Origin: Bacteroidota bacterium
GTDB taxonomy: Bacteria; Bacteroidota; Bacteroidia; Bacteroidales; GCA-2711565
NCBI GenBank assembly: GCA_018816945.1
Contig: JAHIVC010000009.1
Location: forward strand, 1-64,000
DNA: 64,000 nt
Direction: 5' to 3'
In this document: piece after piece, positions 1 through 64,000 of the stretch
Numbering within the stretch: position 1 is the first letter of the stretch
Layout of the letters: each line of letters begins with the position of its first letter
Program-made: the position numbers and the translations under genes
The notes under the pieces: generated by a model
Seen by the model: the letters and a program-made list of their open reading frames with translations, nothing else
Databases searched by the model: none
Told to the model about the DNA's origin: nothing

Positions 1-155
1 TAGTAATCCTGCCCATTTATTTCAGTCTCTCGTTTTGGACGGCTACATGCAGAAATTGAGAACTCAAGTCCGAATTCCTGATTCAGCATTTCTTTAACGA
101 TGGTAGTTTTACCTGCACCAGATGGTGCCGAAAATATGACAACTTTACCATCCAT
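1..155 (-). CDS. gmk: Guanylate kinase, N-terminal part (cut by window edge)
   Basis: Only the first 51 codons are in the window. They begin [18 protein letters not shown], the P-loop of guanylate kinase (residues 10-17, APSGAGKT), and go on to [17 protein letters not shown], the start of the GMP-binding region. The enzyme phosphorylates GMP to GDP with ATP in the cytoplasm. The ATG lies 2 bases beyond the stop codon of the upstream yicC gene, so the two are almost certainly co-transcribed; this yicC-gmk pairing is common in bacteria. The gene is incomplete because it runs off the left edge, not because it is broken. Confidence 0.93.
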
Positions 156-157
156 GC

Positions 158-1033
158 TTACAAAATATTAAATAATTGCTCTTTGATTTTCTCCAGTTCA
201 TCCTTCATTTGAATGACGATCTTTTGCATGTTCACTTCATTGGCCTTTGAACCTAAGGTATTGATTTCTCGTCCGATTTCCTGAGATATAAAACCCAATT
301 TTTTACCTAAACTTCCATCGCCAACGATGGTTTCTAAAAAATAATCGCAATGCTGTTTTAACCTTACTTTTTCTTCAGTAATGTCAATTTTTTCAATATA
401 ATAAATCAACTCCTGTTCGAAACGATTCTGGTCAATATTCAACTCAGTTTGTAAGTTGTCCAGATTTTTTTGAATACGTGCCTTAATTTGATCAATGCGC
501 GCAGTTTCAAAAGGCTCAACTTCCGCTAACAAATTTACAACTGTGTGAATTCTGTCTGTAATTTCCTTTTGTAAATGTGTACCTTCCTGCAAACGAAATT
601 CATCAACCTGAACGATGGCATCTTTGATAATTTTTTCCAATTCGTTCCACTCACTCTCATCCAAATCTTCCTTGTCGGCTTTTAGTACATCCGGCATCTT
701 AAGAATGATTGGCAGGAAATTTGTAAAATCAGACTGGTCAAGATCATCGGCCAGGCCTTTTAACTGATCGTAATATTTGCGGGCCAAGGTCTTATTAATT
801 GAGAAATTTGAATCTTGACCAGTTTGTTCCAACTGTATGTTCAACTCTATTTTACCACGTTCTAATTCCTGACTGAGCAGATTTCTGATTTCAAGCTCTT
901 TTGCTCTGTAAACAGAAGGCATTCGTGTGTTTAAATCCAGTTGTTTACTATTAAGGGTCTTGATCTCAACCGTTACTTTTTTATGATTAAGTTCAGATTC
1001 AGCTTTACCGTAACCGGTCATTGATTTGATCAT
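158..1033 (-). CDS. yicC: YicC family endoribonuclease-like protein
   Basis: The 291-residue protein starts [12 protein letters not shown], the hallmark N-terminus of YicC (YicC_N domain, roughly residues 1-155). It ends with the DUF1732 domain (about 205-291, with [12 protein letters not shown] and [21 protein letters not shown]). The length is normal for the family. YicC proteins of enterobacteria have been linked to RNA cleavage and stationary-phase survival; I infer the same general role here. It lies directly upstream of gmk in one transcription unit and has a full Bacteroidota-type promoter just upstream. Confidence 0.93.
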
Positions 1034-1051
1034 AAATACTTGTTTTTAAAG

Positions 1052-1082
1052 CAAAGATAAGAATGATAGGCCTTATATCAAA
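1052..1082 (-). promoter_or_regulatory. Promoter of yicC-gmk
   Basis: Read on the minus strand, TTTG (1079-1082) is followed after 19 bp by TATCTTTG (1052-1059). This fits the Bacteroidota housekeeping consensus TTTG-N19-21-TAnnTTTG. The -7 box sits about 20 bp before the yicC ATG. Confidence 0.7.
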
Positions 1083-1181
1083 CAATATAAATTTCGATTA
1101 GATTTATTGCAGGTATCAAAATTTTGTATCTTGTTAACAAATCTGAAATGGAATTATTTTAACAGATTTCTTTTTTTACGA

Positions 1182-2258
1182 ATGAAAAAAATTACCGAAC
1201 CTTACCATATTTTTGACGATCCGATGAGGTATTATTCTTCGATGTTAGAAGACATTGAAAGTGCCAGGTATACAATTTATTTACAAACATATCGTGTTGG
1301 AAACGATTCAATTGGAATAAAATTCAGGGATGCGCTAACTAAAAAAGCAAGTCAAGGTATAAAAGTTAAAATTTTAATTGATTCGTGGGGGGGAAATGCC
1401 ATTCCGGACTATTTTTTCAAAGAACTTATAGCACATAAAGGTGAGGTGCGCTATTTTGAAAAATTAAAGTTCAATTTCGATTTTTTCACCAAAGGCCATC
1501 GCCGAAATCACCGTAAATTGCTGATCATCGACAATCAGATCACTTATATAGGATCGACAAATATCACGGAATATAATTTAAACTGGCGGGAATCGGTACT
1601 TCGCCTCACTTCTGATATTGCACTCAAATTTATAATGCTATTTGATGAAGATTGGGAGAATTACAATAAAAACATCATTGACAAAAAAGTTAATTCCCGC
1701 ATGGTTCGTCACGAAACATGCGAGATTTTAAGGGACGTACCATCCATTGCCATCCAACGTATAAATAAGCGATATGTCCAGTTGATTCAAAAAGCGGAAG
1801 ATCAGGTACTTGTTGAAACCCCGTATTTTCTCCCGGGCTACTTACTTCGAAAAGCATTGATGGATGCTGCCAAACGTGGCGTTCAAGTCACCATTATCCT
1901 TCCGAAACATTCGGATGTTGGTTTAGTTGATATTTTAAGGAATAAATACCTCGGGCATCTTTATAAAAGCGGCATCAATTTTTTGTTTTACATTCCGCAC
2001 AACCTTCACGCAAAAGTAATGCTGATTGATGATAATAGATATTCCATTGGCTCTTCCAATTTCGATTACCGCAGTTTCAGATATATGTACGAAATTGTTT
2101 TATTGGGAAAAGACCCTCAAATTATAGATCAATTGGAAACCCATTTTAGCGAAACCATTAAAAACACCCATGCTTTTGATTACGAACGTTGGTTAGATCG
2201 CCCTGTGATAAATAAGTTTTTTGAGTGGATACTCTTGCCTTTCAGGCATCTGCTTTAA
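1182..2258 (+). CDS. Phospholipase D-type cardiolipin synthase-like protein
   Basis: The protein has 358 residues from the ATG at 1182. An in-frame extension runs upstream to 1107, but it is hydrophobic-aromatic and unlike the family, so I take the start MKKITEPYHIF. Two HKD catalytic motifs are visible: HRKLLIID (from residue 110, followed by YIGSTNI) and HAKVMLID (from residue 276, followed by SIGSSNFD). This is the arrangement of bacterial PLD-type cardiolipin synthases, which condense two phosphatidylglycerols. There is no N-terminal transmembrane pair as in ClsA, so it is closer to the ClsB/YbhO type. Its real substrate cannot be told from sequence. It is divergent from yicC and has no operon partner. 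Confidence 0.85.
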   Translation: MKKITEPYHIFDDPMRYYSSMLEDIESARYTIYLQTYRVGNDSIGIKFRDALTKKASQGIKVKILIDSWGGNAIPDYFFKELIAHKGEVRYFEKLKFNFDFFTKGHRRNHRKLLIIDNQITYIGSTNITEYNLNWRESVLRLTSDIALKFIMLFDEDWENYNKNIIDKKVNSRMVRHETCEILRDVPSIAIQRINKRYVQLIQKAEDQVLVETPYFLPGYLLRKALMDAAKRGVQVTIILPKHSDVGLVDILRNKYLGHLYKSGINFLFYIPHNLHAKVMLIDDNRYSIGSSNFDYRSFRYMYEIVLLGKDPQIIDQLETHFSETIKNTHAFDYERWLDRPVINKFFEWILLPFRHLL

Positions 2259-2560
2259 TTTGAAAATATGATGATTTGAAGATTTGAAAATGATCATGTG
2301 TTTTATAGTACTTACTTCCCAATAGCCATATTATCAAAATTTCAAATTAAATTTACTCTTTGTAAAAAATGGTTGCTTTCTTAATAGTGCAGATCCAAAA
2401 ATCCACGATGTCAGGGAGTGGCTTGTGCGAAGGTTTGATTCGGATTTTTTTGATTTTTTGGTTCTATTATCTTGATACAAATGAACAGAATAAAATTAAA
2501 TACATAATTAATTATGTCGAAATCAGCACATTTTCAAATCATCAAATTTTCAAATCAAAT
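2259..2560. other. AT-rich intergenic region with inverted repeats
   Basis: About 300 bp without a convincing gene. The left end (2259-2291) and right end (2529-2556) carry near-identical motifs in opposite orientation, built from TTTGAAAAT and GATGATTTGAA blocks. A second weak repeat relates 2340-2371 to 2549-2581, the latter overlapping the 3' end of the DUF2148 gene. An open frame of 75 codons at 2369 has no recognisable content and I treat it as chance. Confidence 0.5.
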
Positions 2561-3091
2561 TTACCCTCTATCAAAAAACGGATTTTTAGAAGTTGATGTC
2601 AGCGGAATACCATAAGCAATCTTAACTTTATCCCCCAATAAATTCATATCCAAAACAGCTTGTCCAACCGTATACATGATGCGATTATCCGCACGGTTAT
2701 CCATTGCAATACTGGCTGCCGATCCAATGGCAATCCCTAAATCTCCGGTATTAAAAACACATGGTATGTTTGGATGTTTATTTTTTTCGGTACAATTTTT
2801 AAACCCGCACATTCCACATTTAATCAATCCCAATGATTTAATCTCAGTGCCGAGTAAAACCATAACAGGAGAATTCAAAATATTTGCGGCATCACGAATA
2901 AAGGCCTGAGCTCCTGATTCGTTTCCAATTTCGATCATGCGATCAGAAATGGCTTTAATTTCATCCCCTTCAACCAAACTAATTACCATGTTATCGGTTC
3001 CTTTTCCTTTGGGTGCCGTTCTTGCAGCAAGCATCATTTTCTTAGCAACTTCTTTTAGCGTTGCGTTGTTTAGTTCTTGTTCGCGTATCAT
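2561..3091 (-). CDS. DUF2148 ferredoxin-domain protein
   Basis: This 176-residue protein matches my recollection of the DUF2148 family (ferredoxin domain-containing protein). The signature cysteines are C92, C95, C100 and C111 (KCGMCGFKNC, then PCVFN), followed by GDLGIAIGSAASIA and NRIMYTVGQAV. The N-terminal half has the nitroreductase-like run MLAARTAPKGKGTDN. The cysteines are well placed to bind an iron-sulfur cluster, so a cytoplasmic redox role is likely, but the substrate is unknown. It is divergent from ornithine aminotransferase with about 140 bp between them, and its 3' end lies in a repeat-rich spacer. Confidence 0.85.
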   Translation of the reverse strand: MIREQELNNATLKEVAKKMMLAARTAPKGKGTDNMVISLVEGDEIKAISDRMIEIGNESGAQAFIRDAANILNSPVMVLLGTEIKSLGLIKCGMCGFKNCTEKNKHPNIPCVFNTGDLGIAIGSAASIAMDNRADNRIMYTVGQAVLDMNLLGDKVKIAYGIPLTSTSKNPFFDRG

Positions 3092-3181
3092 CAGAATCTT
3101 ATTAAATTAATCAAGGTTAAAATCGGAGATAAATTTAAGTAAAATCAATTGTTTCATCCAATCTATTCTTGTTAAAATATA

Positions 3182-3189
3182 TACCTTTG
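3182..3189 (+). promoter_or_regulatory. Candidate -7 element for rocD
   Basis: TACCTTTG matches the Bacteroidota -7 consensus TAnnTTTG, about 40 bp upstream of the rocD ATG. No TTTG is found at the expected -33 position, so only half of the promoter is supported. Confidence 0.45.
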
Positions 3190-3229
3190 CAAAATATATT
3201 AAATATTTAAAAATTTAAATTTTCTACTG

Positions 3230-4450
3230 ATGACGGAAATGACTTCAAAATTGGCAATGGAATTGGAAAATAAGTATGGAGCACATAATTATCATCCATT
3301 ACCTGTTGTTTTAGCAAAGGGCAAAGGCGCCTTTGTTTGGGATGTAGAAGGTAAGAAATACTTTGATTTTTTATCAGCTTATTCAGCTGTGAATCAAGGC
3401 CACTGCCATCCTAAAATTGTTGATGCCATGGTTGACCAGGCTCGTACTCTTACGTTGACGTCCCGTGCATTCTATAACGACCAACTTGGTCCTTATGAAA
3501 AATTTGTGACCGAATATTTTGGTTACGATAAAGTATTACCCATGAATACGGGTGCAGAAGCAGATGAAACTGCTTTAAAATTAGCGCGCAAATGGGCTTA
3601 TTTAAAAAAAGGTATTCCAGCTAATCAGGCAAAAATTATTGTTTGCGAAAACAATTTCCACGGACGAACCATAACGATTGTTTCCATGTCGACTGATCCT
3701 GATGCAAGAAAGGATTTCGGGCCATTCACACCCGGGTTTGCGACTATTCCTTATAATAATTTGGATGCCCTTGCAAAAGAACTCGAAGATCCTAATGTTG
3801 CAGCCTTTCTGGTTGAACCTATTCAGGGCGAAGCAGGTGTTTATGTTCCGGATGAAGGATATTTGAAAAAATCTTATGACATGTGTAAAGCAAAGAATGT
3901 ACTTTACATCGCCGATGAGGTACAAACCGGAATTGCACGTACAGGTAAATTATTGGCTTGCGACCATGAAAATGTTCATCCTGATATTTTAATTTTAGGA
4001 AAAGCGCTTTCAGGTGGGGTTTTCCCTGTTTCCGCCGTTTTGTGCAACGATGAAATTATGCTTTGCATTAAACCGGGCGAACATGGTTCTACTTTTGGAG
4101 GAAACCCAATTGCCGGTAGGGTAGCTGTTGCTGCATTAACCGTTGTTAAAGAAGAAAAATTGGCAGAAAATGCTGAGCGTTTAGGCAAACTTTTCCGTGA
4201 AGAATTAAGAAAAATAAAATCAGACATGATTGAATTGGTTCGTGGAAAAGGTTTATTAAATGCAATCATTATCAAACCAAAGAATGGTAAAGAAGCGTGG
4301 GATGTTTGTTTAAAAATGGCTGAAAATGGTCTTTTAGCAAAGCCGACCCACGGTCATATCATTCGATTTGCGCCTCCTTTAATTATAACTGAAGCCCAAA
4401 TTCTGAACGCGGTTGAAATTATCAGAGAATCAATACTTTCGTTTGAATAA
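3230..4450 (+). CDS. rocD: Ornithine aminotransferase
   Basis: The 406-residue PLP enzyme belongs to class III aminotransferases. The PLP-lysine is K258 in ILGKALSGG, and the cofactor-contacting aspartate is D229 in [13 protein letters not shown]. Other class III motifs include [13 protein letters not shown] and [17 protein letters not shown] near the N-terminus. RAFYNDQL and [10 protein letters not shown] are typical of ornithine-oxo-acid aminotransferase rather than acetylornithine or GABA enzymes. It converts ornithine plus 2-oxoglutarate to glutamate semialdehyde plus glutamate, linking arginine and proline metabolism in the cytoplasm. It is a single gene followed by a strong terminator. 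Confidence 0.92.
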
Positions 4451-4485
4451 AAATTATTTGAGGAGTTAATAGCTCCGTCAGTTCT

Positions 4486-4563
4486 ATCTTCCGCCTTAGG
4501 CGGATAAATGTCGTGAACTGAAGTCACATCTCGACATGCTTCGAGCTCAGCACAACTGCTCGA
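4486..4563. repeat. Degenerate intergenic palindromic element
   Basis: GC-richer segment between rocD and its terminator, with nested short inverted repeats (CCGCCTTAGGCGG at 4491-4503; a TCGACATGC / CATGCTTCGAG segment nearby). Its composition differs from the AT-rich spacers and resembles elements at 19158-19250 and 52440-52560 in being built of imperfect palindromes. Probably a remnant of a dispersed repeat family. Confidence 0.4.
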
Positions 4564-4572
4564 TATGACACA

Positions 4573-4606
4573 AAAAAAGCCCGCGAACTAATTCGTGGGC
4601 TTTTTT
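4573..4606. terminator. Bidirectional terminator between rocD and C69 peptidase
   Basis: A 9-bp stem GCCCGCGAA / TTCGTGGGC (one G-T pair) is flanked by an A-run on the left and a T-run on the right. It can therefore end both the rocD transcript (plus) and the convergent peptidase transcript (minus). Confidence 0.85.
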
Positions 4607-4623
4607 ATGAATGGGTGTTTCAT

Positions 4624-6255
4624 TTAGAAATTCCAACGCATTTTAACCCATAGTTCGTCACCTAATTCCCACCATCTATTAATGGCTGCACCGGCAAATG
4701 CATTGGTGTATTGAGTTAAATATTCTCTACACAATTGGGTTGGGTTGCCCTTTTTGGCATTTTCCTGATCTTTTGCATATAATTCTTTTGCTCTGGTTTC
4801 GACGAATTCACTTTCATCGAATAATTTATTTTCGTATTCGGCAACAACCGGATCAATTACCTTTTGTCCATCAGCCCATTTTACTAAGGCCAGGCGGCTA
4901 GCACGTCGGAAGGACCAACCTGCTGCATCACGATTGAAATGATCTTGATTATCGATGCTGAAACTATTTGGCAAATGTAAATTGCCTGCATAAATTGGGA
5001 TTCTGGGAGTTGTACGAGGTAAGTCAAATCCGAACAATAATCGTCCACCAATTTCATCAGGTAACCAATCGCGCAATTGAACTACAAATGAATAAGCACA
5101 ATATTGAACGGCAATCGGACGATTCCCTCCATATGAATTGGGTTTTAGGGTATTTATTAAATTTTTCATATCACGGTTCATCCATGGATGTGCAGATGGG
5201 CTGATGATTGAGTCGGTATATTCTTTTCCGTCTTTGTCTTTAAGGGTTATTGCTACCTTCAAATCTTTAATGGGGCTCCATTCAGTTCCGTCATAAGACT
5301 CACGATACAAAGCCAATACATCACGCACACTTAATTTTTCCTCAGGTTTAACAGAGAATGGTAATTCATCTGAGTTTAAATCCAATTTTAATGATGGCGC
5401 AACTTTATTGAATACATAAAAATCGCGAATTCCAAATGGTTTTCTTCCGGTATATGCTTTCCAAAATTTGAACGTTTCTTTACCATCCCAGAATTTCATT
5501 TTTTTGGCAACTTCATAAACATTCTCTGAAGCCATGTAAAAATCTTTGTTTTTTAGGTCGATTTCTCCAATTCGGCAAATATTGGCAGAAATTCCAATGT
5601 GATCATCAGGAATCCTTTGTGCAGCCCATACCCCACCAATCTTGTCAGGGCCTTCGCCCATGATCTCCATTTGCCAGACTTCCTTTTTATCGGCAATGGT
5701 TATACATTCGCCGCCATCACCATAACCATATTCTTTAATAAGGTCACCGATTAATTTTATGGCCTGTCTGGCTGTAGAGCATCTTTGCAAGGCAATGCGT
5801 TCCAATTCTTCGATCAAAAATAAACCGTTTGTGTTTTGTAATTCACGTTTGCCACCAAAGGTTGTTTCGCCAATGGCTAATTGTTTTTCATTAAGACTTG
5901 GATAGGCTGTGTTTAAATATGCAAAGGTTGATTTAGCTTCAGGAACAGTTCCTTTTAGAACAAGTTTTTCATTGCTCCATGCCGTAGAAGTATGCATTGT
6001 CCCCCAAAATACATTATGAGTGGTATCTCTTTCAAATTTCATAGCAGGAACAATGTTAACCCATGTTCGGTAATATGCATCACAAGTATGAGCAGTCATT
6101 ACTGAACCATCAGTGCTGGCATGTTTGCCAACCATAATACTGGTGCAGCTTTCTTTGTAAGCCGGATCATCATCTTGAGCCTTAGTTGTTTGAACAAAAC
6201 TGAAATGGGCCAAGAATAGTATCATGGCCGTTTTAAGAAGGAAATTAGCTTTCAT
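4624..6255 (-). CDS. C69 family dipeptidase, secreted
   Basis: The protein has 543 residues from the ATG at 6255; the frame is open further upstream, but MKANFLLKTAMILFLAHFSF gives a proper signal peptide ending near KAQD. The mature enzyme begins just before ESC-TSIMVGKHASTDGS, where C37 would be the N-terminal nucleophile of family C69 (PepD/U34, PF03577). Further family motifs are MTAHTCDAYYRTW, NTNGLFLIEELERIALQR and AVQYCAYSFVVQLRDWLP. It probably cleaves dipeptides in the periplasm, as expected for a peptide-fermenting or peptide-scavenging Bacteroidota. Monocistronic, with a terminator immediately downstream. Confidence 0.88.
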   Translation of the reverse strand: MKANFLLKTAMILFLAHFSFVQTTKAQDDDPAYKESCTSIMVGKHASTDGSVMTAHTCDAYYRTWVNIVPAMKFERDTTHNVFWGTMHTSTAWSNEKLVLKGTVPEAKSTFAYLNTAYPSLNEKQLAIGETTFGGKRELQNTNGLFLIEELERIALQRCSTARQAIKLIGDLIKEYGYGDGGECITIADKKEVWQMEIMGEGPDKIGGVWAAQRIPDDHIGISANICRIGEIDLKNKDFYMASENVYEVAKKMKFWDGKETFKFWKAYTGRKPFGIRDFYVFNKVAPSLKLDLNSDELPFSVKPEEKLSVRDVLALYRESYDGTEWSPIKDLKVAITLKDKDGKEYTDSIISPSAHPWMNRDMKNLINTLKPNSYGGNRPIAVQYCAYSFVVQLRDWLPDEIGGRLLFGFDLPRTTPRIPIYAGNLHLPNSFSIDNQDHFNRDAAGWSFRRASRLALVKWADGQKVIDPVVAEYENKLFDESEFVETRAKELYAKDQENAKKGNPTQLCREYLTQYTNAFAGAAINRWWELGDELWVKMRWNF

Positions 6256-6509
6256 GTTAGTTTGATTTATTTTAAAATAAGTGCTAAAGATAAAAAGAAT
6301 AGCTAAATGATAAAAACTACTTGTCGTCATTAAGATAGATTTATCTACAAACACTCAAGCTTTTTATCGCAACACTATAATCTTCGCTCTCAACGTTTTT
6401 TTGGAGTTTGAACTGTAATAAAAGACATCCCTTTTGGAAACTCATTAAAATACTTTAAAATTCAAATTAGATGAGGAGAAAAAGAAATTTAAAATTTACT
6501 ATTAAATTA

Positions 6510-6517
6510 TATCTTTG
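6510..6517 (+). promoter_or_regulatory. Candidate -7 element of small lipoprotein gene
   Basis: TATCTTTG fits TAnnTTTG. It overlaps an in-frame upstream start at 6515, so a transcript from it would only contain the ATG at 6557. This supports the shorter gene model. Confidence 0.5.
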
Positions 6518-6556
6518 AATCAAAAAGAATTACACTCAGTATTGTCAAATATTGCT

Positions 6557-7069
6557 ATGAAACTCCAGAATAGATTAAAAAAGATTTGGATATTGGGTAT
6601 ATTGGGATTATGCATTATTACATCCTGCAAAAAAACGAGCGAATTCTCTTATTTTAAGGATATCAAAATGGAGATTTTATTATCTGATGACGAAGGATTT
6701 GATTTGTTTGATCCTGAATCATACACTTATTATTATCCAGACAGTATCAAAATATTTTATATTATCAACGATTTGGAGGTTGAAATGAACAACCCGCTTT
6801 TGACTCCCCCTCGTAACTTTTATGTTAATTATGCAAACGGAAGATACCGATTGCAATTATTCCCAAATCATGATGATTCAATAGAATTTCCGGTTACCCT
6901 AATAAAACTTAACAAAACTATTACTGACACCGTTCGCTGCGGTTATGAGAGAAATCCCGGTTCAATTACTTGCACTAAAGTTTGGTATAATGGTGATATT
7001 GTATGGCAAAAGAATGCACCTGATCAGGCACGTTCGTTTGAGATTATAAGATATAAAAAGAAGAAGTAA
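6557..7069 (+). CDS. Small lipoprotein of unknown function
   Basis: I do not recognise this 170-residue protein. From the ATG at 6557 it has a lipoprotein signal peptide (KKIWILGILGLCIITSC, lipid-anchored Cys at about residue 24). A 14-codon upstream extension is excluded because the promoter overlaps it. The mature part is acidic at first (EILLSDDEGFDLFDPES), then has alternating hydrophobic residues suggesting a small beta-rich domain, and ends in a basic tail RYKKKK. It is probably anchored in a cell-envelope membrane. No partner gene adjoins it. Confidence 0.65.
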   Translation: MKLQNRLKKIWILGILGLCIITSCKKTSEFSYFKDIKMEILLSDDEGFDLFDPESYTYYYPDSIKIFYIINDLEVEMNNPLLTPPRNFYVNYANGRYRLQLFPNHDDSIEFPVTLIKLNKTITDTVRCGYERNPGSITCTKVWYNGDIVWQKNAPDQARSFEIIRYKKKK

Positions 7070-7240
7070 TCTCGACATTAAATTTTGAGGCGGTTTTTTT
7101 AATCCCATTCTATTTGGGATATCCTTTCCCGAATTCGACACAAACATCCTTTTAAACTTTTAATCATCAGATATGTAGTTTATTAAATGTTTTGATTTGT
7201 TCGTTTTTGGGTGACCCACTGTCGAAGGCAGGAAAAAAAA

Positions 7241-7288
7241 GGTCGGAATTTCTTCCGACCATGACAAGGGCGAAAGCCCCCTTTTTTT
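7241..7288. terminator. Double hairpin terminator (bidirectional)
   Basis: Hairpin GGTCGGA / TCCGACC (7241-7260) is preceded by an A-run, so on the minus strand it ends the efflux operon. A second hairpin GGGC-GAAA-GCCC (7268-7279), followed by a T-run, ends the plus-strand lipoprotein gene. GAAA is a stable tetraloop. Confidence 0.85.
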
Positions 7289-7291
7289 GTT

Positions 7292-10200
7292 TTAAATGAT
7301 ACCTTTTATTTTAGCTTTGACCATATAGGCAGTGTGATACATAGTCGGAACTATTATCAGGGTCAAGAATGTGGAAAAGGTTAAGCCAAATATTACTGTC
7401 CATGAAAGCGGGCCCCAAAAAGTGACCATATCACCACCAATTGAAAACTGTGGGTCGAAATTCGTTAAAAGTGTATTAAAATTAATGTTCATTCCAATAG
7501 CCATTGGGATCAGTCCTAAAATTGTTGTAATAGCGGTTAACAAAACAGGTCGTAATCTGGTCTTCCCACCTTCTACAACGCAATCAATTGATTGTTCGGG
7601 ATTCAACATAGCATCTTCTTCCATTCCAAGTTCCTCGCGTTTTCTACGTTTAAGTAAATCAATGTAATCTACCAAAACAATAGCATTGTTTACAACAACT
7701 CCTGCAAGAGAAACAATACCGATACCAGTCATAATAATTACAATGTCCATATTAAAGGTTGCAATCCCTCCAAATACCCCAATCGTACTAAATAAAACGC
7801 TTGTTAAAATGATCAATGGTTTTGCTACTGAATTAAATTGTGTCACCAAAATGATCAGAATTAAAGATATAGCAATAAGCAAGGCACGAGCTAAAAAGCT
7901 GGTTGATTCCTGCTGATCTTCCTGCTCGCCGGTAAATGAGTATTGGTATCCAACAGGTAATTCAATGCTTTTAAGCCGTTCTTTAATTTGGGTATTGATT
8001 TCGTTGGCATTATATCCTTCGATTACGTTAGAGTAAAGTGTAACAACCCTGTCGGTATTTTTGCGTTTTACAGCACCATAGGTTGTACTGTAATCCACGG
8101 AAACCAAAGCTGAAATTGGAATTTGAATTATTTTACCACTATTGTTCCTGAAAGTCATTTTTTGGTTTAGTAAGTCAGGCACATTATAACGATATTTATC
8201 CATCAATCTTAATTGGATGGGATATTCATCTTCACCAACTTTATAGTCTGAAATTTCTTTCCCGAATAATGCAGTCCTTATCGTCATCGCTATTTGGGCA
8301 GTTGACAATTCAAAACGTCTGGCTTTATCGCGATCGATATGAACAATCATCTCCGGCTTTCCAATATCCAAATCAATTTTAAAACCCTCGATGCCATCAA
8401 TCTTTGCTTCCTCAATAAAGGTTTCAAGCGTATCAGTTAATGCAAGTATTTTAGAAAATTCTTTGCCACTGATCTCGATATTAATTGGCCTTCCGGTTGG
8501 TGGCCCCATGCTGTTTTTCTCAACAGATACTAAAACGCCAGGGTACTTTCCAATAATTGCATCACTAACCTCTTTCATTAATTCGGAAGTATTAAGTCCA
8601 TCGCGGTATTCATAATCCACAAACGTAACAGTTATGCGGCCCTTATGGGGGGTTTCCCCTACTGCCAAGAAATCATTCTCGCTATTTGAGCCGGAACCAA
8701 CATTTGTAAGCACCGATTCAACTACTTTACTGTAAGGTTTTAAAACCTCAATCACTTTATCTTCGAGAGTCGACATAAACTCGTTTGAAACAGTGATGTC
8801 TGTACCAATAGGCAACTCGGCCAATACATTAATGTATTTAGGCTCACCATCGGGGAAGAACAATATTTTGGGTTGTCTGAGGCCAAGAAGGATTAATGTC
8901 ACAAATAAAAGAACAAAAGTCCCTACAATAGAATAGTATGGATTTCTTTTTCTCAACGCGAATTGCAAGACTTTTAAATAAAAGTTTTCAAGTCGAGGTA
9001 AGCCAACATCTTGAAACCATTGTCCTTTTGATTTAAAATAGTAAACATTGAACAAGGTAACCAAAGAGACAATCACAATTAAATTTGCGATTACATAACT
9101 CCCCATTGCATAAAAGATGGCAGCTATTGCCATAAGTATCAAAACACGAATATTGACTTTTCTTTTATTGCTTGGTTTTAATTGTTGAATAGGATTGAAT
9201 GTAGCAGCAAAAACAGGGATAATAACCAACGCTACGAATAAAGACGAAGTTAGTACTACAACTAAAGTTATGGGTAGGTATTTCATGAATTCACCAATGA
9301 TCGAGTCCCAAAAAATTAAAGGGAAAAAAGCGGCCAACGTAGTCAATGTCGATGAAATAATTGGCATGGCAATCTCTCCAACAGCATCTTTGGCTGATCT
9401 GAACATACCATATCCTTTATTGTTAAAGCGAACAATATTTTCGACAACAACAATAGCATTGTCAACAAGCATTCCCAATGCAAGGATTAAAGCGAATAGA
9501 ACCATCATATTAATACGATAGCCCATTAGCGATAAGATAACAAAAGAGAGGAACATCGACATTGGTATTGCAAAACCTACAAAAAGCGCATTACGGGTCC
9601 CTAAAAAGAAAAATAAAACAATGATCACAAATAACATCCCCAGGATAATACTGTTCTCTAGGTTGCTTAGTTGCATCCGAACCATCGCGGAGGTATCGTT
9701 CGTGATCGAAATGTTCAGGTTTGCAGGTAAAGAGTGTTCATTTTTAGCTTTATCCAGAATTTCAAACACCTGATCTGTTGTAGCCAGAATGTTTTCACCA
9801 CTTTTTTTAACTATCTGAAGCGATACCACCGGTTGTTTATTCAAGCGTGCAAAACTATTGGGCTCTGCAAACCCATCAATAACTTCGGCAATATCCTTTA
9901 GGTAAACAATATTTTGATCTTCGTTTTTGATGATGATGTTTTCAATTTCCTTCATGCTGGTGAACTCTCCCATCGTTCTGATAGATCTGCGAGTTCCTCC
10001 CAATTTAATTTCTCCTCCTGAAATTGAAAGATTCTCAGCAGCGATCGCATTTTCTATATCATCGAAATTAAGTTGATTGGATGCCAGTTTATGCATGTCA
10101 ACGTTGATCTTGATTTCGCGCTCATTTATCCCGGTAATATCAACCCGGGCAACTTCATTTATGGTTTCAATCTCCTCTTCAAGAAATTCAGCATATTTTT

Positions 10201-10693
10201 TGAGTTCGATCAAACTATAATCACCTGATAAATTGATATTGATGATCGGAAATTCTGACATTTCAATATCATCAACTACCGGGTCGCTATCCAAATCATT
10301 GGGTAATTTACTTTTTGCTTTATCAACAGCGTCTTTAACATCAGTTAATGCTTTCGAAATTTCAATATTTGTATTAAACTCTATAAAAACCAATGAATAA
10401 TCCTGCGCAGAAGTTGAGGTCATTTTTTTAATGCCTTTAATGGTCTCAATTTCTCTCTCCAATGGTCGACTGATGAGGTTTTCAATATCAACGGGTGCGT
10501 TGCCCGGATAAACTGTTGTAACTAATATCCATGGTACTGAAATATCAGGTTGTAATTCTTTTGGAAGCTGAACATATGAAAATAACCCAAAGGCAGCTAA
10601 TGCAATCGTTAGGAGAAATACCGTATTTTTATTTTTAATAGCCAGAGTGGTTAGCTTAAACTCTCTGATTACTTTTTCAACATTTTCTTTCAT
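7292..10693 (-). CDS. RND multidrug efflux pump, inner-membrane permease (AcrB type)
   Basis: The 1133-residue protein has the RND plan: a TM helix near the N-terminus (about 22-42), a large periplasmic loop, TM clusters near 350-500, a second periplasmic loop and a C-terminal TM cluster. The TM4 motif is LVDNAIVVVEN (D411-N412, where AcrB has Asp-Asp). The TM10 counterpart is GVVVNNAIVLVDY (Asn where AcrB has Lys), so the proton-relay set is reduced. Two additional hydrophobic stretches at about 515-532 and 535-552 lie between the two halves and explain the extra length over AcrB. It pumps substrates out with the MFP and TolC proteins encoded upstream in the same operon. Substrates cannot be predicted. 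Confidence 0.92.
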   Translation of the reverse strand: MKENVEKVIREFKLTTLAIKNKNTVFLLTIALAAFGLFSYVQLPKELQPDISVPWILVTTVYPGNAPVDIENLISRPLEREIETIKGIKKMTSTSAQDYSLVFIEFNTNIEISKALTDVKDAVDKAKSKLPNDLDSDPVVDDIEMSEFPIININLSGDYSLIELKKYAEFLEEEIETINEVARVDITGINEREIKINVDMHKLASNQLNFDDIENAIAAENLSISGGEIKLGGTRRSIRTMGEFTSMKEIENIIIKNEDQNIVYLKDIAEVIDGFAEPNSFARLNKQPVVSLQIVKKSGENILATTDQVFEILDKAKNEHSLPANLNISITNDTSAMVRMQLSNLENSIILGMLFVIIVLFFFLGTRNALFVGFAIPMSMFLSFVILSLMGYRINMMVLFALILALGMLVDNAIVVVENIVRFNNKGYGMFRSAKDAVGEIAMPIISSTLTTLAAFFPLIFWDSIIGEFMKYLPITLVVVLTSSLFVALVIIPVFAATFNPIQQLKPSNKRKVNIRVLILMAIAAIFYAMGSYVIANLIVIVSLVTLFNVYYFKSKGQWFQDVGLPRLENFYLKVLQFALRKRNPYYSIVGTFVLLFVTLILLGLRQPKILFFPDGEPKYINVLAELPIGTDITVSNEFMSTLEDKVIEVLKPYSKVVESVLTNVGSGSNSENDFLAVGETPHKGRITVTFVDYEYRDGLNTSELMKEVSDAIIGKYPGVLVSVEKNSMGPPTGRPINIEISGKEFSKILALTDTLETFIEEAKIDGIEGFKIDLDIGKPEMIVHIDRDKARRFELSTAQIAMTIRTALFGKEISDYKVGEDEYPIQLRLMDKYRYNVPDLLNQKMTFRNNSGKIIQIPISALVSVDYSTTYGAVKRKNTDRVVTLYSNVIEGYNANEINTQIKERLKSIELPVGYQYSFTGEQEDQQESTSFLARALLIAISLILIILVTQFNSVAKPLIILTSVLFSTIGVFGGIATFNMDIVIIMTGIGIVSLAGVVVNNAIVLVDYIDLLKRRKREELGMEEDAMLNPEQSIDCVVEGGKTRLRPVLLTAITTILGLIPMAIGMNINFNTLLTNFDPQFSIGGDMVTFWGPLSWTVIFGLTFSTFLTLIIVPTMYHTAYMVKAKIKGII

Positions 10694-10724
10694 ACTTATC
10701 TAATAAACATTATTCAGATAAAAC

Positions 10725-11855
10725 TTAATTTATTTTAATTTCAGATCCATCGGATATTAGATTATATCCTTCGATGATTACTTTTTCGCCCACTGATAAT
10801 CCTTCAACAATCATGGTTTGATCCTTAAAAGAAACCCCTGTTTTTACATATCTTTTTTTGGAAACCAACTGAGAGTTGGCCTGCTCGGCAACATATAAGA
10901 AAGAACCTTTTATATCCTGCTTTATAATGATGGATGGAACGACCAAAGTTGCGTCGGATGAAAAATCATTAATCCTGATAACGGCCAATCCGTTAGGTTT
11001 TAGCATTTCATTTTTATTATTGATTTGTAGTTGAATGTTTACCGTTCGGTTATTGGGGTTAATAATGTTTCCGACACGATGGATCGGAACGACCATATCG
11101 AGCTCGGGAAAGCTCGGGAAGCTCAATTCAACTTTATCCCCTTTGTGAACAGAAGGCAAGTAAGATTCTGAAATATCAGCATTGATATTTAGTTTGGTAA
11201 GACTAACCAGTTCCATCATTTGCATCCCGGGTGTGGCCAATTCTCCTTCTTTTTGAATAACATTATCAATAATTCCATCAAAAGGAGCTTTGATAAATGC
11301 TAATTCTAATTGTGCCTTAATGGTTTCTAACTTATCCTCCAGAGCTTCCTTGGTATTTTTAGCGGTCAGATAGTCGATTTCGGATCCAATATTTTGATCC
11401 CACAAATTCTTTTGCTTAGCGAAAATAGTGGTAGCTAATCTTAAACCTGTGCTAATTTCATCCATACTTTTTTCAATCATGGAGGTATTTAATTTGGCAA
11501 GTAATTTCCCCTCGCTGACATGCTCACCTTCTTTCACGTAGATATTCTTAATTTGTCCGGACATTTCAGGACTGATAAATGCAGCATTTACAGCCTCAAT
11601 ATTACCGCTAATTTCAATAAAGTGACTAAAAGATTCCGGCTTAAGCTCTTTAACGGCAACCAAACTTTTATAAGATTGAATGGTTGTGGCATCCTGAGAA
11701 TTTTCTAGCTCCTTTTCCAAAGTTGCAATTCTATTTTGAATTGTATTTAATTCTGTTTTTAAATTAGTAAGTTCAGCCTTTTTAGCCTCATTATCCGATT
11801 TAGAGCCACAACTGGCCAAACTCAACATCAATACTGCAATAATTAATTTTTTCAT
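10725..11855 (-). CDS. RND efflux periplasmic adaptor (membrane-fusion lipoprotein)
   Basis: 376 residues with a lipoprotein signal (MKKLIIAVLMLSLASC, Cys16) and a short coiled coil right after it (about 25-55). The barrel-sandwich and hairpin region follows (ISPEMSGQIKNIYVKEGEHVSEGKLLAKL, then IKAPFDGIIDNVIQKEGELATPG). The C-terminal part has the beta-barrel and membrane-proximal domains (VPSIIIKQD...VYVAEQ-like, VIIEGYNLISDGSEIKIN). It bridges the RND pump and the TolC channel. It sits 31 bp upstream of the pump gene in the operon. Confidence 0.92.
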   Translation of the reverse strand: MKKLIIAVLMLSLASCGSKSDNEAKKAELTNLKTELNTIQNRIATLEKELENSQDATTIQSYKSLVAVKELKPESFSHFIEISGNIEAVNAAFISPEMSGQIKNIYVKEGEHVSEGKLLAKLNTSMIEKSMDEISTGLRLATTIFAKQKNLWDQNIGSEIDYLTAKNTKEALEDKLETIKAQLELAFIKAPFDGIIDNVIQKEGELATPGMQMMELVSLTKLNINADISESYLPSVHKGDKVELSFPSFPELDMVVPIHRVGNIINPNNRTVNIQLQINNKNEMLKPNGLAVIRINDFSSDATLVVPSIIIKQDIKGSFLYVAEQANSQLVSKKRYVKTGVSFKDQTMIVEGLSVGEKVIIEGYNLISDGSEIKIN

Positions 11856-11859
11856 CTGT

Positions 11860-12480
11860 TTATTTGTTTATTTTTTTTAGTTCCTGATTTAAAAATTCAT
11901 GTCCTTTTTCGCTAACGATTCCATGAAGATGATATGAATACATTTCTTTGATAAAATGAGGAGATGTGATTTCCTCAAAAGTAAAATTGTCACTTTCGAT
12001 AATACTTTCAGATAGATGAATAATAATCCGTTTAACTACATTCACATCCAGGTTTTCTCGATATAGACCCTCAATCATCCCTTTTTTTAAATTTGTTTCA
12101 AAAAAAGAAGAGAGTTTTTCGTTTCTGTTTTTACGAAAAACACTATATATTTCCGGATAAAATTTTTGAAGATCAAATATCATATTGGCTGAATGAGACT
12201 GGTGCATTTCGGTAAAAAAACGAACCACTGCTAAAACTTCTTCGATGGCATTAAAGGAAGGATCCAGCAAACTTTCAATTCTTTTTGAATTTTCTTTAAA
12301 AGTTGCTGCAACAACCTTGCTGATCAGTTCTTCCTTATCTTTCACAAAACGGTATAGTGTCTTTTTTGAAATCCCTTGGTTGGTTGAAATATCATCCATT
12401 GAAACACTCCTGATCCCATAAGTACTAAAAAGCTCTAAGGACTTTTTTAAAATACTTTCTTCTTTTTCACTACAACACAT
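11860..12480 (-). CDS. TetR family transcriptional regulator (within efflux operon)
   Basis: 206 residues with an N-terminal TetR helix-turn-helix (about 8-55: ILKKSLELFSTYGIRSVSMD, then STNQGISKKTLYRFVKDKEEL). The alpha-helical C-terminal ligand-binding domain has no recognisable specificity. It ends 4 bp before the adaptor gene and starts 19 bp after the TolC gene, so it is translated from the efflux mRNA. It probably regulates the operon. A second TetR protein is at the head of the same operon; the two are only distantly alike. Confidence 0.88.
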   Translation of the reverse strand: MCCSEKEESILKKSLELFSTYGIRSVSMDDISTNQGISKKTLYRFVKDKEELISKVVAATFKENSKRIESLLDPSFNAIEEVLAVVRFFTEMHQSHSANMIFDLQKFYPEIYSVFRKNRNEKLSSFFETNLKKGMIEGLYRENLDVNVVKRIIIHLSESIIESDNFTFEEITSPHFIKEMYSYHLHGIVSEKGHEFLNQELKKINK

Positions 12481-12499
12481 ACCTAATCTGCTTTAAAAT

Positions 12500-13891
12500 T
12501 TATTCAGTAAATAATTTCTCCAAAGCTATCTTGGCATTAACCAATTCCAGGATTGCATTATTATGTTCTGATTCCGCTGCTAAATACTGATTATAGGCCT
12601 GCAATAAATCCATGTTTGACGAAATACCTTCCGAGAATTTCAAACTTGTATTTTGATATATTTTTTTAGCCAATTTCAAACTTGTATGTTTATTGTCGAG
12701 AATGAGTAAAGCATTTTTAAAATTGGTTTTTGTATTCTTTTCTTCAATAGTAAGACTTTCCTGTAATTGCATCCCCATTTCTTTAACTTTCTGAAGATTT
12801 AGTTTTGCTTGCTGAACCTTGGAACCTCTTGAGCCGCTGCTAAAAATTGGGATATCCATTTGCAAGCCCCATACCGTTGTTGGATACCAGCGCTCACCGC
12901 CAGACAAGAAGTTATATTTATCACGCATTGCGTTGGTTTGGGCAGTGAAAAAACCTGAAATTGAAGGTAAATAAGTCGATTGTTCGTTTTTAAGGGATAA
13001 TCGAGACAAGTCTTTCTGGTTCTCTAATATTTTATAATCAATATGATGATTAAAATCGAAAGGCGCGATCAATAATGAGGTTTCAGAGTATTGTGATAAA
13101 AGACTTTCTATCTGATCACTTAAATAAATGGGTTCATTTATATCGAAGCCCATCAATAGTTTGAGGTAATAACGAGCAAGCACAATTTGATTGTTTACAT
13201 AGACAAGGGTAGCTTCTAGATCTTTAACCATCAAATTAATCTGATCCACATTCAGCTCTTCAATAAAACCTTGTTTGTAAATTTCGGCAGTTTCTGAGGC
13301 CATATTTATTAAGCTTTTTAATGTACTGTCCAATACAATCTTATTTTGTTCTGTAGTCAGTACAAGAAAATAAGCTTTCGAAATTTGCTCTTTTGTGTCA
13401 ATGTTACTCTTTACAAGTTGAACCTTTGATTGATCCAAATAGGCTCTTGCCGCTTGCAAGCCCACAAGATATGAACCATTAAAAATGAGTTGGGCTACAG
13501 ATAATTCGGCAGTTGCATTATATTTAGTACCAAATTGAGCTGGAAAAAACGTGGCATCTCCTAAGGGATTTATCGGAGTCAATCCAAAATCATCTTCATT
13601 AACTTTATGTATGATTGGGGAAAGAAAATCCGGCATAAGGGTAGTAGGAATATTAATATAATTTGTATTGGTTATTTTCCCATTTACTTGTGGCAGCCCA
13701 ATGGCTGTGGTTTCTCTAACTTTTTGACGTGCTAATTCAACATCGGTTTGGGCATTTTTTACATTATGGTTATTCATTAATGCAAATTCAATGGCTTCAT
13801 CGAGTGAAAAGGAGGACTTATTTTGTGTGTAAGCTATATTCCAAAATGAAATTAAAGCAAGGATAAGTACTGTTAAGCTAATATTTCTCAT
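12500..13891 (-). CDS. TolC family outer-membrane efflux channel
   Basis: 463 residues with a signal peptide (MRNISLTVLILALISFWNIAYTQ). The first OEP repeat is FSLDEAIEFALMNNHNVKNAQTDVELARQKVRETTAIGLPQVNG, typical of TolC-like proteins. A second repeat carries QAKLNLQKVKE and LAKKIYQNTSLKFSEGISSNMDLLQAYNQYLAAESEHNNAILELVNAKIALEKL, again TolC-like. It forms the outer-membrane duct of the tripartite pump. It lies 5 bp after the leading TetR gene. Confidence 0.92.
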   Translation of the reverse strand: MRNISLTVLILALISFWNIAYTQNKSSFSLDEAIEFALMNNHNVKNAQTDVELARQKVRETTAIGLPQVNGKITNTNYINIPTTLMPDFLSPIIHKVNEDDFGLTPINPLGDATFFPAQFGTKYNATAELSVAQLIFNGSYLVGLQAARAYLDQSKVQLVKSNIDTKEQISKAYFLVLTTEQNKIVLDSTLKSLINMASETAEIYKQGFIEELNVDQINLMVKDLEATLVYVNNQIVLARYYLKLLMGFDINEPIYLSDQIESLLSQYSETSLLIAPFDFNHHIDYKILENQKDLSRLSLKNEQSTYLPSISGFFTAQTNAMRDKYNFLSGGERWYPTTVWGLQMDIPIFSSGSRGSKVQQAKLNLQKVKEMGMQLQESLTIEEKNTKTNFKNALLILDNKHTSLKLAKKIYQNTSLKFSEGISSNMDLLQAYNQYLAAESEHNNAILELVNAKIALEKLFTE

Positions 13892-13896
13892 TTGTT

Positions 13897-14520
13897 TTAA
13901 ATTGAAGGTGTGTTGAGTGATTTTATTTTCTCTTCGTAATATTGAAGACCTTTACTATTGGCTATTCCCCTAATGAGGTGATCAAACATGAAATTGAATA
14001 ACGTGTCGTATGAAAATTTTTCGGGAGGGAAAAATTCAGGATTGTGCAGATCAATCAATCGGCTTATGAACAATCGGGCAACCAACTCAATGCTTAGGTC
14101 CTTACGGTAAAAGCCTTGGTCAATACCTTTGGTTAAATTTATTTTAATCTTTTCAAACACAAAATTCTGCCTGATTTCAAAATGCTGTTGATAAAGCTCA
14201 GGGTAATATTTATTCAAATCATAAGTTAATGAAGGATAAACATCTTTAAAACGCAAAGCCACCTCTTTACCAACAGTTAACAAGATATCAATTGCGTTAA
14301 CTCCTTCAAAATTATATTCATCAAAAATTGATTTGAATCGCTCTCTTTCAAATTCTAACAGTTTAATGACAAAATCATTCTTGGTCTTAATATGGCTATT
14401 AAAATCAGTTTTTGAAACAGCTAGCTTAGTTCTTATTTCATTAAGTGACATGCTACGAATGCCATAAGTAAAAGAAAGATTTCGGGCCTTTTCCATCATT
14501 TCTTGTAAGCGTTGATCCAT
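13897..14520 (-). CDS. TetR family regulator heading the efflux operon
   Basis: 207 residues. The N-terminus (MEKARNLSFTYGIRSMSLNEIRTKLAVSKTDFNSHIKTKNDFVIK) has the TetR helix-turn-helix layout, though the usual tyrosine after the recognition helix (KxxLYxHF) is replaced by DFNSHI. The rest is helical and resembles the other TetR in the operon in length and layout. As first gene of the operon and next to a promoter with inverted GGAAAC/GTTTCC repeats, it is a good candidate autorepressor. Confidence 0.82.
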   Translation of the reverse strand: MDQRLQEMMEKARNLSFTYGIRSMSLNEIRTKLAVSKTDFNSHIKTKNDFVIKLLEFERERFKSIFDEYNFEGVNAIDILLTVGKEVALRFKDVYPSLTYDLNKYYPELYQQHFEIRQNFVFEKIKINLTKGIDQGFYRKDLSIELVARLFISRLIDLHNPEFFPPEKFSYDTLFNFMFDHLIRGIANSKGLQYYEEKIKSLNTPSI

Positions 14521-14542
14521 TTTTTTAGGATTAAATTTTCGG

Positions 14543-14575
14543 CAAATATAAAAAAAATATTATATGGGAAACAAA
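14543..14575 (-). promoter_or_regulatory. Promoter of the efflux operon
   Basis: On the minus strand TTTG (14572-14575) and TATATTTG (14543-14550) are separated by 21 bp, a complete Bacteroidota promoter. The -7 box ends about 22 bp before the ATG of the leading TetR gene. Confidence 0.75.
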
Positions 14576-14606
14576 ATAATAGTTAAAAGTTTCCATAGTT
14601 TCCATA
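14564..14606. promoter_or_regulatory. Candidate TetR operator repeats
   Basis: ATGGGAAAC (14564-14572) is followed by two direct copies of GTTTCCATA (14589-14597 and 14598-14606). GGAAAC and GTTTCC are inverted relative to each other. The set overlaps and flanks the -33 box of the efflux promoter, where repressor binding would block transcription. Which of the two TetR proteins binds is unknown. Confidence 0.55.
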
Positions 14607-14734
14607 TTTGTCTTACATGAAATATAAATTCTCATTAATAGTGATGGGTAGGATGCAAAAATATATTCATAGATTAAAGTTTAATGGTTATCGATATGTT
14701 ATTATGAGGGCTGATTTTTATACCAAAAAAATAA

Positions 14735-14742
14735 TATATTTG
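14735..14742 (+). promoter_or_regulatory. Candidate -7 element of symporter gene
   Basis: TATATTTG matches TAnnTTTG, about 40 bp before the ATG at 14783. No convincing -33 box. Confidence 0.45.
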
Positions 14743-14782
14743 CATCACTCACAAAAATGGCTGTTATTAATATTATCTTCTT

Positions 14783-16078
14783 ATGAAAAAGAAAATCCCT
14801 CTTTGGTTAAAAATTATCATTGGCATGATCCTCGGAGTTGTTTGGGGTCTTATTGCTGTTAATATTGGATTTGAGAAGTTTACTGCCGATTGGATTAAAC
14901 CTTGGGGTACTATTTTTATCAAATTATTAAAATTAATAGCAGTGCCTTTAATTTTTATTTCACTGGTTAAAGGGGTAACCAGTATAACTGATATTTCAAA
15001 ACTTTCGCGTATTGGGATTAAAACAATTTCTCTTTATCTGGCCTCAACTGTTATTTCAATAATAATTGGTTTGGTACTGGTAAATGTGCTCACACCGGGT
15101 GCTACTTTCCCTGAGCAGAAGCGAAAGGAATTCCAGGCACAATATGAACAAACCGTAAAAGAAAAAGAAATTCAAGCTGCCGAAGTTAAAGATCGTTCCC
15201 CACTTTATATTATCGAGGAAATGGTCCCGGATAATATTTTTCTGGCAATGAGTGATAATACCAAGATGTTGCAGGTAATATTTTTCTCAATATTATTTGC
15301 CTTCTCCATGATCCTTTTGGAAAGCTCAAAAGTTTTAGCAGTTAAAAATTTGTTTGACAGCTTAAACGACATTGTTTTGAAAATTGTGGACATTATTATG
15401 AAATTTGCACCGATTGGCGTATTTGCATTGTTAGCCTCTTTGGTTACAGATTTTTCGGGTGATGCAGATTTATTTCTTGCATTAGGTAAATATGCACTAC
15501 TTGTTTGTCTGGGTCTTGTTGGATTAATTGTATTCTTGTATCCTCCATTTATATTATTATTTACTAAGATTAAACTTAAAACCTTTTTTAAAGCACTGTT
15601 TCCTGTTCAAATGGTGGCATTTTCAACCAGTTCAAGTGCTGCAACCTTACCAGTAACTCTGCGTCAATGTACAAAAGAATTAGGGGTATCAGAAGGGGTG
15701 GCGAATTTTGTTTTACCGGTTGGTGTGACCATCAACATGAACGGAACTTCTTTTTATCAATGTATATCCGCAATTTTTATAGCTCAGGTTTTTGGTCTGG
15801 ATTTAACACTTATGCAACAATTAACGATCGTCCTTACTGCAACCCTTGCTTCTATTGGAACACCGGGGGTTCCCGGGGGAGGTATCATCATGATGGTGAT
15901 CGTTTTGAGTGCCTCTGGTATACCGGCTGAAGGTTTAGCATTAATCTTAGGAATTGACCGCCCGTTGGATATGATACGTACAGCTGTTAATGTAACAGGT
16001 GATGCAGCAGTATCGGCCATTGTAGCACACAGTGAAAATGAACTTGATTATTCCGTACAAAAAAATTTCTCTTCTTAA
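14783..16078 (+). CDS. Dicarboxylate/amino acid:cation symporter, copy 1 (DAACS)
   Basis: This 431-residue inner-membrane protein has the glutamate-transporter fold, with about eight TM helices and two re-entrant hairpins. The HP1 serine motif is FSTSSSAATLPVT. The TM7 motif reads NMNGTSFYQ where archaeal and eukaryotic relatives have NMDGT, so an Asp that helps bind sodium is Asn here. TM8 keeps all the expected polar residues (IDRPLDMIRTAVNVTGD, including the Arg that pairs with acidic side chains), suggesting aspartate, glutamate or a C4-dicarboxylate as substrate. The frame is open upstream but the transport domain begins at this ATG. A paralogue of equal length follows 25 bp downstream. 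Confidence 0.88.
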   Translation: MKKKIPLWLKIIIGMILGVVWGLIAVNIGFEKFTADWIKPWGTIFIKLLKLIAVPLIFISLVKGVTSITDISKLSRIGIKTISLYLASTVISIIIGLVLVNVLTPGATFPEQKRKEFQAQYEQTVKEKEIQAAEVKDRSPLYIIEEMVPDNIFLAMSDNTKMLQVIFFSILFAFSMILLESSKVLAVKNLFDSLNDIVLKIVDIIMKFAPIGVFALLASLVTDFSGDADLFLALGKYALLVCLGLVGLIVFLYPPFILLFTKIKLKTFFKALFPVQMVAFSTSSSAATLPVTLRQCTKELGVSEGVANFVLPVGVTINMNGTSFYQCISAIFIAQVFGLDLTLMQQLTIVLTATLASIGTPGVPGGGIIMMVIVLSASGIPAEGLALILGIDRPLDMIRTAVNVTGDAAVSAIVAHSENELDYSVQKNFSS

Positions 16079-16103
16079 AATAAAATAATAAAACCGGATT
16101 ATT

Positions 16104-17399
16104 ATGTGGAAAAAACTACCTATTTGGGGAAAGATCATTATCGGGATGGTTCTTGGTTTAATTTGGGGTTTAATTGCTACAAAGATTGGGGGCGAAAAGT
16201 TTACCCTTGATTGGATCAAGCCTTTTGGGACAATATTCTTAAAGCTTTTAAAAATGATCGCGGTACCCTTGATTTTTGTATCACTGGTAAAGGGGATTTC
16301 AAGCCTAACGGATATGTCAAAACTTTCCAGGATTGGCATGAAAACTATGATTTATTATATTGTCACAACTTTAATTGCCACATCCTTCGGAATTTTAGTT
16401 GGGCATATAGCACAGCCCGGAAACACCTTCCCTCCTGAAAAGAAAGCAATATATCAACAAAAGTGGGAGAAAACACTAAACGATAAACAGCAATTGGCAG
16501 ACGAATCAAAATCATATCCTTTAAGTTTTGTTGAAGATATGGTTCCGGACAATTTTTTTCTGGCAGCTTCGGATAATACAAAAATGTTGCAGATTATTTT
16601 CTTCGCCATTTTGTTCGCGGTTGCAATGGTGATGTTGGGCCAAAAAAGTGTTTATGTGAGCGATTTTATAGGATCGTTAAATTTCATTGTCCTTAAAATC
16701 ATTGACATTATTATGAAGTATGCCCCAATTGGGGTATTTGCACTTTTGGCAGGGGTTATTGTTGATTTTTCGGGTGATGCAGATATTTTCATTGCACTCG
16801 GAAGATATTTCTTTACCGTTGTAATCGGTTTGCTATCAATCATTTTTATTTTCTACTCAGCATATATTAAATTATTTACCAGAGTTAAACTTAAGGATTT
16901 TTATAAGGCAATGTTACCGGCTCAATTGGTTGCCTTTTCAACAAGCTCCAGTGCGGCAACACTTCCTGTAACAATGAAGCAGAATGTTGAAGAATTGGGA
17001 GCTTCCGAAAAGGTATCCAATTTTGTTCTGCCTGTAGGTGTAACTATCAATATGGATGCTACAGCCTTTTATCAGGCTGTGGCTGCATTGTTTATTGCAC
17101 AGGTCTATGGAATTGAACTAAGTATCGGACAACAAATAATTATTGTTCTAACCGCAACATTATCCTCGATCGGAACACCTGCAGTTCCGGGTGGCAGTAT
17201 TGTAATGATCCTGATTGTTATGGGAAGTGTTGGATTGCCTGTGGAAGGTATTGCCTTGGTTTTAGGGGTTGATCGTCCATTGGATATGTTAAGAACGGTA
17301 ATTAATGTTACAGGCGATTCTACCATCAATTTAATTATCTCTCAATCAGAAGGTGAATTAAATTACCCCGTGGATAAAACCAAGATCTCAGAATCCTAG
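16104..17399 (+). CDS. Dicarboxylate/amino acid:cation symporter, copy 2 (DAACS)
   Basis: 431 residues, same length and plan as the gene just upstream and clearly a tandem duplicate that has diverged (shared stretches such as LSRIGMKT, VEDMVPDNFFLAASDNTKMLQIIFFAILFA). HP1 is FSTSSSAATLPVT. The TM7 motif is NMDATAFYQ: the Asp is kept but the following Gly is Ala. TM8 reads VDRPLDMLRTVINVTGD with the substrate Arg present. The two copies differ exactly at the ion-binding motif, so they may differ in coupling or affinity. Co-transcribed with copy 1. Confidence 0.88.
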   Translation: MWKKLPIWGKIIIGMVLGLIWGLIATKIGGEKFTLDWIKPFGTIFLKLLKMIAVPLIFVSLVKGISSLTDMSKLSRIGMKTMIYYIVTTLIATSFGILVGHIAQPGNTFPPEKKAIYQQKWEKTLNDKQQLADESKSYPLSFVEDMVPDNFFLAASDNTKMLQIIFFAILFAVAMVMLGQKSVYVSDFIGSLNFIVLKIIDIIMKYAPIGVFALLAGVIVDFSGDADIFIALGRYFFTVVIGLLSIIFIFYSAYIKLFTRVKLKDFYKAMLPAQLVAFSTSSSAATLPVTMKQNVEELGASEKVSNFVLPVGVTINMDATAFYQAVAALFIAQVYGIELSIGQQIIIVLTATLSSIGTPAVPGGSIVMILIVMGSVGLPVEGIALVLGVDRPLDMLRTVINVTGDSTINLIISQSEGELNYPVDKTKISES

Positions 17400-17500
17400 T
17401 CTTACTGGCTCAATAATACTTTTCTATTTTGGCAGAAGCTTTTTGTTTTTCTTTCTGAATTAGTTGTAACTTAGGTTCACAATCATTCATAGATAATAAA

Positions 17501-18550
17501 GTGGAAGAAAAGAAAACTAAGCGCATAGGAATACTCACAGCCGGTGGAGATTGTCCTGGTTTAAATGCAGCAATCAGAGGGGTTGGAAAAACAGCAATCA
17601 TCAAACACGGAATGGAAGTCATAGGATTTTCATCCGGCTTTTCGGGATTGATCCATAAAGATTATGTGACTTTAAGCGAAAGTCAGTTGTCAGGAATTCT
17701 GACTCTAGGTGGTACTATTCTTGGAACGTCCCGTGAGAAACCATTCAAAAAAACAGCCAAGGATCTAAACTTTGAAAATAAACCAAAGCTCATCAAAAAA
17801 ACTTATGATGAATTGGCTCTCGATTGTTTGGTTTGTATAGGTGGAAATGGGACACAAAAAAATGCGGCTAAGCTTGCTGAAGCAGGAATGAATGTGATCG
17901 GAATCCCAAAAACGATCGATAATGATGTTTGGGGAACAGATGTTACATTTGGCTTCGAATCGGCACTTTCAGTTGCTACTGAAGCAATCGACCGACTTCA
18001 TTCCACTGCAAATTCACATAAGCGAATAATGGTCATCGAGATTATGGGTCATCATGCAGGTTGGCTGGCATTATATGCAGGCATGGCTGGTGGAGGTGAT
18101 ATTATTTTAATTCCGGAAATAAAATATGACCTTGATGCAATCTATAAGTATTTACTGAACCGTGCAGAACAAAAGAAGTCGTACTCGATCGTTGTAGTTG
18201 CGGAAGGAATAGAGAAACCCAAGAATAAATCTGCAGCCCGATATATTTCACAAAAAATCAGGAACAATACCGGATTAGAATCACGGGAAACCATCCTTGG
18301 ATATGTGCAACGTGGAGGAAGTCCCAGTGCCATGGACCGGATCTTGGCAACTCGTTTTGGTGCATATGCTGCCGATCTTATTTCGAATGAAGATTATGGC
18401 AAAATGGTATGTAAAAATGGAGAAACGATCGTATCAATTCCATTAAGTGATGTAGGGGGAAAGCTGAGAAATGTTCCCCTTGATCATCCGCTCATTAAAA
18501 AAGCACGCGGCTTAGGTGTCTGTTTTGGAGATGCTTATCTTCAAAAATAA
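17501..18550 (+). CDS. pfkA: 6-phosphofructokinase
   Basis: 349 residues starting at a GTG codon (MEEKKTKRIGILTAGGDCPGLN); no in-frame ATG exists before the conserved GGDCPGLNAAIRG loop, so the GTG start is well supported. The phosphate-donor loop is GGNGT (114-118), and the next motif is PKTIDND (136-142). Having Gly at the second key position indicates ATP use, while the Lys in PKTIDND is a feature otherwise shared with PPi enzymes, so the donor is likely but not certainly ATP. Later motifs: EIMGHHAGWLALYAGMAGG and GYVQRGGSPSAMDR. It phosphorylates fructose 6-phosphate in glycolysis. Convergent with the nitroreductase gene, with only 11 bp between them. Confidence 0.9.
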   Translation: MEEKKTKRIGILTAGGDCPGLNAAIRGVGKTAIIKHGMEVIGFSSGFSGLIHKDYVTLSESQLSGILTLGGTILGTSREKPFKKTAKDLNFENKPKLIKKTYDELALDCLVCIGGNGTQKNAAKLAEAGMNVIGIPKTIDNDVWGTDVTFGFESALSVATEAIDRLHSTANSHKRIMVIEIMGHHAGWLALYAGMAGGGDIILIPEIKYDLDAIYKYLLNRAEQKKSYSIVVVAEGIEKPKNKSAARYISQKIRNNTGLESRETILGYVQRGGSPSAMDRILATRFGAYAADLISNEDYGKMVCKNGETIVSIPLSDVGGKLRNVPLDHPLIKKARGLGVCFGDAYLQK

Positions 18551-18561
18551 AGTCAGCTTGA

Positions 18562-19125
18562 TTAAATAATCAAATCACCTAAACTTCTTTTCGGGACATG
18601 ATGTACGCCATTTTTGTCTCGCCAGTACTTTATATCATCTGAATTTATTTGCTCAATTACTACCTTTTCTTTAGGGTATCCTAAGGCAATTATTAACACA
18701 ATTTCCAGATGTTCTGGAAGGTTTAGCATCGTGTGGAGCTCTGTTTTTTTTATGGAGCCAATAATACATCCACCTAGCCCCAATTCTACAGCACCCAATA
18801 AAATACTTTGACATGCAATTCCGGGATCATGTCCAAAATTATTCGTGAGGGTAGTATCTACTAATTGAATAATGTAAGCAGAGGGTCTTTCACCCATAAT
18901 TGGGCCATCCCAATCTTTTAAATACCCTGCCCAAGCTACATTTGGAAAGATAATTCCATTGGGGTTTTCATCGTTTGACAAGAAATATTTGAGTGGCTGT
19001 AAATTCTTGCCTGAAGGAGATAATCTGGCCAAATCAACCAAAGAAATCAAGGTTTCTTTCGAAATTGATTTTTCTTCATAAAACCTACGGTAACTTCGAT
19101 TTTTTTTGATTAAGTCTTTTAACAT
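18562..19125 (-). CDS. Nitroreductase family protein
   Basis: 187 residues with the nitroreductase signatures KNRSYRRFYEEKSISKETL (FMN phosphate-binding Arg-Ser-x-Arg), ARLSPSGKNLQPLKYF and the C-terminal LGGCIIGSIKK...IVLIIALGYPKE. Such proteins bind FMN and use NAD(P)H to reduce nitro compounds, quinones or enones. The physiological substrate is unknown. Single cytoplasmic gene. Confidence 0.88.
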   Translation of the reverse strand: MLKDLIKKNRSYRRFYEEKSISKETLISLVDLARLSPSGKNLQPLKYFLSNDENPNGIIFPNVAWAGYLKDWDGPIMGERPSAYIIQLVDTTLTNNFGHDPGIACQSILLGAVELGLGGCIIGSIKKTELHTMLNLPEHLEIVLIIALGYPKEKVVIEQINSDDIKYWRDKNGVHHVPKRSLGDLII

Positions 19126-19157
19126 TGGGTAAAAAGATTAAAATGATGATCATTTAA

Positions 19158-19260
19158 TCCGCCTTTGCGTTCGCTTCGGCGGACGAGAAGGCTGTGGTTT
19201 AATCCTCTTGGGCTAACCCAGAATAAGGACAAAGAGCTTGCTCTGGGGTTAATACCATTT
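19158..19260. repeat. Degenerate intergenic palindromic element
   Basis: GC-richer spacer. TCCGCC (19158-19163) pairs with GGCGGA (19178-19183). Further right is a GAGCTTGCTC palindrome, and GGGGTTAATACC follows it. The second half resembles 52505-52575 (AGAAGCTTGCTCCGG, then GGAGTTTAATA), so both may be copies of one family. No coding content. Confidence 0.45.
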
Positions 19261-19314
19261 ATTTTATTTAATCGATTTTTTCATTCAGAGAAAAATAATC
19301 TCATTCAAAAATAA

Positions 19315-21459
19315 TCACTCAACAATCGTCATCTCTTCAACCAAATGCCCTGCACCTGCAAACTTATCGATGATGAATAAGCAATACCGTATATCAACGG
19401 ATATGTTACGGCAAAATTCAGGATCATAATAAAAATCGCTCATGGTTCCTTCCCAAACCCTATCGAAATTCAGGCCCAATAAATGTCCGTCAGCATTTAA
19501 AATGGGGCTTCCTGAATTGCCACCGGAAGTATGGTTGGTAGCAATAAAACACACATGCATACTACCGTCTTTATCGGCATAAGGGCCGTAATCTTTATTC
19601 TTATACAACGATTTTAATTTAGCTTCAACCACGTAATCATAGATGTTCGGATCTTCTTTTTCCATGATCCCTGCCATGGTTGTGAAATGTTTATATGCCA
19701 CACCGTCAATTGGATCAAATGGTTTTACCTTTCCATAGCTGATCCGGAGAGTAGAGTTTGCATCAGGATAGAACCTTTTATTTGGCTGCATTTCCATTTG
19801 GGCAAGCATATACACCCTTTGTAATCGGGCCAGCTGATTTTCCAGTTTTGTAATTTCAGGCTTTAATTTTCCATCATCCAGTTTTGCCAAGTCTTCAGCA
19901 AGTTTGTAAGCAGGATCGTTTTTCAGTTTATCTAATTTACCAAATACGGCATTTTTTAAAAACTCAGACAACACGGATTCGGATGCAAAAATTGATTTTG
20001 CGAAAATATAGTCGGCATATTTCCCGATATTTCCTTTATACTTCGACTGAATGGTGCTAAAAAAATCAGGCAGAAACTCTTTATCACAACCTTGTTGATA
20101 CATGCCGATTATTTTTTCAAAAACCTCCCTGTCAATAGGTTGATGGTAATCTTTAAAAAATTTGACGACATCTTCCTGTTTTTTCGCCAAGGCTTTGTCA
20201 AATTTTGATTGTTCGTCGATTTCGATCAGGCTCTTAAAATCAGATACAAACTTAATGAGTTCCACACCATAAGCCGCTTCACTGATGTAAGTGGCGGCTT
20301 TTTTATAAGATTTAAGCCTTGCATAAATTCCCTCAAATTGGGGGATCAAATCGCCATATTCGGCCTTTAATTGAGGGCTCGAATTGGCCCATTTTATAAA
20401 TTCCTGCTCGTATGCTTGTTTTTTACCAACAACTTCATTGCGCACGATTCCCTTATTGGCCCCGATCCATTTTTTCCAGGCATTGGACACACCATACGAT
20501 TTCGATGCATATTTGATGCGCACCAATGGATCCTGTTCCACATATTTATTGAATATATTTAACCGTTGTGTACGAACATCAATGATGACAGGATTAACCA
20601 CGTTTGCGGTTAAATCCAACCCAAATGAAGGGATGTATTCATCGGTACGGCCGGGATATCCAAAAACAAAGGTAAAATCACCTACATCGGCACCTTTCAA
20701 TGAAATTGGAATGTGGTATTTTGGTTTGTAAGGCACGTTGTCTTTTGAATAATCGGCAGGCTTATTGTCTTTGCCCGCATAAATCCTGAAAATGGAAAAA
20801 TCTCCGGTATGGCGGGGCCACATCCAGTTGTCGGTATCTCCCCCAAATTTCCCGATATTTGAAGGAGGGGCACCAACCAATCGTACATCTTTATAGGTTT
20901 CGGTAAGAAACATGAAATATTGGTTTCCATAGTAAAAAGGCTTAATGCTTACTTCGTATCCGCTTTCCTTTTCCATTTTGGCGGTAATATCCTTAATATT
21001 TTTTTTGATGATGGAATCCCTGGCATCTTCAGTCATTGATTTTTCGACACCCTTTAAGACATCTATAGTTACTTCATCAATGCGGATTAAAAAACGGGCA
21101 AACATACCTGGGTTTGGCAGCTCTTCAGATTTGTTCATGGCCCAGAAACCATCAGTTAAATAATCATGTTCGAGGGTACTGTGTTGTTGAATCCTCGAAT
21201 ATCCGCAATGATGGTTTGTAATAAGCAATCCCTGATCGGATATGACCTCTGCAGAACATCCACCAATATGTACAATGGCATCTTTTAAACTCGAATGATT
21301 GATGTCGTAGATATCCTTAGCAGTTATGCGCATACCCAGATCTATCATTTCACGTTCATTTAGTTTTTGCAATAAGGAAGGTATCCACATACCTTCTTCA
21401 GCATTAAGGCTGGCAAAACTTAGAAAGGCAATAAATAAGGTTAAAAAGAGCTTTTTCAT
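19315..21459 (-). CDS. S46 family dipeptidyl-peptidase (DPP7/DPP11 type)
   Basis: 714 residues with signal peptide MKKLFLTLFIAFLSFASLNAEEG. The chymotrypsin-like catalytic His lies in TNHHCGY (81-87) and the Ser in GGNSGSP (S649). FGYPGRTDEYIPS and GLNFDRVWEGTMSD are typical S46 blocks. S46 enzymes sit in the periplasm and remove dipeptides from the N-terminus of oligopeptides; they are characteristic of Bacteroidota that feed on peptides. I cannot tell DPP7 (hydrophobic) from DPP11 (acidic) specificity by eye. Monocistronic. Confidence 0.93.
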   Translation of the reverse strand: MKKLFLTLFIAFLSFASLNAEEGMWIPSLLQKLNEREMIDLGMRITAKDIYDINHSSLKDAIVHIGGCSAEVISDQGLLITNHHCGYSRIQQHSTLEHDYLTDGFWAMNKSEELPNPGMFARFLIRIDEVTIDVLKGVEKSMTEDARDSIIKKNIKDITAKMEKESGYEVSIKPFYYGNQYFMFLTETYKDVRLVGAPPSNIGKFGGDTDNWMWPRHTGDFSIFRIYAGKDNKPADYSKDNVPYKPKYHIPISLKGADVGDFTFVFGYPGRTDEYIPSFGLDLTANVVNPVIIDVRTQRLNIFNKYVEQDPLVRIKYASKSYGVSNAWKKWIGANKGIVRNEVVGKKQAYEQEFIKWANSSPQLKAEYGDLIPQFEGIYARLKSYKKAATYISEAAYGVELIKFVSDFKSLIEIDEQSKFDKALAKKQEDVVKFFKDYHQPIDREVFEKIIGMYQQGCDKEFLPDFFSTIQSKYKGNIGKYADYIFAKSIFASESVLSEFLKNAVFGKLDKLKNDPAYKLAEDLAKLDDGKLKPEITKLENQLARLQRVYMLAQMEMQPNKRFYPDANSTLRISYGKVKPFDPIDGVAYKHFTTMAGIMEKEDPNIYDYVVEAKLKSLYKNKDYGPYADKDGSMHVCFIATNHTSGGNSGSPILNADGHLLGLNFDRVWEGTMSDFYYDPEFCRNISVDIRYCLFIIDKFAGAGHLVEEMTIVE

Positions 21460-21505
21460 GGGTTAAAATTTTAATTAATCAGATTTATATCTTGAGACTA
21501 AGAAA

Positions 21506-21883
21506 TTATTCGGTTGCAATACAAGAAATTTCAACCTGTACGTTTGCCGGCAAACTTTTTACTGCTACTGCTTCGCGTGCCGGTGGATTCTCTTTAAAAA
21601 ATGTTCCATAAACCTCGTTAATGTCGGCATAAAAAAACATGTCGGTCATAAAGATGGTACATTTAACCACATCGCTGTAATCAAGTCCTGCCTCTTTCAA
21701 AATCACTCCAATGTTTTCCATTATTTGCTGCGTTTGGGCCTTAATGCCTCCTTCAACCAGTTTACCACTTGCAGGGTCGATCCCTATTTGCCCCGAAACA
21801 TATAAAGTTCCGTTCGATAAGGTGGCTTGACTATAAGGAGCTAAAGGTTTTGGAGCATTAGAAACGTTTATTATTTTTTTCAC
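21506..21883 (-). CDS. ridA: RidA family enamine/imine deaminase
   Basis: 125 residues, the normal length. Family motifs are NAPKPLAPYSQATLSNGTLYVSGQIGIDP, the YSDVVKCTIFMTDM strand-helix, and NPPAREAVAVKSLPANVQVEISCIA with the substrate-binding Arg in PPAREAV. RidA hydrolyses reactive 2-aminoacrylate made by PLP enzymes, as a cytoplasmic trimer. A -7-like box (TAAATTTG, minus strand, 21904-21911) lies just upstream. Confidence 0.93.
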   Translation of the reverse strand: MKKIINVSNAPKPLAPYSQATLSNGTLYVSGQIGIDPASGKLVEGGIKAQTQQIMENIGVILKEAGLDYSDVVKCTIFMTDMFFYADINEVYGTFFKENPPAREAVAVKSLPANVQVEISCIATE

Positions 21884-21903
21884 CTTTTAAGTTTTTTGAT
21901 AAA

Positions 21904-21911
21904 CAAATTTA
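21904..21911 (-). promoter_or_regulatory. Candidate -7 element of ridA
   Basis: Minus-strand TAAATTTG matches TAnnTTTG, about 20 bp before the ridA ATG. No clear -33 box. Confidence 0.4.
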
Positions 21912-22131
21912 GGGTTTTTCTTTTCAATTCTTGTTGCTGTAACAGTTTTATCGTTGTAAGCATATCAAATTTGGATGAACAGCATATTCTTTATGATGTT
22001 TATATTTTAATATTTAATCCAAGTTAGAATAGGAGCGAGGTAATGATTCTAATATTTTAATCGCTATTTTTAATAAAAAAGGTTTTTAGCATTGAGAATC
22101 AAGATTCAATACGGCTATTTAAAGATGAATA

Positions 22132-24789
22132 TTAATAATTATCTCGGTGGTCTTTCTTTTTATCGAGTTTTAAATCTTGTAATACAGAAGCTTTAACATT
22201 AAGTGAAAAACTCCAACTTTTATAGTTCCCTAAAGGAATCCAATTAAAACTCATGTTCCAGCAGTGTAAATCACGGAGTATTCTCAAATCAATATAAGCA
22301 ATTTTTTTATTTTCAAAATCATAATCGGCCCTGTATTCCACTTTCCATTTAGGAGTTACACTCACATTTCCACTTATACCCAATGTTTGAACTATTTTTG
22401 ACTCCTTGTCTTTTTCAAAATTTTGATATTTGTTGGTATTGGAATAGTTAAAATTATAATTGATATTCAATTCCCAGGGAATGGTCCAATCAATATAATG
22501 TTCAGGATGGTCGTTAATATTTCTTAACTCAGCTTCAGATGCTGTTTTTGAAGTCCTTTCAGAAATTTCTCCTTCACCCTCTTTGGCCCCGTCTGCACCC
22601 GATCCTTTCATTTTAGATTTTAATTTTAAGGTCAATCCAAAGCGCCACGATGAATTTTCGGGTCGAAACAGTTTTTTATGAGCTTTCCATTCGAATGTGT
22701 TTATTGGTCTTCCTGCTGAATCTACTGCATAAAGGTTCCAGGAGCTTGCATAATTTAAATCAAGTTTATCAAACAATTTAGTATTTCCGCTCATCGAAAT
22801 TGGCGCCCATTTCAAGGAATCTGCAACAATATTATATGATGTACTGATATTAAAACTCCTTATCAGCACAATTTTTTTAGTACCGGTAATGGTGTCTTTT
22901 TTTGAACGTACTTTTATTTCAAGGTTATTGCCTATGCTAAAATTTATATTTCCCTGTTTTCTGCTCGGAGATGTACCAAAAAGATTTCTTTCATAATAAG
23001 AGTATTGAGTGCTGTCCGTATGGTCATTATTTTTATAATAATAATCATAATAACCATAACCGGGTTTACTAAAATCAGGCTGATAGCTAAAGCCAATAGA
23101 AGGTGTGACAACATGGCGAATGGCACGCAAGGCACTGGTTTTTTTGAAATCGACCTGTCCGTAAACCGTTGTTTGAATATTGGCAGAAACGCTATAATCA
23201 AATACATTGTAAAAACCGGGTACAGTATCTGATTTCAAATAGCTTGTATCTTGACCGTTGGTCAGTGTTTCAGTTACACGGTTTTTTTCTATCCTGCTAA
23301 AATAGTTTCTATTGTTAAACTGTGCGGTTGTATTAAAATTAAAAACTTTTAGAATTTTCAAATTACTACTGATGGGAATGGAGTGTTTTATTCCATTTTT
23401 TATTTGAGGAAACATTTCAGGTTTAAACAATAGGGAATCAGCAATGGAAACTTCGTTTTTTGCATTCATGCTATAGCTCATACTGATATTATCGTACCAT
23501 TTAAATTGCCCTGCTTTCCCTTTTTTCCTGAACGGATAAAATTGATTTACAGAAAAACTCATATCGGGTAAGGTCATAGTTACCATTTTATTCAGTGTAT
23601 TTTGGCTATGACTTGCTCTCATTGTAAGCGGGTATTTACCGGCTATTTTAGTTTGATACGAAATACTTGATTGAAATGTATTAGCTAGACGATCGGCTGT
23701 TGTTTGTGGGTTATATGAGTTGAATTTATTACTTACAATATTTACATTGGCCGAAAATGTGCTATTTGGACGTGCTTTGGCATCCTGACTGTGTGACCAT
23801 TTGATCGAAAAATCTTTACTTTTATTTTCATTATCTTCGCCTGTTATATTGATTGCATAACCAAGATCAAGAGAACCTCTGTATTTATATTTTTTAACGT
23901 AGTTCACAACAGGTTTGATGGCCCAGCTCCCCCTGGAATAAATATCCCCGGTAATCTTAAAATCAAGATAATCGTTTATGGCAAAATAGTATCCTCCATT
24001 TTCAAGAAAAAATCCACGATTGGCTGATTCACCATATCTTGGCATTAAAATACCCGATCGTTGTCCTGTTTTGTTCGGAAACATTCCAAAGGGTATGGCC
24101 AATGGCGTAGAAACGCCTTCTACTACAAGATAAGCCGGACCGGTAACTATCTTCTTTCCGGGAATAACTTTTGATTTATTGAAACGAAATTCAAAATGGG
24201 GATGCTCAATATTGGAACAAGTAGTAAACGAACCATGACTCACGTTTATTTCATTATTAGCCAGTTTCATAATTTCATTGCCGTGTAAAAATCCTTCTCC
24301 ATCTTCAGTAACAACATCTTTTATAAAACCTTTTTTGGTTCTATAATTATACTTCATGAATTTCGATTTATAGGCTTTTTCATCTTCGGTGAAAACCGGA
24401 TTCCCAACAAGCACTCCGGCAGAGTCTTTGACCCCTTCGGCAATCAATTCATTTGAATTAAATTCGATGCGGATATAATCCGCATCAATTTTAATTTTGT
24501 CGTAAACAATTTTTGCATCTTCATACATGTGAACCCTGGAAGTGTTCATCTCAAAACGGATGGAGTCTTTTGATTCGTATTCAACATTTGCACCCAAACC
24601 AAGGTTTGAAGTTCTGGAAATAATAGTATCGGCAAGATCACTTAGCTTTTGCACTAAAGTGCTATCCATACCATTTGTAATTTTTTTAACAATGGTATCT
24701 TGAGCATAGGATGAAACACCCATTAATAAGGCAAAAATCAGAGTTAAAAAAGCCTTCCAGTAGAAGCCTGTTAATAATTTGGCAAACAA
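22132..24789 (-). CDS. LptD-like outer-membrane LPS assembly protein
   Basis: 885 residues beginning at a TTG codon; no in-frame ATG lies between the candidate promoter (24860-24867) and the signal peptide (KAFLTLIFALLMGVSSYAQD). An OstA-like N-terminal domain follows (about 60-230: MYEDAKIVYDKIKIDADYIRIEFNSNELIAEGVKDSAG). Then come many alternating strands of a large beta barrel ending near the C-terminus (NMSFNWIPLGNYKSWSFSLNVKASVLQDLKLD). This is the Bacteroidota version of LptD, which inserts lipopolysaccharide into the outer leaflet. An LptA-like gene and an MCE gene lie nearby. Divergent from the amidase gene. Confidence 0.85.
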   Translation of the reverse strand: MFAKLLTGFYWKAFLTLIFALLMGVSSYAQDTIVKKITNGMDSTLVQKLSDLADTIISRTSNLGLGANVEYESKDSIRFEMNTSRVHMYEDAKIVYDKIKIDADYIRIEFNSNELIAEGVKDSAGVLVGNPVFTEDEKAYKSKFMKYNYRTKKGFIKDVVTEDGEGFLHGNEIMKLANNEINVSHGSFTTCSNIEHPHFEFRFNKSKVIPGKKIVTGPAYLVVEGVSTPLAIPFGMFPNKTGQRSGILMPRYGESANRGFFLENGGYYFAINDYLDFKITGDIYSRGSWAIKPVVNYVKKYKYRGSLDLGYAINITGEDNENKSKDFSIKWSHSQDAKARPNSTFSANVNIVSNKFNSYNPQTTADRLANTFQSSISYQTKIAGKYPLTMRASHSQNTLNKMVTMTLPDMSFSVNQFYPFRKKGKAGQFKWYDNISMSYSMNAKNEVSIADSLLFKPEMFPQIKNGIKHSIPISSNLKILKVFNFNTTAQFNNRNYFSRIEKNRVTETLTNGQDTSYLKSDTVPGFYNVFDYSVSANIQTTVYGQVDFKKTSALRAIRHVVTPSIGFSYQPDFSKPGYGYYDYYYKNNDHTDSTQYSYYERNLFGTSPSRKQGNINFSIGNNLEIKVRSKKDTITGTKKIVLIRSFNISTSYNIVADSLKWAPISMSGNTKLFDKLDLNYASSWNLYAVDSAGRPINTFEWKAHKKLFRPENSSWRFGLTLKLKSKMKGSGADGAKEGEGEISERTSKTASEAELRNINDHPEHYIDWTIPWELNINYNFNYSNTNKYQNFEKDKESKIVQTLGISGNVSVTPKWKVEYRADYDFENKKIAYIDLRILRDLHCWNMSFNWIPLGNYKSWSFSLNVKASVLQDLKLDKKKDHRDNY

Positions 24790-24859
24790 TTTATAAATAG
24801 TAATTATGTTTATATGTTATTTTTGTTTGAATGATGCAGCAAAGATTGTAAAAACTATG

Positions 24860-24867
24860 CAAATGTA
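24860..24867 (-). promoter_or_regulatory. Candidate -7 element of lptD-like gene
   Basis: Minus-strand TACATTTG matches TAnnTTTG in the divergent spacer between the lptD-like gene and the amidase gene. Confidence 0.45.
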
Positions 24868-24899
24868 CTTATCAAATCTATTAAAATAAAACCTAATAG

Positions 24900-26000
24900 A
24901 TGAAACGAATCATTTTTATTTTAATTATTAGCTTTTTAGTATTTTTTATAACAAAGGTATCACCGGCTCAAACGGGCCGTGCATTGAGAACTGTAGTAAT
25001 TGATGCAGGACATGGAGGACGGGATCCCGGGGCCATTGGAAAAAATTCACGTGAAAAAGATATAAATCTGGCTATCGCCCTTAAACTTGGGAAACTTATT
25101 GAGAATAATCTTCCGGAATTACGCGTGATCTATACTCGTAAAACGGATATTTTTATCCCGCTTCATCAGCGTTCAAAAATTGCAAATGATAATCAGGCAG
25201 ATTTTTTTATTTCAATTCATTGTAATTCTAATCCTTCATCAAAAATCTATGGGGCCGAAACTTATGTGATGGGCTTACATAAAAGCCAGGATAATTTGGA
25301 GGTCGCAAAGCTTGAAAATTCATCAATCTTGAAAGAAGAAAATTATTCTGACTATTATGAAGGCTTTAATCCAAATTCAGCTGAGGCATACATCATTTTT
25401 AGTTTATATCAGAATGCCTCTTTGGACCATAGCCTTGATTTAGCATCAAAGATTCAGGATCAATTTAAAGCTTTGGTTGGTGTTCGGGATAGGGGCGTTT
25501 TACAAGCAGGTTTTTTGGTCTTGTATCGAACCACTATGCCTGGGGTTTTAGTTGAAACTGGTTATATCAGCAATATCAGCGACGAAAAATATTTAATGTC
25601 CAAAAACGGGCAAAATTTTATTGCATCCGCTATTTATAGAGCATTAAAGGAGTATAAAAACGAACAGGGAATCCAATCGGCAAAATTAACTGATAACGCA
25701 AGTAAAAAGAAGATTGAAACCACTCAATCATTAGTAGGAGTGTTATTCAGGGTGCAAATTGTAACGTCAAGTACCAAAATAAATTTGAATTCAAAACGTT
25801 TTAATAATCTTAAAACCCTTTATGAATATCAGCATAATGGAATGTACAAATATTGCACTGGGGAAAGTAATAGTTTTAGTAAAATGGATAAGCTAAAAGT
25901 GGAAATGCAAAAAGAGGGATTTAAGGATGCTTTTGTGGTAGCTTTTAAGGACGAACTCAGAATTTCAGTTAGTGAAGCAAGAAAGCTTACCGAAAAATAA
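24900..26000 (+). CDS. N-acetylmuramoyl-L-alanine amidase (Amidase_3)
   Basis: 366 residues. After a signal peptide (MKRIIFILIISFLVFFITKVSPAQT) comes the zinc amidase domain: VVIDAGHGGRDPGAIG with the first zinc His, FFISIHCNSNP with a second, and PGVLVETGYISN with the catalytic Glu. The C-terminal third (about 275-366) is a SPOR-like module (VLFRVQIVTSSTKINLNSKRF, GMYKYCTGESNSFSKMDKLK). It would cleave the peptide stem from glycan in peptidoglycan during septum splitting, with the SPOR-like part guiding it to the septum. The mlaD-like gene follows in the same direction. Confidence 0.9.
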   Translation: MKRIIFILIISFLVFFITKVSPAQTGRALRTVVIDAGHGGRDPGAIGKNSREKDINLAIALKLGKLIENNLPELRVIYTRKTDIFIPLHQRSKIANDNQADFFISIHCNSNPSSKIYGAETYVMGLHKSQDNLEVAKLENSSILKEENYSDYYEGFNPNSAEAYIIFSLYQNASLDHSLDLASKIQDQFKALVGVRDRGVLQAGFLVLYRTTMPGVLVETGYISNISDEKYLMSKNGQNFIASAIYRALKEYKNEQGIQSAKLTDNASKKKIETTQSLVGVLFRVQIVTSSTKINLNSKRFNNLKTLYEYQHNGMYKYCTGESNSFSKMDKLKVEMQKEGFKDAFVVAFKDELRISVSEARKLTEK

Positions 26001-26001
26001 T

Positions 26002-26009
26002 TAACTTTG
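26002..26009 (+). promoter_or_regulatory. Candidate -7 element of mlaD-like gene
   Basis: TAACTTTG matches TAnnTTTG in the 32-bp spacer just after the amidase stop, 24 bp before the mlaD ATG. It suggests an additional promoter inside the amidase-mlaD pair. Confidence 0.4.
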
Positions 26010-26032
26010 CATAAAATAATTAGGTTGTGAAA

Positions 26033-26974
26033 ATGTCTCGCGAAATAAAAGTTGGTATATTATTCCTTGTTAGTTTAGCCTTCCTGATATGGGGTTATAA
26101 CTTTTTAAAAGGAAAAAATATATTTAAGAAGGAGCGCGTTTTTTATGCTGTTTACAATGAAATTGACGGATTAACCAAATCTAATATTATTTCGATTCAA
26201 GGATTAAAAGTAGGACAGGTAAATGATGTTTATTTTGATCAAAAACATATTGGGAAAATTATTGTTGAATTAGCCATTTCAACCGATTATCCCATTCCAA
26301 AAAATTCAATAGCCAGAATTTTTAGCTCCGGACTGATGGGATCGAAAGAAGTAACCATTATTATTGGTGATCAAAAGGAATTAGCCTTAAATGGGGATAC
26401 CCTTTTATCAGACATTGAAGGTTCATTAAAAGACGAAGTGAACCGTCAGGTTCAGCCATTGAAGAGAAAAGCAGAAGAATTAATGAGTTCCATTGATTCA
26501 ATGGTTACTATTTTTCAAACTATTTTTAACAGCAATGCCAGAAACGACCTCGCAAACAGTTTTGATAATATTAGTAAAACATTGCATAATCTTCAACATT
26601 CTTCATCGAAAATGGATACGCTTATTACCGATGAAGCTGATAGATTGTCTTTGATTATAGGCCATATTGAATCGATAAGTAAAAACTTGGATGAGAATGA
26701 AGGTAACATTACCAATATTCTTGCAAATTTCTCAAACATCAGTGATTCGTTGGCGAAGGCAGATGTTGTAGGTACTTTTAGTAGTGTCAATAAATCGATG
26801 GACGATTTACAACAGATTATGCAACGAATTAGTAACGGTGAAGGGACGGTTGGAAAACTTTTGCAGAATGACTCACTATATTTTCATCTTGAAAAATCAG
26901 CCTCCGATTTAAATCGTTTACTTGAAGACATTAAACTTAATCCTAAACGCTATGTTAAGATTTCGATTTTTTAA
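26033..26974 (+). CDS. MlaD-like MCE domain protein
   Basis: 313 residues from the ATG at 26033 (a GTG two codons upstream is possible). One N-terminal TM helix (about 8-25, VGILFLVSLAFLIWGYNFL) is followed by an MCE domain (about 35-115: YNEIDGLTKSNIISIQGLKVGQVNDVYF, GLMGSKEVTIIIG). The long C-terminal helical region has repeated heptads (about 130-300). MCE proteins form hexameric rings that carry lipids between the inner and outer membranes. The partner ATPase and permease (MlaF/MlaE) are not in this window. The gene's last 4 bp overlap the convergent OstA-like gene. Confidence 0.88.
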   Translation: MSREIKVGILFLVSLAFLIWGYNFLKGKNIFKKERVFYAVYNEIDGLTKSNIISIQGLKVGQVNDVYFDQKHIGKIIVELAISTDYPIPKNSIARIFSSGLMGSKEVTIIIGDQKELALNGDTLLSDIEGSLKDEVNRQVQPLKRKAEELMSSIDSMVTIFQTIFNSNARNDLANSFDNISKTLHNLQHSSSKMDTLITDEADRLSLIIGHIESISKNLDENEGNITNILANFSNISDSLAKADVVGTFSSVNKSMDDLQQIMQRISNGEGTVGKLLQNDSLYFHLEKSASDLNRLLEDIKLNPKRYVKISIF

Positions 26975-28494
26975 TCTTTCCTAAAAATATCGTTTTTGTT
27001 AAGTGGCCTTTTTGTGATCAACCACATAAATCCTTTCAGCTTTCTATCTTCTCCAACAAGTCCTGTTTCTGTAAAAAGGGTCATTTTAGGTTGCTCCACA
27101 TAAAGTATTGACTGGGGCTTTTTATCTTTAATAAGTATAACCATGTTGTTTGCTATAGCTTTATTGATTCCTATTAAACTCTGGGTTTCCTCCTCCCGAA
27201 CATAATATATCGTCTCTGAATTCCCATCGACATTAATTCTCACCAATTCATTTTGACTGAAATACCCGATAACATTTCTCCCTTTAATTTGATTAAATTG
27301 AGTGGTGTCTTTTTCTTGGGAGTTAATAAACGCATTGTTGAATAAAACCAAAGAATCAAGTTCCTGATTTGTGATAAAGATTTTGATAGAATCACTTGTT
27401 AGCTGGTTTTCGTCCGACCATAAAACAGGGTTTATCATCATATTAATAACGGAATCATTTACTTCATATATTAAAGAATCACAGGCGCCCTGTAAAGTCT
27501 TTCTAAAAAACTTAACCCCACGGAAAGCATATAGTCTTTCGGCGGCATTTGTGGTATCAAATTTTAAGCGAAGTGTATCGGAATGAAGAAAAAGTGAATC
27601 ATTCCCATCAACAATAATAGCGAGAGCACTATCTGTTGCATAAGCAAATCCATTTTCCTTAAAATATTCAATAAAATCACCCTGAATTACAACATCTTTT
27701 TCTTCATCAACAAGCACAGCATTTTTAAATACTTGTCCAAACCCGGATGCTTTCTCATAATAAATGGAATCGCCGGTTAAAAGATGTTGTTTGTGCTTAA
27801 CCATTGCTTCCCTTTTAAGGCCGGTAATACCATTTTTTGTGTCGGAGGAACCCCGGTAAGCAAACATGTAATCATCCTTTCCGGTTAGTGTTGTCGGCCC
27901 CAGAAAATATACAATTTCGGTCTCGGAATTATAACGCATTGTATCGGCCTTAATGACATAATCGGGAGTTGTAACCACTACACTATCCCTGAAAAGGAAC
28001 TCGTCCAGATCAGTATAATAAAAACCCAGCCTGCTCACCATTACATTCCTATCATCAACAATTTTCCCGTGTTGGTTATAGTAGGCAGTCTTTGTATATC
28101 GGTTATAGGTTGCATAATTGGTGTATAGCGTAGCCCGATTGTCAATCAAAACAACATTATCGAAAACCTCTCCAATTTTTGTTTCTCCATTGTAGTAAAT
28201 TTTATCACCAAAAAGCTCAACTGAATCCCCCATTAGCATGTGCACATTTCCATAACCGTCAAAAGTGTTTAATTCCAGGTCCAGGACGGCACTATCACAA
28301 TAAAGCGTGCTTGTATCCTGATACATCACTACATTGCCAATTAATATATTAATCGTTTTTCCATCAATATTTCTGCCAAGCATTCTGTCTTCCTTATGCC
28401 TGATTCTTGTTTTTTGAGCTAATATTCCGTTGGAAATAAGCAATAAAGAGAGGACAAAAAGTCTTAAAATTAATATCTGATTATGATGCCTCAT
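26971..28494 (-). CDS. OstA/LptA-like periplasmic protein
   Basis: 507 residues with signal peptide (LRLFVLSLLLISNGILAQK). It is made of repeated OstA-type beta-jellyroll strands, e.g. LIGNVVMYQDTSTLYCDSAVLDLELNTFDGYGNV and TLYTNYATYNRYTKTAYYNQHGKIVDD. These are the features of the Bacteroidota OstA-like family (PF13100), proposed to carry LPS across the periplasm to LptD. It is much longer than proteobacterial LptA. Its last codons overlap the convergent mlaD-like gene by 4 bp. Confidence 0.85.
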   Translation of the reverse strand: MRHHNQILILRLFVLSLLLISNGILAQKTRIRHKEDRMLGRNIDGKTINILIGNVVMYQDTSTLYCDSAVLDLELNTFDGYGNVHMLMGDSVELFGDKIYYNGETKIGEVFDNVVLIDNRATLYTNYATYNRYTKTAYYNQHGKIVDDRNVMVSRLGFYYTDLDEFLFRDSVVVTTPDYVIKADTMRYNSETEIVYFLGPTTLTGKDDYMFAYRGSSDTKNGITGLKREAMVKHKQHLLTGDSIYYEKASGFGQVFKNAVLVDEEKDVVIQGDFIEYFKENGFAYATDSALAIIVDGNDSLFLHSDTLRLKFDTTNAAERLYAFRGVKFFRKTLQGACDSLIYEVNDSVINMMINPVLWSDENQLTSDSIKIFITNQELDSLVLFNNAFINSQEKDTTQFNQIKGRNVIGYFSQNELVRINVDGNSETIYYVREEETQSLIGINKAIANNMVILIKDKKPQSILYVEQPKMTLFTETGLVGEDRKLKGFMWLITKRPLNKNDIFRKD

Positions 28495-28721
28495 ATTAAT
28501 GTGTTTTTACTGATTACAAATGTACTTAATTTTATTCGCCCTTCTTCAATTCAAATTCTAATCGATAAAAATCACAATCCCGTGTAATAAAATTACCTGA
28601 ATTTCAATCGGGTGATTAGAAGCAACTATTAAAATCACAGATCAAATAAATATTGTAATTTCTCCTCTGAAAAAAACCGAATTATTGCAAGTAATCACCT
28701 CTTCAGTTCTGATATTATCCG

Positions 28722-28729
28722 TACATTTG
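28722..28729 (+). promoter_or_regulatory. Candidate -7 element of gatED
   Basis: TACATTTG fits TAnnTTTG, about 41 bp before the gatE ATG. A native-looking promoter here would mean the pair is expressed by host RNA polymerase. No TTTG at the -33 distance. Confidence 0.45.
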
Positions 28730-28770
28730 GGGTTCAAAAAATGATAATTTTTACACCTGATTGAAAACGA

Positions 28771-30774
28771 ATGAAGCAGACTAACAGCCAGGAGAAACAG
28801 CTCAATAATCAATTCGACCCGATAGAGAACTATCAAAAAAGTTACGAAAGGGTTGGTTATGTAAAACGAAAAGACGCCAATCAGGAAACCTACGATCGCA
28901 TTGGTTTTATGTCGGGCCTAGAGGTTCATCAGCAACTATTGACAAAAAAGAAATTATTTTGTCATTGTCCGGCAGGAGTTTATCATAAAAGTGCTGATTT
29001 TGATGCTGAAGTTATCAGGCACATGCGCCCGACTTTAAGCGAATTAGGTGAATATGATGGTACCGCTTTGATGGAATTTAAAACCAGAAAAGAGATTGTT
29101 TATCGACTAAAACATGAAACAACTTGTACTTATGAGGTGGATGACACGCCACCGTTTCCTGTAAATAGAGAGGCTTTGAATATAGGGATTGAGATATCAT
29201 TGCTTTCAAAACTAAACATTGTTGGTGAAGTTCATATTACCCGCAAGCAATATTTGGACGGAAGTATCCCGACCGGATTTCAACGAACCTGTATTCTTGG
29301 GGTTGAAGGTGAACTTCAATTGAAAAATAAAAAAATCCGACTTATTCAGCTTAGCCTGGAGGAAGATTCATGTCGCGAAATATCTGACATTGGCCACACC
29401 CGAATTTATAAAACCGACCGATTAGGAATGCCCTTGATTGAGACGGTTACTTATCCCGACATGGTTAACCCTGCTGAGGTTAAAGAAGTTTGTGATTATA
29501 TCCGTTTTTTGAATAGGAGTACCGGAAAAGTAAGAACCGGAATTGGAGCGGCCAGGCAGGATGTCAATGTTAGTTGTAAAGGAGGAACAAGGGTTGAGTT
29601 AAAAGGTGTAGCCCACACAAAATGGATTCCCGAATTGACACATAACGAATGTTTCAGACAATGGGCGTTACTGCAAATTAAAGATGAATTGTTAAGTCGT
29701 ATTGCACATCCTGAAAAATGGAAACCAACTCACGAGTTTTTGAAATTTCATTCTTTCAAATTTACACATAAGCCAATAAAAGAGGCAAAAACCTTACATC
29801 ATAAAATTGTAGCCGTTAACCTGCCAAATTTTAAAGGGATTTTATCACATTTTACGCAACCGGGTAAAATGTTTGCAGATGAAATAGTTGAACGATTAAA
29901 AGTTGTAGCTTGTTTGGAACATCCAAATAATACCCATTCTGAATCTTTCGAAGGCCATATTTCAAATAAAGACTATGGGCAAATCCGAATCCTTTTAAAT
30001 TCAGGTGAAAATGATGCTCAATTAATATTCTGGGGTCCTGAGGCTGATATTAAAACCGCACTTGAAGTGATTGAGGAAAGGTGCAAAATGGCTTTTCAAG
30101 GTGTTCCGAATGAAACGCGAAAGGGATTAGAAGGCGGGATTTCTATTTTTGAAAGAGTACTTCCGGGAGCTGATCGTATGTATCCCGATACAGATTCTGC
30201 ACCTATTCCTTTAAAAAATGAAGACATTGAAGAATTAGGCAAAAATCCACCATCCGATATCATTGATCGCTATCATCAGTTAAAAAAATGGGAAGTTCCT
30301 GAAGATAATTATACGTATATCTTCAAAAAGAATTTATTCTTATTGATGAAGTCCATCATCGAAGATTTAAAAGTTAATCCACGATTTCTTGGATCATTTT
30401 TAGGTCAAAAGCTTAAATATGTTGAAGGTCATGTGCGACCTGCCGATGCATTCAACTACCCCAAAATATATGACCTATTTAAGTTTTTAAAACAAAATGA
30501 TTTAAAAGTTGAATTAGCTAAGCGAATGATTGCAATTGTTTATGAACATCCAAAAATGGATTTTGAATCGGTACTTGAAATCATCAATTATAAAAAGGTA
30601 ACTGCCGAGAGCATCTATTCTCACATCTTGTTTTTAAAAGAAAAATTTGCTGAAATAGGGATGAATCACACTCCTGAAAATGAAGTAAACTGGATCATGG
30701 GCGAATTAAAAAATGTTGCCATAGGGAATATAGAAATGACGGACCTGGCAATTCGAATCAGAGAAGCTAAATAA
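28771..30774 (+). CDS. gatE: Glutamyl-tRNA(Gln) amidotransferase subunit E (archaeal-type GatE)
   Basis: 667 residues. Features of GatE: GLEVHQQL (49-56) and KLFCHCP (61-67) at the start of the GatB-like kinase domain; ETVTYPDM, GAARQDVNVSC and GGTRVELKGV; then a GAD insert of the AspRS/GatE type, ending RVLPGADRMYPDTDSAPI (about 462-480), which bacterial GatB lacks; and a C-terminal YqeY-like helical tail that binds tRNA. GatE phosphorylates Glu on mis-charged Glu-tRNA(Gln), then amidates it with ammonia supplied by GatD. The GatDE enzyme was described as restricted to Archaea, so this gene is unusual in a Bacteroidota genome. gatD follows 20 bp downstream. Confidence 0.93.
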   Translation: MKQTNSQEKQLNNQFDPIENYQKSYERVGYVKRKDANQETYDRIGFMSGLEVHQQLLTKKKLFCHCPAGVYHKSADFDAEVIRHMRPTLSELGEYDGTALMEFKTRKEIVYRLKHETTCTYEVDDTPPFPVNREALNIGIEISLLSKLNIVGEVHITRKQYLDGSIPTGFQRTCILGVEGELQLKNKKIRLIQLSLEEDSCREISDIGHTRIYKTDRLGMPLIETVTYPDMVNPAEVKEVCDYIRFLNRSTGKVRTGIGAARQDVNVSCKGGTRVELKGVAHTKWIPELTHNECFRQWALLQIKDELLSRIAHPEKWKPTHEFLKFHSFKFTHKPIKEAKTLHHKIVAVNLPNFKGILSHFTQPGKMFADEIVERLKVVACLEHPNNTHSESFEGHISNKDYGQIRILLNSGENDAQLIFWGPEADIKTALEVIEERCKMAFQGVPNETRKGLEGGISIFERVLPGADRMYPDTDSAPIPLKNEDIEELGKNPPSDIIDRYHQLKKWEVPEDNYTYIFKKNLFLLMKSIIEDLKVNPRFLGSFLGQKLKYVEGHVRPADAFNYPKIYDLFKFLKQNDLKVELAKRMIAIVYEHPKMDFESVLEIINYKKVTAESIYSHILFLKEKFAEIGMNHTPENEVNWIMGELKNVAIGNIEMTDLAIRIREAK

Positions 30775-30794
30775 CAGCATTAAAAAATTATTGA

Positions 30795-32180
30795 ATGAGC
30801 GAAGATTTTTTTCAAGGATATAAAGGAGCTTCTTTAGAAATATTGAAGAAATACAATTGCAGGGTTTGGGGACAAGCAACTGTCGAAACCACCCGTGGAA
30901 CTTTTAATGGAACTGTTTTGCCAAGATCGGAAAATGATGACGACCAACATATTGTCATGAAAATCATAACCGGTTACAATATTGGAATTGATATCGTAAC
31001 CATCACATCGATGAAGGAAACCGGGTATAAAAAAGCCAATTACAAAATTCCTGAAAAGGAATTCCCTTATACAAAAGGATTGCCTAAAGTAAAATTATTC
31101 GGGACAGGCGGAACCATTGCTTCACGATTGGATTATCGGACAGGTGCCGTTATTCCGGCATTTTCACCGGGCGAACTTTATGGAGCCGTTCCTGAATTAG
31201 CGGATATTTGTAATCTGGAAACAGAAAAAATATTTGCCGTATTCAGTGAAAATATGGGGCCAAAACAATACATGGCGCTTGCAACTGCTATCGGTAAAGA
31301 AATTGAAAATGGAGTGGACGGAATTGTAATTGGACATGGTACCGACACCCTTCATCATACCGGTGCGGCATTGACATTTATGGTTCAGAACTCACCGGTT
31401 CCGATCGTTTTGGTTGGTTCTCAACGATCTTCTGATCGTCCCAGTTCCGATGCTGCCTTAAATCTAATGCATGCGATGACAGCAGCCGGACATTCTGATA
31501 TCGCTGAAGTCATGGTATGTATGTTTGGTCCTACTTCTGATGATTATGGATTATTGCACAAAGGAACCAGGGTTCGTAAAATGCACTCCTCCTATCGTTC
31601 TACATTTCGCACCATTGGTGATACTCCATTGGCAATGATCAATCGTAAGGGTGCAACAATGATCAAAAAAGAATACAAACATCGTCGCAAGGATAAAAAT
31701 GTGACGATACTACCTTATTTCTCGGATAAAGTAACTATGCTGTATTACTATCCCGGTATGAAAGCTGACACATTGGATTCATTGGTGGAAGCAGGTTATA
31801 AAGGCGTTATTATTGTTGGAACGGGATTGGGTCACGTAAATAAAGAACTATATCCCGCGATTGAAAGAGCACACGCAAAAGGCGTTCATATGTTTATGAC
31901 CCTTCAAACTATTTGGGGGTTTGTTCATATGTTTGTTTATGATACAGGAAGAGACATGATGGCCAAAGGAATTATTCCTGCAGGGAATATGTTACCGGAG
32001 GTTGCATGGGTAAAGTTGAGCTGGATTCTTGGTCAAACAGAAGATCCTGCCGAGGTAAAACGCATGATGCTAACTCCAATCAACGATGAAATTACCGAAC
32101 GTGAGCCTTATAATGGATATTTGGTTTATCAGGGTGGCGTTTCGGAGGTCGAAGATTTTATAAAGAAAGTGCACAAGTAG
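30795..32180 (+). CDS. gatD: Glutamyl-tRNA(Gln) amidotransferase subunit D (archaeal-type GatD)
   Basis: 461 residues. An N-terminal GatD-specific beta domain (about 1-90) precedes an asparaginase-like domain with the catalytic Thr in GTGGTIAS (T107), the second Thr and Asp in HGTDT (T183, D184), the family motif GSQRSSDRPSSDAALN, and a Lys in RKMHSSYRSTF. It has the GatD N-terminal extension that true asparaginases lack. The asparaginase-like active site releases ammonia from Gln or Asn for GatE. It follows gatE by 20 bp in one transcription unit; the two subunits make sense only together. Confidence 0.93.
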   Translation: MSEDFFQGYKGASLEILKKYNCRVWGQATVETTRGTFNGTVLPRSENDDDQHIVMKIITGYNIGIDIVTITSMKETGYKKANYKIPEKEFPYTKGLPKVKLFGTGGTIASRLDYRTGAVIPAFSPGELYGAVPELADICNLETEKIFAVFSENMGPKQYMALATAIGKEIENGVDGIVIGHGTDTLHHTGAALTFMVQNSPVPIVLVGSQRSSDRPSSDAALNLMHAMTAAGHSDIAEVMVCMFGPTSDDYGLLHKGTRVRKMHSSYRSTFRTIGDTPLAMINRKGATMIKKEYKHRRKDKNVTILPYFSDKVTMLYYYPGMKADTLDSLVEAGYKGVIIVGTGLGHVNKELYPAIERAHAKGVHMFMTLQTIWGFVHMFVYDTGRDMMAKGIIPAGNMLPEVAWVKLSWILGQTEDPAEVKRMMLTPINDEITEREPYNGYLVYQGGVSEVEDFIKKVHK

Positions 32181-32230
32181 ATGTCATTTATGACAGGATA
32201 AACAATGGCTATAATCCAGAAAGTAGATCT

Positions 32231-34006
32231 TTAATCGTCCGAAAAATACTTAAGCAAACTTCTGTATTTCGACAAAACTTTAGCCCTCGAAACAAATCCA
32301 AGGTAAACTCCGTCTTTAATAACTACAATATTAAATTTACCCGAATCCCTGAATTTTTCAACAACATCTTCCATCGATTCTTCGGGATCGATTGTAACTT
32401 CAGGAGTTACCATGATGGAGGTAATAAGAGTTGTTTTGTAAAGCTCAGGTTTAAAAATAATTTTACGGATATCATCCATCCTGATTATTCCGTAAAGGCG
32501 ATTATCCTGATCAATTACAGGGAAAATATTACGGTTCGATTCGGAAATCAATTGAATCAGGTCGCCCAATGTTTGATTGGGGCCAATACTTAAAAAATCC
32601 CGCTCAATTAATTTCCCGACTTTCATCATGGATAGTACCGCCTTATCCTTATCGTGGGTAAAAAGTTGCCCTTTTCTTGCCAGCTCATGGGTATAAACCG
32701 AATGAGAAAGAAAGATTTTAATGGTACCGTACGATATTGTGGCAGTAATCATCAACGGGACAATTAAGTGATAACCTCCGGTAATTTCGGCAATTAAAAA
32801 GATTGCAAATAAGGGCCCATGCAGAACCCCTGCAATTAAACCTGCCATTCCTACCAGCGCAAAATTACCTTCAGGCAGGATCCCTAATCCAAAATAGTTA
32901 ACCAGTTTTGCAAAAAACAATCCTGCGATCGATCCAATAAACAAGGTAGGAGCAAAGATTCCTCCAATTCCACCTGCTCCAAAAGTCACCGAACTCGCAA
33001 CTACTTTTAACAAAATAATCATTAAAAACAACAGGAAAATAACCCCCATATTGTCTTTTAATGAATAGAAAACACTTTTGTCGTATAAAAAGTTGATATC
33101 TCCCTGAAGGCTTGCATTAATTGAACTGTAGCCCTCACCGTAAAGGGATGGGAAAAAGAAAATGAGAATTCCTAAAATAGAGCCTCCGATCATTAATTTA
33201 ACATACCAATGCTTTACCTTCACAAATAATCGTTCGATAAAAATGTGAACCTTGGTAAAATATACAGAGATTATCCCTGATAAAATTCCGAGGATGATGT
33301 AAAAGATGGTGTTTTTTAGTAGAAAGGTCTCCCTGATTTCGAAGGGGTATAATACAGCCTGACCCAAAAAAAAGTAAGACGAAATAACCGCGGTAACTGA
33401 GGCCACTAACAATGGAAGTGCAGAGGCCATGGTTAGGTCCAGCATTAATACTTCAAGCGCAAAAACAATGGCAGCAATTGGGGATTTAAAAATAGCGGCA
33501 ATAGCTGCAGCTGTAGCCACTCCAATCAATAAAATGATTTGTTTGTAGTTTAAATGAAGCAGGCGGCCAATATTTGAGCCAATAGCTGCACCGGTTGCAA
33601 CTGTGGGTGCCTCTAACCCTACCGAACCTCCAAACCCAACCGTGATTGTTCCTGCAATAATTGAGGAAAACATATTATGGCGCTTGATAACTCCTTTGTT
33701 CTTAGAGATTGCGTAGAGTACACTTGCAACCCCATGTCCGATATCCTGACGGATAAAATGCCTAACAAAAAATACAACAATCAATATCCCGATCATCGGG
33801 AATGCCAAATAAAGATAGTTTTCGTACTCGTTGGCAAAATTGCTGGTAAGAAATGAAGAGATATAAGAAGCTGATTTCTTAATGATGATAGCAGCTATGC
33901 TTGCAAGAATTCCGATCAGAACACTTGCGATTAAAATGAACTGCCTGTCGTTTATATGCTTCAGGCGCCAAGTTAAGAACCGTTTTAATACCTTATATTT
34001 AGTCAT
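32231..34006 (-). CDS. ClC family chloride channel/transporter with C-terminal CBS pair
   Basis: 591 residues. The ClC core (about 20-450) has GFGGSVGLEAP (the gating Glu of the GSxGxExP motif) and GAGGIGGIFAPTLFIGSIAG (the GxFxP motif). A long cytoplasmic tail carries two CBS motifs (IGPNQTLGDLIQLISESNRNIFPVIDQDNRLYGIIRMDDI and MVTPEVTIDPEESMEDVVEKFRDSGKFNIVVIKDG). It moves chloride or exchanges it for protons, with adenine nucleotide sensing by CBS as a possibility. It stands alone, convergent with gatD. Confidence 0.9.
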   Translation of the reverse strand: MTKYKVLKRFLTWRLKHINDRQFILIASVLIGILASIAAIIIKKSASYISSFLTSNFANEYENYLYLAFPMIGILIVVFFVRHFIRQDIGHGVASVLYAISKNKGVIKRHNMFSSIIAGTITVGFGGSVGLEAPTVATGAAIGSNIGRLLHLNYKQIILLIGVATAAAIAAIFKSPIAAIVFALEVLMLDLTMASALPLLVASVTAVISSYFFLGQAVLYPFEIRETFLLKNTIFYIILGILSGIISVYFTKVHIFIERLFVKVKHWYVKLMIGGSILGILIFFFPSLYGEGYSSINASLQGDINFLYDKSVFYSLKDNMGVIFLLFLMIILLKVVASSVTFGAGGIGGIFAPTLFIGSIAGLFFAKLVNYFGLGILPEGNFALVGMAGLIAGVLHGPLFAIFLIAEITGGYHLIVPLMITATISYGTIKIFLSHSVYTHELARKGQLFTHDKDKAVLSMMKVGKLIERDFLSIGPNQTLGDLIQLISESNRNIFPVIDQDNRLYGIIRMDDIRKIIFKPELYKTTLITSIMVTPEVTIDPEESMEDVVEKFRDSGKFNIVVIKDGVYLGFVSRAKVLSKYRSLLKYFSDD

Positions 34007-34229
34007 TTTAAGTCGGGTGCAAAATAATATAAAATATAATTAGCGAACAATTAATTCATCACTTTCTTTTATCTTAGCCAAATCAAAAGTTAGGTTAGTT
34101 TTTAATCTTTCTAAGTAATTAGTATTATGCAAACGTAAAGATAAAAAAGCGATTCGAAAATTTAAATAAAATCTTGTGTCCCTGCTTGCGGCAGGTTGAT
34201 ACTTGAATCTATAATCTTAAATTTTAAAA

Positions 34230-34997
34230 ATGAAAATAATATCATATAATGTAAATGGAATTAGGGCCGCCATGAAAAAAGGTTTTATGGAATGGGTAAA
34301 TGCAGTAAATGCGGATGTGATTTGTTTGCAGGAAACAAAGGCTCAAGGCGACCAAATCCCTATTTTTGAGTTTGAAGCTGCCGGATATAAAACGTATTTT
34401 TTATCTGCGGTAAAAAAGGGATATAGCGGAGTTGCTATCCTTGCCAAAAAAGAACCCGATAAAGTTGTTTACGGAATTGGCGTTCCAAAATACGACGATG
34501 AGGGAAGGTTTATCAGAGCCGATTATGGCGACATTTCCGTTGTCAGTGTTTATCATCCTTCAGGATCGAGCGGTGAATTCAGGCAGGCTTTTAAAATGCA
34601 ATGGCTGATCGATTTTCAGCATTATATAAACGAATTAAAAAAAGAACGACCCCAATTAATTATTTCGGGCGATTACAATATTTGTCATAAACCCATTGAT
34701 ATCCACGATCCGGTAGGGAATAAAAACAATTCGGGTTTCTTGCCTGAAGAACGTGAATGGATTGGGGAATTTATTAACAGTGGTTTTGTTGATTCGTTCA
34801 GGGCATTTAATCCCGAACCGCATAATTATACCTGGTGGAGTTACCGGTCAAATGCGCGTGACAACAATAAAGGCTGGCGTATCGATTATCATATGGTAAG
34901 TAAAAATTTAAGAGATAAAATGCAAAGAGCCTTGATTTTGCCCGGAGCCATGCATTCGGATCATTGCCCGATTACGTTGGAGATAGACATTAACTAA
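34230..34997 (+). CDS. xth: Exodeoxyribonuclease III
   Basis: 255 residues, normal length. Motifs in order: KIISYNVNGIRAAMKKGF, DVICLQETKAQ (metal-binding Glu), VSVYHPSG, SGDYNICHKPIDIHDP (catalytic Asp and Asn), RIDYHMVS and MHSDHCPI (catalytic Asp-His). It is an AP endonuclease and 3'-5' exonuclease for base-excision repair. A terminator follows. Confidence 0.95.
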   Translation: MKIISYNVNGIRAAMKKGFMEWVNAVNADVICLQETKAQGDQIPIFEFEAAGYKTYFLSAVKKGYSGVAILAKKEPDKVVYGIGVPKYDDEGRFIRADYGDISVVSVYHPSGSSGEFRQAFKMQWLIDFQHYINELKKERPQLIISGDYNICHKPIDIHDPVGNKNNSGFLPEEREWIGEFINSGFVDSFRAFNPEPHNYTWWSYRSNARDNNKGWRIDYHMVSKNLRDKMQRALILPGAMHSDHCPITLEIDIN

Positions 34998-35026
34998 TTA
35001 GGGATGTTATTGTATTGGCAATTTGG

Positions 35027-35057
35027 AAATCCCACAATTTCTTATGGGATTTTTTTA
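35027..35057 (+). terminator. Terminator of exonuclease III gene
   Basis: Stem AAATCCCA / TGGGATTT (8 bp, loop about 10 nt) followed by a run of T. Confidence 0.8.
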
Positions 35058-35124
35058 CTTTTTCATCGTTTTTTAATGATATAAAAAGTGTATTTTAGTT
35101 TTTCATTTACTAAAAACACAACCC

Positions 35125-35754
35125 ATGAAAAAACAGTTTATCTTTCTTTTGGCCCTATCCTTATTCATTTCTTCCAATACCAAACTTAAAGCTGATGCAA
35201 AAGAACGCCTTAGCGATAAGGAATTGATTGTTTTAAATGATAGCACCTTAGCTAAAGAATTTTGGGAAAATTTAAAAGCTTTAAAAGGAAAAGCATTTGA
35301 AGGACAATTGATGAGCACTCCTGCCAACGATGATTTTGCAGGTAAAAAATTAGTGATGCATGTGCTTTTTGCAGATGATGAAACAATCTTGATTCCATTC
35401 AATGTTGGCGATAACCGATCAAGAACATGGATTTTGAAATACAAAAACGGCAGGATTGAACTCAAACACGATCACCGACATGAAGATGGCAGCCACGATA
35501 AACAAACCATGTATGGCGGAACATCAACAAATTCAGGAACGTCCAATATGCAAGTATTTCCGGCCGATCAAGAAACTGTTTCAGTAATTCCTGCTGCTTT
35601 TTCAAACGCCTGGTGGATTACTGTTGACAGCACCGTATACACCTATAACCTTAGACGATTGGGTACAGAAAGGGTATTTACGGTTTCTTTTGATTTAACC
35701 AAAGAAGTTGAAATTCCAAAACCTTCCTGGGGATGGGAAAAATTCAATAAATAA
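35125..35754 (+). CDS. Secreted protein of unknown function
   Basis: I do not recognise this 209-residue protein. A signal peptide is clear (MKKQFIFLLALSLFISSNTKLKAD). The mature part has helices at first (KELIVLNDSTLAKEFWENLKALKGKAFEGQL), then alternating strands with several Trp/Tyr (SNAWWITVDSTVYTYNLRRLGTERVFTVSFDLTKE), and a His-rich charged patch (KHDHRHEDGSHDK) that could bind metal but shows no known motif. It is probably periplasmic or surface exposed. Single gene; the stretch after it is gene-poor. Confidence 0.6.
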   Translation: MKKQFIFLLALSLFISSNTKLKADAKERLSDKELIVLNDSTLAKEFWENLKALKGKAFEGQLMSTPANDDFAGKKLVMHVLFADDETILIPFNVGDNRSRTWILKYKNGRIELKHDHRHEDGSHDKQTMYGGTSTNSGTSNMQVFPADQETVSVIPAAFSNAWWITVDSTVYTYNLRRLGTERVFTVSFDLTKEVEIPKPSWGWEKFNK

Positions 35755-36336
35755 TTAACAATTAATAATCGACAAATAAAAAACTTCGTAAACGAAAGGT
35801 AATGCTGAACAATAATTTCTCCATTAGTTCTCAATTTGATTAAGTTTCATTTACTTAATAAACTGGAGTATAATAAAAAAAGCAGCGATTAACCCAATAA
35901 CGACCATTGTAATCGGCCTTATTTTAAAGCCCAGAAAGTGGGTGTATCTTGAAAGCCATTTTATTTTTGCAAGTGTAATGGTTTTTAGCGGTTTACGTTA
36001 TGTGATCGAATAAATCTAATTTACATCCTCATTCGTCTAACAATTTATCAGCAAAACCCAGTCCACAATCTACCATTTATGCAGCTGCGGCTCTATCCAT
36101 AAATGTTGCTGGACCATCAGTACTTCAATTGCTAGTGTTACAGCAGTAGATCCAGCAATACATAAAAAGTACCTTCAATATATTCTGGCATTAACTTCAA
36201 ATTCATAAGCTTTTAGAATGTTAGGATACATTTAAAACCCTAAATTAAAATCAGGAATTCAAGGATTTAACGGACAAAAAGTAATACTATTATCAATTTG
36301 ATGCACAAAATAAATGTATTATTGATAAATTCACAA
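35755..36336. other. Gene-poor region with probable gene remnants
   Basis: About 580 bp with no intact gene. An open stretch (35840-36013, plus) lacks a start codon but reads like the end of a two-helix membrane protein. Short runs such as YAAAALSINVAGPSVLQ (plus, near 36080) and AGSTAVTLAIEVL (minus, near 36150) look protein-like but are broken by stops or frame changes. I read this as decayed coding sequence; I see no promoter, RNA or repeat family here. Confidence 0.45.
35840..36013 (+). pseudogene. Probable remnant of a small membrane protein gene
   Basis: 57 codons between two in-frame stops with no ATG start. The encoded text, INPITTIVIGLILKPRKWV then SHFIFASVMVFSGLRYVIE, has two hydrophobic segments joined by a basic loop, as in a real small membrane protein. 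Without a start codon it is either a truncated gene or chance. No family recognised. Confidence 0.3.
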
Positions 36337-36522
36337 TTATTTCTTCCAAGGTTTTAACTTCAAATAGAAAAAGATACCAATAAGTGGCACAACACAAACA
36401 ATAAAAATCCAGTAAAAAGGAATTTTTTGTCTTTTAAAATTTCTTCTTAAAATATCTGTTAAGCCATATATACTTGGCAAAAACCCTAATATTCCAACGA
36501 TGAAAAAGAAGGATTTAGTCAT
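36337..36522 (-). CDS. Small two-helix membrane protein (PLDc_N-like)
   Basis: 61 residues: TM helix 1 (SFFFIVGILGFLPSIYGLTDIL), basic loop (RRNFKRQK), TM helix 2 (PFYWIFIVCVVPLIGIFFYLKLKPWKK). The second helix with its VPLIGxxxYL pattern resembles the PLDc_N domain found alone or at the start of cardiolipin synthases; such small proteins sometimes act as immunity or membrane-association factors, but nothing proves it here. It overlaps the upstream TlpA-like gene by 8 bp, so the two are translationally coupled. Confidence 0.6.
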   Translation of the reverse strand: MTKSFFFIVGILGFLPSIYGLTDILRRNFKRQKIPFYWIFIVCVVPLIGIFFYLKLKPWKK

Positions 36523-37033
36523 ACACTATATTATTAAAGAATTTATTCCAATCACTTTTACCTACTATCCTATTATATAGACTATCATTAATATTATGAA
36601 AAGTAGTAGGATAATTATTGATTTTAAAAGGATTGTTGGCTTTATCAATGGTGTAAAATTTAATATTTCTTAAGCCCATAAATTTTTGAAATTCATTTAC
36701 TTTCTCAACAGCCTCCTCTGAGATAAAATAAAATTTGACTTGATTTGTTTTATAAATTAAGGCATCCAAATCATTAAATTCTTCGACACATGGCTTACAC
36801 CAGGATGCCCAAAAGTGTATAAAAATATTTTTATTATCAAGGTCAATCTCAATTTCTTTTTGTTTTGAAACACTGTAAATATTTATGAATTTTTGTTTAA
36901 TCAGGATTTTCGAATTTCGATTTAAAAGCATTATTTGATCAAACTTCTGAATTTTTTTATATACCGAAAATCCAAATGACCCAATTACGGCAATAACGGC
37001 AATTATGATTACTAGTTGTATAATTTTTTTCAT
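36515..37033 (-). CDS. TlpA-like thioredoxin-fold protein
   Basis: 172 residues with an N-terminal TM anchor (IIQLVIIIAVIAVIGSFGFSVY) and a periplasmic thioredoxin domain bearing the redox motif WASWCKPC, followed by VEEFNDLDALI, and a cis-Pro-like loop (NNYPTTFHN). This is the form of membrane-anchored TlpA/ResA proteins that exchange disulfides outside the cytoplasm. It follows, after 33 bp, a gene for a lipoprotein with an eight-cysteine tail, which is a plausible client. Only low similarity to the other thioredoxin-like protein in the window (46123). Confidence 0.85.
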   Translation of the reverse strand: MKKIIQLVIIIAVIAVIGSFGFSVYKKIQKFDQIMLLNRNSKILIKQKFINIYSVSKQKEIEIDLDNKNIFIHFWASWCKPCVEEFNDLDALIYKTNQVKFYFISEEAVEKVNEFQKFMGLRNIKFYTIDKANNPFKINNYPTTFHNINDSLYNRIVGKSDWNKFFNNIVYD

Positions 37034-37066
37034 TGATTCGAGAAGATGTATCCTACTCTTTTTTTA

Positions 37067-37687
37067 TTAATTGGGTATTAATTCATTATCTGTATCGTCT
37101 GCACACCAAGCTGCACAGGCAATTGCAACAGAACCTGCACAACTTGGGCCAATTATAGTACAAACAAAATCACATTCAGGATCATCTGCGCATGCACCCC
37201 AAGCATCACCAACACACTCACGAACACAAGTCCACCATGAGCGCTTTAAGGTTAAGTAAAGACTGTTTTTATCTAATTTAAGTGAGAATGTTTGTTCATC
37301 AATCTTATCGCAATTTAACAAAAATGCAGTTTCTCCATAGACACTATTATAATTAAAACTTATTATATCACCTATTTCATTGCGTGTAAATAGTTCAATG
37401 ATAGTAACAAAAGATCCTGTTTCTGTTGTTGTGAAGAGAATATTTCCAAGAATTTTTTCATTAATTGCGGATTGTAAAGAGTAAAATGTAACTCCTTTTT
37501 CTTGAGATTGATTAAAATTATTCAAGTCAAGCCCTTTTGCCAGTGATGGATATGTTGACTTCAGGGTTAAAAAGTCATTACTTTTTAAAAAATTGCATAA
37601 CAGTTTAGGGTATTCGTTTGTATCAGATTGCTCCGTTCCTATTTTTGAGCAAGAACTTAATACTATCATAAAAAATGAAAGTATCAA
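37067..37687 (-). CDS. Lipoprotein with eight-cysteine C-terminal tail
   Basis: 206 residues. An N-terminal lipobox (MIVLSSC, Cys13) is followed by an unrecognised domain (about 20-150). A compact tail from about 150 contains eight cysteines (C154, C158, C166, C172, C176, C183, C191, C195) with small and acidic residues between, e.g. CADDPECDFVC and CAGSVAIACAAWCADD. The even number and tight spacing suggest disulfides or metal, and the layout resembles Cys-rich bacteriocin tails of the halocin C8 kind; that likeness is by eye only. The frame begins at TTG without the usual positive charges; open codons continue upstream (LNHKKPFF), so the true start may be a rare codon further up. A TlpA-like gene follows. 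Confidence 0.65.
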   Translation of the reverse strand: MILSFFMIVLSSCSKIGTEQSDTNEYPKLLCNFLKSNDFLTLKSTYPSLAKGLDLNNFNQSQEKGVTFYSLQSAINEKILGNILFTTTETGSFVTIIELFTRNEIGDIISFNYNSVYGETAFLLNCDKIDEQTFSLKLDKNSLYLTLKRSWWTCVRECVGDAWGACADDPECDFVCTIIGPSCAGSVAIACAAWCADDTDNELIPN

Positions 37688-38298
37688 AAAAAATGGTTTT
37701 TTATGGTTTAAACTTTTAATTTGACAATAATTGAATAGTTTTCATCTATCTCGAATTAATACCTGATCAGTTTAATTGTAAAGCAGGATCATAAATGCTA
37801 TTTATTCAAGCTTAGCGTTTTGTTAAGTTTTATGCTGACCGATAAAACATGCAACCAAAAAGCAGTAACGAATCAAATCAAACTAAATACTAAATATAAT
37901 TTGGGGAGTATAAAAATTGAAAAATCAATAGGCAAATCACCTGTTAATTCCAATTATCGCTAAAAGGTAACCCTTCTAACTTGGATATATTTTCAATTTA
38001 GAATAATTCTCGATAAGCATTTGAAGTACACCAAAGTTTTCATAGGTATACTGCTGAAAAAGAAGATCATAAATATCAAGCACTAATTAGTATTCGCCGT
38101 TTTTTCTGACCTGCCCTATGCTTCAACATATCGCTCATTTTTTTCTGAAAAATTGACCTATTAAAATTCTTAAAGAAGCTCCTTTTGCAATAATAAGGGT
38201 GGAAATCTTGTAAGCAATCGCAAAGCTTTCAAATGTTGGATTCAAGACAAAAGAACAAATCAATTTTGAACAAACTAATGTTGTGCAAAGTTTTAAAC
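37688..38298. other. Gene-poor region, 611 bp
   Basis: No open frame of useful length on either strand, no hairpin followed by a T-run, and no tRNA-like structure that I can see. The only structured item is a 25-bp palindrome at its right edge (38282-38306). Base composition is AT-rich like neighbouring spacers. Probably decayed sequence between accessory genes. Confidence 0.5.
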
Positions 38299-38306
38299 TT
38301 AGCACA
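38282..38306. repeat. 25-bp palindrome, copy 1
   Basis: Arms TGTGCAAAGTTT and AAACTTAGCACA (12 bp, one mismatch) around a single central base. It overlaps the stop codon of the minus-strand gene ending at 38299. A second, perfect copy lies at 38725-38749. Confidence 0.7.
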
Positions 38307-38592
38307 GCGATGAAATTTCGACATTTGAATGAGTATTTTCTAAAATAATAAAAAACACAAATCCAACAATAGGAATAAACCCTAATAATGATTTAAGAAA
38401 ACTCTTTTTCAAGCCATAAAAAAGGGTGATCGGAAAGGCCGTAAAAAAGAATGTGATAAAAATGAGAAAAACAATCTCAGACAGGTTCGTGTAAAATTTA
38501 AAAGTTTTAATGCCTTCTTCAAAATAAAAAAACAAATTACTAAAAAGGAAGGCAATCAGAAAAAAGATAAAAAATTCTTTGTTTTTTTTCAT
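38299..38592 (-). CDS. Small three-helix membrane protein of unknown function
   Basis: 97 residues, not recognised. Hydrophobic segments at about 7-22 (FFIFFLIAFLFSNLFFYF), 36-60 (LSEIVFLIFITFFFTAFPITLFYGL) and 66-86 (SLLGFIPIVGFVFFIILE) are joined by short charged loops. It begins MKKNKE and ends with a polar tail. It lies between two copies of a 25-bp palindrome, and the same strand carries the Cys-rich lipoprotein operon 600 bp further on. No motif indicates function. Confidence 0.55.
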   Translation of the reverse strand: MKKNKEFFIFFLIAFLFSNLFFYFEEGIKTFKFYTNLSEIVFLIFITFFFTAFPITLFYGLKKSFLKSLLGFIPIVGFVFFIILENTHSNVEISSLC

Positions 38593-38724
38593 GCGATTGT
38601 AATTTAATTGTTTATTGTCTGCTCTTTATACCATAAAATTAATAATGTCAAGCTAATATTCAATAGATTTTTAAAATGAAATTGGTTATTGAATTTAATG
38701 GAATCCTATTCAGCTGAACATTGT

Positions 38725-38749
38725 TGTGCGAAGTTTAAAACTTCGCACA
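38725..38749. repeat. 25-bp palindrome, copy 2 (perfect)
   Basis: Arms TGTGCGAAGTTT and AAACTTCGCACA (12 bp, perfect) around one central A. It lies 133 bp upstream of the small membrane protein gene (minus) and 61 bp upstream of the permease gene (plus). It could form a hairpin in either transcript or bind a dimeric protein. Confidence 0.75.
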
Positions 38750-38809
38750 GCAAATTTAAGTGTAACATTTTGAACAAAGAGTAGTCTTATTTACAAAAAC
38801 CTTCCAATC

Positions 38810-41191
38810 ATGATAAAAAATTACTTCAAAACCACCTTTCGCATCTTTATGCGCAACAAGGGCTATACTTTTCTGAATATTTTCGGCTTATCAATCGGGA
38901 TGGCCATAAGTATTATCGGGTTGCTCTATGTGTTTAATGAGCTGAGTTACGACCGTTTTAATAAAAATGCAGATCGGATTCATCGCATTGCAGTGGAAGC
39001 CTTATCCGGAACCACAGAAATTTATCAAACTTATACAGCAGCGGCATACACGAAGGCCTTGTATGACGATTTTCCGGAGATTGAAAAAATTACCCGAATT
39101 GCTTCCTGGGATTTCGAATTTGAATATCAGGATAAAAATTTTATTGAGAATGAAGTTTTTATTGTCGATTCTACTTTTTTCGACATCTTCACCATTCCTG
39201 TCATAGCCGGAAAGCCTGACAGGTTGTTGAACGAACCCAATTGTGTAGTTTTAACTGAAAGTACCGCAAAAAAATATTTTGGCAACGCAAATCCGATCAA
39301 TCAAATCATTCGAAGTGATACAGTAAGTTATAAGGTAATTGCAGTTGTTCAGGATGTTCCTAAAAATTCACATTTTCATTTCAATATTGCTTTATCATTA
39401 ATCAGCATTGACGGTTCTTACAATAATCCCGCTTGGTTTGCCAATAATTTCAGGGCTTATATTTTACTTCATAAAAATGTAGATTATAAAGCAGTTGAAG
39501 CTAAATTTCCTGCCTTTGTCGACAAATACCTATTTGGTGGTACTTATGCCGAACGTAGTTCGGGAGGAAATAAATGGGAACTTTATTTACAACCACTGCT
39601 TTCCATTCATCTGAATTCCGATTTACGGGGAGAATTCGAAGCTAATGGCCGTAAGGAATATGTTAATGTGTTTTTAATTGTATCCATCTTCATCTTACTT
39701 ATTGCCTGTATCAATTTCATTAATCTTTCAACAGCGAAATCAACCAGAAGGGCAAAAGAGGTTGGGATCAGGAAAGTGATTGGATCGGGCAAACTTGAAT
39801 TAATAAAACAGTTCATCGGTGAATCGTTAACAACCAGTTTTATTGCTTTAATCTTAGCTCTCGTTTTTGTTGAAATCATTCTTGCACTTTTACCCGAATT
39901 TATTGGCCTCGATTTACAAATGCCCTATTTCAGTATAATTTATACCATTCCGGGTTTAATATTTCTGGGCATATTTGTCGGGATCATCTCAGGAATTTAT
40001 CCTGCAATGGTTTTATCGGCATTTCGCCCAATTGTAGTTTTAAAAGGCACCTTAAGTCAGGGAGGAAAGTCTGCCTGGTTAAGAAATGCCCTGGTTATTT
40101 TCCAGTTCATGATATCAGTCATTCTGATTATTGGAACATTTGTCATTTCCAGTCAACTCAATCTTTTACAAAATGAAAATTTAGGTTTCAATAAAGAAGA
40201 GGTTATTGTAATCAATAATACCAGTACACTTGGAAATTCTATTCAGGTAGTTAAAAATGAAATTAGTACCCTTCCTTTTGTGCAGAATGTGTCTTTTTCA
40301 AGCCGTTTGCCGGGAATTCCATTAAGTAATTGGGGTTGCAGGGCCGAAGGCAGGGAAGGTGGCTTTACTTTAAATTTATTTTATTCGGATGAAGACCTGG
40401 ATGATGTATTAAATTTAGAATTGACAAAGGGAAGGTATTTCTCAAAAGAATATGGAACAGATACTCTGGCCATCATTATTAATGAAGAAGCTGAAAAATT
40501 GATTGGGTTTGATGAAATATTAGGAGCAAGGATAACCTTCGGCAGAAATGTATACCTGCATGTAATTGGGGTGGTAAAAAACATTCATTATGAATCGAAA
40601 CACCAAAAAATACACCCAATGGCAATTCTTAATAACAATAGCAGAAATAATTTTTCGGGATATTTGACCGTCAGGGTTTCTTCTGATAATGTTGCTCAAA
40701 TGATCACCGGATTGACCGATATTTGGGATAAACATGCCCAAGGCATACCAATCGATTATAATTTTTTGGATAAACAATATGATGCATTATATGATAATGA
40801 GATGCAGACAAAAAAATTATTTTTGGCATTTTCTTTCCTTGCAATTTTTATTGCTTGTTTAGGATTGCTTGGCTTGGCTTCTTACATGGCTCAGCAAAAA
40901 ACTAAAGAGATCGGAATTAGAAAAACCTTCGGGGCCTCGATGACTAACATTACACTATTGCTATCAAAGAGTTTTTCAAAATGGGTGATTATTGCCAATA
41001 TTATAGCATGGCCTATTGCTTGGTATTTTTTCAATAATTGGTTAAATAATTTTACGGAAAGAGAAGAACTGGCATGGTGGTATTTTGCACTTGCGGCTGT
41101 TATTTCGATTTTTATTGCATTATTAACCATAGGTTATCAAACGATTAGTGCTTCAAAAGCAAATCCCATTGATTCGTTGAGGTACGAATAA
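38810..41191 (+). CDS. FtsX/MacB-family ABC transporter permease
   Basis: 793 residues with a duplicated MacB_PCD-FtsX layout: TM1 near residues 20-40 (MRNKGYTFLNIFGLSIGMAISIIGLLYV-like), a periplasmic domain, and three helices around 285-400 with the FtsX signature INFINLSTAKSTRRAKEVGIRKVIGSG. TM5 is near 430 (RNALVIFQFMISVILIIGTFVISSQ). A second periplasmic domain is followed by the last three helices with QQKTKEIGIRKTFGAS. Bacteroidota encode many such large permeases, often used for lipoprotein export or antibiotic efflux. No ATPase gene adjoins, so it must share one. Function unassigned. Confidence 0.85.
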   Translation: MIKNYFKTTFRIFMRNKGYTFLNIFGLSIGMAISIIGLLYVFNELSYDRFNKNADRIHRIAVEALSGTTEIYQTYTAAAYTKALYDDFPEIEKITRIASWDFEFEYQDKNFIENEVFIVDSTFFDIFTIPVIAGKPDRLLNEPNCVVLTESTAKKYFGNANPINQIIRSDTVSYKVIAVVQDVPKNSHFHFNIALSLISIDGSYNNPAWFANNFRAYILLHKNVDYKAVEAKFPAFVDKYLFGGTYAERSSGGNKWELYLQPLLSIHLNSDLRGEFEANGRKEYVNVFLIVSIFILLIACINFINLSTAKSTRRAKEVGIRKVIGSGKLELIKQFIGESLTTSFIALILALVFVEIILALLPEFIGLDLQMPYFSIIYTIPGLIFLGIFVGIISGIYPAMVLSAFRPIVVLKGTLSQGGKSAWLRNALVIFQFMISVILIIGTFVISSQLNLLQNENLGFNKEEVIVINNTSTLGNSIQVVKNEISTLPFVQNVSFSSRLPGIPLSNWGCRAEGREGGFTLNLFYSDEDLDDVLNLELTKGRYFSKEYGTDTLAIIINEEAEKLIGFDEILGARITFGRNVYLHVIGVVKNIHYESKHQKIHPMAILNNNSRNNFSGYLTVRVSSDNVAQMITGLTDIWDKHAQGIPIDYNFLDKQYDALYDNEMQTKKLFLAFSFLAIFIACLGLLGLASYMAQQKTKEIGIRKTFGASMTNITLLLSKSFSKWVIIANIIAWPIAWYFFNNWLNNFTEREELAWWYFALAAVISIFIALLTIGYQTISASKANPIDSLRYE

Positions 41192-41360
41192 TTTGGTTTA
41201 ACTAGTTTATAATTTGATTTTGCTAATCTAGATTTGGAGTGTCCGGACAAGTTGATTAATTAAATTTCTTATTTTAGCTAAGCGTTTTTTAATCATTAAA
41301 GATCCTAATTAGCATAAATCAGAGAAGTATTTACTATGATTGAATTCCTAAGTTTTGGCA

Positions 41361-41390
41361 ATAAAAAAGGAGAATAATTTCTTATTCTCC
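41361..41390 (-). terminator. Terminator of GRAM-domain protein gene
   Basis: A 9-bp perfect stem GGAGAATAA / TTATTCTCC with a 4-nt loop. The A-run on its left becomes a T-run on the minus strand, so it ends the minus-strand gene; on the plus strand the T-run is poor. Confidence 0.7.
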
Positions 41391-41462
41391 CTTTCAATTT
41401 AAGCGGTTCTGTTAAAAATGATGCGCTAACAGCGTATTATAGTATCATTTGTTTGATTCATA

Positions 41463-41771
41463 TTAACACATACGATTAATCATCTGACTCCACGAATCAC
41501 GATCTTTCACAATAAACTTTAATTCTTTACCTTCTTTGGTAATCAGGCTCAAACCATTCTGGAAAATCATTCGGGTTTTAAAATACATTAATTCGCGAAT
41601 TTCTTTAGGCTCAATCTCTATGTTTAATCCATTCACTTTATCAGCAAGTTGTTTGAAATAAAGTCGTTGATTTGTTAAAATTAATTTCCCTTTTACCTGA
41701 TTATCGGTGTTTAAATATTGAGCATTACCTGCTTTGGTAACTACTTCGTTGGCGTATAGTGCAATGGTCAT
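41463..41771 (-). CDS. Small GRAM-domain protein
   Basis: 102 residues, almost wholly one PH-like GRAM domain: NTDNQVKGKLILTNQRLYFKQLAD (the characteristic strand pair ending LTNQRLYF), then EIEPKEIRELMYFKTRMIFQNGLSLITKEGKELKFIVKDRDSWSQMI. No signal peptide or membrane segment, so cytoplasmic. Bacterial single-domain GRAM proteins have no settled role; lipid binding is possible. Monocistronic. Confidence 0.75.
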   Translation of the reverse strand: MTIALYANEVVTKAGNAQYLNTDNQVKGKLILTNQRLYFKQLADKVNGLNIEIEPKEIRELMYFKTRMIFQNGLSLITKEGKELKFIVKDRDSWSQMINRMC

Positions 41772-41933
41772 GATATATTCTTTAAATGTGTTTACTTCTG
41801 CTAATTATAAAAGCATGAATTATGCCAAATGTTTTAATGTGTTGTAAGAGAGTAATAAAGGAAGGTTTTACCCTATTCATAATAAGGAAGAAATGTACGA
41901 ATACATTACAATTGTGTACGAAATTATGCAGTA

Positions 41934-43304
41934 TCAGCCAAATAGCAACTTAAAAATATCTTCAATTTTTCGAACAGGAGTGATCTTAATACCCGGATTT
42001 TTGATGTCCGGGCCCTTTAAATTATATTTTGAAACAAAAATTTGCTCAAACCCAAGTTTTTCAGCTTCGATGATTCTTTGATCAATACGGTTAACGGGTC
42101 GGATTTCACCTGAAAGCCCAACTTCTGCAGCAAAACAATTTTTTTGTTCAATAGGGATGTCTTCGCTTGAAGATAAAACCGCACTAACTACTGCCAGATC
42201 GAGAGCAGGGTCATCTACTTTAATCCCACCTGCGATGTTTAAAAATACATCTTTAACACCTAACCTGAATCCACTTCGTTTTTCGAGTACAGCAAGGAGC
42301 ATATTTAATCTACGCAAGTCAAACCCTGTAGATGAACGTTGAGGTGTACCATAAGCAGCAGAACTTACGAGGGACTGAATCTCAATTAACATGGGCCTGA
42401 TCCCTTCAATAGTCGATGCAATTGCTACTCCACTTACATTTTCATCTCTTTGTGAAATTAATATTTCGGAAGGATTTGGAACTTCGCGTAAGCCACTGCT
42501 CTGCATTTCATAAATCCCAAGTTCGGAAGTTGAACCAAATCTGTTTTTTGTGGATCGTAGTATTCGATAACCATGATTGCGATCTCCTTCAAATTGAAGA
42601 ACCGTATCAACCATGTGTTCTAATATTTTGGGTCCTGCAAGTTGGCCGTCTTTTGTAATGTGCCCTATTAAAAACACAGGAGTTTGAGTTAATTTCGAAT
42701 ATTTCTGCAATTCGGAAGCACATTCACGAATTTGCGAAATACTACCGGCAGAGGATTCAATATAATCGGTGTGAAGCGTTTGGATTGAATCGATGATCAA
42801 TACATCCGGTGCTATTTGCTCAATTTGATGAAATATATTTTGGGTTGAGGTTTCGGTCAAAACATATAAATGATCTCCAGTTAACTTAACACGTTCAGCG
42901 CGCATTTTGATCTGTTGGCTACTTTCCTCACCGGTTACATATAAAATTTTTTGGGTGTTCATTTTTAGGGCAACCTGGAGCATCAAAGTAGATTTTCCAA
43001 TCCCCGGTTCACCTCCAATTAGTATTAATGAGCCGGGAACCATTCCACCTCCTAAAACCCGGTTTAATTCTTGATTTTTAGTATCAATTCGATTCCCCGA
43101 ACTCATTTCAATATCGCTGATCAATTTCGGGCGACTGTTTTCTCGCGAGGCTAATTGAAATGGGAGATTCGTTTTTGTTGATTCTTTTTGAATGATCTCT
43201 TCTGCATAGGTGTTCCATTCGCCACAGGAAGGGCAGTTCCCAATCCATTTCGAAGATTGCGAACCACAATTCTGACAATAAAAGGTAGTCTTGGTTTTGG
43301 CCAT
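41934..43304 (-). CDS. radA: DNA repair protein RadA
   Basis: 456 residues, normal length. Domains in order: a C4 zinc finger (FYCQNCGSQSSKWIGNCPSCGEW), a RecA-like ATPase with Walker A GGEPGIGKST and Walker B-like VLIIDSIQT, the RadA-specific KNRFG motif, and a C-terminal Lon-protease-like domain (PALDLAVVSAVLSSSEDIPI, GLSGEIRPV). It helps branch migration in recombination and repair. It starts 36 bp after the RfaE2-type gene on the same strand. Confidence 0.95.
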   Translation of the reverse strand: MAKTKTTFYCQNCGSQSSKWIGNCPSCGEWNTYAEEIIQKESTKTNLPFQLASRENSRPKLISDIEMSSGNRIDTKNQELNRVLGGGMVPGSLILIGGEPGIGKSTLMLQVALKMNTQKILYVTGEESSQQIKMRAERVKLTGDHLYVLTETSTQNIFHQIEQIAPDVLIIDSIQTLHTDYIESSAGSISQIRECASELQKYSKLTQTPVFLIGHITKDGQLAGPKILEHMVDTVLQFEGDRNHGYRILRSTKNRFGSTSELGIYEMQSSGLREVPNPSEILISQRDENVSGVAIASTIEGIRPMLIEIQSLVSSAAYGTPQRSSTGFDLRRLNMLLAVLEKRSGFRLGVKDVFLNIAGGIKVDDPALDLAVVSAVLSSSEDIPIEQKNCFAAEVGLSGEIRPVNRIDQRIIEAEKLGFEQIFVSKYNLKGPDIKNPGIKITPVRKIEDIFKLLFG

Positions 43305-43340
43305 TGAATTATTTTTCTGGAAGATAAAGATAAGAATTTA

Positions 43341-43838
43341 TTAAAGGTCTTTGATCTTGTTTTCAATGATTGTGGTAGAATAACCCGGCAAAAAATCAAG
43401 TGTAATGATTTGGCCACCTTTGGCTTTTACAATGTCATGACCAACAATGTCTTCAGCATTATAATCACTTCCCTTTATTAAAACGTCCGGCTTTATTATA
43501 TTGATCAAATTCCATGGAGTTTCCTCTTCAAATAGGACTATTGCATCAACAAAAAAAAGTGAAGCAAGAATTGAAGCTCTGGAGTTTTCATCGGTAATTG
43601 GTCGGTTTGAACCTTTTATCTTTCGAACAGACTTATCGGTATTCAAGCCAATAATCAGAATATCACCAAAGTCTGATGCTTTGGAAAGGTAATCAATATG
43701 TCCTAAATGCAGCAGGTCGAAGCAACCATTGGTAAATATTATTTTTCTTTCCTTAAATCTCCAAATATTTAATTGAGATTTTAATTTCCTGGATGAAAAT
43801 ATTTTATTTTGAATGATCTCAGTTTTTTGCATGATCAT
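43341..43838 (-). CDS. rfaE2: RfaE2/HldE-C-like nucleotidyltransferase
   Basis: 165 residues from the ATG at 43838 (a TTG one codon upstream and another ATG at 43832 are possible). It is a single cytidylyltransferase-fold domain: FTNGCFDLLHLGHIDYLSKA with the nucleotide-binding HxGH, GLNTDKSVRKIKGSNRPI, and LIKGSDYNAEDIVG. This is the stand-alone form of the HldE C-terminal domain, which makes ADP-heptose for LPS core. The heptose kinase partner is not in this window. It overlaps the upstream flippase-like gene by 20 bp. Confidence 0.88.
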   Translation of the reverse strand: MIMQKTEIIQNKIFSSRKLKSQLNIWRFKERKIIFTNGCFDLLHLGHIDYLSKASDFGDILIIGLNTDKSVRKIKGSNRPITDENSRASILASLFFVDAIVLFEEETPWNLINIIKPDVLIKGSDYNAEDIVGHDIVKAKGGQIITLDFLPGYSTTIIENKIKDL

Positions 43839-44838
43839 CAATTTTTTGAGCGCCTACAAGCATAAAATAAGAAAAGGTTCCAACAACAATGAGCATTAAA
43901 CTTTGTGAGGTGTGAATTAAAGTAGCCCAAGTTGCAGCCATGTCATTGGGAATTTTATAGATTTCGAATAAAACGGCTTTAACGATAAAATGATAGGCGC
44001 CTAATCCTCCCGGAACAGGGGCGACCATACCTATGCTTCCAAGGGTAAGAACTGTTATACCATCAATAATTGTCAGATGTGATGTTGCCTCCAGTGAGAA
44101 AAATACTACATAGGTCATTAAAAAATACATGCCCCAAATAACCAGGGTGAAAAATAAAAAAGCCGCTCTTCTTTTTAATTTCATTATAGTTTTTAAACCG
44201 TCAAGAAACCCCTTAAAGAATTTAGAGCTTTTTATATACAAGTTGGATTGATGAAGCCTGGCTTTAAAAATTTTATATAAAATGGTTACAACAACAATTA
44301 AAACGGTTAATGCGATAAGGAAAATCAAAATAACATATAGATTATTCGAAAACTTTGATAATAGGGGTTCGATAATGAGCTTGTTCACAAAGCCGCCAAC
44401 AATTTCTAATTGAAAAACAACGACAAAAATCATCATTATGATCAATACGATTAAATCAAAAAAACGCTCGGCTACTACGGATCCAAACAGAGAGTCAAAT
44501 GGAATATTTTCGCGTTTGCTAAGCATGCCGCATCGTGAAACTTCGCCTAAACGCGGCAATGCCAAATTAGCAAAATAGCCAACCATCACAGCATAAAATG
44601 TTGTTTTGGTTCTGGTTTTGTAACCCATTGAGTTAATCAGGATATTCCACCTCATAGCTCTCGCTAAGTGACTTATTATCCCCAAAACGAAGGATAGAAG
44701 GATCCACCAGTAATTCGCTTTAAATATTTCTTGTATAACATTTCCAACATCAACTTTTCTAAAAACCAACCACAATAGGGTTAACCCTAACATGAAGAAT
44801 GCTAAAAAGTTGAGGGTAGAAAAAAGTTTCTTTTTCAA
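43819..44838 (-). CDS. AglD/UPF0104 family integral membrane protein
   Basis: 339 residues with about eight hydrophobic helices and the family motifs SHLARAMRWNILINSMGY, GYFANLALPRLGEVSRCGML, and GSIGMVAPVPGGLGAYHFIV (lysyl-PG synthase-like TM region, UPF0104). Members include flippases and glycosyl- or lipid-modifying proteins; the small window around GGLGAYH is diagnostic. Its job here is not certain. It follows panD by 4 bp and overlaps the rfaE2 gene, so it is part of the panC-panD-flippase-rfaE2-radA string. Confidence 0.82.
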   Translation of the reverse strand: MKKKLFSTLNFLAFFMLGLTLLWLVFRKVDVGNVIQEIFKANYWWILLSFVLGIISHLARAMRWNILINSMGYKTRTKTTFYAVMVGYFANLALPRLGEVSRCGMLSKRENIPFDSLFGSVVAERFFDLIVLIIMMIFVVVFQLEIVGGFVNKLIIEPLLSKFSNNLYVILIFLIALTVLIVVVTILYKIFKARLHQSNLYIKSSKFFKGFLDGLKTIMKLKRRAAFLFFTLVIWGMYFLMTYVVFFSLEATSHLTIIDGITVLTLGSIGMVAPVPGGLGAYHFIVKAVLFEIYKIPNDMAATWATLIHTSQSLMLIVVGTFSYFMLVGAQKIDDHAKN

Positions 44839-44842
44839 AAGC

Positions 44843-45190
44843 TTATTTTAATTGATTACTAGTGTCGGGGAATAAAATATGGGGTTTGAATTTTTTTGCT
44901 TCTTCAAAGTCCATGCTTGCGTACGAAACAATGATAACCTTATCACCTATTTCTGCTTTACGCGCTGCTGCTCCATTTAATGAGATAATACCTGACCCGC
45001 GTTGCCCTTTGATTACATACGTATCCAAACGCTCACCATTATTGATATTGTAAATATGAACTCTCTCGTTTTCAATTAGATTAGCAGCATCCATTAAGTT
45101 TTCATCAATGGCAATGCTCCCGATATAATTTAGGTCAGCCTGCGTAATAGTTGCCCGGTGTATCTTTGATTTTAATATATCAATTTTCAT
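44843..45190 (-). CDS. panD: Aspartate 1-decarboxylase
   Basis: 115 residues. The self-cleavage site for the pyruvoyl cofactor is G24-S25 in YIGSIAID, at the same position as in E. coli. [23 protein letters not shown] completes the family core. It converts aspartate to beta-alanine for pantothenate. panC lies 57 bp upstream on the same strand. Confidence 0.96.
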
Positions 45191-45247
45191 GAGGCAAAAT
45201 TATAAAACAATTGTTCAAAAATTAAATATAAATAAAAATTTAGATTT

Positions 45248-46093
45248 TCAGCCTAATTTAATATTATCTATTAAACGTACATTACCTAAAAATGCTGCAA
45301 TTAAGGCAACCGAATCCTTTTTAGTTGTAGTTTGAGCATCGAAAGGGAGGAGTGATTTGTTGTTGACAATTGCCAGATACTCAACCTTAATTCCCTCAAG
45401 TTGGTTTAAATTTTGAATGGCTTTTTGAATGATCTCAGCAGCATTTTCTCCGTTAAAAGAGTGTTTTATTGAAATTAAACTTTGATAAATTTGAGGGGCA
45501 ACAGCTCTTTCTTTCTTAGTCAGACGCATATTTCTTGAACTCATCGCCAGACCGTCCTTTTCCCTGATGGTAGGGCAAGGGATGATTTTTACCGGGATAT
45601 TTTCCATTTCAACCAAACGATGAATGATTGCCAATTGTTGAAAATCTTTCTCTCCAAAGTAGGCGAAGTCGGGTTGAACTATCTCGAATAATTTTTTTAC
45701 CACAATAGCAACTCCATTAAAGTGTCCGGGCCTGAACTCTCCTTCCAATATTTTATCAAGTTGTCCAAAATCAAACTGTGTCATATCTGGTTCAGGGTAA
45801 ATTTCAGAAACTTCCGGGATAAAAACCATTTGACATCCGGCCTTTTGTAATTTCTCGCAATCCGATTGCAGATCATGAGGATATTTTTCTAAATCTTCTT
45901 TATTGTTAAATTGAATTGGGTTTACAAAAATACTACAGACACAAATGTCGTTTTCGGAAACAGCTTTTCTGATTAATACAAGATGGCCTTCATGCAGAGC
46001 ACCCATCGTTGGTACAAATCCGATTGACTTGCTTGCAGCACGTTCTTTATTCAGGGCATTTTTTAGGGCACTTATCTGTTGAATACGAATCAT
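45248..46093 (-). CDS. panC: Pantoate-beta-alanine ligase
   Basis: 281 residues. Motifs: FVPTMGALHEGHLVLIRKA (the HxGH nucleotidyl motif), SIFVNPIQFNNKEDLEKYP, FRPGHFNGVAIVVKKLF, FGEKDFQQL and KDGLAMSSRNMRLT. It joins pantoate and beta-alanine with ATP to give pantothenate. Together with panD it supplies coenzyme A. Confidence 0.96.
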   Translation of the reverse strand: MIRIQQISALKNALNKERAASKSIGFVPTMGALHEGHLVLIRKAVSENDICVCSIFVNPIQFNNKEDLEKYPHDLQSDCEKLQKAGCQMVFIPEVSEIYPEPDMTQFDFGQLDKILEGEFRPGHFNGVAIVVKKLFEIVQPDFAYFGEKDFQQLAIIHRLVEMENIPVKIIPCPTIREKDGLAMSSRNMRLTKKERAVAPQIYQSLISIKHSFNGENAAEIIQKAIQNLNQLEGIKVEYLAIVNNKSLLPFDAQTTTKKDSVALIAAFLGNVRLIDNIKLG

Positions 46094-46122
46094 TTAGGAA
46101 GCGTTTGTTTTTAATAAAAGTT

Positions 46123-46641
46123 TTATTGTTCCTTTTGAAGAATTTTAAGTAAATCCATTTCTAGGGAAATTTTTGGATTTTCAACAATTCTGCCAATCTC
46201 ATTGTCGTTTTTATAAATAATGAAGGTTGGAACATACTTTATTTTAAGATCGTCAATACTTAATTCATGGGATTTTTTTAATCGATCAACTGCGATAATC
46301 GTAAGATTTAAATCATCAAAGCCGATCTCATCAAGTACTTTTATAAATCTTGGAACTTGTATTTCACTATCATAACACCAAGATCCGAAAACAAGTTTAA
46401 TAGTGATATTTTCAAGATGATTTTTTAATTTTGTAATTGTATAAATGTCGGAGTTATATCCAGCATATTGAAAGTTAAAAGCCACACCAAATGTTCCTTC
46501 TTTAAGTCCATCCCGATTACATTGGTCGATCAGGATTTCGCTCCCAACCCTTTTGTCAATGTATTTTTCATTGAACTCTTGCGCAAAAATACTATTCATA
46601 TTTATGACGATAAATAAGCAATAAATAAAGATCCGTTTCAT
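46123..46641 (-). CDS. Thioredoxin-fold protein with single active-site Cys
   Basis: 172 residues with signal peptide (MKRIFIYCLFIVINMNSIFAQ). The thioredoxin fold is recognisable from LVFGSWCYDSEIQVPRF and the cis-Pro loop IKYVPTFIIYKNDNEIG. The active site reads WCYDS: the second Cys of CxxC is Ser, so it cannot do ordinary dithiol exchange and would act as a monothiol or by binding. Periplasmic. It sits 29 bp upstream of panC but its function is unrelated to pantothenate; the adjacency may be chance. Confidence 0.8.
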   Translation of the reverse strand: MKRIFIYCLFIVINMNSIFAQEFNEKYIDKRVGSEILIDQCNRDGLKEGTFGVAFNFQYAGYNSDIYTITKLKNHLENITIKLVFGSWCYDSEIQVPRFIKVLDEIGFDDLNLTIIAVDRLKKSHELSIDDLKIKYVPTFIIYKNDNEIGRIVENPKISLEMDLLKILQKEQ

Positions 46642-46662
46642 AATTTATAGGTTTTAGAAGAA

Positions 46663-46670
46663 CAAATATA
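46663..46670 (-). promoter_or_regulatory. Candidate -7 element of thioredoxin-fold gene
   Basis: Minus-strand TATATTTG fits TAnnTTTG, about 21 bp before the ATG at 46641. Confidence 0.4.
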
Positions 46671-46704
46671 ACGATATACTGCTTGAAATTTAAAAATTTT
46701 ATTA

Positions 46705-46712
46705 TACATTTG
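46705..46712 (+). promoter_or_regulatory. Candidate -7 element of DtxR-family gene
   Basis: TACATTTG matches TAnnTTTG. It overlaps the left arm of a short inverted repeat (TTGTT / AACAA) where an autoregulator could bind. No -33 box at the right distance. Confidence 0.4.
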
Positions 46713-46749
46713 TTAAGTTCTATAAACAATTTAATTAAGGGTACTTAAA

Positions 46750-47412
46750 ATGGATGTTTCTTCTACCGTCGAGAAATTTTTAAAAACGATTTATAATTTA
46801 GAGTTACGCCATCAAAAAGCATCGGGTTCGAACATGGCATCAAAGTTGAATATTTCACCAGCTGCAATAACAGATATGGCAATCAAGCTTGCCGGGCAGG
46901 ACCTTATTAATTATCAGAAACATAAAAGTATTACACTTACCCCAAAAGGGAAAAAAATCGCATTATTAGCATCCCGAAAACATCGGCTTTGGGAAACATT
47001 TTTACATCGAACATTGAGCCTTAATCTGGATGAGATTCATGTGGAAGCCGAGCTAATTGAAGGCTATACATCTGAATTTTTATTAGGAAAAATTGATGAA
47101 TATTTAGGATTTCCGGAACATGATCCTCATGGAGACCCAATACCTGATAAAAAGGGGGTCTTACCTGAGGAACAAGATTTTTCCCCTTTAAACAAAAGTA
47201 AACCCGGATCCTATCAAATTGAGCGACTTTATTTTGAAAGCGATGAATTGAATGATTTTTTCACGGAATACGAATTTAAGGTTGGTGATATTCTTGAATT
47301 GGTATTGATTTTCAAAATGGATAATGCATTACTTATTAAAAGAAATAAAGTGACCATGGTGATCAGCGAAAATATTGGATCAAAAATGCTGGTGAGCAAA
47401 TTAAGCGAATAA
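46750..47412 (+). CDS. DtxR/MntR family metal-dependent transcriptional regulator
   Basis: 220 residues. The winged-helix DNA-binding domain spans about 1-65 (MDVSSTVEKFLKTIYNLE, then SGSNMASKLNISPAAITDMAIKLAGQDLI). The dimerisation and metal-binding domain spans about 66-135 (SRKHRLWETFLHR, VEAELIEGYTSEFLLGKIDEYLGFPEHDPHGDPIP, with the PEHDPHGxPIP motif). An SH3-like C-terminal domain follows. It senses Fe(II) or Mn(II) and represses uptake genes; no such target lies in this window. Divergent from the thioredoxin-fold gene. Confidence 0.92.
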   Translation: MDVSSTVEKFLKTIYNLELRHQKASGSNMASKLNISPAAITDMAIKLAGQDLINYQKHKSITLTPKGKKIALLASRKHRLWETFLHRTLSLNLDEIHVEAELIEGYTSEFLLGKIDEYLGFPEHDPHGDPIPDKKGVLPEEQDFSPLNKSKPGSYQIERLYFESDELNDFFTEYEFKVGDILELVLIFKMDNALLIKRNKVTMVISENIGSKMLVSKLSE

Positions 47413-47506
47413 TAAGTTAGCAAAAGATCTGATTCTTACCTGATAATATTATTTTTATTATAACCTAACTATTTCGGAATATTCATTTAACATCATTTAT
47501 TCATTA

Positions 47507-47539
47507 TTTGGAATCAAACTAAATAATTAATTATCTTTG
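47507..47539 (+). promoter_or_regulatory. Promoter of flavodoxin gene
   Basis: TTTG (47507-47510), 21-bp spacer, TATCTTTG (47532-47539): a full Bacteroidota promoter. It sits about 40 bp before the ATG at 47580. Confidence 0.75.
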
Positions 47540-47579
47540 CAGTTGATAAACGAATTAATTGTTGGTTAAACTATTACAG

Positions 47580-48086
47580 ATGAAAAAAATTGGAATATTC
47601 TATGGATCTTCAACAGGCAATACAGAAGTAATTGCTGATAAAATCCAACAAATGTTCGGCGAAGAACATGCTGATGTATTCAATATTGATGCCGTAGAAA
47701 AGAGCGAAATTGAGCCATACCAATATCTAATCTTTGGAACTTCAACTTGGGGTTTAGGTGACATGCAGGATGATTGGGAAGAATTTATGGATGAATTAAA
47801 AACAATAGATCTTTCAAAAAAGAAAGTGGCCTTATTTGGTCTTGGCGATCAGGAAGTTTATTCAGGAAGCTTTGTTAATGGAATGGGTGAATTGTTTGAA
47901 CAGATCTCAAAAAGAACAAAAATCGTTGGCCATTGGCCCATTGATGATTATGATTTCGTGGCATCAAAAGCCTTGAAGAATGGTAAATTTGTTGGCTTGG
48001 CCATCGATTTTGATAATGGGCAAAAGAAAGTTGATGAATACATTGAAAAATGGGTAAAACAGCTTAAAGAAGAATTTAAAGGTTAA
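47580..48086 (+). CDS. fldA: Flavodoxin
   Basis: 168 residues from the ATG at 47580 (a 7-codon upstream extension is excluded because the family begins MKKIGIFYGSSTGNTE). The FMN phosphate loop is GSSTGNT (about 9-15); TSTWGLGDMQDDW and FGLGDQEVYSGSFVNGM are the flavin-contacting loops of long-chain flavodoxins. It is a cytoplasmic single-electron carrier, often replacing ferredoxin when iron is short. It is not in an operon with the DtxR-type gene, but is separated from it only by its own promoter. Confidence 0.94.
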   Translation: MKKIGIFYGSSTGNTEVIADKIQQMFGEEHADVFNIDAVEKSEIEPYQYLIFGTSTWGLGDMQDDWEEFMDELKTIDLSKKKVALFGLGDQEVYSGSFVNGMGELFEQISKRTKIVGHWPIDDYDFVASKALKNGKFVGLAIDFDNGQKKVDEYIEKWVKQLKEEFKG

Positions 48087-48089
48087 ATT

Positions 48090-48113
48090 AAAGGCTGCAA
48101 ATATGCAGCCTTT
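48090..48113. terminator. Bidirectional terminator after fldA
   Basis: A 10-bp perfect stem AAAGGCTGCA / TGCAGCCTTT with a 4-nt loop lies between the convergent flavodoxin and ATP-grasp genes. Confidence 0.75.
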
Positions 48114-48142
48114 ATCTTTAAGTTTTGAATATTATATTGTGT

Positions 48143-51100
48143 TCAAGAAGTTTTAGGCTCTGTTGTAATGACCATATCTTGTTTTTTCCCATCCATCCTA
48201 ATTAGTAGCGGGTTTTTAAAGCGGATATGTTTAAAGTACTTGGTTTGATTGACAACTTCTTGTTTTTTAAATAAATCTTTGTTTATAAAACTTGTCGAAA
48301 ATTCTTGCTGAATGGAGTAATACCCAACATTCATTGCGGTTACATTATGAAAAAAATGTGAACCGGAAGAACCATCCAATGGATAATCTTGTAAGCTGGT
48401 TTCAATAATGACAGCAGCATTCGAAATTTGAGGCCAACGAACTGGAATTCCAATCCATCGATCCCGAGTCCCCCATCTTCCGGGACCGATTAAAACATAT
48501 TTACGATTTTCATTGATCATCTTCCTGTTTAGCTGATCAATTTCATCCACCATCGCTGAAGTTTGATTTTTATCAAATGTAGTTTCATCAACATAAATGA
48601 TATCATCAATATGCTTTAAAAGTCCATTTCCCATTCCCTTTTCTGCATAAATCAGGATGTCTTCATTATTAATATTGTCAATATTAAATTCGAAATCATG
48701 GGCATTGGCAATAAGGGGTTTGATTTGTAATAAGTAGAACGATGCTTTATTATTTTCGTCTTTTCTTAAATCTACTGCATATTCAATTTCAACCGGCGAT
48801 CCCAAGGCTTCCTGCACTACATCAAGAACAGTCTCAATGGTTTTAGCTAATGGGATGTAATTGTATTTTAAAATGTTGGCAAAATTAATAATTCGAGGAC
48901 CTGGCCTGTCGATACCCGGATAAATAGAATTGTTGTCTGCATCATAAACAGAGGCACAATGGGTAATATTCTTGTGCTTTTCAGCTAAATCAATATCCAG
49001 ATAGGAAAGTCCAGCCGTATCGCCTTCGAGCAGGTTCAAATCTTTTTTCCCGAGGTCAACTGCATAAAATTTCAACTGAGAATTTTTAAACTGATCCTTA
49101 GGTGAATTAATTTCTGTTTGTGGATATTTGGGCGAGAAACGATAGGCTTTCTCTCCTTCAACCACATACTTACCTAAACCTACTGCAGCAACAGCAAAGC
49201 CTTCTTCAGGTTTCATATGCCCGAAGGGATAGTAATTATATGATTGCGCCACTCCTGAAATATGCGGATAGTAGTAATCACCATATGTATTTCCAACTAC
49301 TTCCTGTAATATGATGGCCATTTTTTCATCTTCAATTTTATAATTTACAGCTTCAATATAGGCCATAGCAATCGGCGAATAAATAGAAGCATATACCAAT
49401 TTGATTGCATTCATGGTTTGTTCAAGACGAATATTGATGTCAGGATGATTATTGGGCAGTAAAAAAGTGTCAAAAATTCCTGCAAAAGGCTGCATTAACG
49501 AATCTTCAAATAATCCTGAGGATCTGACTGCTATTGGGTTTGTGATTTTGCGAAGTATAATTTTTAATCTTTTTGTTAAAGTTTCACTAAGACTACTTTG
49601 TATGAATATTTTTTTGACACTTTCATAATCAACACCGGAAATCAGAATCTCCCTTAGGTTATTCTTTTCAATAAACCGCTCAAATTCATTGGTTCCAATA
49701 ACTGAGGTTTTGGGTGAACGAATATTGATATCTGAAACATGTTTTGAGAAATTATAATTATAGATCAATGAATTAATGAAAGCTAATCCTCTTCCTTTTC
49801 CGCCCAGAGATCCGTTTGATAAGCTTACGATATTTGATTCATCAAGGATCGCACCTTCATCAAATGGGATGATTTTACCTTTATTCTGTTCATTTCTAAA
49901 CTTTTGTAATACATCGATTAAAACTTCCCTCAGGTTTTCTGCATCTTTAAAATCAGTTACTTTATGAGGACGTAAAACTTTCGCGGCTTGTATTTCACCA
50001 CGGGCCATCAACCACAATGAGAAGTGGTCTTTTTCTGCATGATATAGAAGCGTTTCTGCAGAAATCGTTTTTAACTGAGCTTCAAATTCTTTTAGTGAAT
50101 GAGCAATTCCGATTTGAGCTCCCTTTTTATCACGGTAAATAAAATTACCAAAACCAAGATAATAGGTTATGAAACTTTGAAAATCAAGTAGTAATGTTTC
50201 AGAATTTTTATTGATAAATGTTGACTTCAGATCATATGCTTTTTTTGCATTGGACTGATCTGATGATTGGATAATGATGGGAATATTGCTAATTCTATTT
50301 TTTATATATTTGGTCAATTCAAATCCGGCATTTGAGTTTTCTTCACCGTCTTTAGAATAGCTTACATCCGTAATTAAGCAAAGCAGATTGTCCTTAAATT
50401 TATTAATAATCTCAATGGCACCTTCATAGGTAGAAACTAATAGGATTTTTGGCCGAGCCCTCATTCGAAGCACTTTAAATAAGTCATCGGTGCTCACATC
50501 GTCAATTATACGTTTGGTTTGTTCCATTACTATTTGGTAAAGTAATGGCAGATAACGCGAATAAAATATTGGTGAATCTTCAACAAGTAAAATAATTCGC
50601 ACCATTCCAATTTGAGTATCATTTTCAGCATTGATCATATCTTCAACTAATTTGATCATAGAGAAGAAGATTCTGGAATCGCCATTCCAAACAAAGGTGC
50701 GATCGATACTGATGGTGTTTTTGGTGATTCGCTCGTAAAATTCGATATCGCTATTATTGTTTAATAAAACAAAAATTGGAATATAAGGGAATGATTTTTT
50801 AATCTGTTTACTCAAATTTGGCGGAGTTACCCTATCCACCCCAACCATCAAAATAATTAAATCAAAGTGTTTCGAGTTTAATTGTTCAAAAGCTTCTTCG
50901 CTTGACGAAACCCCGGTTATTCTGGGAACGGAAGTCAAATTTAATTGATGATATTCACCCAATACGTGCTCAGAAAATTTTCCTTCTTTTTCAATGCTAT
51001 ATGCATCATATAAATTGGCAATCAATAAAATCTCTTTTACCTTAAATGGCATTAAGTCATGATAGATGTCACGATTAACATTGCTTTTGTTCAGGAACTT

Positions 51101-51604
51101 TTGCAATAGTTTCCGACCCGAAATAGGTGATTGAAGAGTGGGTTTTATTTCTTCTGATGGCGCTTTACCAGTTTTAGACAGTAATTGTTTGGCCTTTAAA
51201 CTATTGATATATCCGATAATTAAATTGGAGATATTTATGATCAGGTGCCTTTCTTCTTCCAAAAAGGGTCCCTCATCAAAATCAGGGAATTTTTTCGAAT
51301 AAAATACCTCAATATTCCCTTTCTGACCATCTACGCTTTCAAAATCTTGAATTTGAACCCATTTTGTCTTCTTAAAGCCGGGAGAGGTGCATTGTTCATC
51401 CGCGTAAGTTATTCTAACAGATGTGAATTCAGGGTATTGATATGCCCTGGGTAATATGAGGCAGATTTGCTGTAAGGTTTCGTTAATTGGCTTTCCGGCC
51501 TTTAAAATCTCAGTAGTTTGATTAATGGCCGCAAGTTCCTTTAGTCGCTCAATATTTTCCTTCTTTAATCTCTGATATCCATTATTTGATCCTGAAACTA
51601 TCAT
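48143..51604 (-). CDS. PEP-synthase-like ATP-grasp protein with receiver-like domains
   Basis: 1153 residues. N-terminal (about 10-140): a GAF/sensor-like start, LKELAAINQTTEILKAG. About 185-320: receiver-like fold (KEILLIANLYDAYSI, FDLIILMVG). About 335-480: second receiver-like fold (VRIILLVEDSPIFYS, LLCLITDVSYSKDG, IPIIIQSS). About 600-1000: PEP-synthase/PPDK ATP-grasp domain (SLGGKGRGLAFINSL, NPIAVRSSGLFEDS). The phosphohistidine and PEP-binding domains of real PEP synthases are absent, so it is not a PEP synthase. It may phosphorylate or ligate a partner in signalling. Divergent from a LuxR response regulator. Bacteroidota proteins of this general kind exist without known function. Confidence 0.8.
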   Translation of the reverse strand: MIVSGSNNGYQRLKKENIERLKELAAINQTTEILKAGKPINETLQQICLILPRAYQYPEFTSVRITYADEQCTSPGFKKTKWVQIQDFESVDGQKGNIEVFYSKKFPDFDEGPFLEEERHLIINISNLIIGYINSLKAKQLLSKTGKAPSEEIKPTLQSPISGRKLLQKFLNKSNVNRDIYHDLMPFKVKEILLIANLYDAYSIEKEGKFSEHVLGEYHQLNLTSVPRITGVSSSEEAFEQLNSKHFDLIILMVGVDRVTPPNLSKQIKKSFPYIPIFVLLNNNSDIEFYERITKNTISIDRTFVWNGDSRIFFSMIKLVEDMINAENDTQIGMVRIILLVEDSPIFYSRYLPLLYQIVMEQTKRIIDDVSTDDLFKVLRMRARPKILLVSTYEGAIEIINKFKDNLLCLITDVSYSKDGEENSNAGFELTKYIKNRISNIPIIIQSSDQSNAKKAYDLKSTFINKNSETLLLDFQSFITYYLGFGNFIYRDKKGAQIGIAHSLKEFEAQLKTISAETLLYHAEKDHFSLWLMARGEIQAAKVLRPHKVTDFKDAENLREVLIDVLQKFRNEQNKGKIIPFDEGAILDESNIVSLSNGSLGGKGRGLAFINSLIYNYNFSKHVSDINIRSPKTSVIGTNEFERFIEKNNLREILISGVDYESVKKIFIQSSLSETLTKRLKIILRKITNPIAVRSSGLFEDSLMQPFAGIFDTFLLPNNHPDINIRLEQTMNAIKLVYASIYSPIAMAYIEAVNYKIEDEKMAIILQEVVGNTYGDYYYPHISGVAQSYNYYPFGHMKPEEGFAVAAVGLGKYVVEGEKAYRFSPKYPQTEINSPKDQFKNSQLKFYAVDLGKKDLNLLEGDTAGLSYLDIDLAEKHKNITHCASVYDADNNSIYPGIDRPGPRIINFANILKYNYIPLAKTIETVLDVVQEALGSPVEIEYAVDLRKDENNKASFYLLQIKPLIANAHDFEFNIDNINNEDILIYAEKGMGNGLLKHIDDIIYVDETTFDKNQTSAMVDEIDQLNRKMINENRKYVLIGPGRWGTRDRWIGIPVRWPQISNAAVIIETSLQDYPLDGSSGSHFFHNVTAMNVGYYSIQQEFSTSFINKDLFKKQEVVNQTKYFKHIRFKNPLLIRMDGKKQDMVITTEPKTS

Positions 51605-51730
51605 AATTCGTTTGTTTTATACAAAACTAAATGAAAATGTTTTGAAATTTAATTTTACAATGTATTTAATTAGGCATTTCTTCAGAAGATTATTAATTTC
51701 GCATGCGGTTAAACCAGCGTATCAGGTTAG

Positions 51731-52390
51731 ATGTCAAAAATCAGTATATTCATTGTTGACGACCATCAGGTTGTTTGTGACGGGATTAAAGCCTTATTAT
51801 CTGACGCAGATGATATTGAGGTTCTTGGCACGGCCAGCAATATCGACAATTTAATTTCCAAAACAAAAGAAACAGCTGTTCATATTTGCCTGATTAACAT
51901 TTATGATCCCACTGATGCTGAGATAGAAAATATCCGGAAAGTAAAAAAAGAACTGCCCAACATGAACCTGCTTATCCTTTCGATGAATAAAAGCAAGAGT
52001 TTTATTTTGAAAACTCTGAAGGCAGGAGCAAGAGGATATTTGACAAAAGACACCAATCGTAGTGAATTGATCGAAGCCATATATACCATTCGTGGAGGTT
52101 ATGATTATTATGCAAAATCAATTGCGAATATTGTTCTTAATAATTATTTGAAAGAAACAGATGTTGCCCATCAATTAATCGATCAACAGGAAAACAGTTT
52201 ATCAACCCGAGAAATAGAAGTACTGGAATTGTTCGGACAAAGTCTTACTAACAAAGAAATTGCTGACACTTTATTTATTAGTGTCCGAACCGTTGAATCG
52301 CACAAAAATAATGTGATGAAAAAACTGAATCTGAGAACAACTGTTGACCTTGTCAAATTTGCCATCTCAAACAATATTATCAAGATTTAA
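51731..52390 (+). CDS. LuxR-type response regulator with altered phospho-acceptor
   Basis: 219 residues. Receiver domain about 1-125: acidic pair D10-D11 (IVDDHQVVCDGIK), Thr/Ser position SMNKS, Lys in YLTKD. The acceptor position reads CLINIYD, i.e. Asn56 where an Asp is normal (codon AAC). The C-terminal LuxR helix-turn-helix is intact (about 155-210: STREIEVLELFGQSLTNKEIADTLFISVRTVESHKNNVMKKL). DNA binding is therefore likely but control by Asp phosphorylation is not. Its neighbour is a divergent ATP-grasp protein with receiver-like folds, a natural candidate partner. No histidine kinase nearby. Confidence 0.85.
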   Translation: MSKISIFIVDDHQVVCDGIKALLSDADDIEVLGTASNIDNLISKTKETAVHICLINIYDPTDAEIENIRKVKKELPNMNLLILSMNKSKSFILKTLKAGARGYLTKDTNRSELIEAIYTIRGGYDYYAKSIANIVLNNYLKETDVAHQLIDQQENSLSTREIEVLELFGQSLTNKEIADTLFISVRTVESHKNNVMKKLNLRTTVDLVKFAISNNIIKI

Positions 52391-52435
52391 TCAGTGAGCC
52401 TATGATTTTGATTCCCAAAATCATTTAGCCGAACT

Positions 52436-52575
52436 CCTGCCAGACGTTATATCCGCCGAAGGAGGGCATGCTGGGATCCCGAGCGATAGTCGAGGGATCT
52501 CATGGGTTTAATTCCCAGAAGCTTGCTCCGGAAGAAAGGGTTCAGGACTAGCACTGGAGTTTAATATCATTGATT
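52436..52575. repeat. Degenerate intergenic palindromic element
   Basis: GC-richer spacer. GGGATCCCGAG pairs with CGAGGGATCTC (52473-52501); then come TTTAATTCCCAG, AGAAGCTTGCTCCGG and GGAGTTTAATA. The second half resembles 19205-19260. No coding potential. A possible low-copy repeat family. Confidence 0.45.
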
Positions 52576-52600
52576 CATCACGTCCAATACCTTATCTCAT

Positions 52601-53707
52601 TCAAAGAATATTTATGTTGAACACTTCAGTAGTCAGTTCTCCGCTTATGACAGTTACTGGATCAACCTTAAAAATAATGCTATCACCGATATTAACCGTG
52701 ACATAATAACGTGTGGTTTCGGGCATTGTAAAATCACTATCCAAAGGAACGGGAACATCATTTTTGTAGAAATTTCCAATAGAGTCAGTTGTTAGTTTAA
52801 ATGAAATAGCTGAAGTGAGATTCGTAAAAAAAATATTTGCATCTCTAATTCGATTAACCCTATTGGTCGAAACATAACCTTCAATTCGGGCATTTGGTAT
52901 TGGAAGATGCTCGAGAGAAAAGTTGAACTCATGATTTGTATGCTCATAAATATAAATTGCTTGTTCAAATAGGTCTGCAACAGCTGAATTTATTTCAACC
53001 TTATATTTTGCGTAATCAATGGCAGCTTCCTTAAACTGATTATTTGCTAAAATTTGGGCAGAAGAGGAGGCTTGACCTTTGTTACTGTTTGTTCCCGGAA
53101 GATTTGACATGTGGCTGATTTTACCTGAAATAATCCCGGTTAACGTCTCTACATAAAAAATATAAGTTCCGGTTTTTACATAAGCTCCTTTCCAATGCCC
53201 TTCAAAAGAATTGTTAATAGGGTTAAAATTTAGTTTAACTTTTTCAATCAACTTGCCATTTATATCTACAATATTACCTTGTTTCGAAATGTCAAGTTTT
53301 GTTTTTATAACAATTCCGTGATCGGACCCGGTTCCATTATTTGAGATATAAACTTGGGTTCTTGCATTTTGGTCAATCAGTAAATCAGCAATACCAACAT
53401 AATTGTTAACGATGGGCAAGCTATCAATTAAAAGTTCGCCATTATGATTTGTGAATCCATTGTAAATAAGTTTTGAAGTTTGACTCACGCTATCCAATAA
53501 CATGAATTTAATCTCTGCATTTGGTAAAGGAAATCCCTGAATATTTGTCCGAGTAATTATTTGTCCCGAATAAAGTGTATCGGAAGAACTGGCACTTTTA
53601 AGAAAGTTGATTTCATCAGGAATCATAGTTCCATTTAGCATTACTAAAGAGAATAAAAGTAATATGGAGATTAACATTAAAGTTCTTGGTTTTTCATTCT
53701 TCTTCAT
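52601..53707 (-). CDS. Secreted protein with carboxypeptidase-regulatory-like repeats
   Basis: 368 residues with N-terminal hydrophobic signal (LMLISILLLFSLVMLNGTM). Two beta-sandwich-like modules are suggested: near 40-110 (SGQIITRTNIQGFPLPNAEIKFMLLDS...GFTNHNGELLIDSLP) and near 265-365 (IPNARIEGYVSTNRVNRIRDANIFFTNL...DSIGNFYKNDVP). These are like CarboxypepD_reg modules, joined by a Ser/Asn-rich stretch. I do not recognise the whole protein. It is probably exported, with a structural or binding role. Monocistronic. Confidence 0.65.
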   Translation of the reverse strand: MKKNEKPRTLMLISILLLFSLVMLNGTMIPDEINFLKSASSSDTLYSGQIITRTNIQGFPLPNAEIKFMLLDSVSQTSKLIYNGFTNHNGELLIDSLPIVNNYVGIADLLIDQNARTQVYISNNGTGSDHGIVIKTKLDISKQGNIVDINGKLIEKVKLNFNPINNSFEGHWKGAYVKTGTYIFYVETLTGIISGKISHMSNLPGTNSNKGQASSSAQILANNQFKEAAIDYAKYKVEINSAVADLFEQAIYIYEHTNHEFNFSLEHLPIPNARIEGYVSTNRVNRIRDANIFFTNLTSAISFKLTTDSIGNFYKNDVPVPLDSDFTMPETTRYYVTVNIGDSIIFKVDPVTVISGELTTEVFNINIL

Positions 53708-53869
53708 GCCACTTATAGTTTTTTGGATACAATAATCGATTTCTACGCTAAAAATACCTTAATGTTCACATCCATAGTTGTCAAGCTAAAAAAACGTCCT
53801 AAAAACTGCCATAACATTGCAAAACTGCCTTTGCGTGTTTTACTGATTTTGATACGTGAACCACCGAAA

Positions 53870-53899
53870 TTAGTCCTTAAAATGTAAATCATGGACTAA
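53870..53899. promoter_or_regulatory. Candidate operator upstream of gdhA
   Basis: TTAGTCC (53870-53876) and GGACTAA (53893-53899) form a perfect inverted repeat with a 16-bp spacer, about 63 bp before the gdhA ATG. A dimeric regulator could bind here. Confidence 0.45.
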
Positions 53900-53949
53900 A
53901 ATTTTTTAATATTGACCTGTGAAAAAATTAACATCACTTATTAATTTAA

Positions 53950-55305
<1,356 letters not shown>

Positions 55306-55330
55306 CACAATTAACTAACCTAATTAGTCG

Positions 55331-55360
55331 AACCCTGTCATTAAATGACAGGGTTTTTTT
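55331..55360 (+). terminator. Terminator of gdhA
   Basis: Perfect stem ACCCTGTCAT / ATGACAGGGT with a 3-nt loop and a T-run on the right. Confidence 0.9.
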
Positions 55361-55427
55361 ATAATTTTCATTTAAAAGTCTCAGGATTATTGATCTATTT
55401 TATGAATACAAAATTTATTCAGAAATT

Positions 55428-56309
55428 TTATATCTGAACAGCCTCTAAGAGTTTTTTAAGTTCTGCGATTTTGTCGTTGTACCCAAGTTTTGTATATGCT
55501 AATATCATATCTTCAAGAAGACGATGGATGATTGTTTTGTTATCACAGGGAACATAATAATTATCGCTTGGCTCCAGTTTCATTTGCCTGACGAACAGAT
55601 CAATTTCATTTTTAGTAAAAACTTTTCCTTTATTAAATGGGTTCAAATAGAATAAAACATCATCTTTTTCAATTACATCATTTAAAATGGATATTTCATC
55701 AACATAAGCCAAAACAAAATGATTAGGCAAATTGACTCCGTAAACAGGAATTTTTAAACTACGACAGACTATTAGATATAGAAGGCCAAGCGATATGGGG
55801 TTTCCCAACTTAGTTTCAAGTAAATTATTAAGAAAAAAGTTCTCAGCGGCATAAAAATTCTTCTTGTTATTTCCGAAATGAAACAGATCAAAAAATACAT
55901 GATTGATCACCTTTATCTTTTCTAACCCTGTAAGATTATTATTTAATTCAAGCCAAACATCTTGAATAATTTTTGCTGTTTGGGTAATAATTTTAGTTGA
56001 ATCCAAATCAGGATAATTGTATTTTGTAACAATGATATATCCCAATAATAAATCCTCAAATTGAAAATGAGCCCATTTGTTCAATTCCAGATAGGTGTTT
56101 TCGAATTGAATTTCATGGATTAAATTCAAACTTCTTTGCTGAATAGTATCATCAAATGAATTCTCCCAGGCATTTTCAAGCGCAGGAATTGCTTCCGATC
56201 CATAAAGAAATATTTGCTCCTTTACTTTAGAGTATACTTTCTCATTGGGATCGTCCAATAAACGAACCAATGCCAGAAGTTCCTTACTATCTTTCTTATT
56301 ACTTGTCAT
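55428..56309 (-). CDS. SirB1/transglutaminase-core-2 family protein
   Basis: 293 residues. The N-terminal half is helical with a repeat-like segment (LLDDPNEKVYSKVKEQIFLYGSEAIPALENAW). The second half is the Transglut_core2 domain: NVFF-type helix VINHVFFDLFHFGNN, LLETKLGNPISLGLLYLIVCRSLKIPVYGVNLPNHFVLAYV (with LPNHF), then YLNPFNKGKVFTKNEIDLF. This SirB1-like family has unclear biochemistry and usually lacks the transglutaminase Cys. Cytoplasmic. Monocistronic. Confidence 0.82.
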   Translation of the reverse strand: MTSNKKDSKELLALVRLLDDPNEKVYSKVKEQIFLYGSEAIPALENAWENSFDDTIQQRSLNLIHEIQFENTYLELNKWAHFQFEDLLLGYIIVTKYNYPDLDSTKIITQTAKIIQDVWLELNNNLTGLEKIKVINHVFFDLFHFGNNKKNFYAAENFFLNNLLETKLGNPISLGLLYLIVCRSLKIPVYGVNLPNHFVLAYVDEISILNDVIEKDDVLFYLNPFNKGKVFTKNEIDLFVRQMKLEPSDNYYVPCDNKTIIHRLLEDMILAYTKLGYNDKIAELKKLLEAVQI

Positions 56310-56323
56310 AATTATATCGCATC

Positions 56324-56331
56324 AAAGATAA
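56324..56331 (-). promoter_or_regulatory. Candidate -7 element of SirB1-like gene
   Basis: Minus-strand TATCTTTG fits TAnnTTTG about 15 bp before the ATG at 56309. Confidence 0.45.
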
Positions 56332-56408
56332 GATAGTATCAAGAGAATAAACCCTTATGACAGTTAGCTTCTTAACAGGTCAATGTTGAAATTTATCGGG
56401 TCGGATTA

Positions 56409-57281
56409 TTAAGCAGTGATCCTTTCAAGCAATAATTTTATAAGTGTTTCAACAGGTTTGTGATGATTGGAAGAGTACTCTTCGGTAATTCTGTTAGCGA
56501 TTACGGCACAAATAGTTAAAACATTATGGCCAAGCGATCGCCCCAAACCGTATAAGGCAGAAGTTTCCATTTCGAAATTCAAAATTCTTTCATCTTTGTA
56601 CCTGAAAGTTTCTAGTTTTTGGATAAAATCTGGGAAGTTCAACTCCATTCTCAAGGTCCGTCCCTGTGGCCCATAAAAACCGGGAGCTGTGACGGTAATT
56701 CCCTGATGCATGTCGAAGCCAATTTTTTTTGCCAGACCATCAGTACATTTTACAATATAGGATTGGGCAATTTGTTCAGGCCATTCTATTTGTTCTTCGA
56801 CGAAGACACACATCTCTTTTTCAATAATACCATCCGGTACTTTATAAAAATTCAGAACCCCATCAAGCCCTAAGCCATATTTCGACATCACAAATGAATC
56901 AACTTCAATGTCTTTTTGAACAGCACCTGACGTTCCCAGTCTGATTAGATTCAGGGCTTTATGTTCAGGATTTATAGTTTTATTGCCTAAATCAATATTT
57001 GCAAGGGCATCTAACTCATTAATTACAATATCAATATTGTCGGGACCCATTCCGCTTGATAATACGGTAATCTTTTTCTTGCCAATCCGGCCGGTATGTG
57101 TATTTATCTCACGATTCTGCCCCTGAAATTCAATTTCATCGAAGTATTTTGATATAGTAGGCACTCTTCCCGGGTCACCAACAATGATAACGGTGTCAGC
57201 AAGATTCTCAGGTTTAAGGTTTAAGTGATAAATTGCTCCTTCTGCTGTCACAATTAACTGAGTGTTTTTAAGCTTTTGCAT
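56409..57281 (-). CDS. Nucleoside phosphorylase (uridine phosphorylase-like)
   Basis: 290 residues of the PNP/UDP family. Phosphate-binding start VIIVGDPGRVPTISKYF; NTHTGRIGKKKITVLSSGMGPDNIDIVINEL; RLGTSGAVQKDIEVDSFV; FEMETSALYGLGRSLGH (the Glu-Met-Glu nucleoside-binding motif); CAVIANR. It splits a nucleoside with phosphate to base plus ribose 1-phosphate. It is longer than E. coli Udp by an N-terminal segment. Cytoplasmic salvage enzyme; pyrimidine versus purine preference is not certain. Divergent from cinA. Confidence 0.88.
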   Translation of the reverse strand: MQKLKNTQLIVTAEGAIYHLNLKPENLADTVIIVGDPGRVPTISKYFDEIEFQGQNREINTHTGRIGKKKITVLSSGMGPDNIDIVINELDALANIDLGNKTINPEHKALNLIRLGTSGAVQKDIEVDSFVMSKYGLGLDGVLNFYKVPDGIIEKEMCVFVEEQIEWPEQIAQSYIVKCTDGLAKKIGFDMHQGITVTAPGFYGPQGRTLRMELNFPDFIQKLETFRYKDERILNFEMETSALYGLGRSLGHNVLTICAVIANRITEEYSSNHHKPVETLIKLLLERITA

Positions 57282-57342
57282 AATTGAATCTTTATTGATT
57301 TACAAATTTATGAATATGTTCTTATAAGCACGGTTAATTCTT

Positions 57343-57350
57343 TACTTTTG
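57343..57350 (+). promoter_or_regulatory. Candidate -7 element of cinA
   Basis: TACTTTTG fits TAnnTTTG and ends 4 bases before the cinA ATG. If used, transcription would begin at or near the start codon. No -33 box seen, so confidence is low. Confidence 0.35.
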
Positions 57351-57354
57351 CATC

Positions 57355-58590
57355 ATGAAGATTGAAATTATTAATATTGGCGATGAATTGTTAATTGGTC
57401 AGGTAATAAACACCAATGCTTCCTGGATGGCCGAACAGTTTAATCTGGCTGGATTTGAAGTGGTTCAAATAACAGCTATTTCTGATACTTATAGCCATAT
57501 TTTTGAAGCACTTGATTTGGCTAAAAACAGAGCCGACGCTATTGTAATGACTGGTGGCTTAGGCCCTACTAATGATGATATTACTAAAGAAGCCTTGTGT
57601 AAATATTTTGATACAAATTTGGTCTTTAATGAGGAGGTTTATGTTCAGGTAGAAGCACTATTTAAGTTACGAGGATTTAGAGTTTCAGAAATTAACCGAA
57701 AGCAAGCCGAGCTGCCTGCGAATTGTATTCCCTTAAAGAATATTTATGGAACTGCAGCCGGGATGTGGTTTGAGCAGGATGATCTAATTATTGTTTCAAT
57801 TTCGGGGGTACCTTTTGAAATGAAAACGTTGGTAAGTGATGAAATTATTCCTCGTTTATTGAAAAAGTTTAATCCCGGAATTATCTTAAACAAAACTGTT
57901 TTAACAGTAGGCATTGGAGAATCGGCATTAGCTGAAATTATTCAAAACTGGGAAAAATCATTGCCTCCGCATTTTAAACTGGCATACTTGCCTCAACCCG
58001 GAATCGTTCGCTTAAGACTAACTACAAGAGGAACTGATCGATCCAAACTTCAAATTGAATTAGATGAGCAAACTAGGGCATTACAAAAGCTTATTTCTGA
58101 ACTCATTTTTGGCTATGACGATGACACCATCGAACAAATAGTGGTTGAGTCATTACTGCAGAAACAGAAGACGATTTCAATTGCTGAAAGCTGCACCGGT
58201 GGCTATGTTTCGCATTTGATTACAAGTATTTCTGGAAGTTCGGGTTGTTTTATGGGATCGGTTGTAGCCTACGATAACCGAATAAAAGAAAAAATGTTAG
58301 GAGTTTCGGCCGAAACCTTAACAAAATATGGAGCTGTAAGTGAAGAAGTCGTAATCGAGATGGCATCAGGCATTCAGTCAAGTTTAAACACTGATTATGC
58401 AATTTCGGTTTCAGGAATTGCGGGTCCTGATGGAGGTACTGAAGATAAACCTGTTGGTACAACCTGGATTGCGATTACAACACCGGATAAAAAAGTTATC
58501 GCGAAAAAATATCTTTTTGGAGAACATCGTGGGAGAAATATCAGGAAGGCCGCTATCACAGCATTAAACATGATCAGAAAGGAATTATGA
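57355..58590 (+). CDS. cinA: CinA family protein / nicotinamide-nucleotide amidase
   Basis: 411 residues. N-terminal MoCF-type domain (GDELLIGQVINTNASWMAEQF, MTGGLGPTNDDITKEAL) and C-terminal CinA amidase domain (SIAESCTGGYVSHLITSISGSSGCF, VSGIAGPDGGTEDKPVGTTWIAI). It hydrolyses nicotinamide nucleotides in the NAD salvage route, and the first domain may act on ADP-ribose. A -7-like box (TACTTTTG, 57343-57350) sits only 5 bp before the ATG, so the transcript could be almost leaderless. Confidence 0.94.
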   Translation: MKIEIINIGDELLIGQVINTNASWMAEQFNLAGFEVVQITAISDTYSHIFEALDLAKNRADAIVMTGGLGPTNDDITKEALCKYFDTNLVFNEEVYVQVEALFKLRGFRVSEINRKQAELPANCIPLKNIYGTAAGMWFEQDDLIIVSISGVPFEMKTLVSDEIIPRLLKKFNPGIILNKTVLTVGIGESALAEIIQNWEKSLPPHFKLAYLPQPGIVRLRLTTRGTDRSKLQIELDEQTRALQKLISELIFGYDDDTIEQIVVESLLQKQKTISIAESCTGGYVSHLITSISGSSGCFMGSVVAYDNRIKEKMLGVSAETLTKYGAVSEEVVIEMASGIQSSLNTDYAISVSGIAGPDGGTEDKPVGTTWIAITTPDKKVIAKKYLFGEHRGRNIRKAAITALNMIRKEL

Positions 58591-58770
58591 AATATCCATT
58601 TTAACAAATGTTAATGCAAACTGTGAATGATTATATGGATATTCCATGTGACCAATAAAATTAAAATCACAAACACATGAAAAAATATTTCCTTAGAGTT
58701 GTCTAATTGAAAAAAAATCACGTAATTTGCACTCCGATTTAAAAAATGAATCTTAGATAAATTTATTGCT

Positions 58771-59010
58771 ATGTCAAAAATTTGTGAAATAACAGGAAAA
58801 AGTGTAATTACAGGAAATAACGTATCACACTCTAATAGCAGAACTAAACGTACTTTTAGTCCTAACTTACAAACTAAAAAGTTTTATATTCCTGAAGAAG
58901 ATCAGTGGATTACACTCAAGGTTTCGGCACATGCATTGCGTACCATCAATAAAAAGGGAATTTCTGCCTGTTTGAAGGAAGCACGTGAAAAAGGTTTTCT
59001 GAACAGATAA
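58771..59010 (+). CDS. rpmB: 50S ribosomal protein L28
   Basis: 79 residues: [38 protein letters not shown] is the L28 signature, and [19 protein letters not shown] closes it. It is a component of the large subunit. In many bacteria rpmB is next to rpmG; here rpmG is not in the window and the gene stands alone with its own terminator. Confidence 0.96.
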
Positions 59011-59033
59011 CCGGCTTCAACTCAATATGTCCT

Positions 59034-59065
59034 GCTGTTGCATTTTATGTAGCAGCATTTTTTTT
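59034..59065 (+). terminator. Terminator of rpmB
   Basis: Stem GCTGTTGCAT / ATGTAGCAGC (two G-T pairs) followed by a run of T. Confidence 0.75.
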
Positions 59066-59200
59066 GCCTCCAAGTTTAAAACTATTTGAAAGAACCTTGT
59101 TCTTTTTGCCAAGAATCTACATCTCCTAATTAAAAAATGATTTCTTAGAAAATAATTAAGCTCAGAAAAAGTTATCTTAGCTAAGAATATTTATTGATAG

Positions 59201-61723
59201 ATGATAAGCCCAAAACATTTGATCTCCTCATTCTTGTTGCTCATAGGCTTCTGTTCTTTTGCTCAGAACGAGGCTCTTGTATTTGGTAAGATTACAGATG
59301 AGCATAACCGACCTATCGAACTTGCTACCGTTTCTATCAAAAATGAATTAAAGGGAGCAGTTTCAAATAAAAGTGGTAATTATGAACTTATCATTCCTGC
59401 CCAAAAAGAGATCATTTTGGTTTACTCTTTTATTGGATATCAACAAGAAGAAATAAAATTGAATTTAGAAGCTCACTCAAGAAAGCAGTTAAATATTAAA
59501 CTGAAGGTTTTGCCTACAGATTTACCGGATGTGGTCATTGTTGATGAGCAGATCAGAGAAAGTGGGTTGACGAAAATTGATCCTAAAACTGCTCAGGTAA
59601 GTCCTAGTATTTCGGGTAATATTGAGGATTTAATCAAGACGATGCCGGGAGTTTCATCGAATAATGAAATGAGTTCGCAATATTCTGTACGTGGAGGTAA
59701 TTTTGATGAAAATCTGGTTTATGTTAATGGGATAGAAGTTTATCGTCCCTTTCTTATTCGTTCGGGACAACAGGAAGGCTTGAGTTTTGTGAATTCGGAT
59801 TTGATTTCTTCAATCTTGTTTTCAGCCGGAGGTTTTGATGCCAAATATGGCGACAAGATGTCCTCAGTTTTAGATATTTCTTACAAACGTCCGAATTCAA
59901 ATGGAGGTTCTGCTACCCTAAGTTTACTAAGTTCAAATGCACATATTGAGGGTGTTACGAAAGATAATCGACTTTCTTTTTTATTGGGGGTCCGCCATCA
60001 ATCCAACCGATATATTTTGAAAGGCCTTGATACCAAAGGAGATTACAATCCTTCTTTTACAGATTTGCAAGGTTATGTTGATTATCAGGTAAACGATCAA
60101 TGGGTCTTGTCCTTTTTGGGAAATATTGCAAGCAATGTTTATAATTTACAACCAAGCGATCGTGATACCCGATTTGGAACCGTAAATGAAGCTTATCGTT
60201 TAAAAGTTTTTTTTGAAGGACTGGAAGTAGATCGCTTCGAGACCAAATTTGGTGCTTTGTCAGCAAATTATCACCCGACTCAAAATTTGAATATTCATTT
60301 TACAGCATCAACTTTTAGTACAGTTGAAAGTGAAACTTTTGACATTCAAGGGCAATATTGGATTGGTCAGCTTGAAACCAATTTGGCCAGCGATGAGTTT
60401 GGAGATGTGATTGAATCACAAGGAATCGGGACGCACTTAAATCATGCGCGAAATTACTTAAAAGCTAGGGTTACAAGTTTTGAACATAGTGGCCAACTCT
60501 TTCATAATGATCAGTTTTTACAATGGGGTTTTAAATTTCAGCATGAGCAAATTAACGATCGGTTAAGCGAATGGGAAATGGTTGATTCAGCTTATTTTTC
60601 CATCCCAAATCCTCTAAGTATTCCCGGAGATCCAGATCCTGAAAATCCGGATCTCGAGCTTTTTAAATCCACAAAAGCTAAAATAAATTTAACATCAAAT
60701 CGCGTAAGTGGTTTTATGCAAAATAAGTGGTTGTCAAAGAATGATCCTAGATTTTCATTTAATGCCGGTATCCGTTTTAATTATTGGGATTTCAATGAAC
60801 AGTTTTTGATCAGCCCAAGAATTTCGATTAACTTTAAACCTGAATGGAACAAGGATGTTTTATTTCGGTTTGCCACAGGTTATTATTATCAACCACCTTT
60901 TTACAAGGAAATTCGGGATTTTAATGGGCAAATTAATCATGATATTAAAGCACAAAAATCCATTCATTTTGTAGGCTCAGCTGATTGGAATTTTAAGCTT
61001 TGGACCCGCCCATTTAAATTTACGTCTGCTATCTATTATAAATATCTGGATAATTTGATTCCTTATAAGATTGATAATGTGAGGATCAGATATCTAGCTG
61101 AAAATAATGCAAAAGGGTATGCAACCGGAATTGATTTAAAAGTAAATGGTGAATTTGTTCGAGGGATTGAATCCTGGGCCAGCTTATCTGTTATGAAAAC
61201 AGCAGAAGATATCAAGAACGATTTTTATTGGAATTATTATAATGAAAATGGCGTATTAATTACTCCAATGGTAGAAAATCAAACTGCTACCGACAGTTTA
61301 TTAGTTGAACCAGGGTATATTCCACGGCCTACCGATCAGCGATTTAGCTTTTCTTTATTTTTTCAGGATTATTTGCCACAAAATCCATCTTATAAAGTTC
61401 ACCTAAGGCTGGTTTTTGGAAGTAGCTTACCCTTTGGTCCACCCAATTCAGAGAAATATAAAGATAATTTGAGAATTCCTCCTTACAAAAGAGTTGACAT
61501 TGGTTTTTCAAAGCAAATCATTGATGAAAAGACCAATTATTCAGCGAAAAATCCATTACGATATCTCAAATCTCTATGGATTAGCGGGGAGGTTTTTAAC
61601 TTATTCCAAATCAGTAATACCATCTCCTATCTTTGGATTAAAGATGTGAATAATCGAGAATATGCTATTCCAAACTATTTAACCCCTAGGCAATTGAATA
61701 TTAAAATTATTGCTCAATTTTAA
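59201..61723 (+). CDS. TonB-dependent outer-membrane receptor
   Basis: 840 residues. Signal peptide (HLISSFLLLIGFCSFAQ), then a CarboxypepD_reg-like domain (about 28-110: FGKITDEHNRPIELATVSIKNELKGAVSNKSGNY), then a plug (about 130-230: DLIKTMPGVSSNNEMSSQYSVRGGNFDENLVYVNGIEVYRP, SILFSAGGFDAKYGDKMSSVLDISYKRP). The rest is a large beta barrel ending TPRQLNIKIIAQF with a C-terminal aromatic. No SusD partner follows, and no cargo-specific motif is visible, so the ligand is unknown. Monocistronic. Confidence 0.9.
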   Translation: MISPKHLISSFLLLIGFCSFAQNEALVFGKITDEHNRPIELATVSIKNELKGAVSNKSGNYELIIPAQKEIILVYSFIGYQQEEIKLNLEAHSRKQLNIKLKVLPTDLPDVVIVDEQIRESGLTKIDPKTAQVSPSISGNIEDLIKTMPGVSSNNEMSSQYSVRGGNFDENLVYVNGIEVYRPFLIRSGQQEGLSFVNSDLISSILFSAGGFDAKYGDKMSSVLDISYKRPNSNGGSATLSLLSSNAHIEGVTKDNRLSFLLGVRHQSNRYILKGLDTKGDYNPSFTDLQGYVDYQVNDQWVLSFLGNIASNVYNLQPSDRDTRFGTVNEAYRLKVFFEGLEVDRFETKFGALSANYHPTQNLNIHFTASTFSTVESETFDIQGQYWIGQLETNLASDEFGDVIESQGIGTHLNHARNYLKARVTSFEHSGQLFHNDQFLQWGFKFQHEQINDRLSEWEMVDSAYFSIPNPLSIPGDPDPENPDLELFKSTKAKINLTSNRVSGFMQNKWLSKNDPRFSFNAGIRFNYWDFNEQFLISPRISINFKPEWNKDVLFRFATGYYYQPPFYKEIRDFNGQINHDIKAQKSIHFVGSADWNFKLWTRPFKFTSAIYYKYLDNLIPYKIDNVRIRYLAENNAKGYATGIDLKVNGEFVRGIESWASLSVMKTAEDIKNDFYWNYYNENGVLITPMVENQTATDSLLVEPGYIPRPTDQRFSFSLFFQDYLPQNPSYKVHLRLVFGSSLPFGPPNSEKYKDNLRIPPYKRVDIGFSKQIIDEKTNYSAKNPLRYLKSLWISGEVFNLFQISNTISYLWIKDVNNREYAIPNYLTPRQLNIKIIAQF

Positions 61724-61842
61724 TAGTTAACCAACTTTAGTTAAGGCTCTCATTTACAGAGCGAATATTGCTTCTTCAAAAAATATTTTATCTTTTCATT
61801 AAAAAATGTTATTTTTATGTAGTCTAAATAAGAATAAATACA

Positions 61843-61850
61843 TATCTTTG
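61843..61850 (+). promoter_or_regulatory. Candidate -7 element of superoxide dismutase gene
   Basis: TATCTTTG fits TAnnTTTG, 38 bp before the ATG at 61889. No TTTG at -33. Confidence 0.5.
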
Positions 61851-61888
61851 TGCAGCAAAACAACTAATAGGATTTATTGAACATTACA

Positions 61889-62518
61889 ATGAGCACAAAA
61901 ATTAGCAAGTTAGAGTTTCCTTCATTGAGTTACGGTTTTGAAGCCCTCGAGCCTCATATCGACAAACTGACGATGGAGATTCATTACACAAAACATCATC
62001 AGGCTTACTTCGGCAACTTACTTGCTGCAGTTAAAGATACGGTTACGGAAAATTTAGATTTTGAAATCGTATTAAAACATATCAGCAAATATCCTGTTGC
62101 CGTTCGCAATAATGGCGGTGGACATTTTAATCACAGTTTATTTTGGTCAATTCTTTCTCCAAATGGAGGAGGTGAAGCAAAAGGTGAACTAAAGAAAGCG
62201 ATTGTGGATCAATTTGGTTCGTTCGCAAAGTTTAAAGAATTATTTGATAATGCCGCAAAAACAAGGTTCGGTAGTGGTTGGGCATGGTTAGGTGTTGATT
62301 CCGATAAAAAATTATTTGTAAGTTCTACTCCCAATCAGGATAATCCATTAATGGATGTAGCTGAACAAAAGGGGACCCCAATTTTAGGATTGGATGTATG
62401 GGAACACGCGTACTATCTTAATTATCAAAACAGAAGGCCTGACTATGTTTCAGCATTCTGGAATGTAATCAATTGGGATGAGGTAGAAAAAAGATATTCA
62501 AAGCTTTTAGTTGGCTGA
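61889..62518 (+). CDS. sodB: Superoxide dismutase (Fe/Mn)
   Basis: 209 residues from the ATG at 61889 (a TTG four codons upstream is less likely). Metal ligands: H32 ([12 protein letters not shown]), His in [11 protein letters not shown], and Asp/His in [11 protein letters not shown]. The GSGWAWLGV block is conserved. Fe versus Mn cannot be told for certain by eye; Bacteroidota enzymes may use either. Cytoplasmic detoxification of superoxide, useful when an anaerobe meets air. Terminators follow. Confidence 0.95.
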
Positions 62519-62535
62519 TCATTTTTTCATAGGTT

Positions 62536-62561
62536 GTTGGTCCTTTAACCAACGGTTTTTT
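62536..62561 (+). terminator. Terminator 1 after superoxide dismutase gene
   Basis: Stem GTTGGT / ACCAAC with a 6-nt loop (62536-62553), then GG and a run of T. Confidence 0.7.
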
Positions 62562-62582
62562 AATTAGGTTAATTAGGTGGGG

Positions 62583-62611
62583 GTCCCGGATTTATTCGGG
62601 ACTCTTTTTTT
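62583..62611 (+). terminator. Terminator 2 after superoxide dismutase gene
   Basis: Stem GTCCCG / CGGGAC (62583-62588 and 62597-62602) followed by a long T-run. Confidence 0.7.
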
Positions 62612-62662
62612 CGTGAGACTTAATTTTTGGATGTGTAACTTTCAAGAATTATAAGTCGAACA

Positions 62663-62688
62663 ATCCCGATAACGAAGTGTATCGGGAT
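62663..62688. repeat. Palindrome ATCCCGAT/ATCGGGAT
   Basis: Perfect 8-bp inverted repeat around a 10-bp spacer, between the superoxide dismutase terminators and the nuoE gene. Unlike the terminators, no T-run follows. Role unknown. Confidence 0.5.
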
Positions 62689-62870
62689 CAATTGCTTCTC
62701 CGTCGAAAGATTTTATAATACAAGTATATCGCTGCGTGCTAATTCCAAAATTTTTTCTGATAATTACTCTATTTAGATTAGGTATAAATTGAATTATTTG
62801 GGTGTTTTACGGATCGGTTAATTTATTAACATTCCCTATTTTTACGGCACTAACATTAACCTGATTAATA

Positions 62871-63392
62871 ATGCGTATATCACGAATTAGTGTTCAAAAA
62901 AGCACGACCGAAGAGGATAAAATTGATCTAAGCGTCTTAGATCCTCTAATTCAAAAGTATAAGAATAAAAAAGGCAATATGATTCCTTTGTTGCAAGGAA
63001 CGCAGGAAACATTTGGGTACATCCCAAAAGATGCTTTTCAGAAAATTTCTGCTGAAACAGGGTTGAACTTATCTGAAATGTATGGCGTTGCCACATTTTA
63101 TGCTCAGTTTCGATTAACTCCTGTCGGTAAATATGTGATTAAGGTTTGCCATGGTACAGCCTGTCATGTTCAAAATGCCAAAGCCGTTACAGAGATGATT
63201 AAAGAAGCCTTAAAAATTGGAGATGGTGAAACAACCACAGATCGATTGTTTACGCTCGAGTCGGTTGCTTGTCTTGGATGTTGTTCTTTGGCACCCGTCA
63301 TGATGATTAAAGGCGAAGCATACGGAAAGCTTGACGGCAGTAAGGCAGTAAAGATTATTAAAAATATCAGAATAGAAGAATTACAATCCTAA
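62871..63392 (+). CDS. nuoE: NuoE/HydA-type [2Fe-2S] subunit
   Basis: 173 residues with the thioredoxin-like [2Fe-2S] fold. The cluster cysteines are C93 and C98 (KVCHGTACHV) and C134 with C138 (ACLGCCSLAP). The N-terminal helical part (LDPLIQKYKNKKGNMIPLLQGTQETFGYIP) is typical. It passes electrons to the NuoF-type flavoprotein, whose gene begins 29 bp downstream. In anaerobic Bacteroidota this subunit often belongs to an electron-bifurcating hydrogenase (HydA/HndA type) rather than complex I; the window ends too soon to tell. Confidence 0.9.
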   Translation: MRISRISVQKSTTEEDKIDLSVLDPLIQKYKNKKGNMIPLLQGTQETFGYIPKDAFQKISAETGLNLSEMYGVATFYAQFRLTPVGKYVIKVCHGTACHVQNAKAVTEMIKEALKIGDGETTTDRLFTLESVACLGCCSLAPVMMIKGEAYGKLDGSKAVKIIKNIRIEELQS

Positions 63393-63421
63393 CAGGATGA
63401 AATCCATACAAATTTATTAGC

Positions 63422-64000
63422 ATGGGAAATAAGCAAGTTATTGTCGGACTTGGCAGTTGTGGAATTGCAGCTGGTGCCGGTAAAGTTTATGAAAAAATTA
63501 AAGCTTTACAAGAAATTGAAGGCCTTGATTTTGAATTAAAGAAAACAAGTTGTGTTGGCATGTGTTATCGTGAACCGCTTGTTGAAGTTATTGATGAATC
63601 TGGTTCATACCTTTACGGTGAAATCGATGAAGCCAGGGCCATTGAAATATTGAACAAGCATATTGAGCAAAATGTTCCGGTTCAGGAGTATGTAGTTCAT
63701 TCTGATTTATTTAAGACAGTTGATAATACTTTTACCGACTCCCAAGTAAAAATTGCCCTCCGAAATTGTGGGTACATGGATCCTGAGAATATTGCCGATT
63801 ATGAAAATCGGGATGGATACGCTGCAATTAAAAAAATAGCAACAAAAGGCATATCCAGAGAAGAGGTGATAAAAACTGTCCTTGATTCAGGTATTCGCGG
63901 CAGAGGAGGAGGAGGATTCCCAACCGGATTGAAATGGAGGTTTGCAAACAACAATAAATCAGCAGATAAATACATCATTTGTAATGCAGATGAAGGAGAT
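63422..64000 (+). CDS. NuoF/HydB-type NADH-binding flavoprotein, N-terminal part (cut by window edge)
   Basis: 193 codons are present, starting at ATG ([21 protein letters not shown]). The N-terminal thioredoxin-like 2Fe-2S domain ([10 protein letters not shown]... [20 protein letters not shown]) precedes the flavoprotein domain, which starts with the FMN/NADH loop [17 protein letters not shown] and ICNADEGD. The extra 2Fe-2S domain before NuoF is the layout of HydB in [FeFe] bifurcating hydrogenases. The gene continues past the right edge. Confidence 0.88.

Follow-up and report, generated by a model that had tools for sequence, protein, structure and literature searches.

Curated models, active-site residues and predicted fold identify a complete GatD-GatE pair in the window, the whole 64,000-nucleotide stretch of DNA that was analysed. 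The pair belongs to a bacterial branch of GatDE, here called B-type, that is old, widespread and not a recent import. Passages of three reviews (PMC9499178, PMC8762117 and PMC8007984) state that GatDE is archaeal only, and no paper on bacterial GatDE was among the open-access literature matches listed, so that the bacterial branch is apparently undescribed. Judging from the sequences, the pair is probably a working GatDE-type tRNA-dependent amidotransferase that serves as a repair or second route beside GlnRS.

Table 1. Positions of the gatE-gatD pair and its features in the window.
Feature	Position	Strand	Description
TACATTTG	28722..28729	+	Bacteroidetes -7-like box upstream of gatE; weak evidence
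gatE	28771..30774	+	667 aa; B-type GatE, predicted Glu-tRNA-Gln amidotransferase kinase/transamidase subunit
B-type signature Ile166-Pro167	29266..29271	+	within DGSIPTGFQRT; the classical archaeal counterpart reads DGSN
GAD-type (AspRS insertion-like) domain of GatE	29710..30102	+	residues 314-444; resembles AspRS insertion domains in fold (Z 8.7-11.2)
Helical and YqeY-like tail of GatE	30262..30771	+	residues 498-667; fold resembles GatB tails, the N-terminal domain of GlnRS and YqeY
gatD	30795..32180	+	461 aa; glutaminase subunit of asparaginase type, carrying a GatD_N domain
GatD Thr107 codon	31113..31115	+	aligned with M. thermautotrophicus Thr101
GatD Thr183-Asp184 codons	31341..31346	+	aligned with Thr177-Asp178
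GatD Lys262 codon	31578..31580	+	aligned with Lys254

Both genes are intact open reading frames in the window, and as they share a strand and lie only 20 bases apart, they are presumably carried on one transcript. GatE scored 399.5 bits against TIGR00134 (cut-off 319.55) and 453.2 bits against NF003107, just below its cut-off of 456, whereas its score against the GatB model TIGR00133 (104.8 bits) was far below the cut-off of 314.8. GatD scored 500.7 bits against NF003217 (cut-off 310) and 495.2 bits against TIGR02153 (cut-off 324). It also exceeded the subfamily cut-off of the asparaginase model TIGR00519 (370.4 versus 260.5), at a lower score than on the GatD equivalogs. Pfam found GatB_N in GatE, and Asparaginase N and C together with GatD_N in GatD. 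The first-pass annotation had identified the pair as GatDE and named placement in the GatB and plain asparaginase families as the outcome that would overturn this; the searches upheld the identification. It had also read a GAD insert and a YqeY-like tail in GatE. Neither gave a Pfam match at 1e-3, and both were detected by fold search only, which bears out that reading. In the tail (residues 498-667), GlnRS N-terminal domains were matched at Z 8.0 and 7.2 and, over residues 608-667, YqeY at Z 7.1; a Z of about 7-8 for a predicted helical tail is weak by itself, but the GatE family profiles also extend into the tail. The predicted fold of GatE matched 2d6f (Z 33.1) and 1zq1 (Z 29.9) above every GatB chain, and the best PDB matches of GatE and GatD alike were these two solved archaeal GatDEs. 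By curated models and predicted fold the protein is thus GatE, with a GatE-like catalytic core and GAD/YqeY layout. The asparaginase-type site noted earlier in GatD (T107, T183 and D184) is invariant, together with K262, in 49/49 Bacteroidota GatDs, and these positions, which we take to be the catalytic residues, align with archaeal GatD 101, 177, 178 and 254. Between the window's genome (G000) and G001, dN/dS was 0.05 for gatE and 0.01-0.02 for gatD. The pair is under strong purifying selection.

Next, we consider where this pair came from. The B-type GatE clade unites bacterial GatEs with some Thermoplasmatota GatEs, apart from classical archaeal GatE (support 99/97); the archaeal side of the trees comprised Thermoplasmatota sequences, two from the PDB and one from a haloarchaeon. 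Ile166-Pro167 occurs in 69/69 B-type rows and Asn at 166 in 19/19 classical rows, counted without L333, a long-branched Thermoplasmatota sequence that was unplaced in an earlier tree and was also left out of the B-type tree. E461 and D473 are likewise fixed in B-type GatE, which also has a conserved Cys-bearing insert (C381), and the last part of the tail is diverged in the Bacteroidales subclade. The window's GatE is nested in a multi-phylum bacterial clade, nearest to other Bacteroidales and then to Cloacimonadota, Calditrichota, Aminicenantes and Zixibacteria. Acquisition from an archaeon, as the first-pass annotation had suggested, would agree with the archaea-only description of GatDE in the passages of the reviews. 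However, the nested position of the window gene speaks against such a direct event, and the Bacteroidota GatEs and GatDs are each separate from two archaeal references (100/100). GatE is present in 6/6 genomes of the same genus (own included) and in many families of the order, and the GC3 of gatE and gatD (0.31 and 0.34), like their overall GC, is local (0.29 and 0.37 in two neighbouring genes). Recent acquisition by the window's lineage thus has next to no probability left, and we regard it as excluded. This agrees with the earlier view that the pair is settled, and the comparison set beforehand, which asked for an old clade common across Bacteroidota, also came out against recent transfer.

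The distribution of GatE within Bacteroidota is patchy, which qualifies that comparison. GatE exceeded its family cut-off in 27/60 genomes of the order, the window's among them, and in 30/395 of the phylum, and as no GatE was found in 32/60 order genomes, GatDE seems dispensable in the order. The best 80 GatE matches in public genomes bear names from >10 bacterial phyla, which supports the under-reported bacterial lineage that the first-pass annotation had offered as its other option. They include a deposited strain, Marinifilum flexuosum DSM 21950 (L193), with GlnRS but not GatB over the cut-offs. Our plasmid search returned one haloarchaeal GatE, in a frame of 476 aa, and apart from that weak GatB-like matches. 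The whole B-type branch might well descend from one ancient transfer from Thermoplasmatota-like archaea to bacteria, followed by spread between bacterial phyla, although we rate this at somewhat below even chances. The nine B-type Thermoplasmatota rows branch basally in the clade, as three groups; bacterial phyla are intermixed in the sequence families, and G215, from another class, places inside the Bacteroidales clade. On the other hand, bacterial monophyly within B-type is supported at only 82/72, and the reverse direction, or a split predating the domains as drawn by a GatB root, may hold instead. As monophyly of the archaeal GatEs, with all of them on one side, was not rejected (p-AU 0.099), we make no claim on the position of the root.

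Across 99 loci (with some contigs counted twice) no neighbouring gene recurred beside gatDE across phyla; the commonest neighbour clusters were the window's own envelope genes (OstA-like, MlaD, amidase and LptD), in Bacteroidales loci. Only 1/99 of these neighbourhoods had glnS beside gatDE, directly 5' of gatE-gatD in G044. In the first locus set, gatD lay beside gatE on the same strand at 54/57 loci. In the second it was detected in the fetched flank at 67/80, two of them on the opposite strand, and was not found at 13/80; many flanks of this set are cut short. At B-type Thermoplasmatota loci gatD was found at only 2/11, both on the opposite strand. In G032 and G053, gatE and gatD are separated by a gene for an M28 peptidase that bears a sorting tail. 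The -7-like box that had been read upstream of gatE, TACATTTG, is indeed present, but it is weak as a promoter box, with 0.18 such boxes expected by window frequency in the interval searched and no spaced -33 TTTG upstream of it.

The first-pass annotation had suggested that GatDE may replace or supplement the native route, with a genome search for gatA, gatB, gatC, glnS and the type of GluRS as the check. The window's genome has glnS (GlnRS, 758 bits), so that replacement is not supported here, although GatDE may supplement that route; GatB was not found in the genome. Counting the window's own, 28 genomes of the order bear GatE; GlnRS exceeded its cut-off in 25 of them, GatB in three, and 23 had GlnRS without GatB; in a second set, from several phyla, GlnRS coexists with GatE in 40/50. 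These counts bear on the idea that in some bacteria Gln-tRNA-Gln comes chiefly from GatDE, or cannot be made without it, while GlnRS is missing or plays a secondary part. Five of the 50 genomes (G479, G480, G483, G494 and G497) have neither GlnRS nor GatB over the cut-offs, and the chromosome-level Phycisphaerales G472 has GatDE and GatB, with GlnRS only as a 173-aa end frame. However, G479, G480, G483 and G497 are all draft bins for which no completeness values are given; the GlnRS of G497 is truncated (419 bits), G483 has a 91-aa GatB piece and G494 is an archaeon. The best Bacteroidales candidate, G039 (96% complete), has GatE and no GlnRS or GatB over the cut-offs, but as GatE and GlnRS both occur in its congener G504 (68% complete), the gap is probably one of assembly; another congener, G505, is over the cut-off for GlnRS but not for GatE. 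G014 lacks GlnRS, yet has GatB. No convincing GatDE-only Bacteroidales was found among the order genomes searched, and with GlnRS in most GatE-bearing genomes of the order, we consider a main role for GatDE improbable.

The only tRNA-Gln found in the window's genome has U1-A72. A second, archaeal-type tRNA-Gln was not found among the 30 tRNAs read, out of 39 matches obtained with 150 of 338 first-look candidates scored; the nine weakest matches (82-89 bases, class II-like) lay outside those 30, and a query with tRNA-Gln itself matched one place in G000. Second tRNA-Gln matches in relatives were mostly CTG isoacceptors, several of them beside glnS. In the GluRS of the window's genome, Arg is conserved at the position of T. 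thermophilus Arg358, taken here as the criterion for a discriminating GluRS. The same Arg is found in 21/21 GluRSs examined in the order, with or without GlnRS, and in 34/38 rows overall; the exceptions are L248, L262 and L263, whose genomes each carry two GluRS-like genes, and L250 (G472), an alignment gap. As GlnRS-less genomes share this Arg, the position does not decide GluRS discrimination.

In the proposed repair or second route, the Thr/Thr/Asp/Lys site of GatD would free ammonia from glutamine, and GatE would bind Glu-tRNA-Gln, phosphorylate the glutamyl side chain and then amidate it to Gln-tRNA-Gln. As GlnRS can already form Gln-tRNA-Gln directly in this genome, GatDE most likely converts Glu mischarged on tRNA-Gln by GluRS to Gln, which would hold Glu off Gln codons. 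What the sequences show is that the genes are intact, to which family they belong, their active sites, fold and purifying selection, their coexistence with GlnRS and an old bacterial ancestry; the reaction in the cell, its tRNA substrate and its repair role are inferred. In the Thermoplasmatota genome G494, no candidate Gln-tRNA-Gln route other than B-type GatE was found, suggesting that Glu-tRNA-Gln activity is retained in the branch. Several points weigh against the proposal. The U1-A72 of tRNA-Gln in these GatE-bearing bacterial genomes differs from the A1-U72 that, with the D-loop, archaeal GatDE is reported to use in passages of PMC9499178. The Arg358 equivalent would suggest that GluRS discriminates, although the residue does not decide this; the tail end is diverged in the Bacteroidales subclade, no GatE was found in more than half of the order genomes, glnS is hardly ever beside gatDE, and some flanks have no detected gatD.

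A changed substrate (Asp-tRNA-Asn, another aminoacyl-tRNA or a non-tRNA carboxylate) would explain the persistence of GatDE beside GlnRS. The frequent GlnRS coexistence, the fixed B-type residues and Cys insert, and the Thermoplasmatota G534 and G525, in each of which a classical GatE occurs together with a B-type one, fit such a change. Nevertheless, we find it unlikely: the catalytic core and GAD/YqeY layout match GatE, G494 shows no alternative route to Gln-tRNA-Gln, and the two double-copy genomes are multi-contig drafts that may be mixed. Returning to the repair route, a wider reading, which we rate as somewhat less likely than not, is that GatDE would not be an archaeal signature: a separate branch with fixed residues of its own would span >10 bacterial phyla and part of Thermoplasmatota, and bacteria already equipped with GlnRS would retain it for repair, converting mischarged Glu-tRNA-Gln to the right product without hydrolysis.

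Passages of PMC8762117 and PMC9499178 use GatDE as an archaeal signature in arguments on the last common ancestor and on the archaeal lack of GlnRS. A bacterial branch living with GlnRS and bacterial tRNA-Gln contradicts the distribution behind those arguments. This raises the questions of whether GatDE accepts a U1-A72 tRNA-Gln and what its role is beside GlnRS.

GatDE as a family is characterised as a D2E2 complex that amidates Glu-tRNA-Gln, which for the window pair is a prediction. Like the archaeal GatDEs of Methanothermobacter (2d6f) and Pyrococcus abyssi (1zq1), the window pair has both subunits, the active-site residues, paired genes, the GatD_N and GAD domains and the YqeY-like tail, and it is recognised by the same curated equivalog models. 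Unlike them, it falls in a separate clade with the fixed signature DGSIP and the C381 insert. Its host is bacterial and has GlnRS, and its tRNA-Gln is U1-A72, whereas the archaeal system is described as confined to archaea, GlnRS-less and served by an A1-U72 tRNA-Gln. A non-discriminating GluRS also belongs to that description, and on this point the Arg358 equivalent does not decide. GatE and GatB are homologous, and the chemistry of bacterial GatCAB is the same. However, in the window pair the asparaginase-type GatD replaces GatA, GatE is well below the GatB cut-off and the genome has no gatB. GatD resembles type I asparaginase in its core fold, its Thr/Thr/Asp/Lys site and its score above the TIGR00519 cut-off, and differs in the extra GatD_N domain, the gatE partner and the higher GatD equivalog scores. 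Finally, as in Bdellovibrio, which has GlnRS, AsnRS and GatCAB according to passages of PMC4206432, an amidotransferase is retained beside direct synthetases; there it is GatCAB and the substrate is tRNA-Asn, whereas here it is GatDE, described as tRNA-Gln-specific.

The gatE and gatD genes of the window are separated by a spacer of 20 bases on the + strand, and the genes surrounding them are ordinary: LptD, N-acetylmuramoyl-alanine amidase, MlaD and an OstA-like protein, and after these envelope genes a ClC channel with CBS domains and an exonuclease-type protein. The third-position GC of both genes is local. For both proteins the closest solved structures are the archaeal GatDEs 2d6f and 1zq1, and the window GatE lies 3 bits short of the cut-off of NF003107, one of two GatE models.

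Positions of the amidotransferase genes in the window
Gene	Position	Strand	Product
gatE	28771-30774	+	667 aa; NCBIfam name GatE
gatD	30795-32180	+	461 aa; NCBIfam name GatD

The first-pass annotation had proposed that GatE carries a GAD insert and a YqeY-like tail. A Pfam search of the window GatE showed neither, yet the proposal is borne out by fold matches of a predicted AlphaFold model (pLDDT 84.7, pTM 0.80, 32-row alignment). The best matches of this model were 2d6f (Z 33.1, rmsd 4.3, 506 residues) and 1zq1 (Z 29.9, rmsd 3.9, 485 residues), followed by GatB chains with Z up to 26.9. Within it, residues 314-444 have the fold of AspRS insertion domains (Z 8.7-11.2). The stretch 498-667 resembles the GatB tail and the N-terminal domains of GlnRS (Z 8.0 and 7.2), with a YqeY match across 54 residues of the tail (Z 7.1), where Z values below 8, or below about 13 for helical parts, are weak alone. 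Four GatD residues, T107, T183, D184 and K262, are invariant in 49/49 Bacteroidota GatDs and correspond in the alignment to M. thermautotrophicus positions 101, 177, 178 and 254, which we take to be the catalytic residues. As judged from family membership, GatD would act as a glutaminase followed by ammonia transfer, and GatE would carry out phosphorylation and amidation. Between the window's genome and a congener (G001), dN/dS was 0.05 for gatE and 0.01-0.02 for gatD (NG86 and YN00). In more distant pairs, dS was saturated in 4/4 for gatE; for gatD, two pairs gave 0.024 and 0.036 at dS >2 and one was saturated.

The 57 GatEs and 49 GatDs of Bacteroidota each stand apart from two archaeal references (100/100). 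A 62-row GatE tree with a GatB outgroup split into two clades, each supported at 99/97. One is classical archaeal and comprises Methanothermobacter, Pyrococcus and 10 Thermoplasmatota rows. The other, here named B-type, takes in every one of the 36 bacterial rows together with 9 from Thermoplasmatota, which form three groups. A 97-row quick tree agreed, leaving one long Thermoplasmatota row (L333) unplaced. The bacterial rows were monophyletic at 82/72, or 98/92 without the Caldisericia row. The window gatE falls in a clade made up of named Bacteroidales GatEs, in line with Bacteroidales as the order of its genome; the Bacteroidales subclade (100/98) is nearest to Cloacimonadota, Calditrichota, Aminicenantes and Zixibacteria rows (100/100). 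Comparison of 69 B-type with 19 classical rows (L333 in neither) revealed Ile166-Pro167 in 69/69 B-type rows versus Asn at 166 in 19/19 classical rows. Met85, Tyr121, Glu461 and Asp473 each occur in 69/69 B-type rows, and Cys381, on an insert, in 68/69. Acquisition from an archaeon as a recent, lineage-specific event is excluded. A topology with every archaeal GatE on one side was not rejected (p-AU 0.099), so the link with archaea may run in either direction. GatE exceeded the cut-off in 102/116 Thermoplasmatota genomes. Two drafts, G534 (L323/L324) and G525 (L330/L331), each hold one classical and one B-type GatE, and are either mixed bins or carriers of true paralogues. The GatDE of G215 (L034), from another class of the phylum, lies within the Bacteroidales clade, through either within-phylum transfer or contamination.

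One set of loci has gatD adjoining gatE on the same strand in 54/57 cases; in a second set, gatD was found in 67/80 named loci, two on the opposite strand. Only 2/11 B-type Thermoplasmatota loci showed gatD, both on the opposite strand, so the two genes are often separate there or gatD lies beyond the fetched stretch. In two relatives, gatE and gatD are separated by a gene for an M28 peptidase that carries a Por sorting tail (L098:8282-9511 and L112:9846-11123).

In an even phylum sample, GatE exceeded the cut-off in 30/395 genomes, namely the window's genome and 29 outside its class. No other member of the class in this sample did so, including at least five genomes of the same order, which makes the distribution patchy. 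Of 568 confirmed relatives in a scan of species genomes, the analysis kept the best 80, ranked by how closely they resemble the GatE of G191, which belongs to the phylum but not to Bacteroidia. These 80 included Ignavibacteria, Melioribacteraceae, Kapaibacterium, Aminicenantes, Phycisphaerae and other Planctomycetota, Cloacimonadota, Krumholzibacteriota, Fermentibacteria, Aegiribacteria, Calditrichota, Myxococcota, Gemmatimonadetes, Caldisericia, KSB1, Thermoanaerobaculales, Zixiibacteriota, Hatepunaea, Bacteroidales and two Thermoplasmatota archaea. Metagenome bins make up nearly the whole set, but it also holds records titled as a strain (Marinifilum flexuosum DSM 21950), a complete genome (CP054675) and a chromosome (CP070718), the latter two both bins, so mis-binning is not the cause of this spread.

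The window's genome (4.14 Mb, 108 contigs, completeness 99.5%, contamination 2.95%) encodes GlnRS (C18:11420-13006, 758 bits), with GluRS (L095:1633-3159) on the same contig. A GatB model search, which gave signal in control genomes with GatCAB, matched only gatE, so no GatB is present. In 60 genomes of the order (the window's genome, five of the same genus and 54 of other families), GlnRS exceeded the cut-off in 54, GatB in 4 and GatE in 27, or 28 with a partial gene in G052. GlnRS accompanies GatE in 25/28 (exceptions G002, with a fragment only, G014 and G039), GatB does so in 3/28 (G014, G018, G055), and 23/28 have GlnRS without GatB. A census of 50 genomes from the best 80 of 568, 48 of them bacterial and taken without completeness values, gave GlnRS over the cut-off in 40 and GatB in 19: 26 had GlnRS only, 14 both, 5 GatB only and 5 neither (G479, G480, G483 with a GatB fragment, G497 with a cut GlnRS of 419 bits, and archaeon G494).

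The chromosome-level Phycisphaerales record G472 (CP070718, L137) has GatDE and GatB but no GlnRS over the cut-off; a 173-aa frame (C1:3598641-3598940) holds the C-terminal part of a GlnRS, and its GluRS shows a gap in the alignment where Arg358 would stand. In G466, G470, G484, G486, G488 and G489, the frames that contain GlnRS are 686-1070 aa long. In G488, a GatB-tail match (309-480, 118 bits) lies in a frame as long as that of GlnRS (843 aa), possibly a GlnRS-YqeY fusion. Such fusions occur in Deinococcus.

We favour a role for GatDE beside GlnRS in repair or as a second supply of Gln-tRNA-Gln; the main rival is that its substrate has changed. In one genome of the order (G044, L097:6701-11887), glnS (6701-8404), gatE (from 8508) and gatD (from 10505) follow each other on one strand, a suggestive tandem of the direct and indirect routes. 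This was the only case of glnS next to gatDE in 99 neighbourhoods, some of which count one contig twice. The one tRNA-Gln found in the window's genome has anticodon TTG, U1-A72 and A73. Acceptor pairs of tRNA-Gln(TTG), read by eye off the alignment, were U1-A72 in 20/21 GatE-bearing genomes of the order and also in nine GatE-free genomes, so the tRNA bears no mark of GatDE at this pair. The one remaining gene, in G032 (L223:1501-1576), is odd: although assigned as Gln(ttg), it has a mismatched U1-U72 pair and an unusual anticodon loop.

Five other B-type proteins tested were all above both curated GatE cut-offs, so databases probably already list B-type genes under the name GatE, and it is the literature that has the gap. 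The GatDE passages of PMC7373986 and PMC9976931 do not mention the enzyme in bacteria. According to passages in reviews (PMC9499178), archaeal GatDE reads A1-U72 and the D-loop of tRNA-Gln. For GatCAB, excerpts of PMC4206432 describe a survey of its occurrence alongside GlnRS and AsnRS in 547 bacterial genera.
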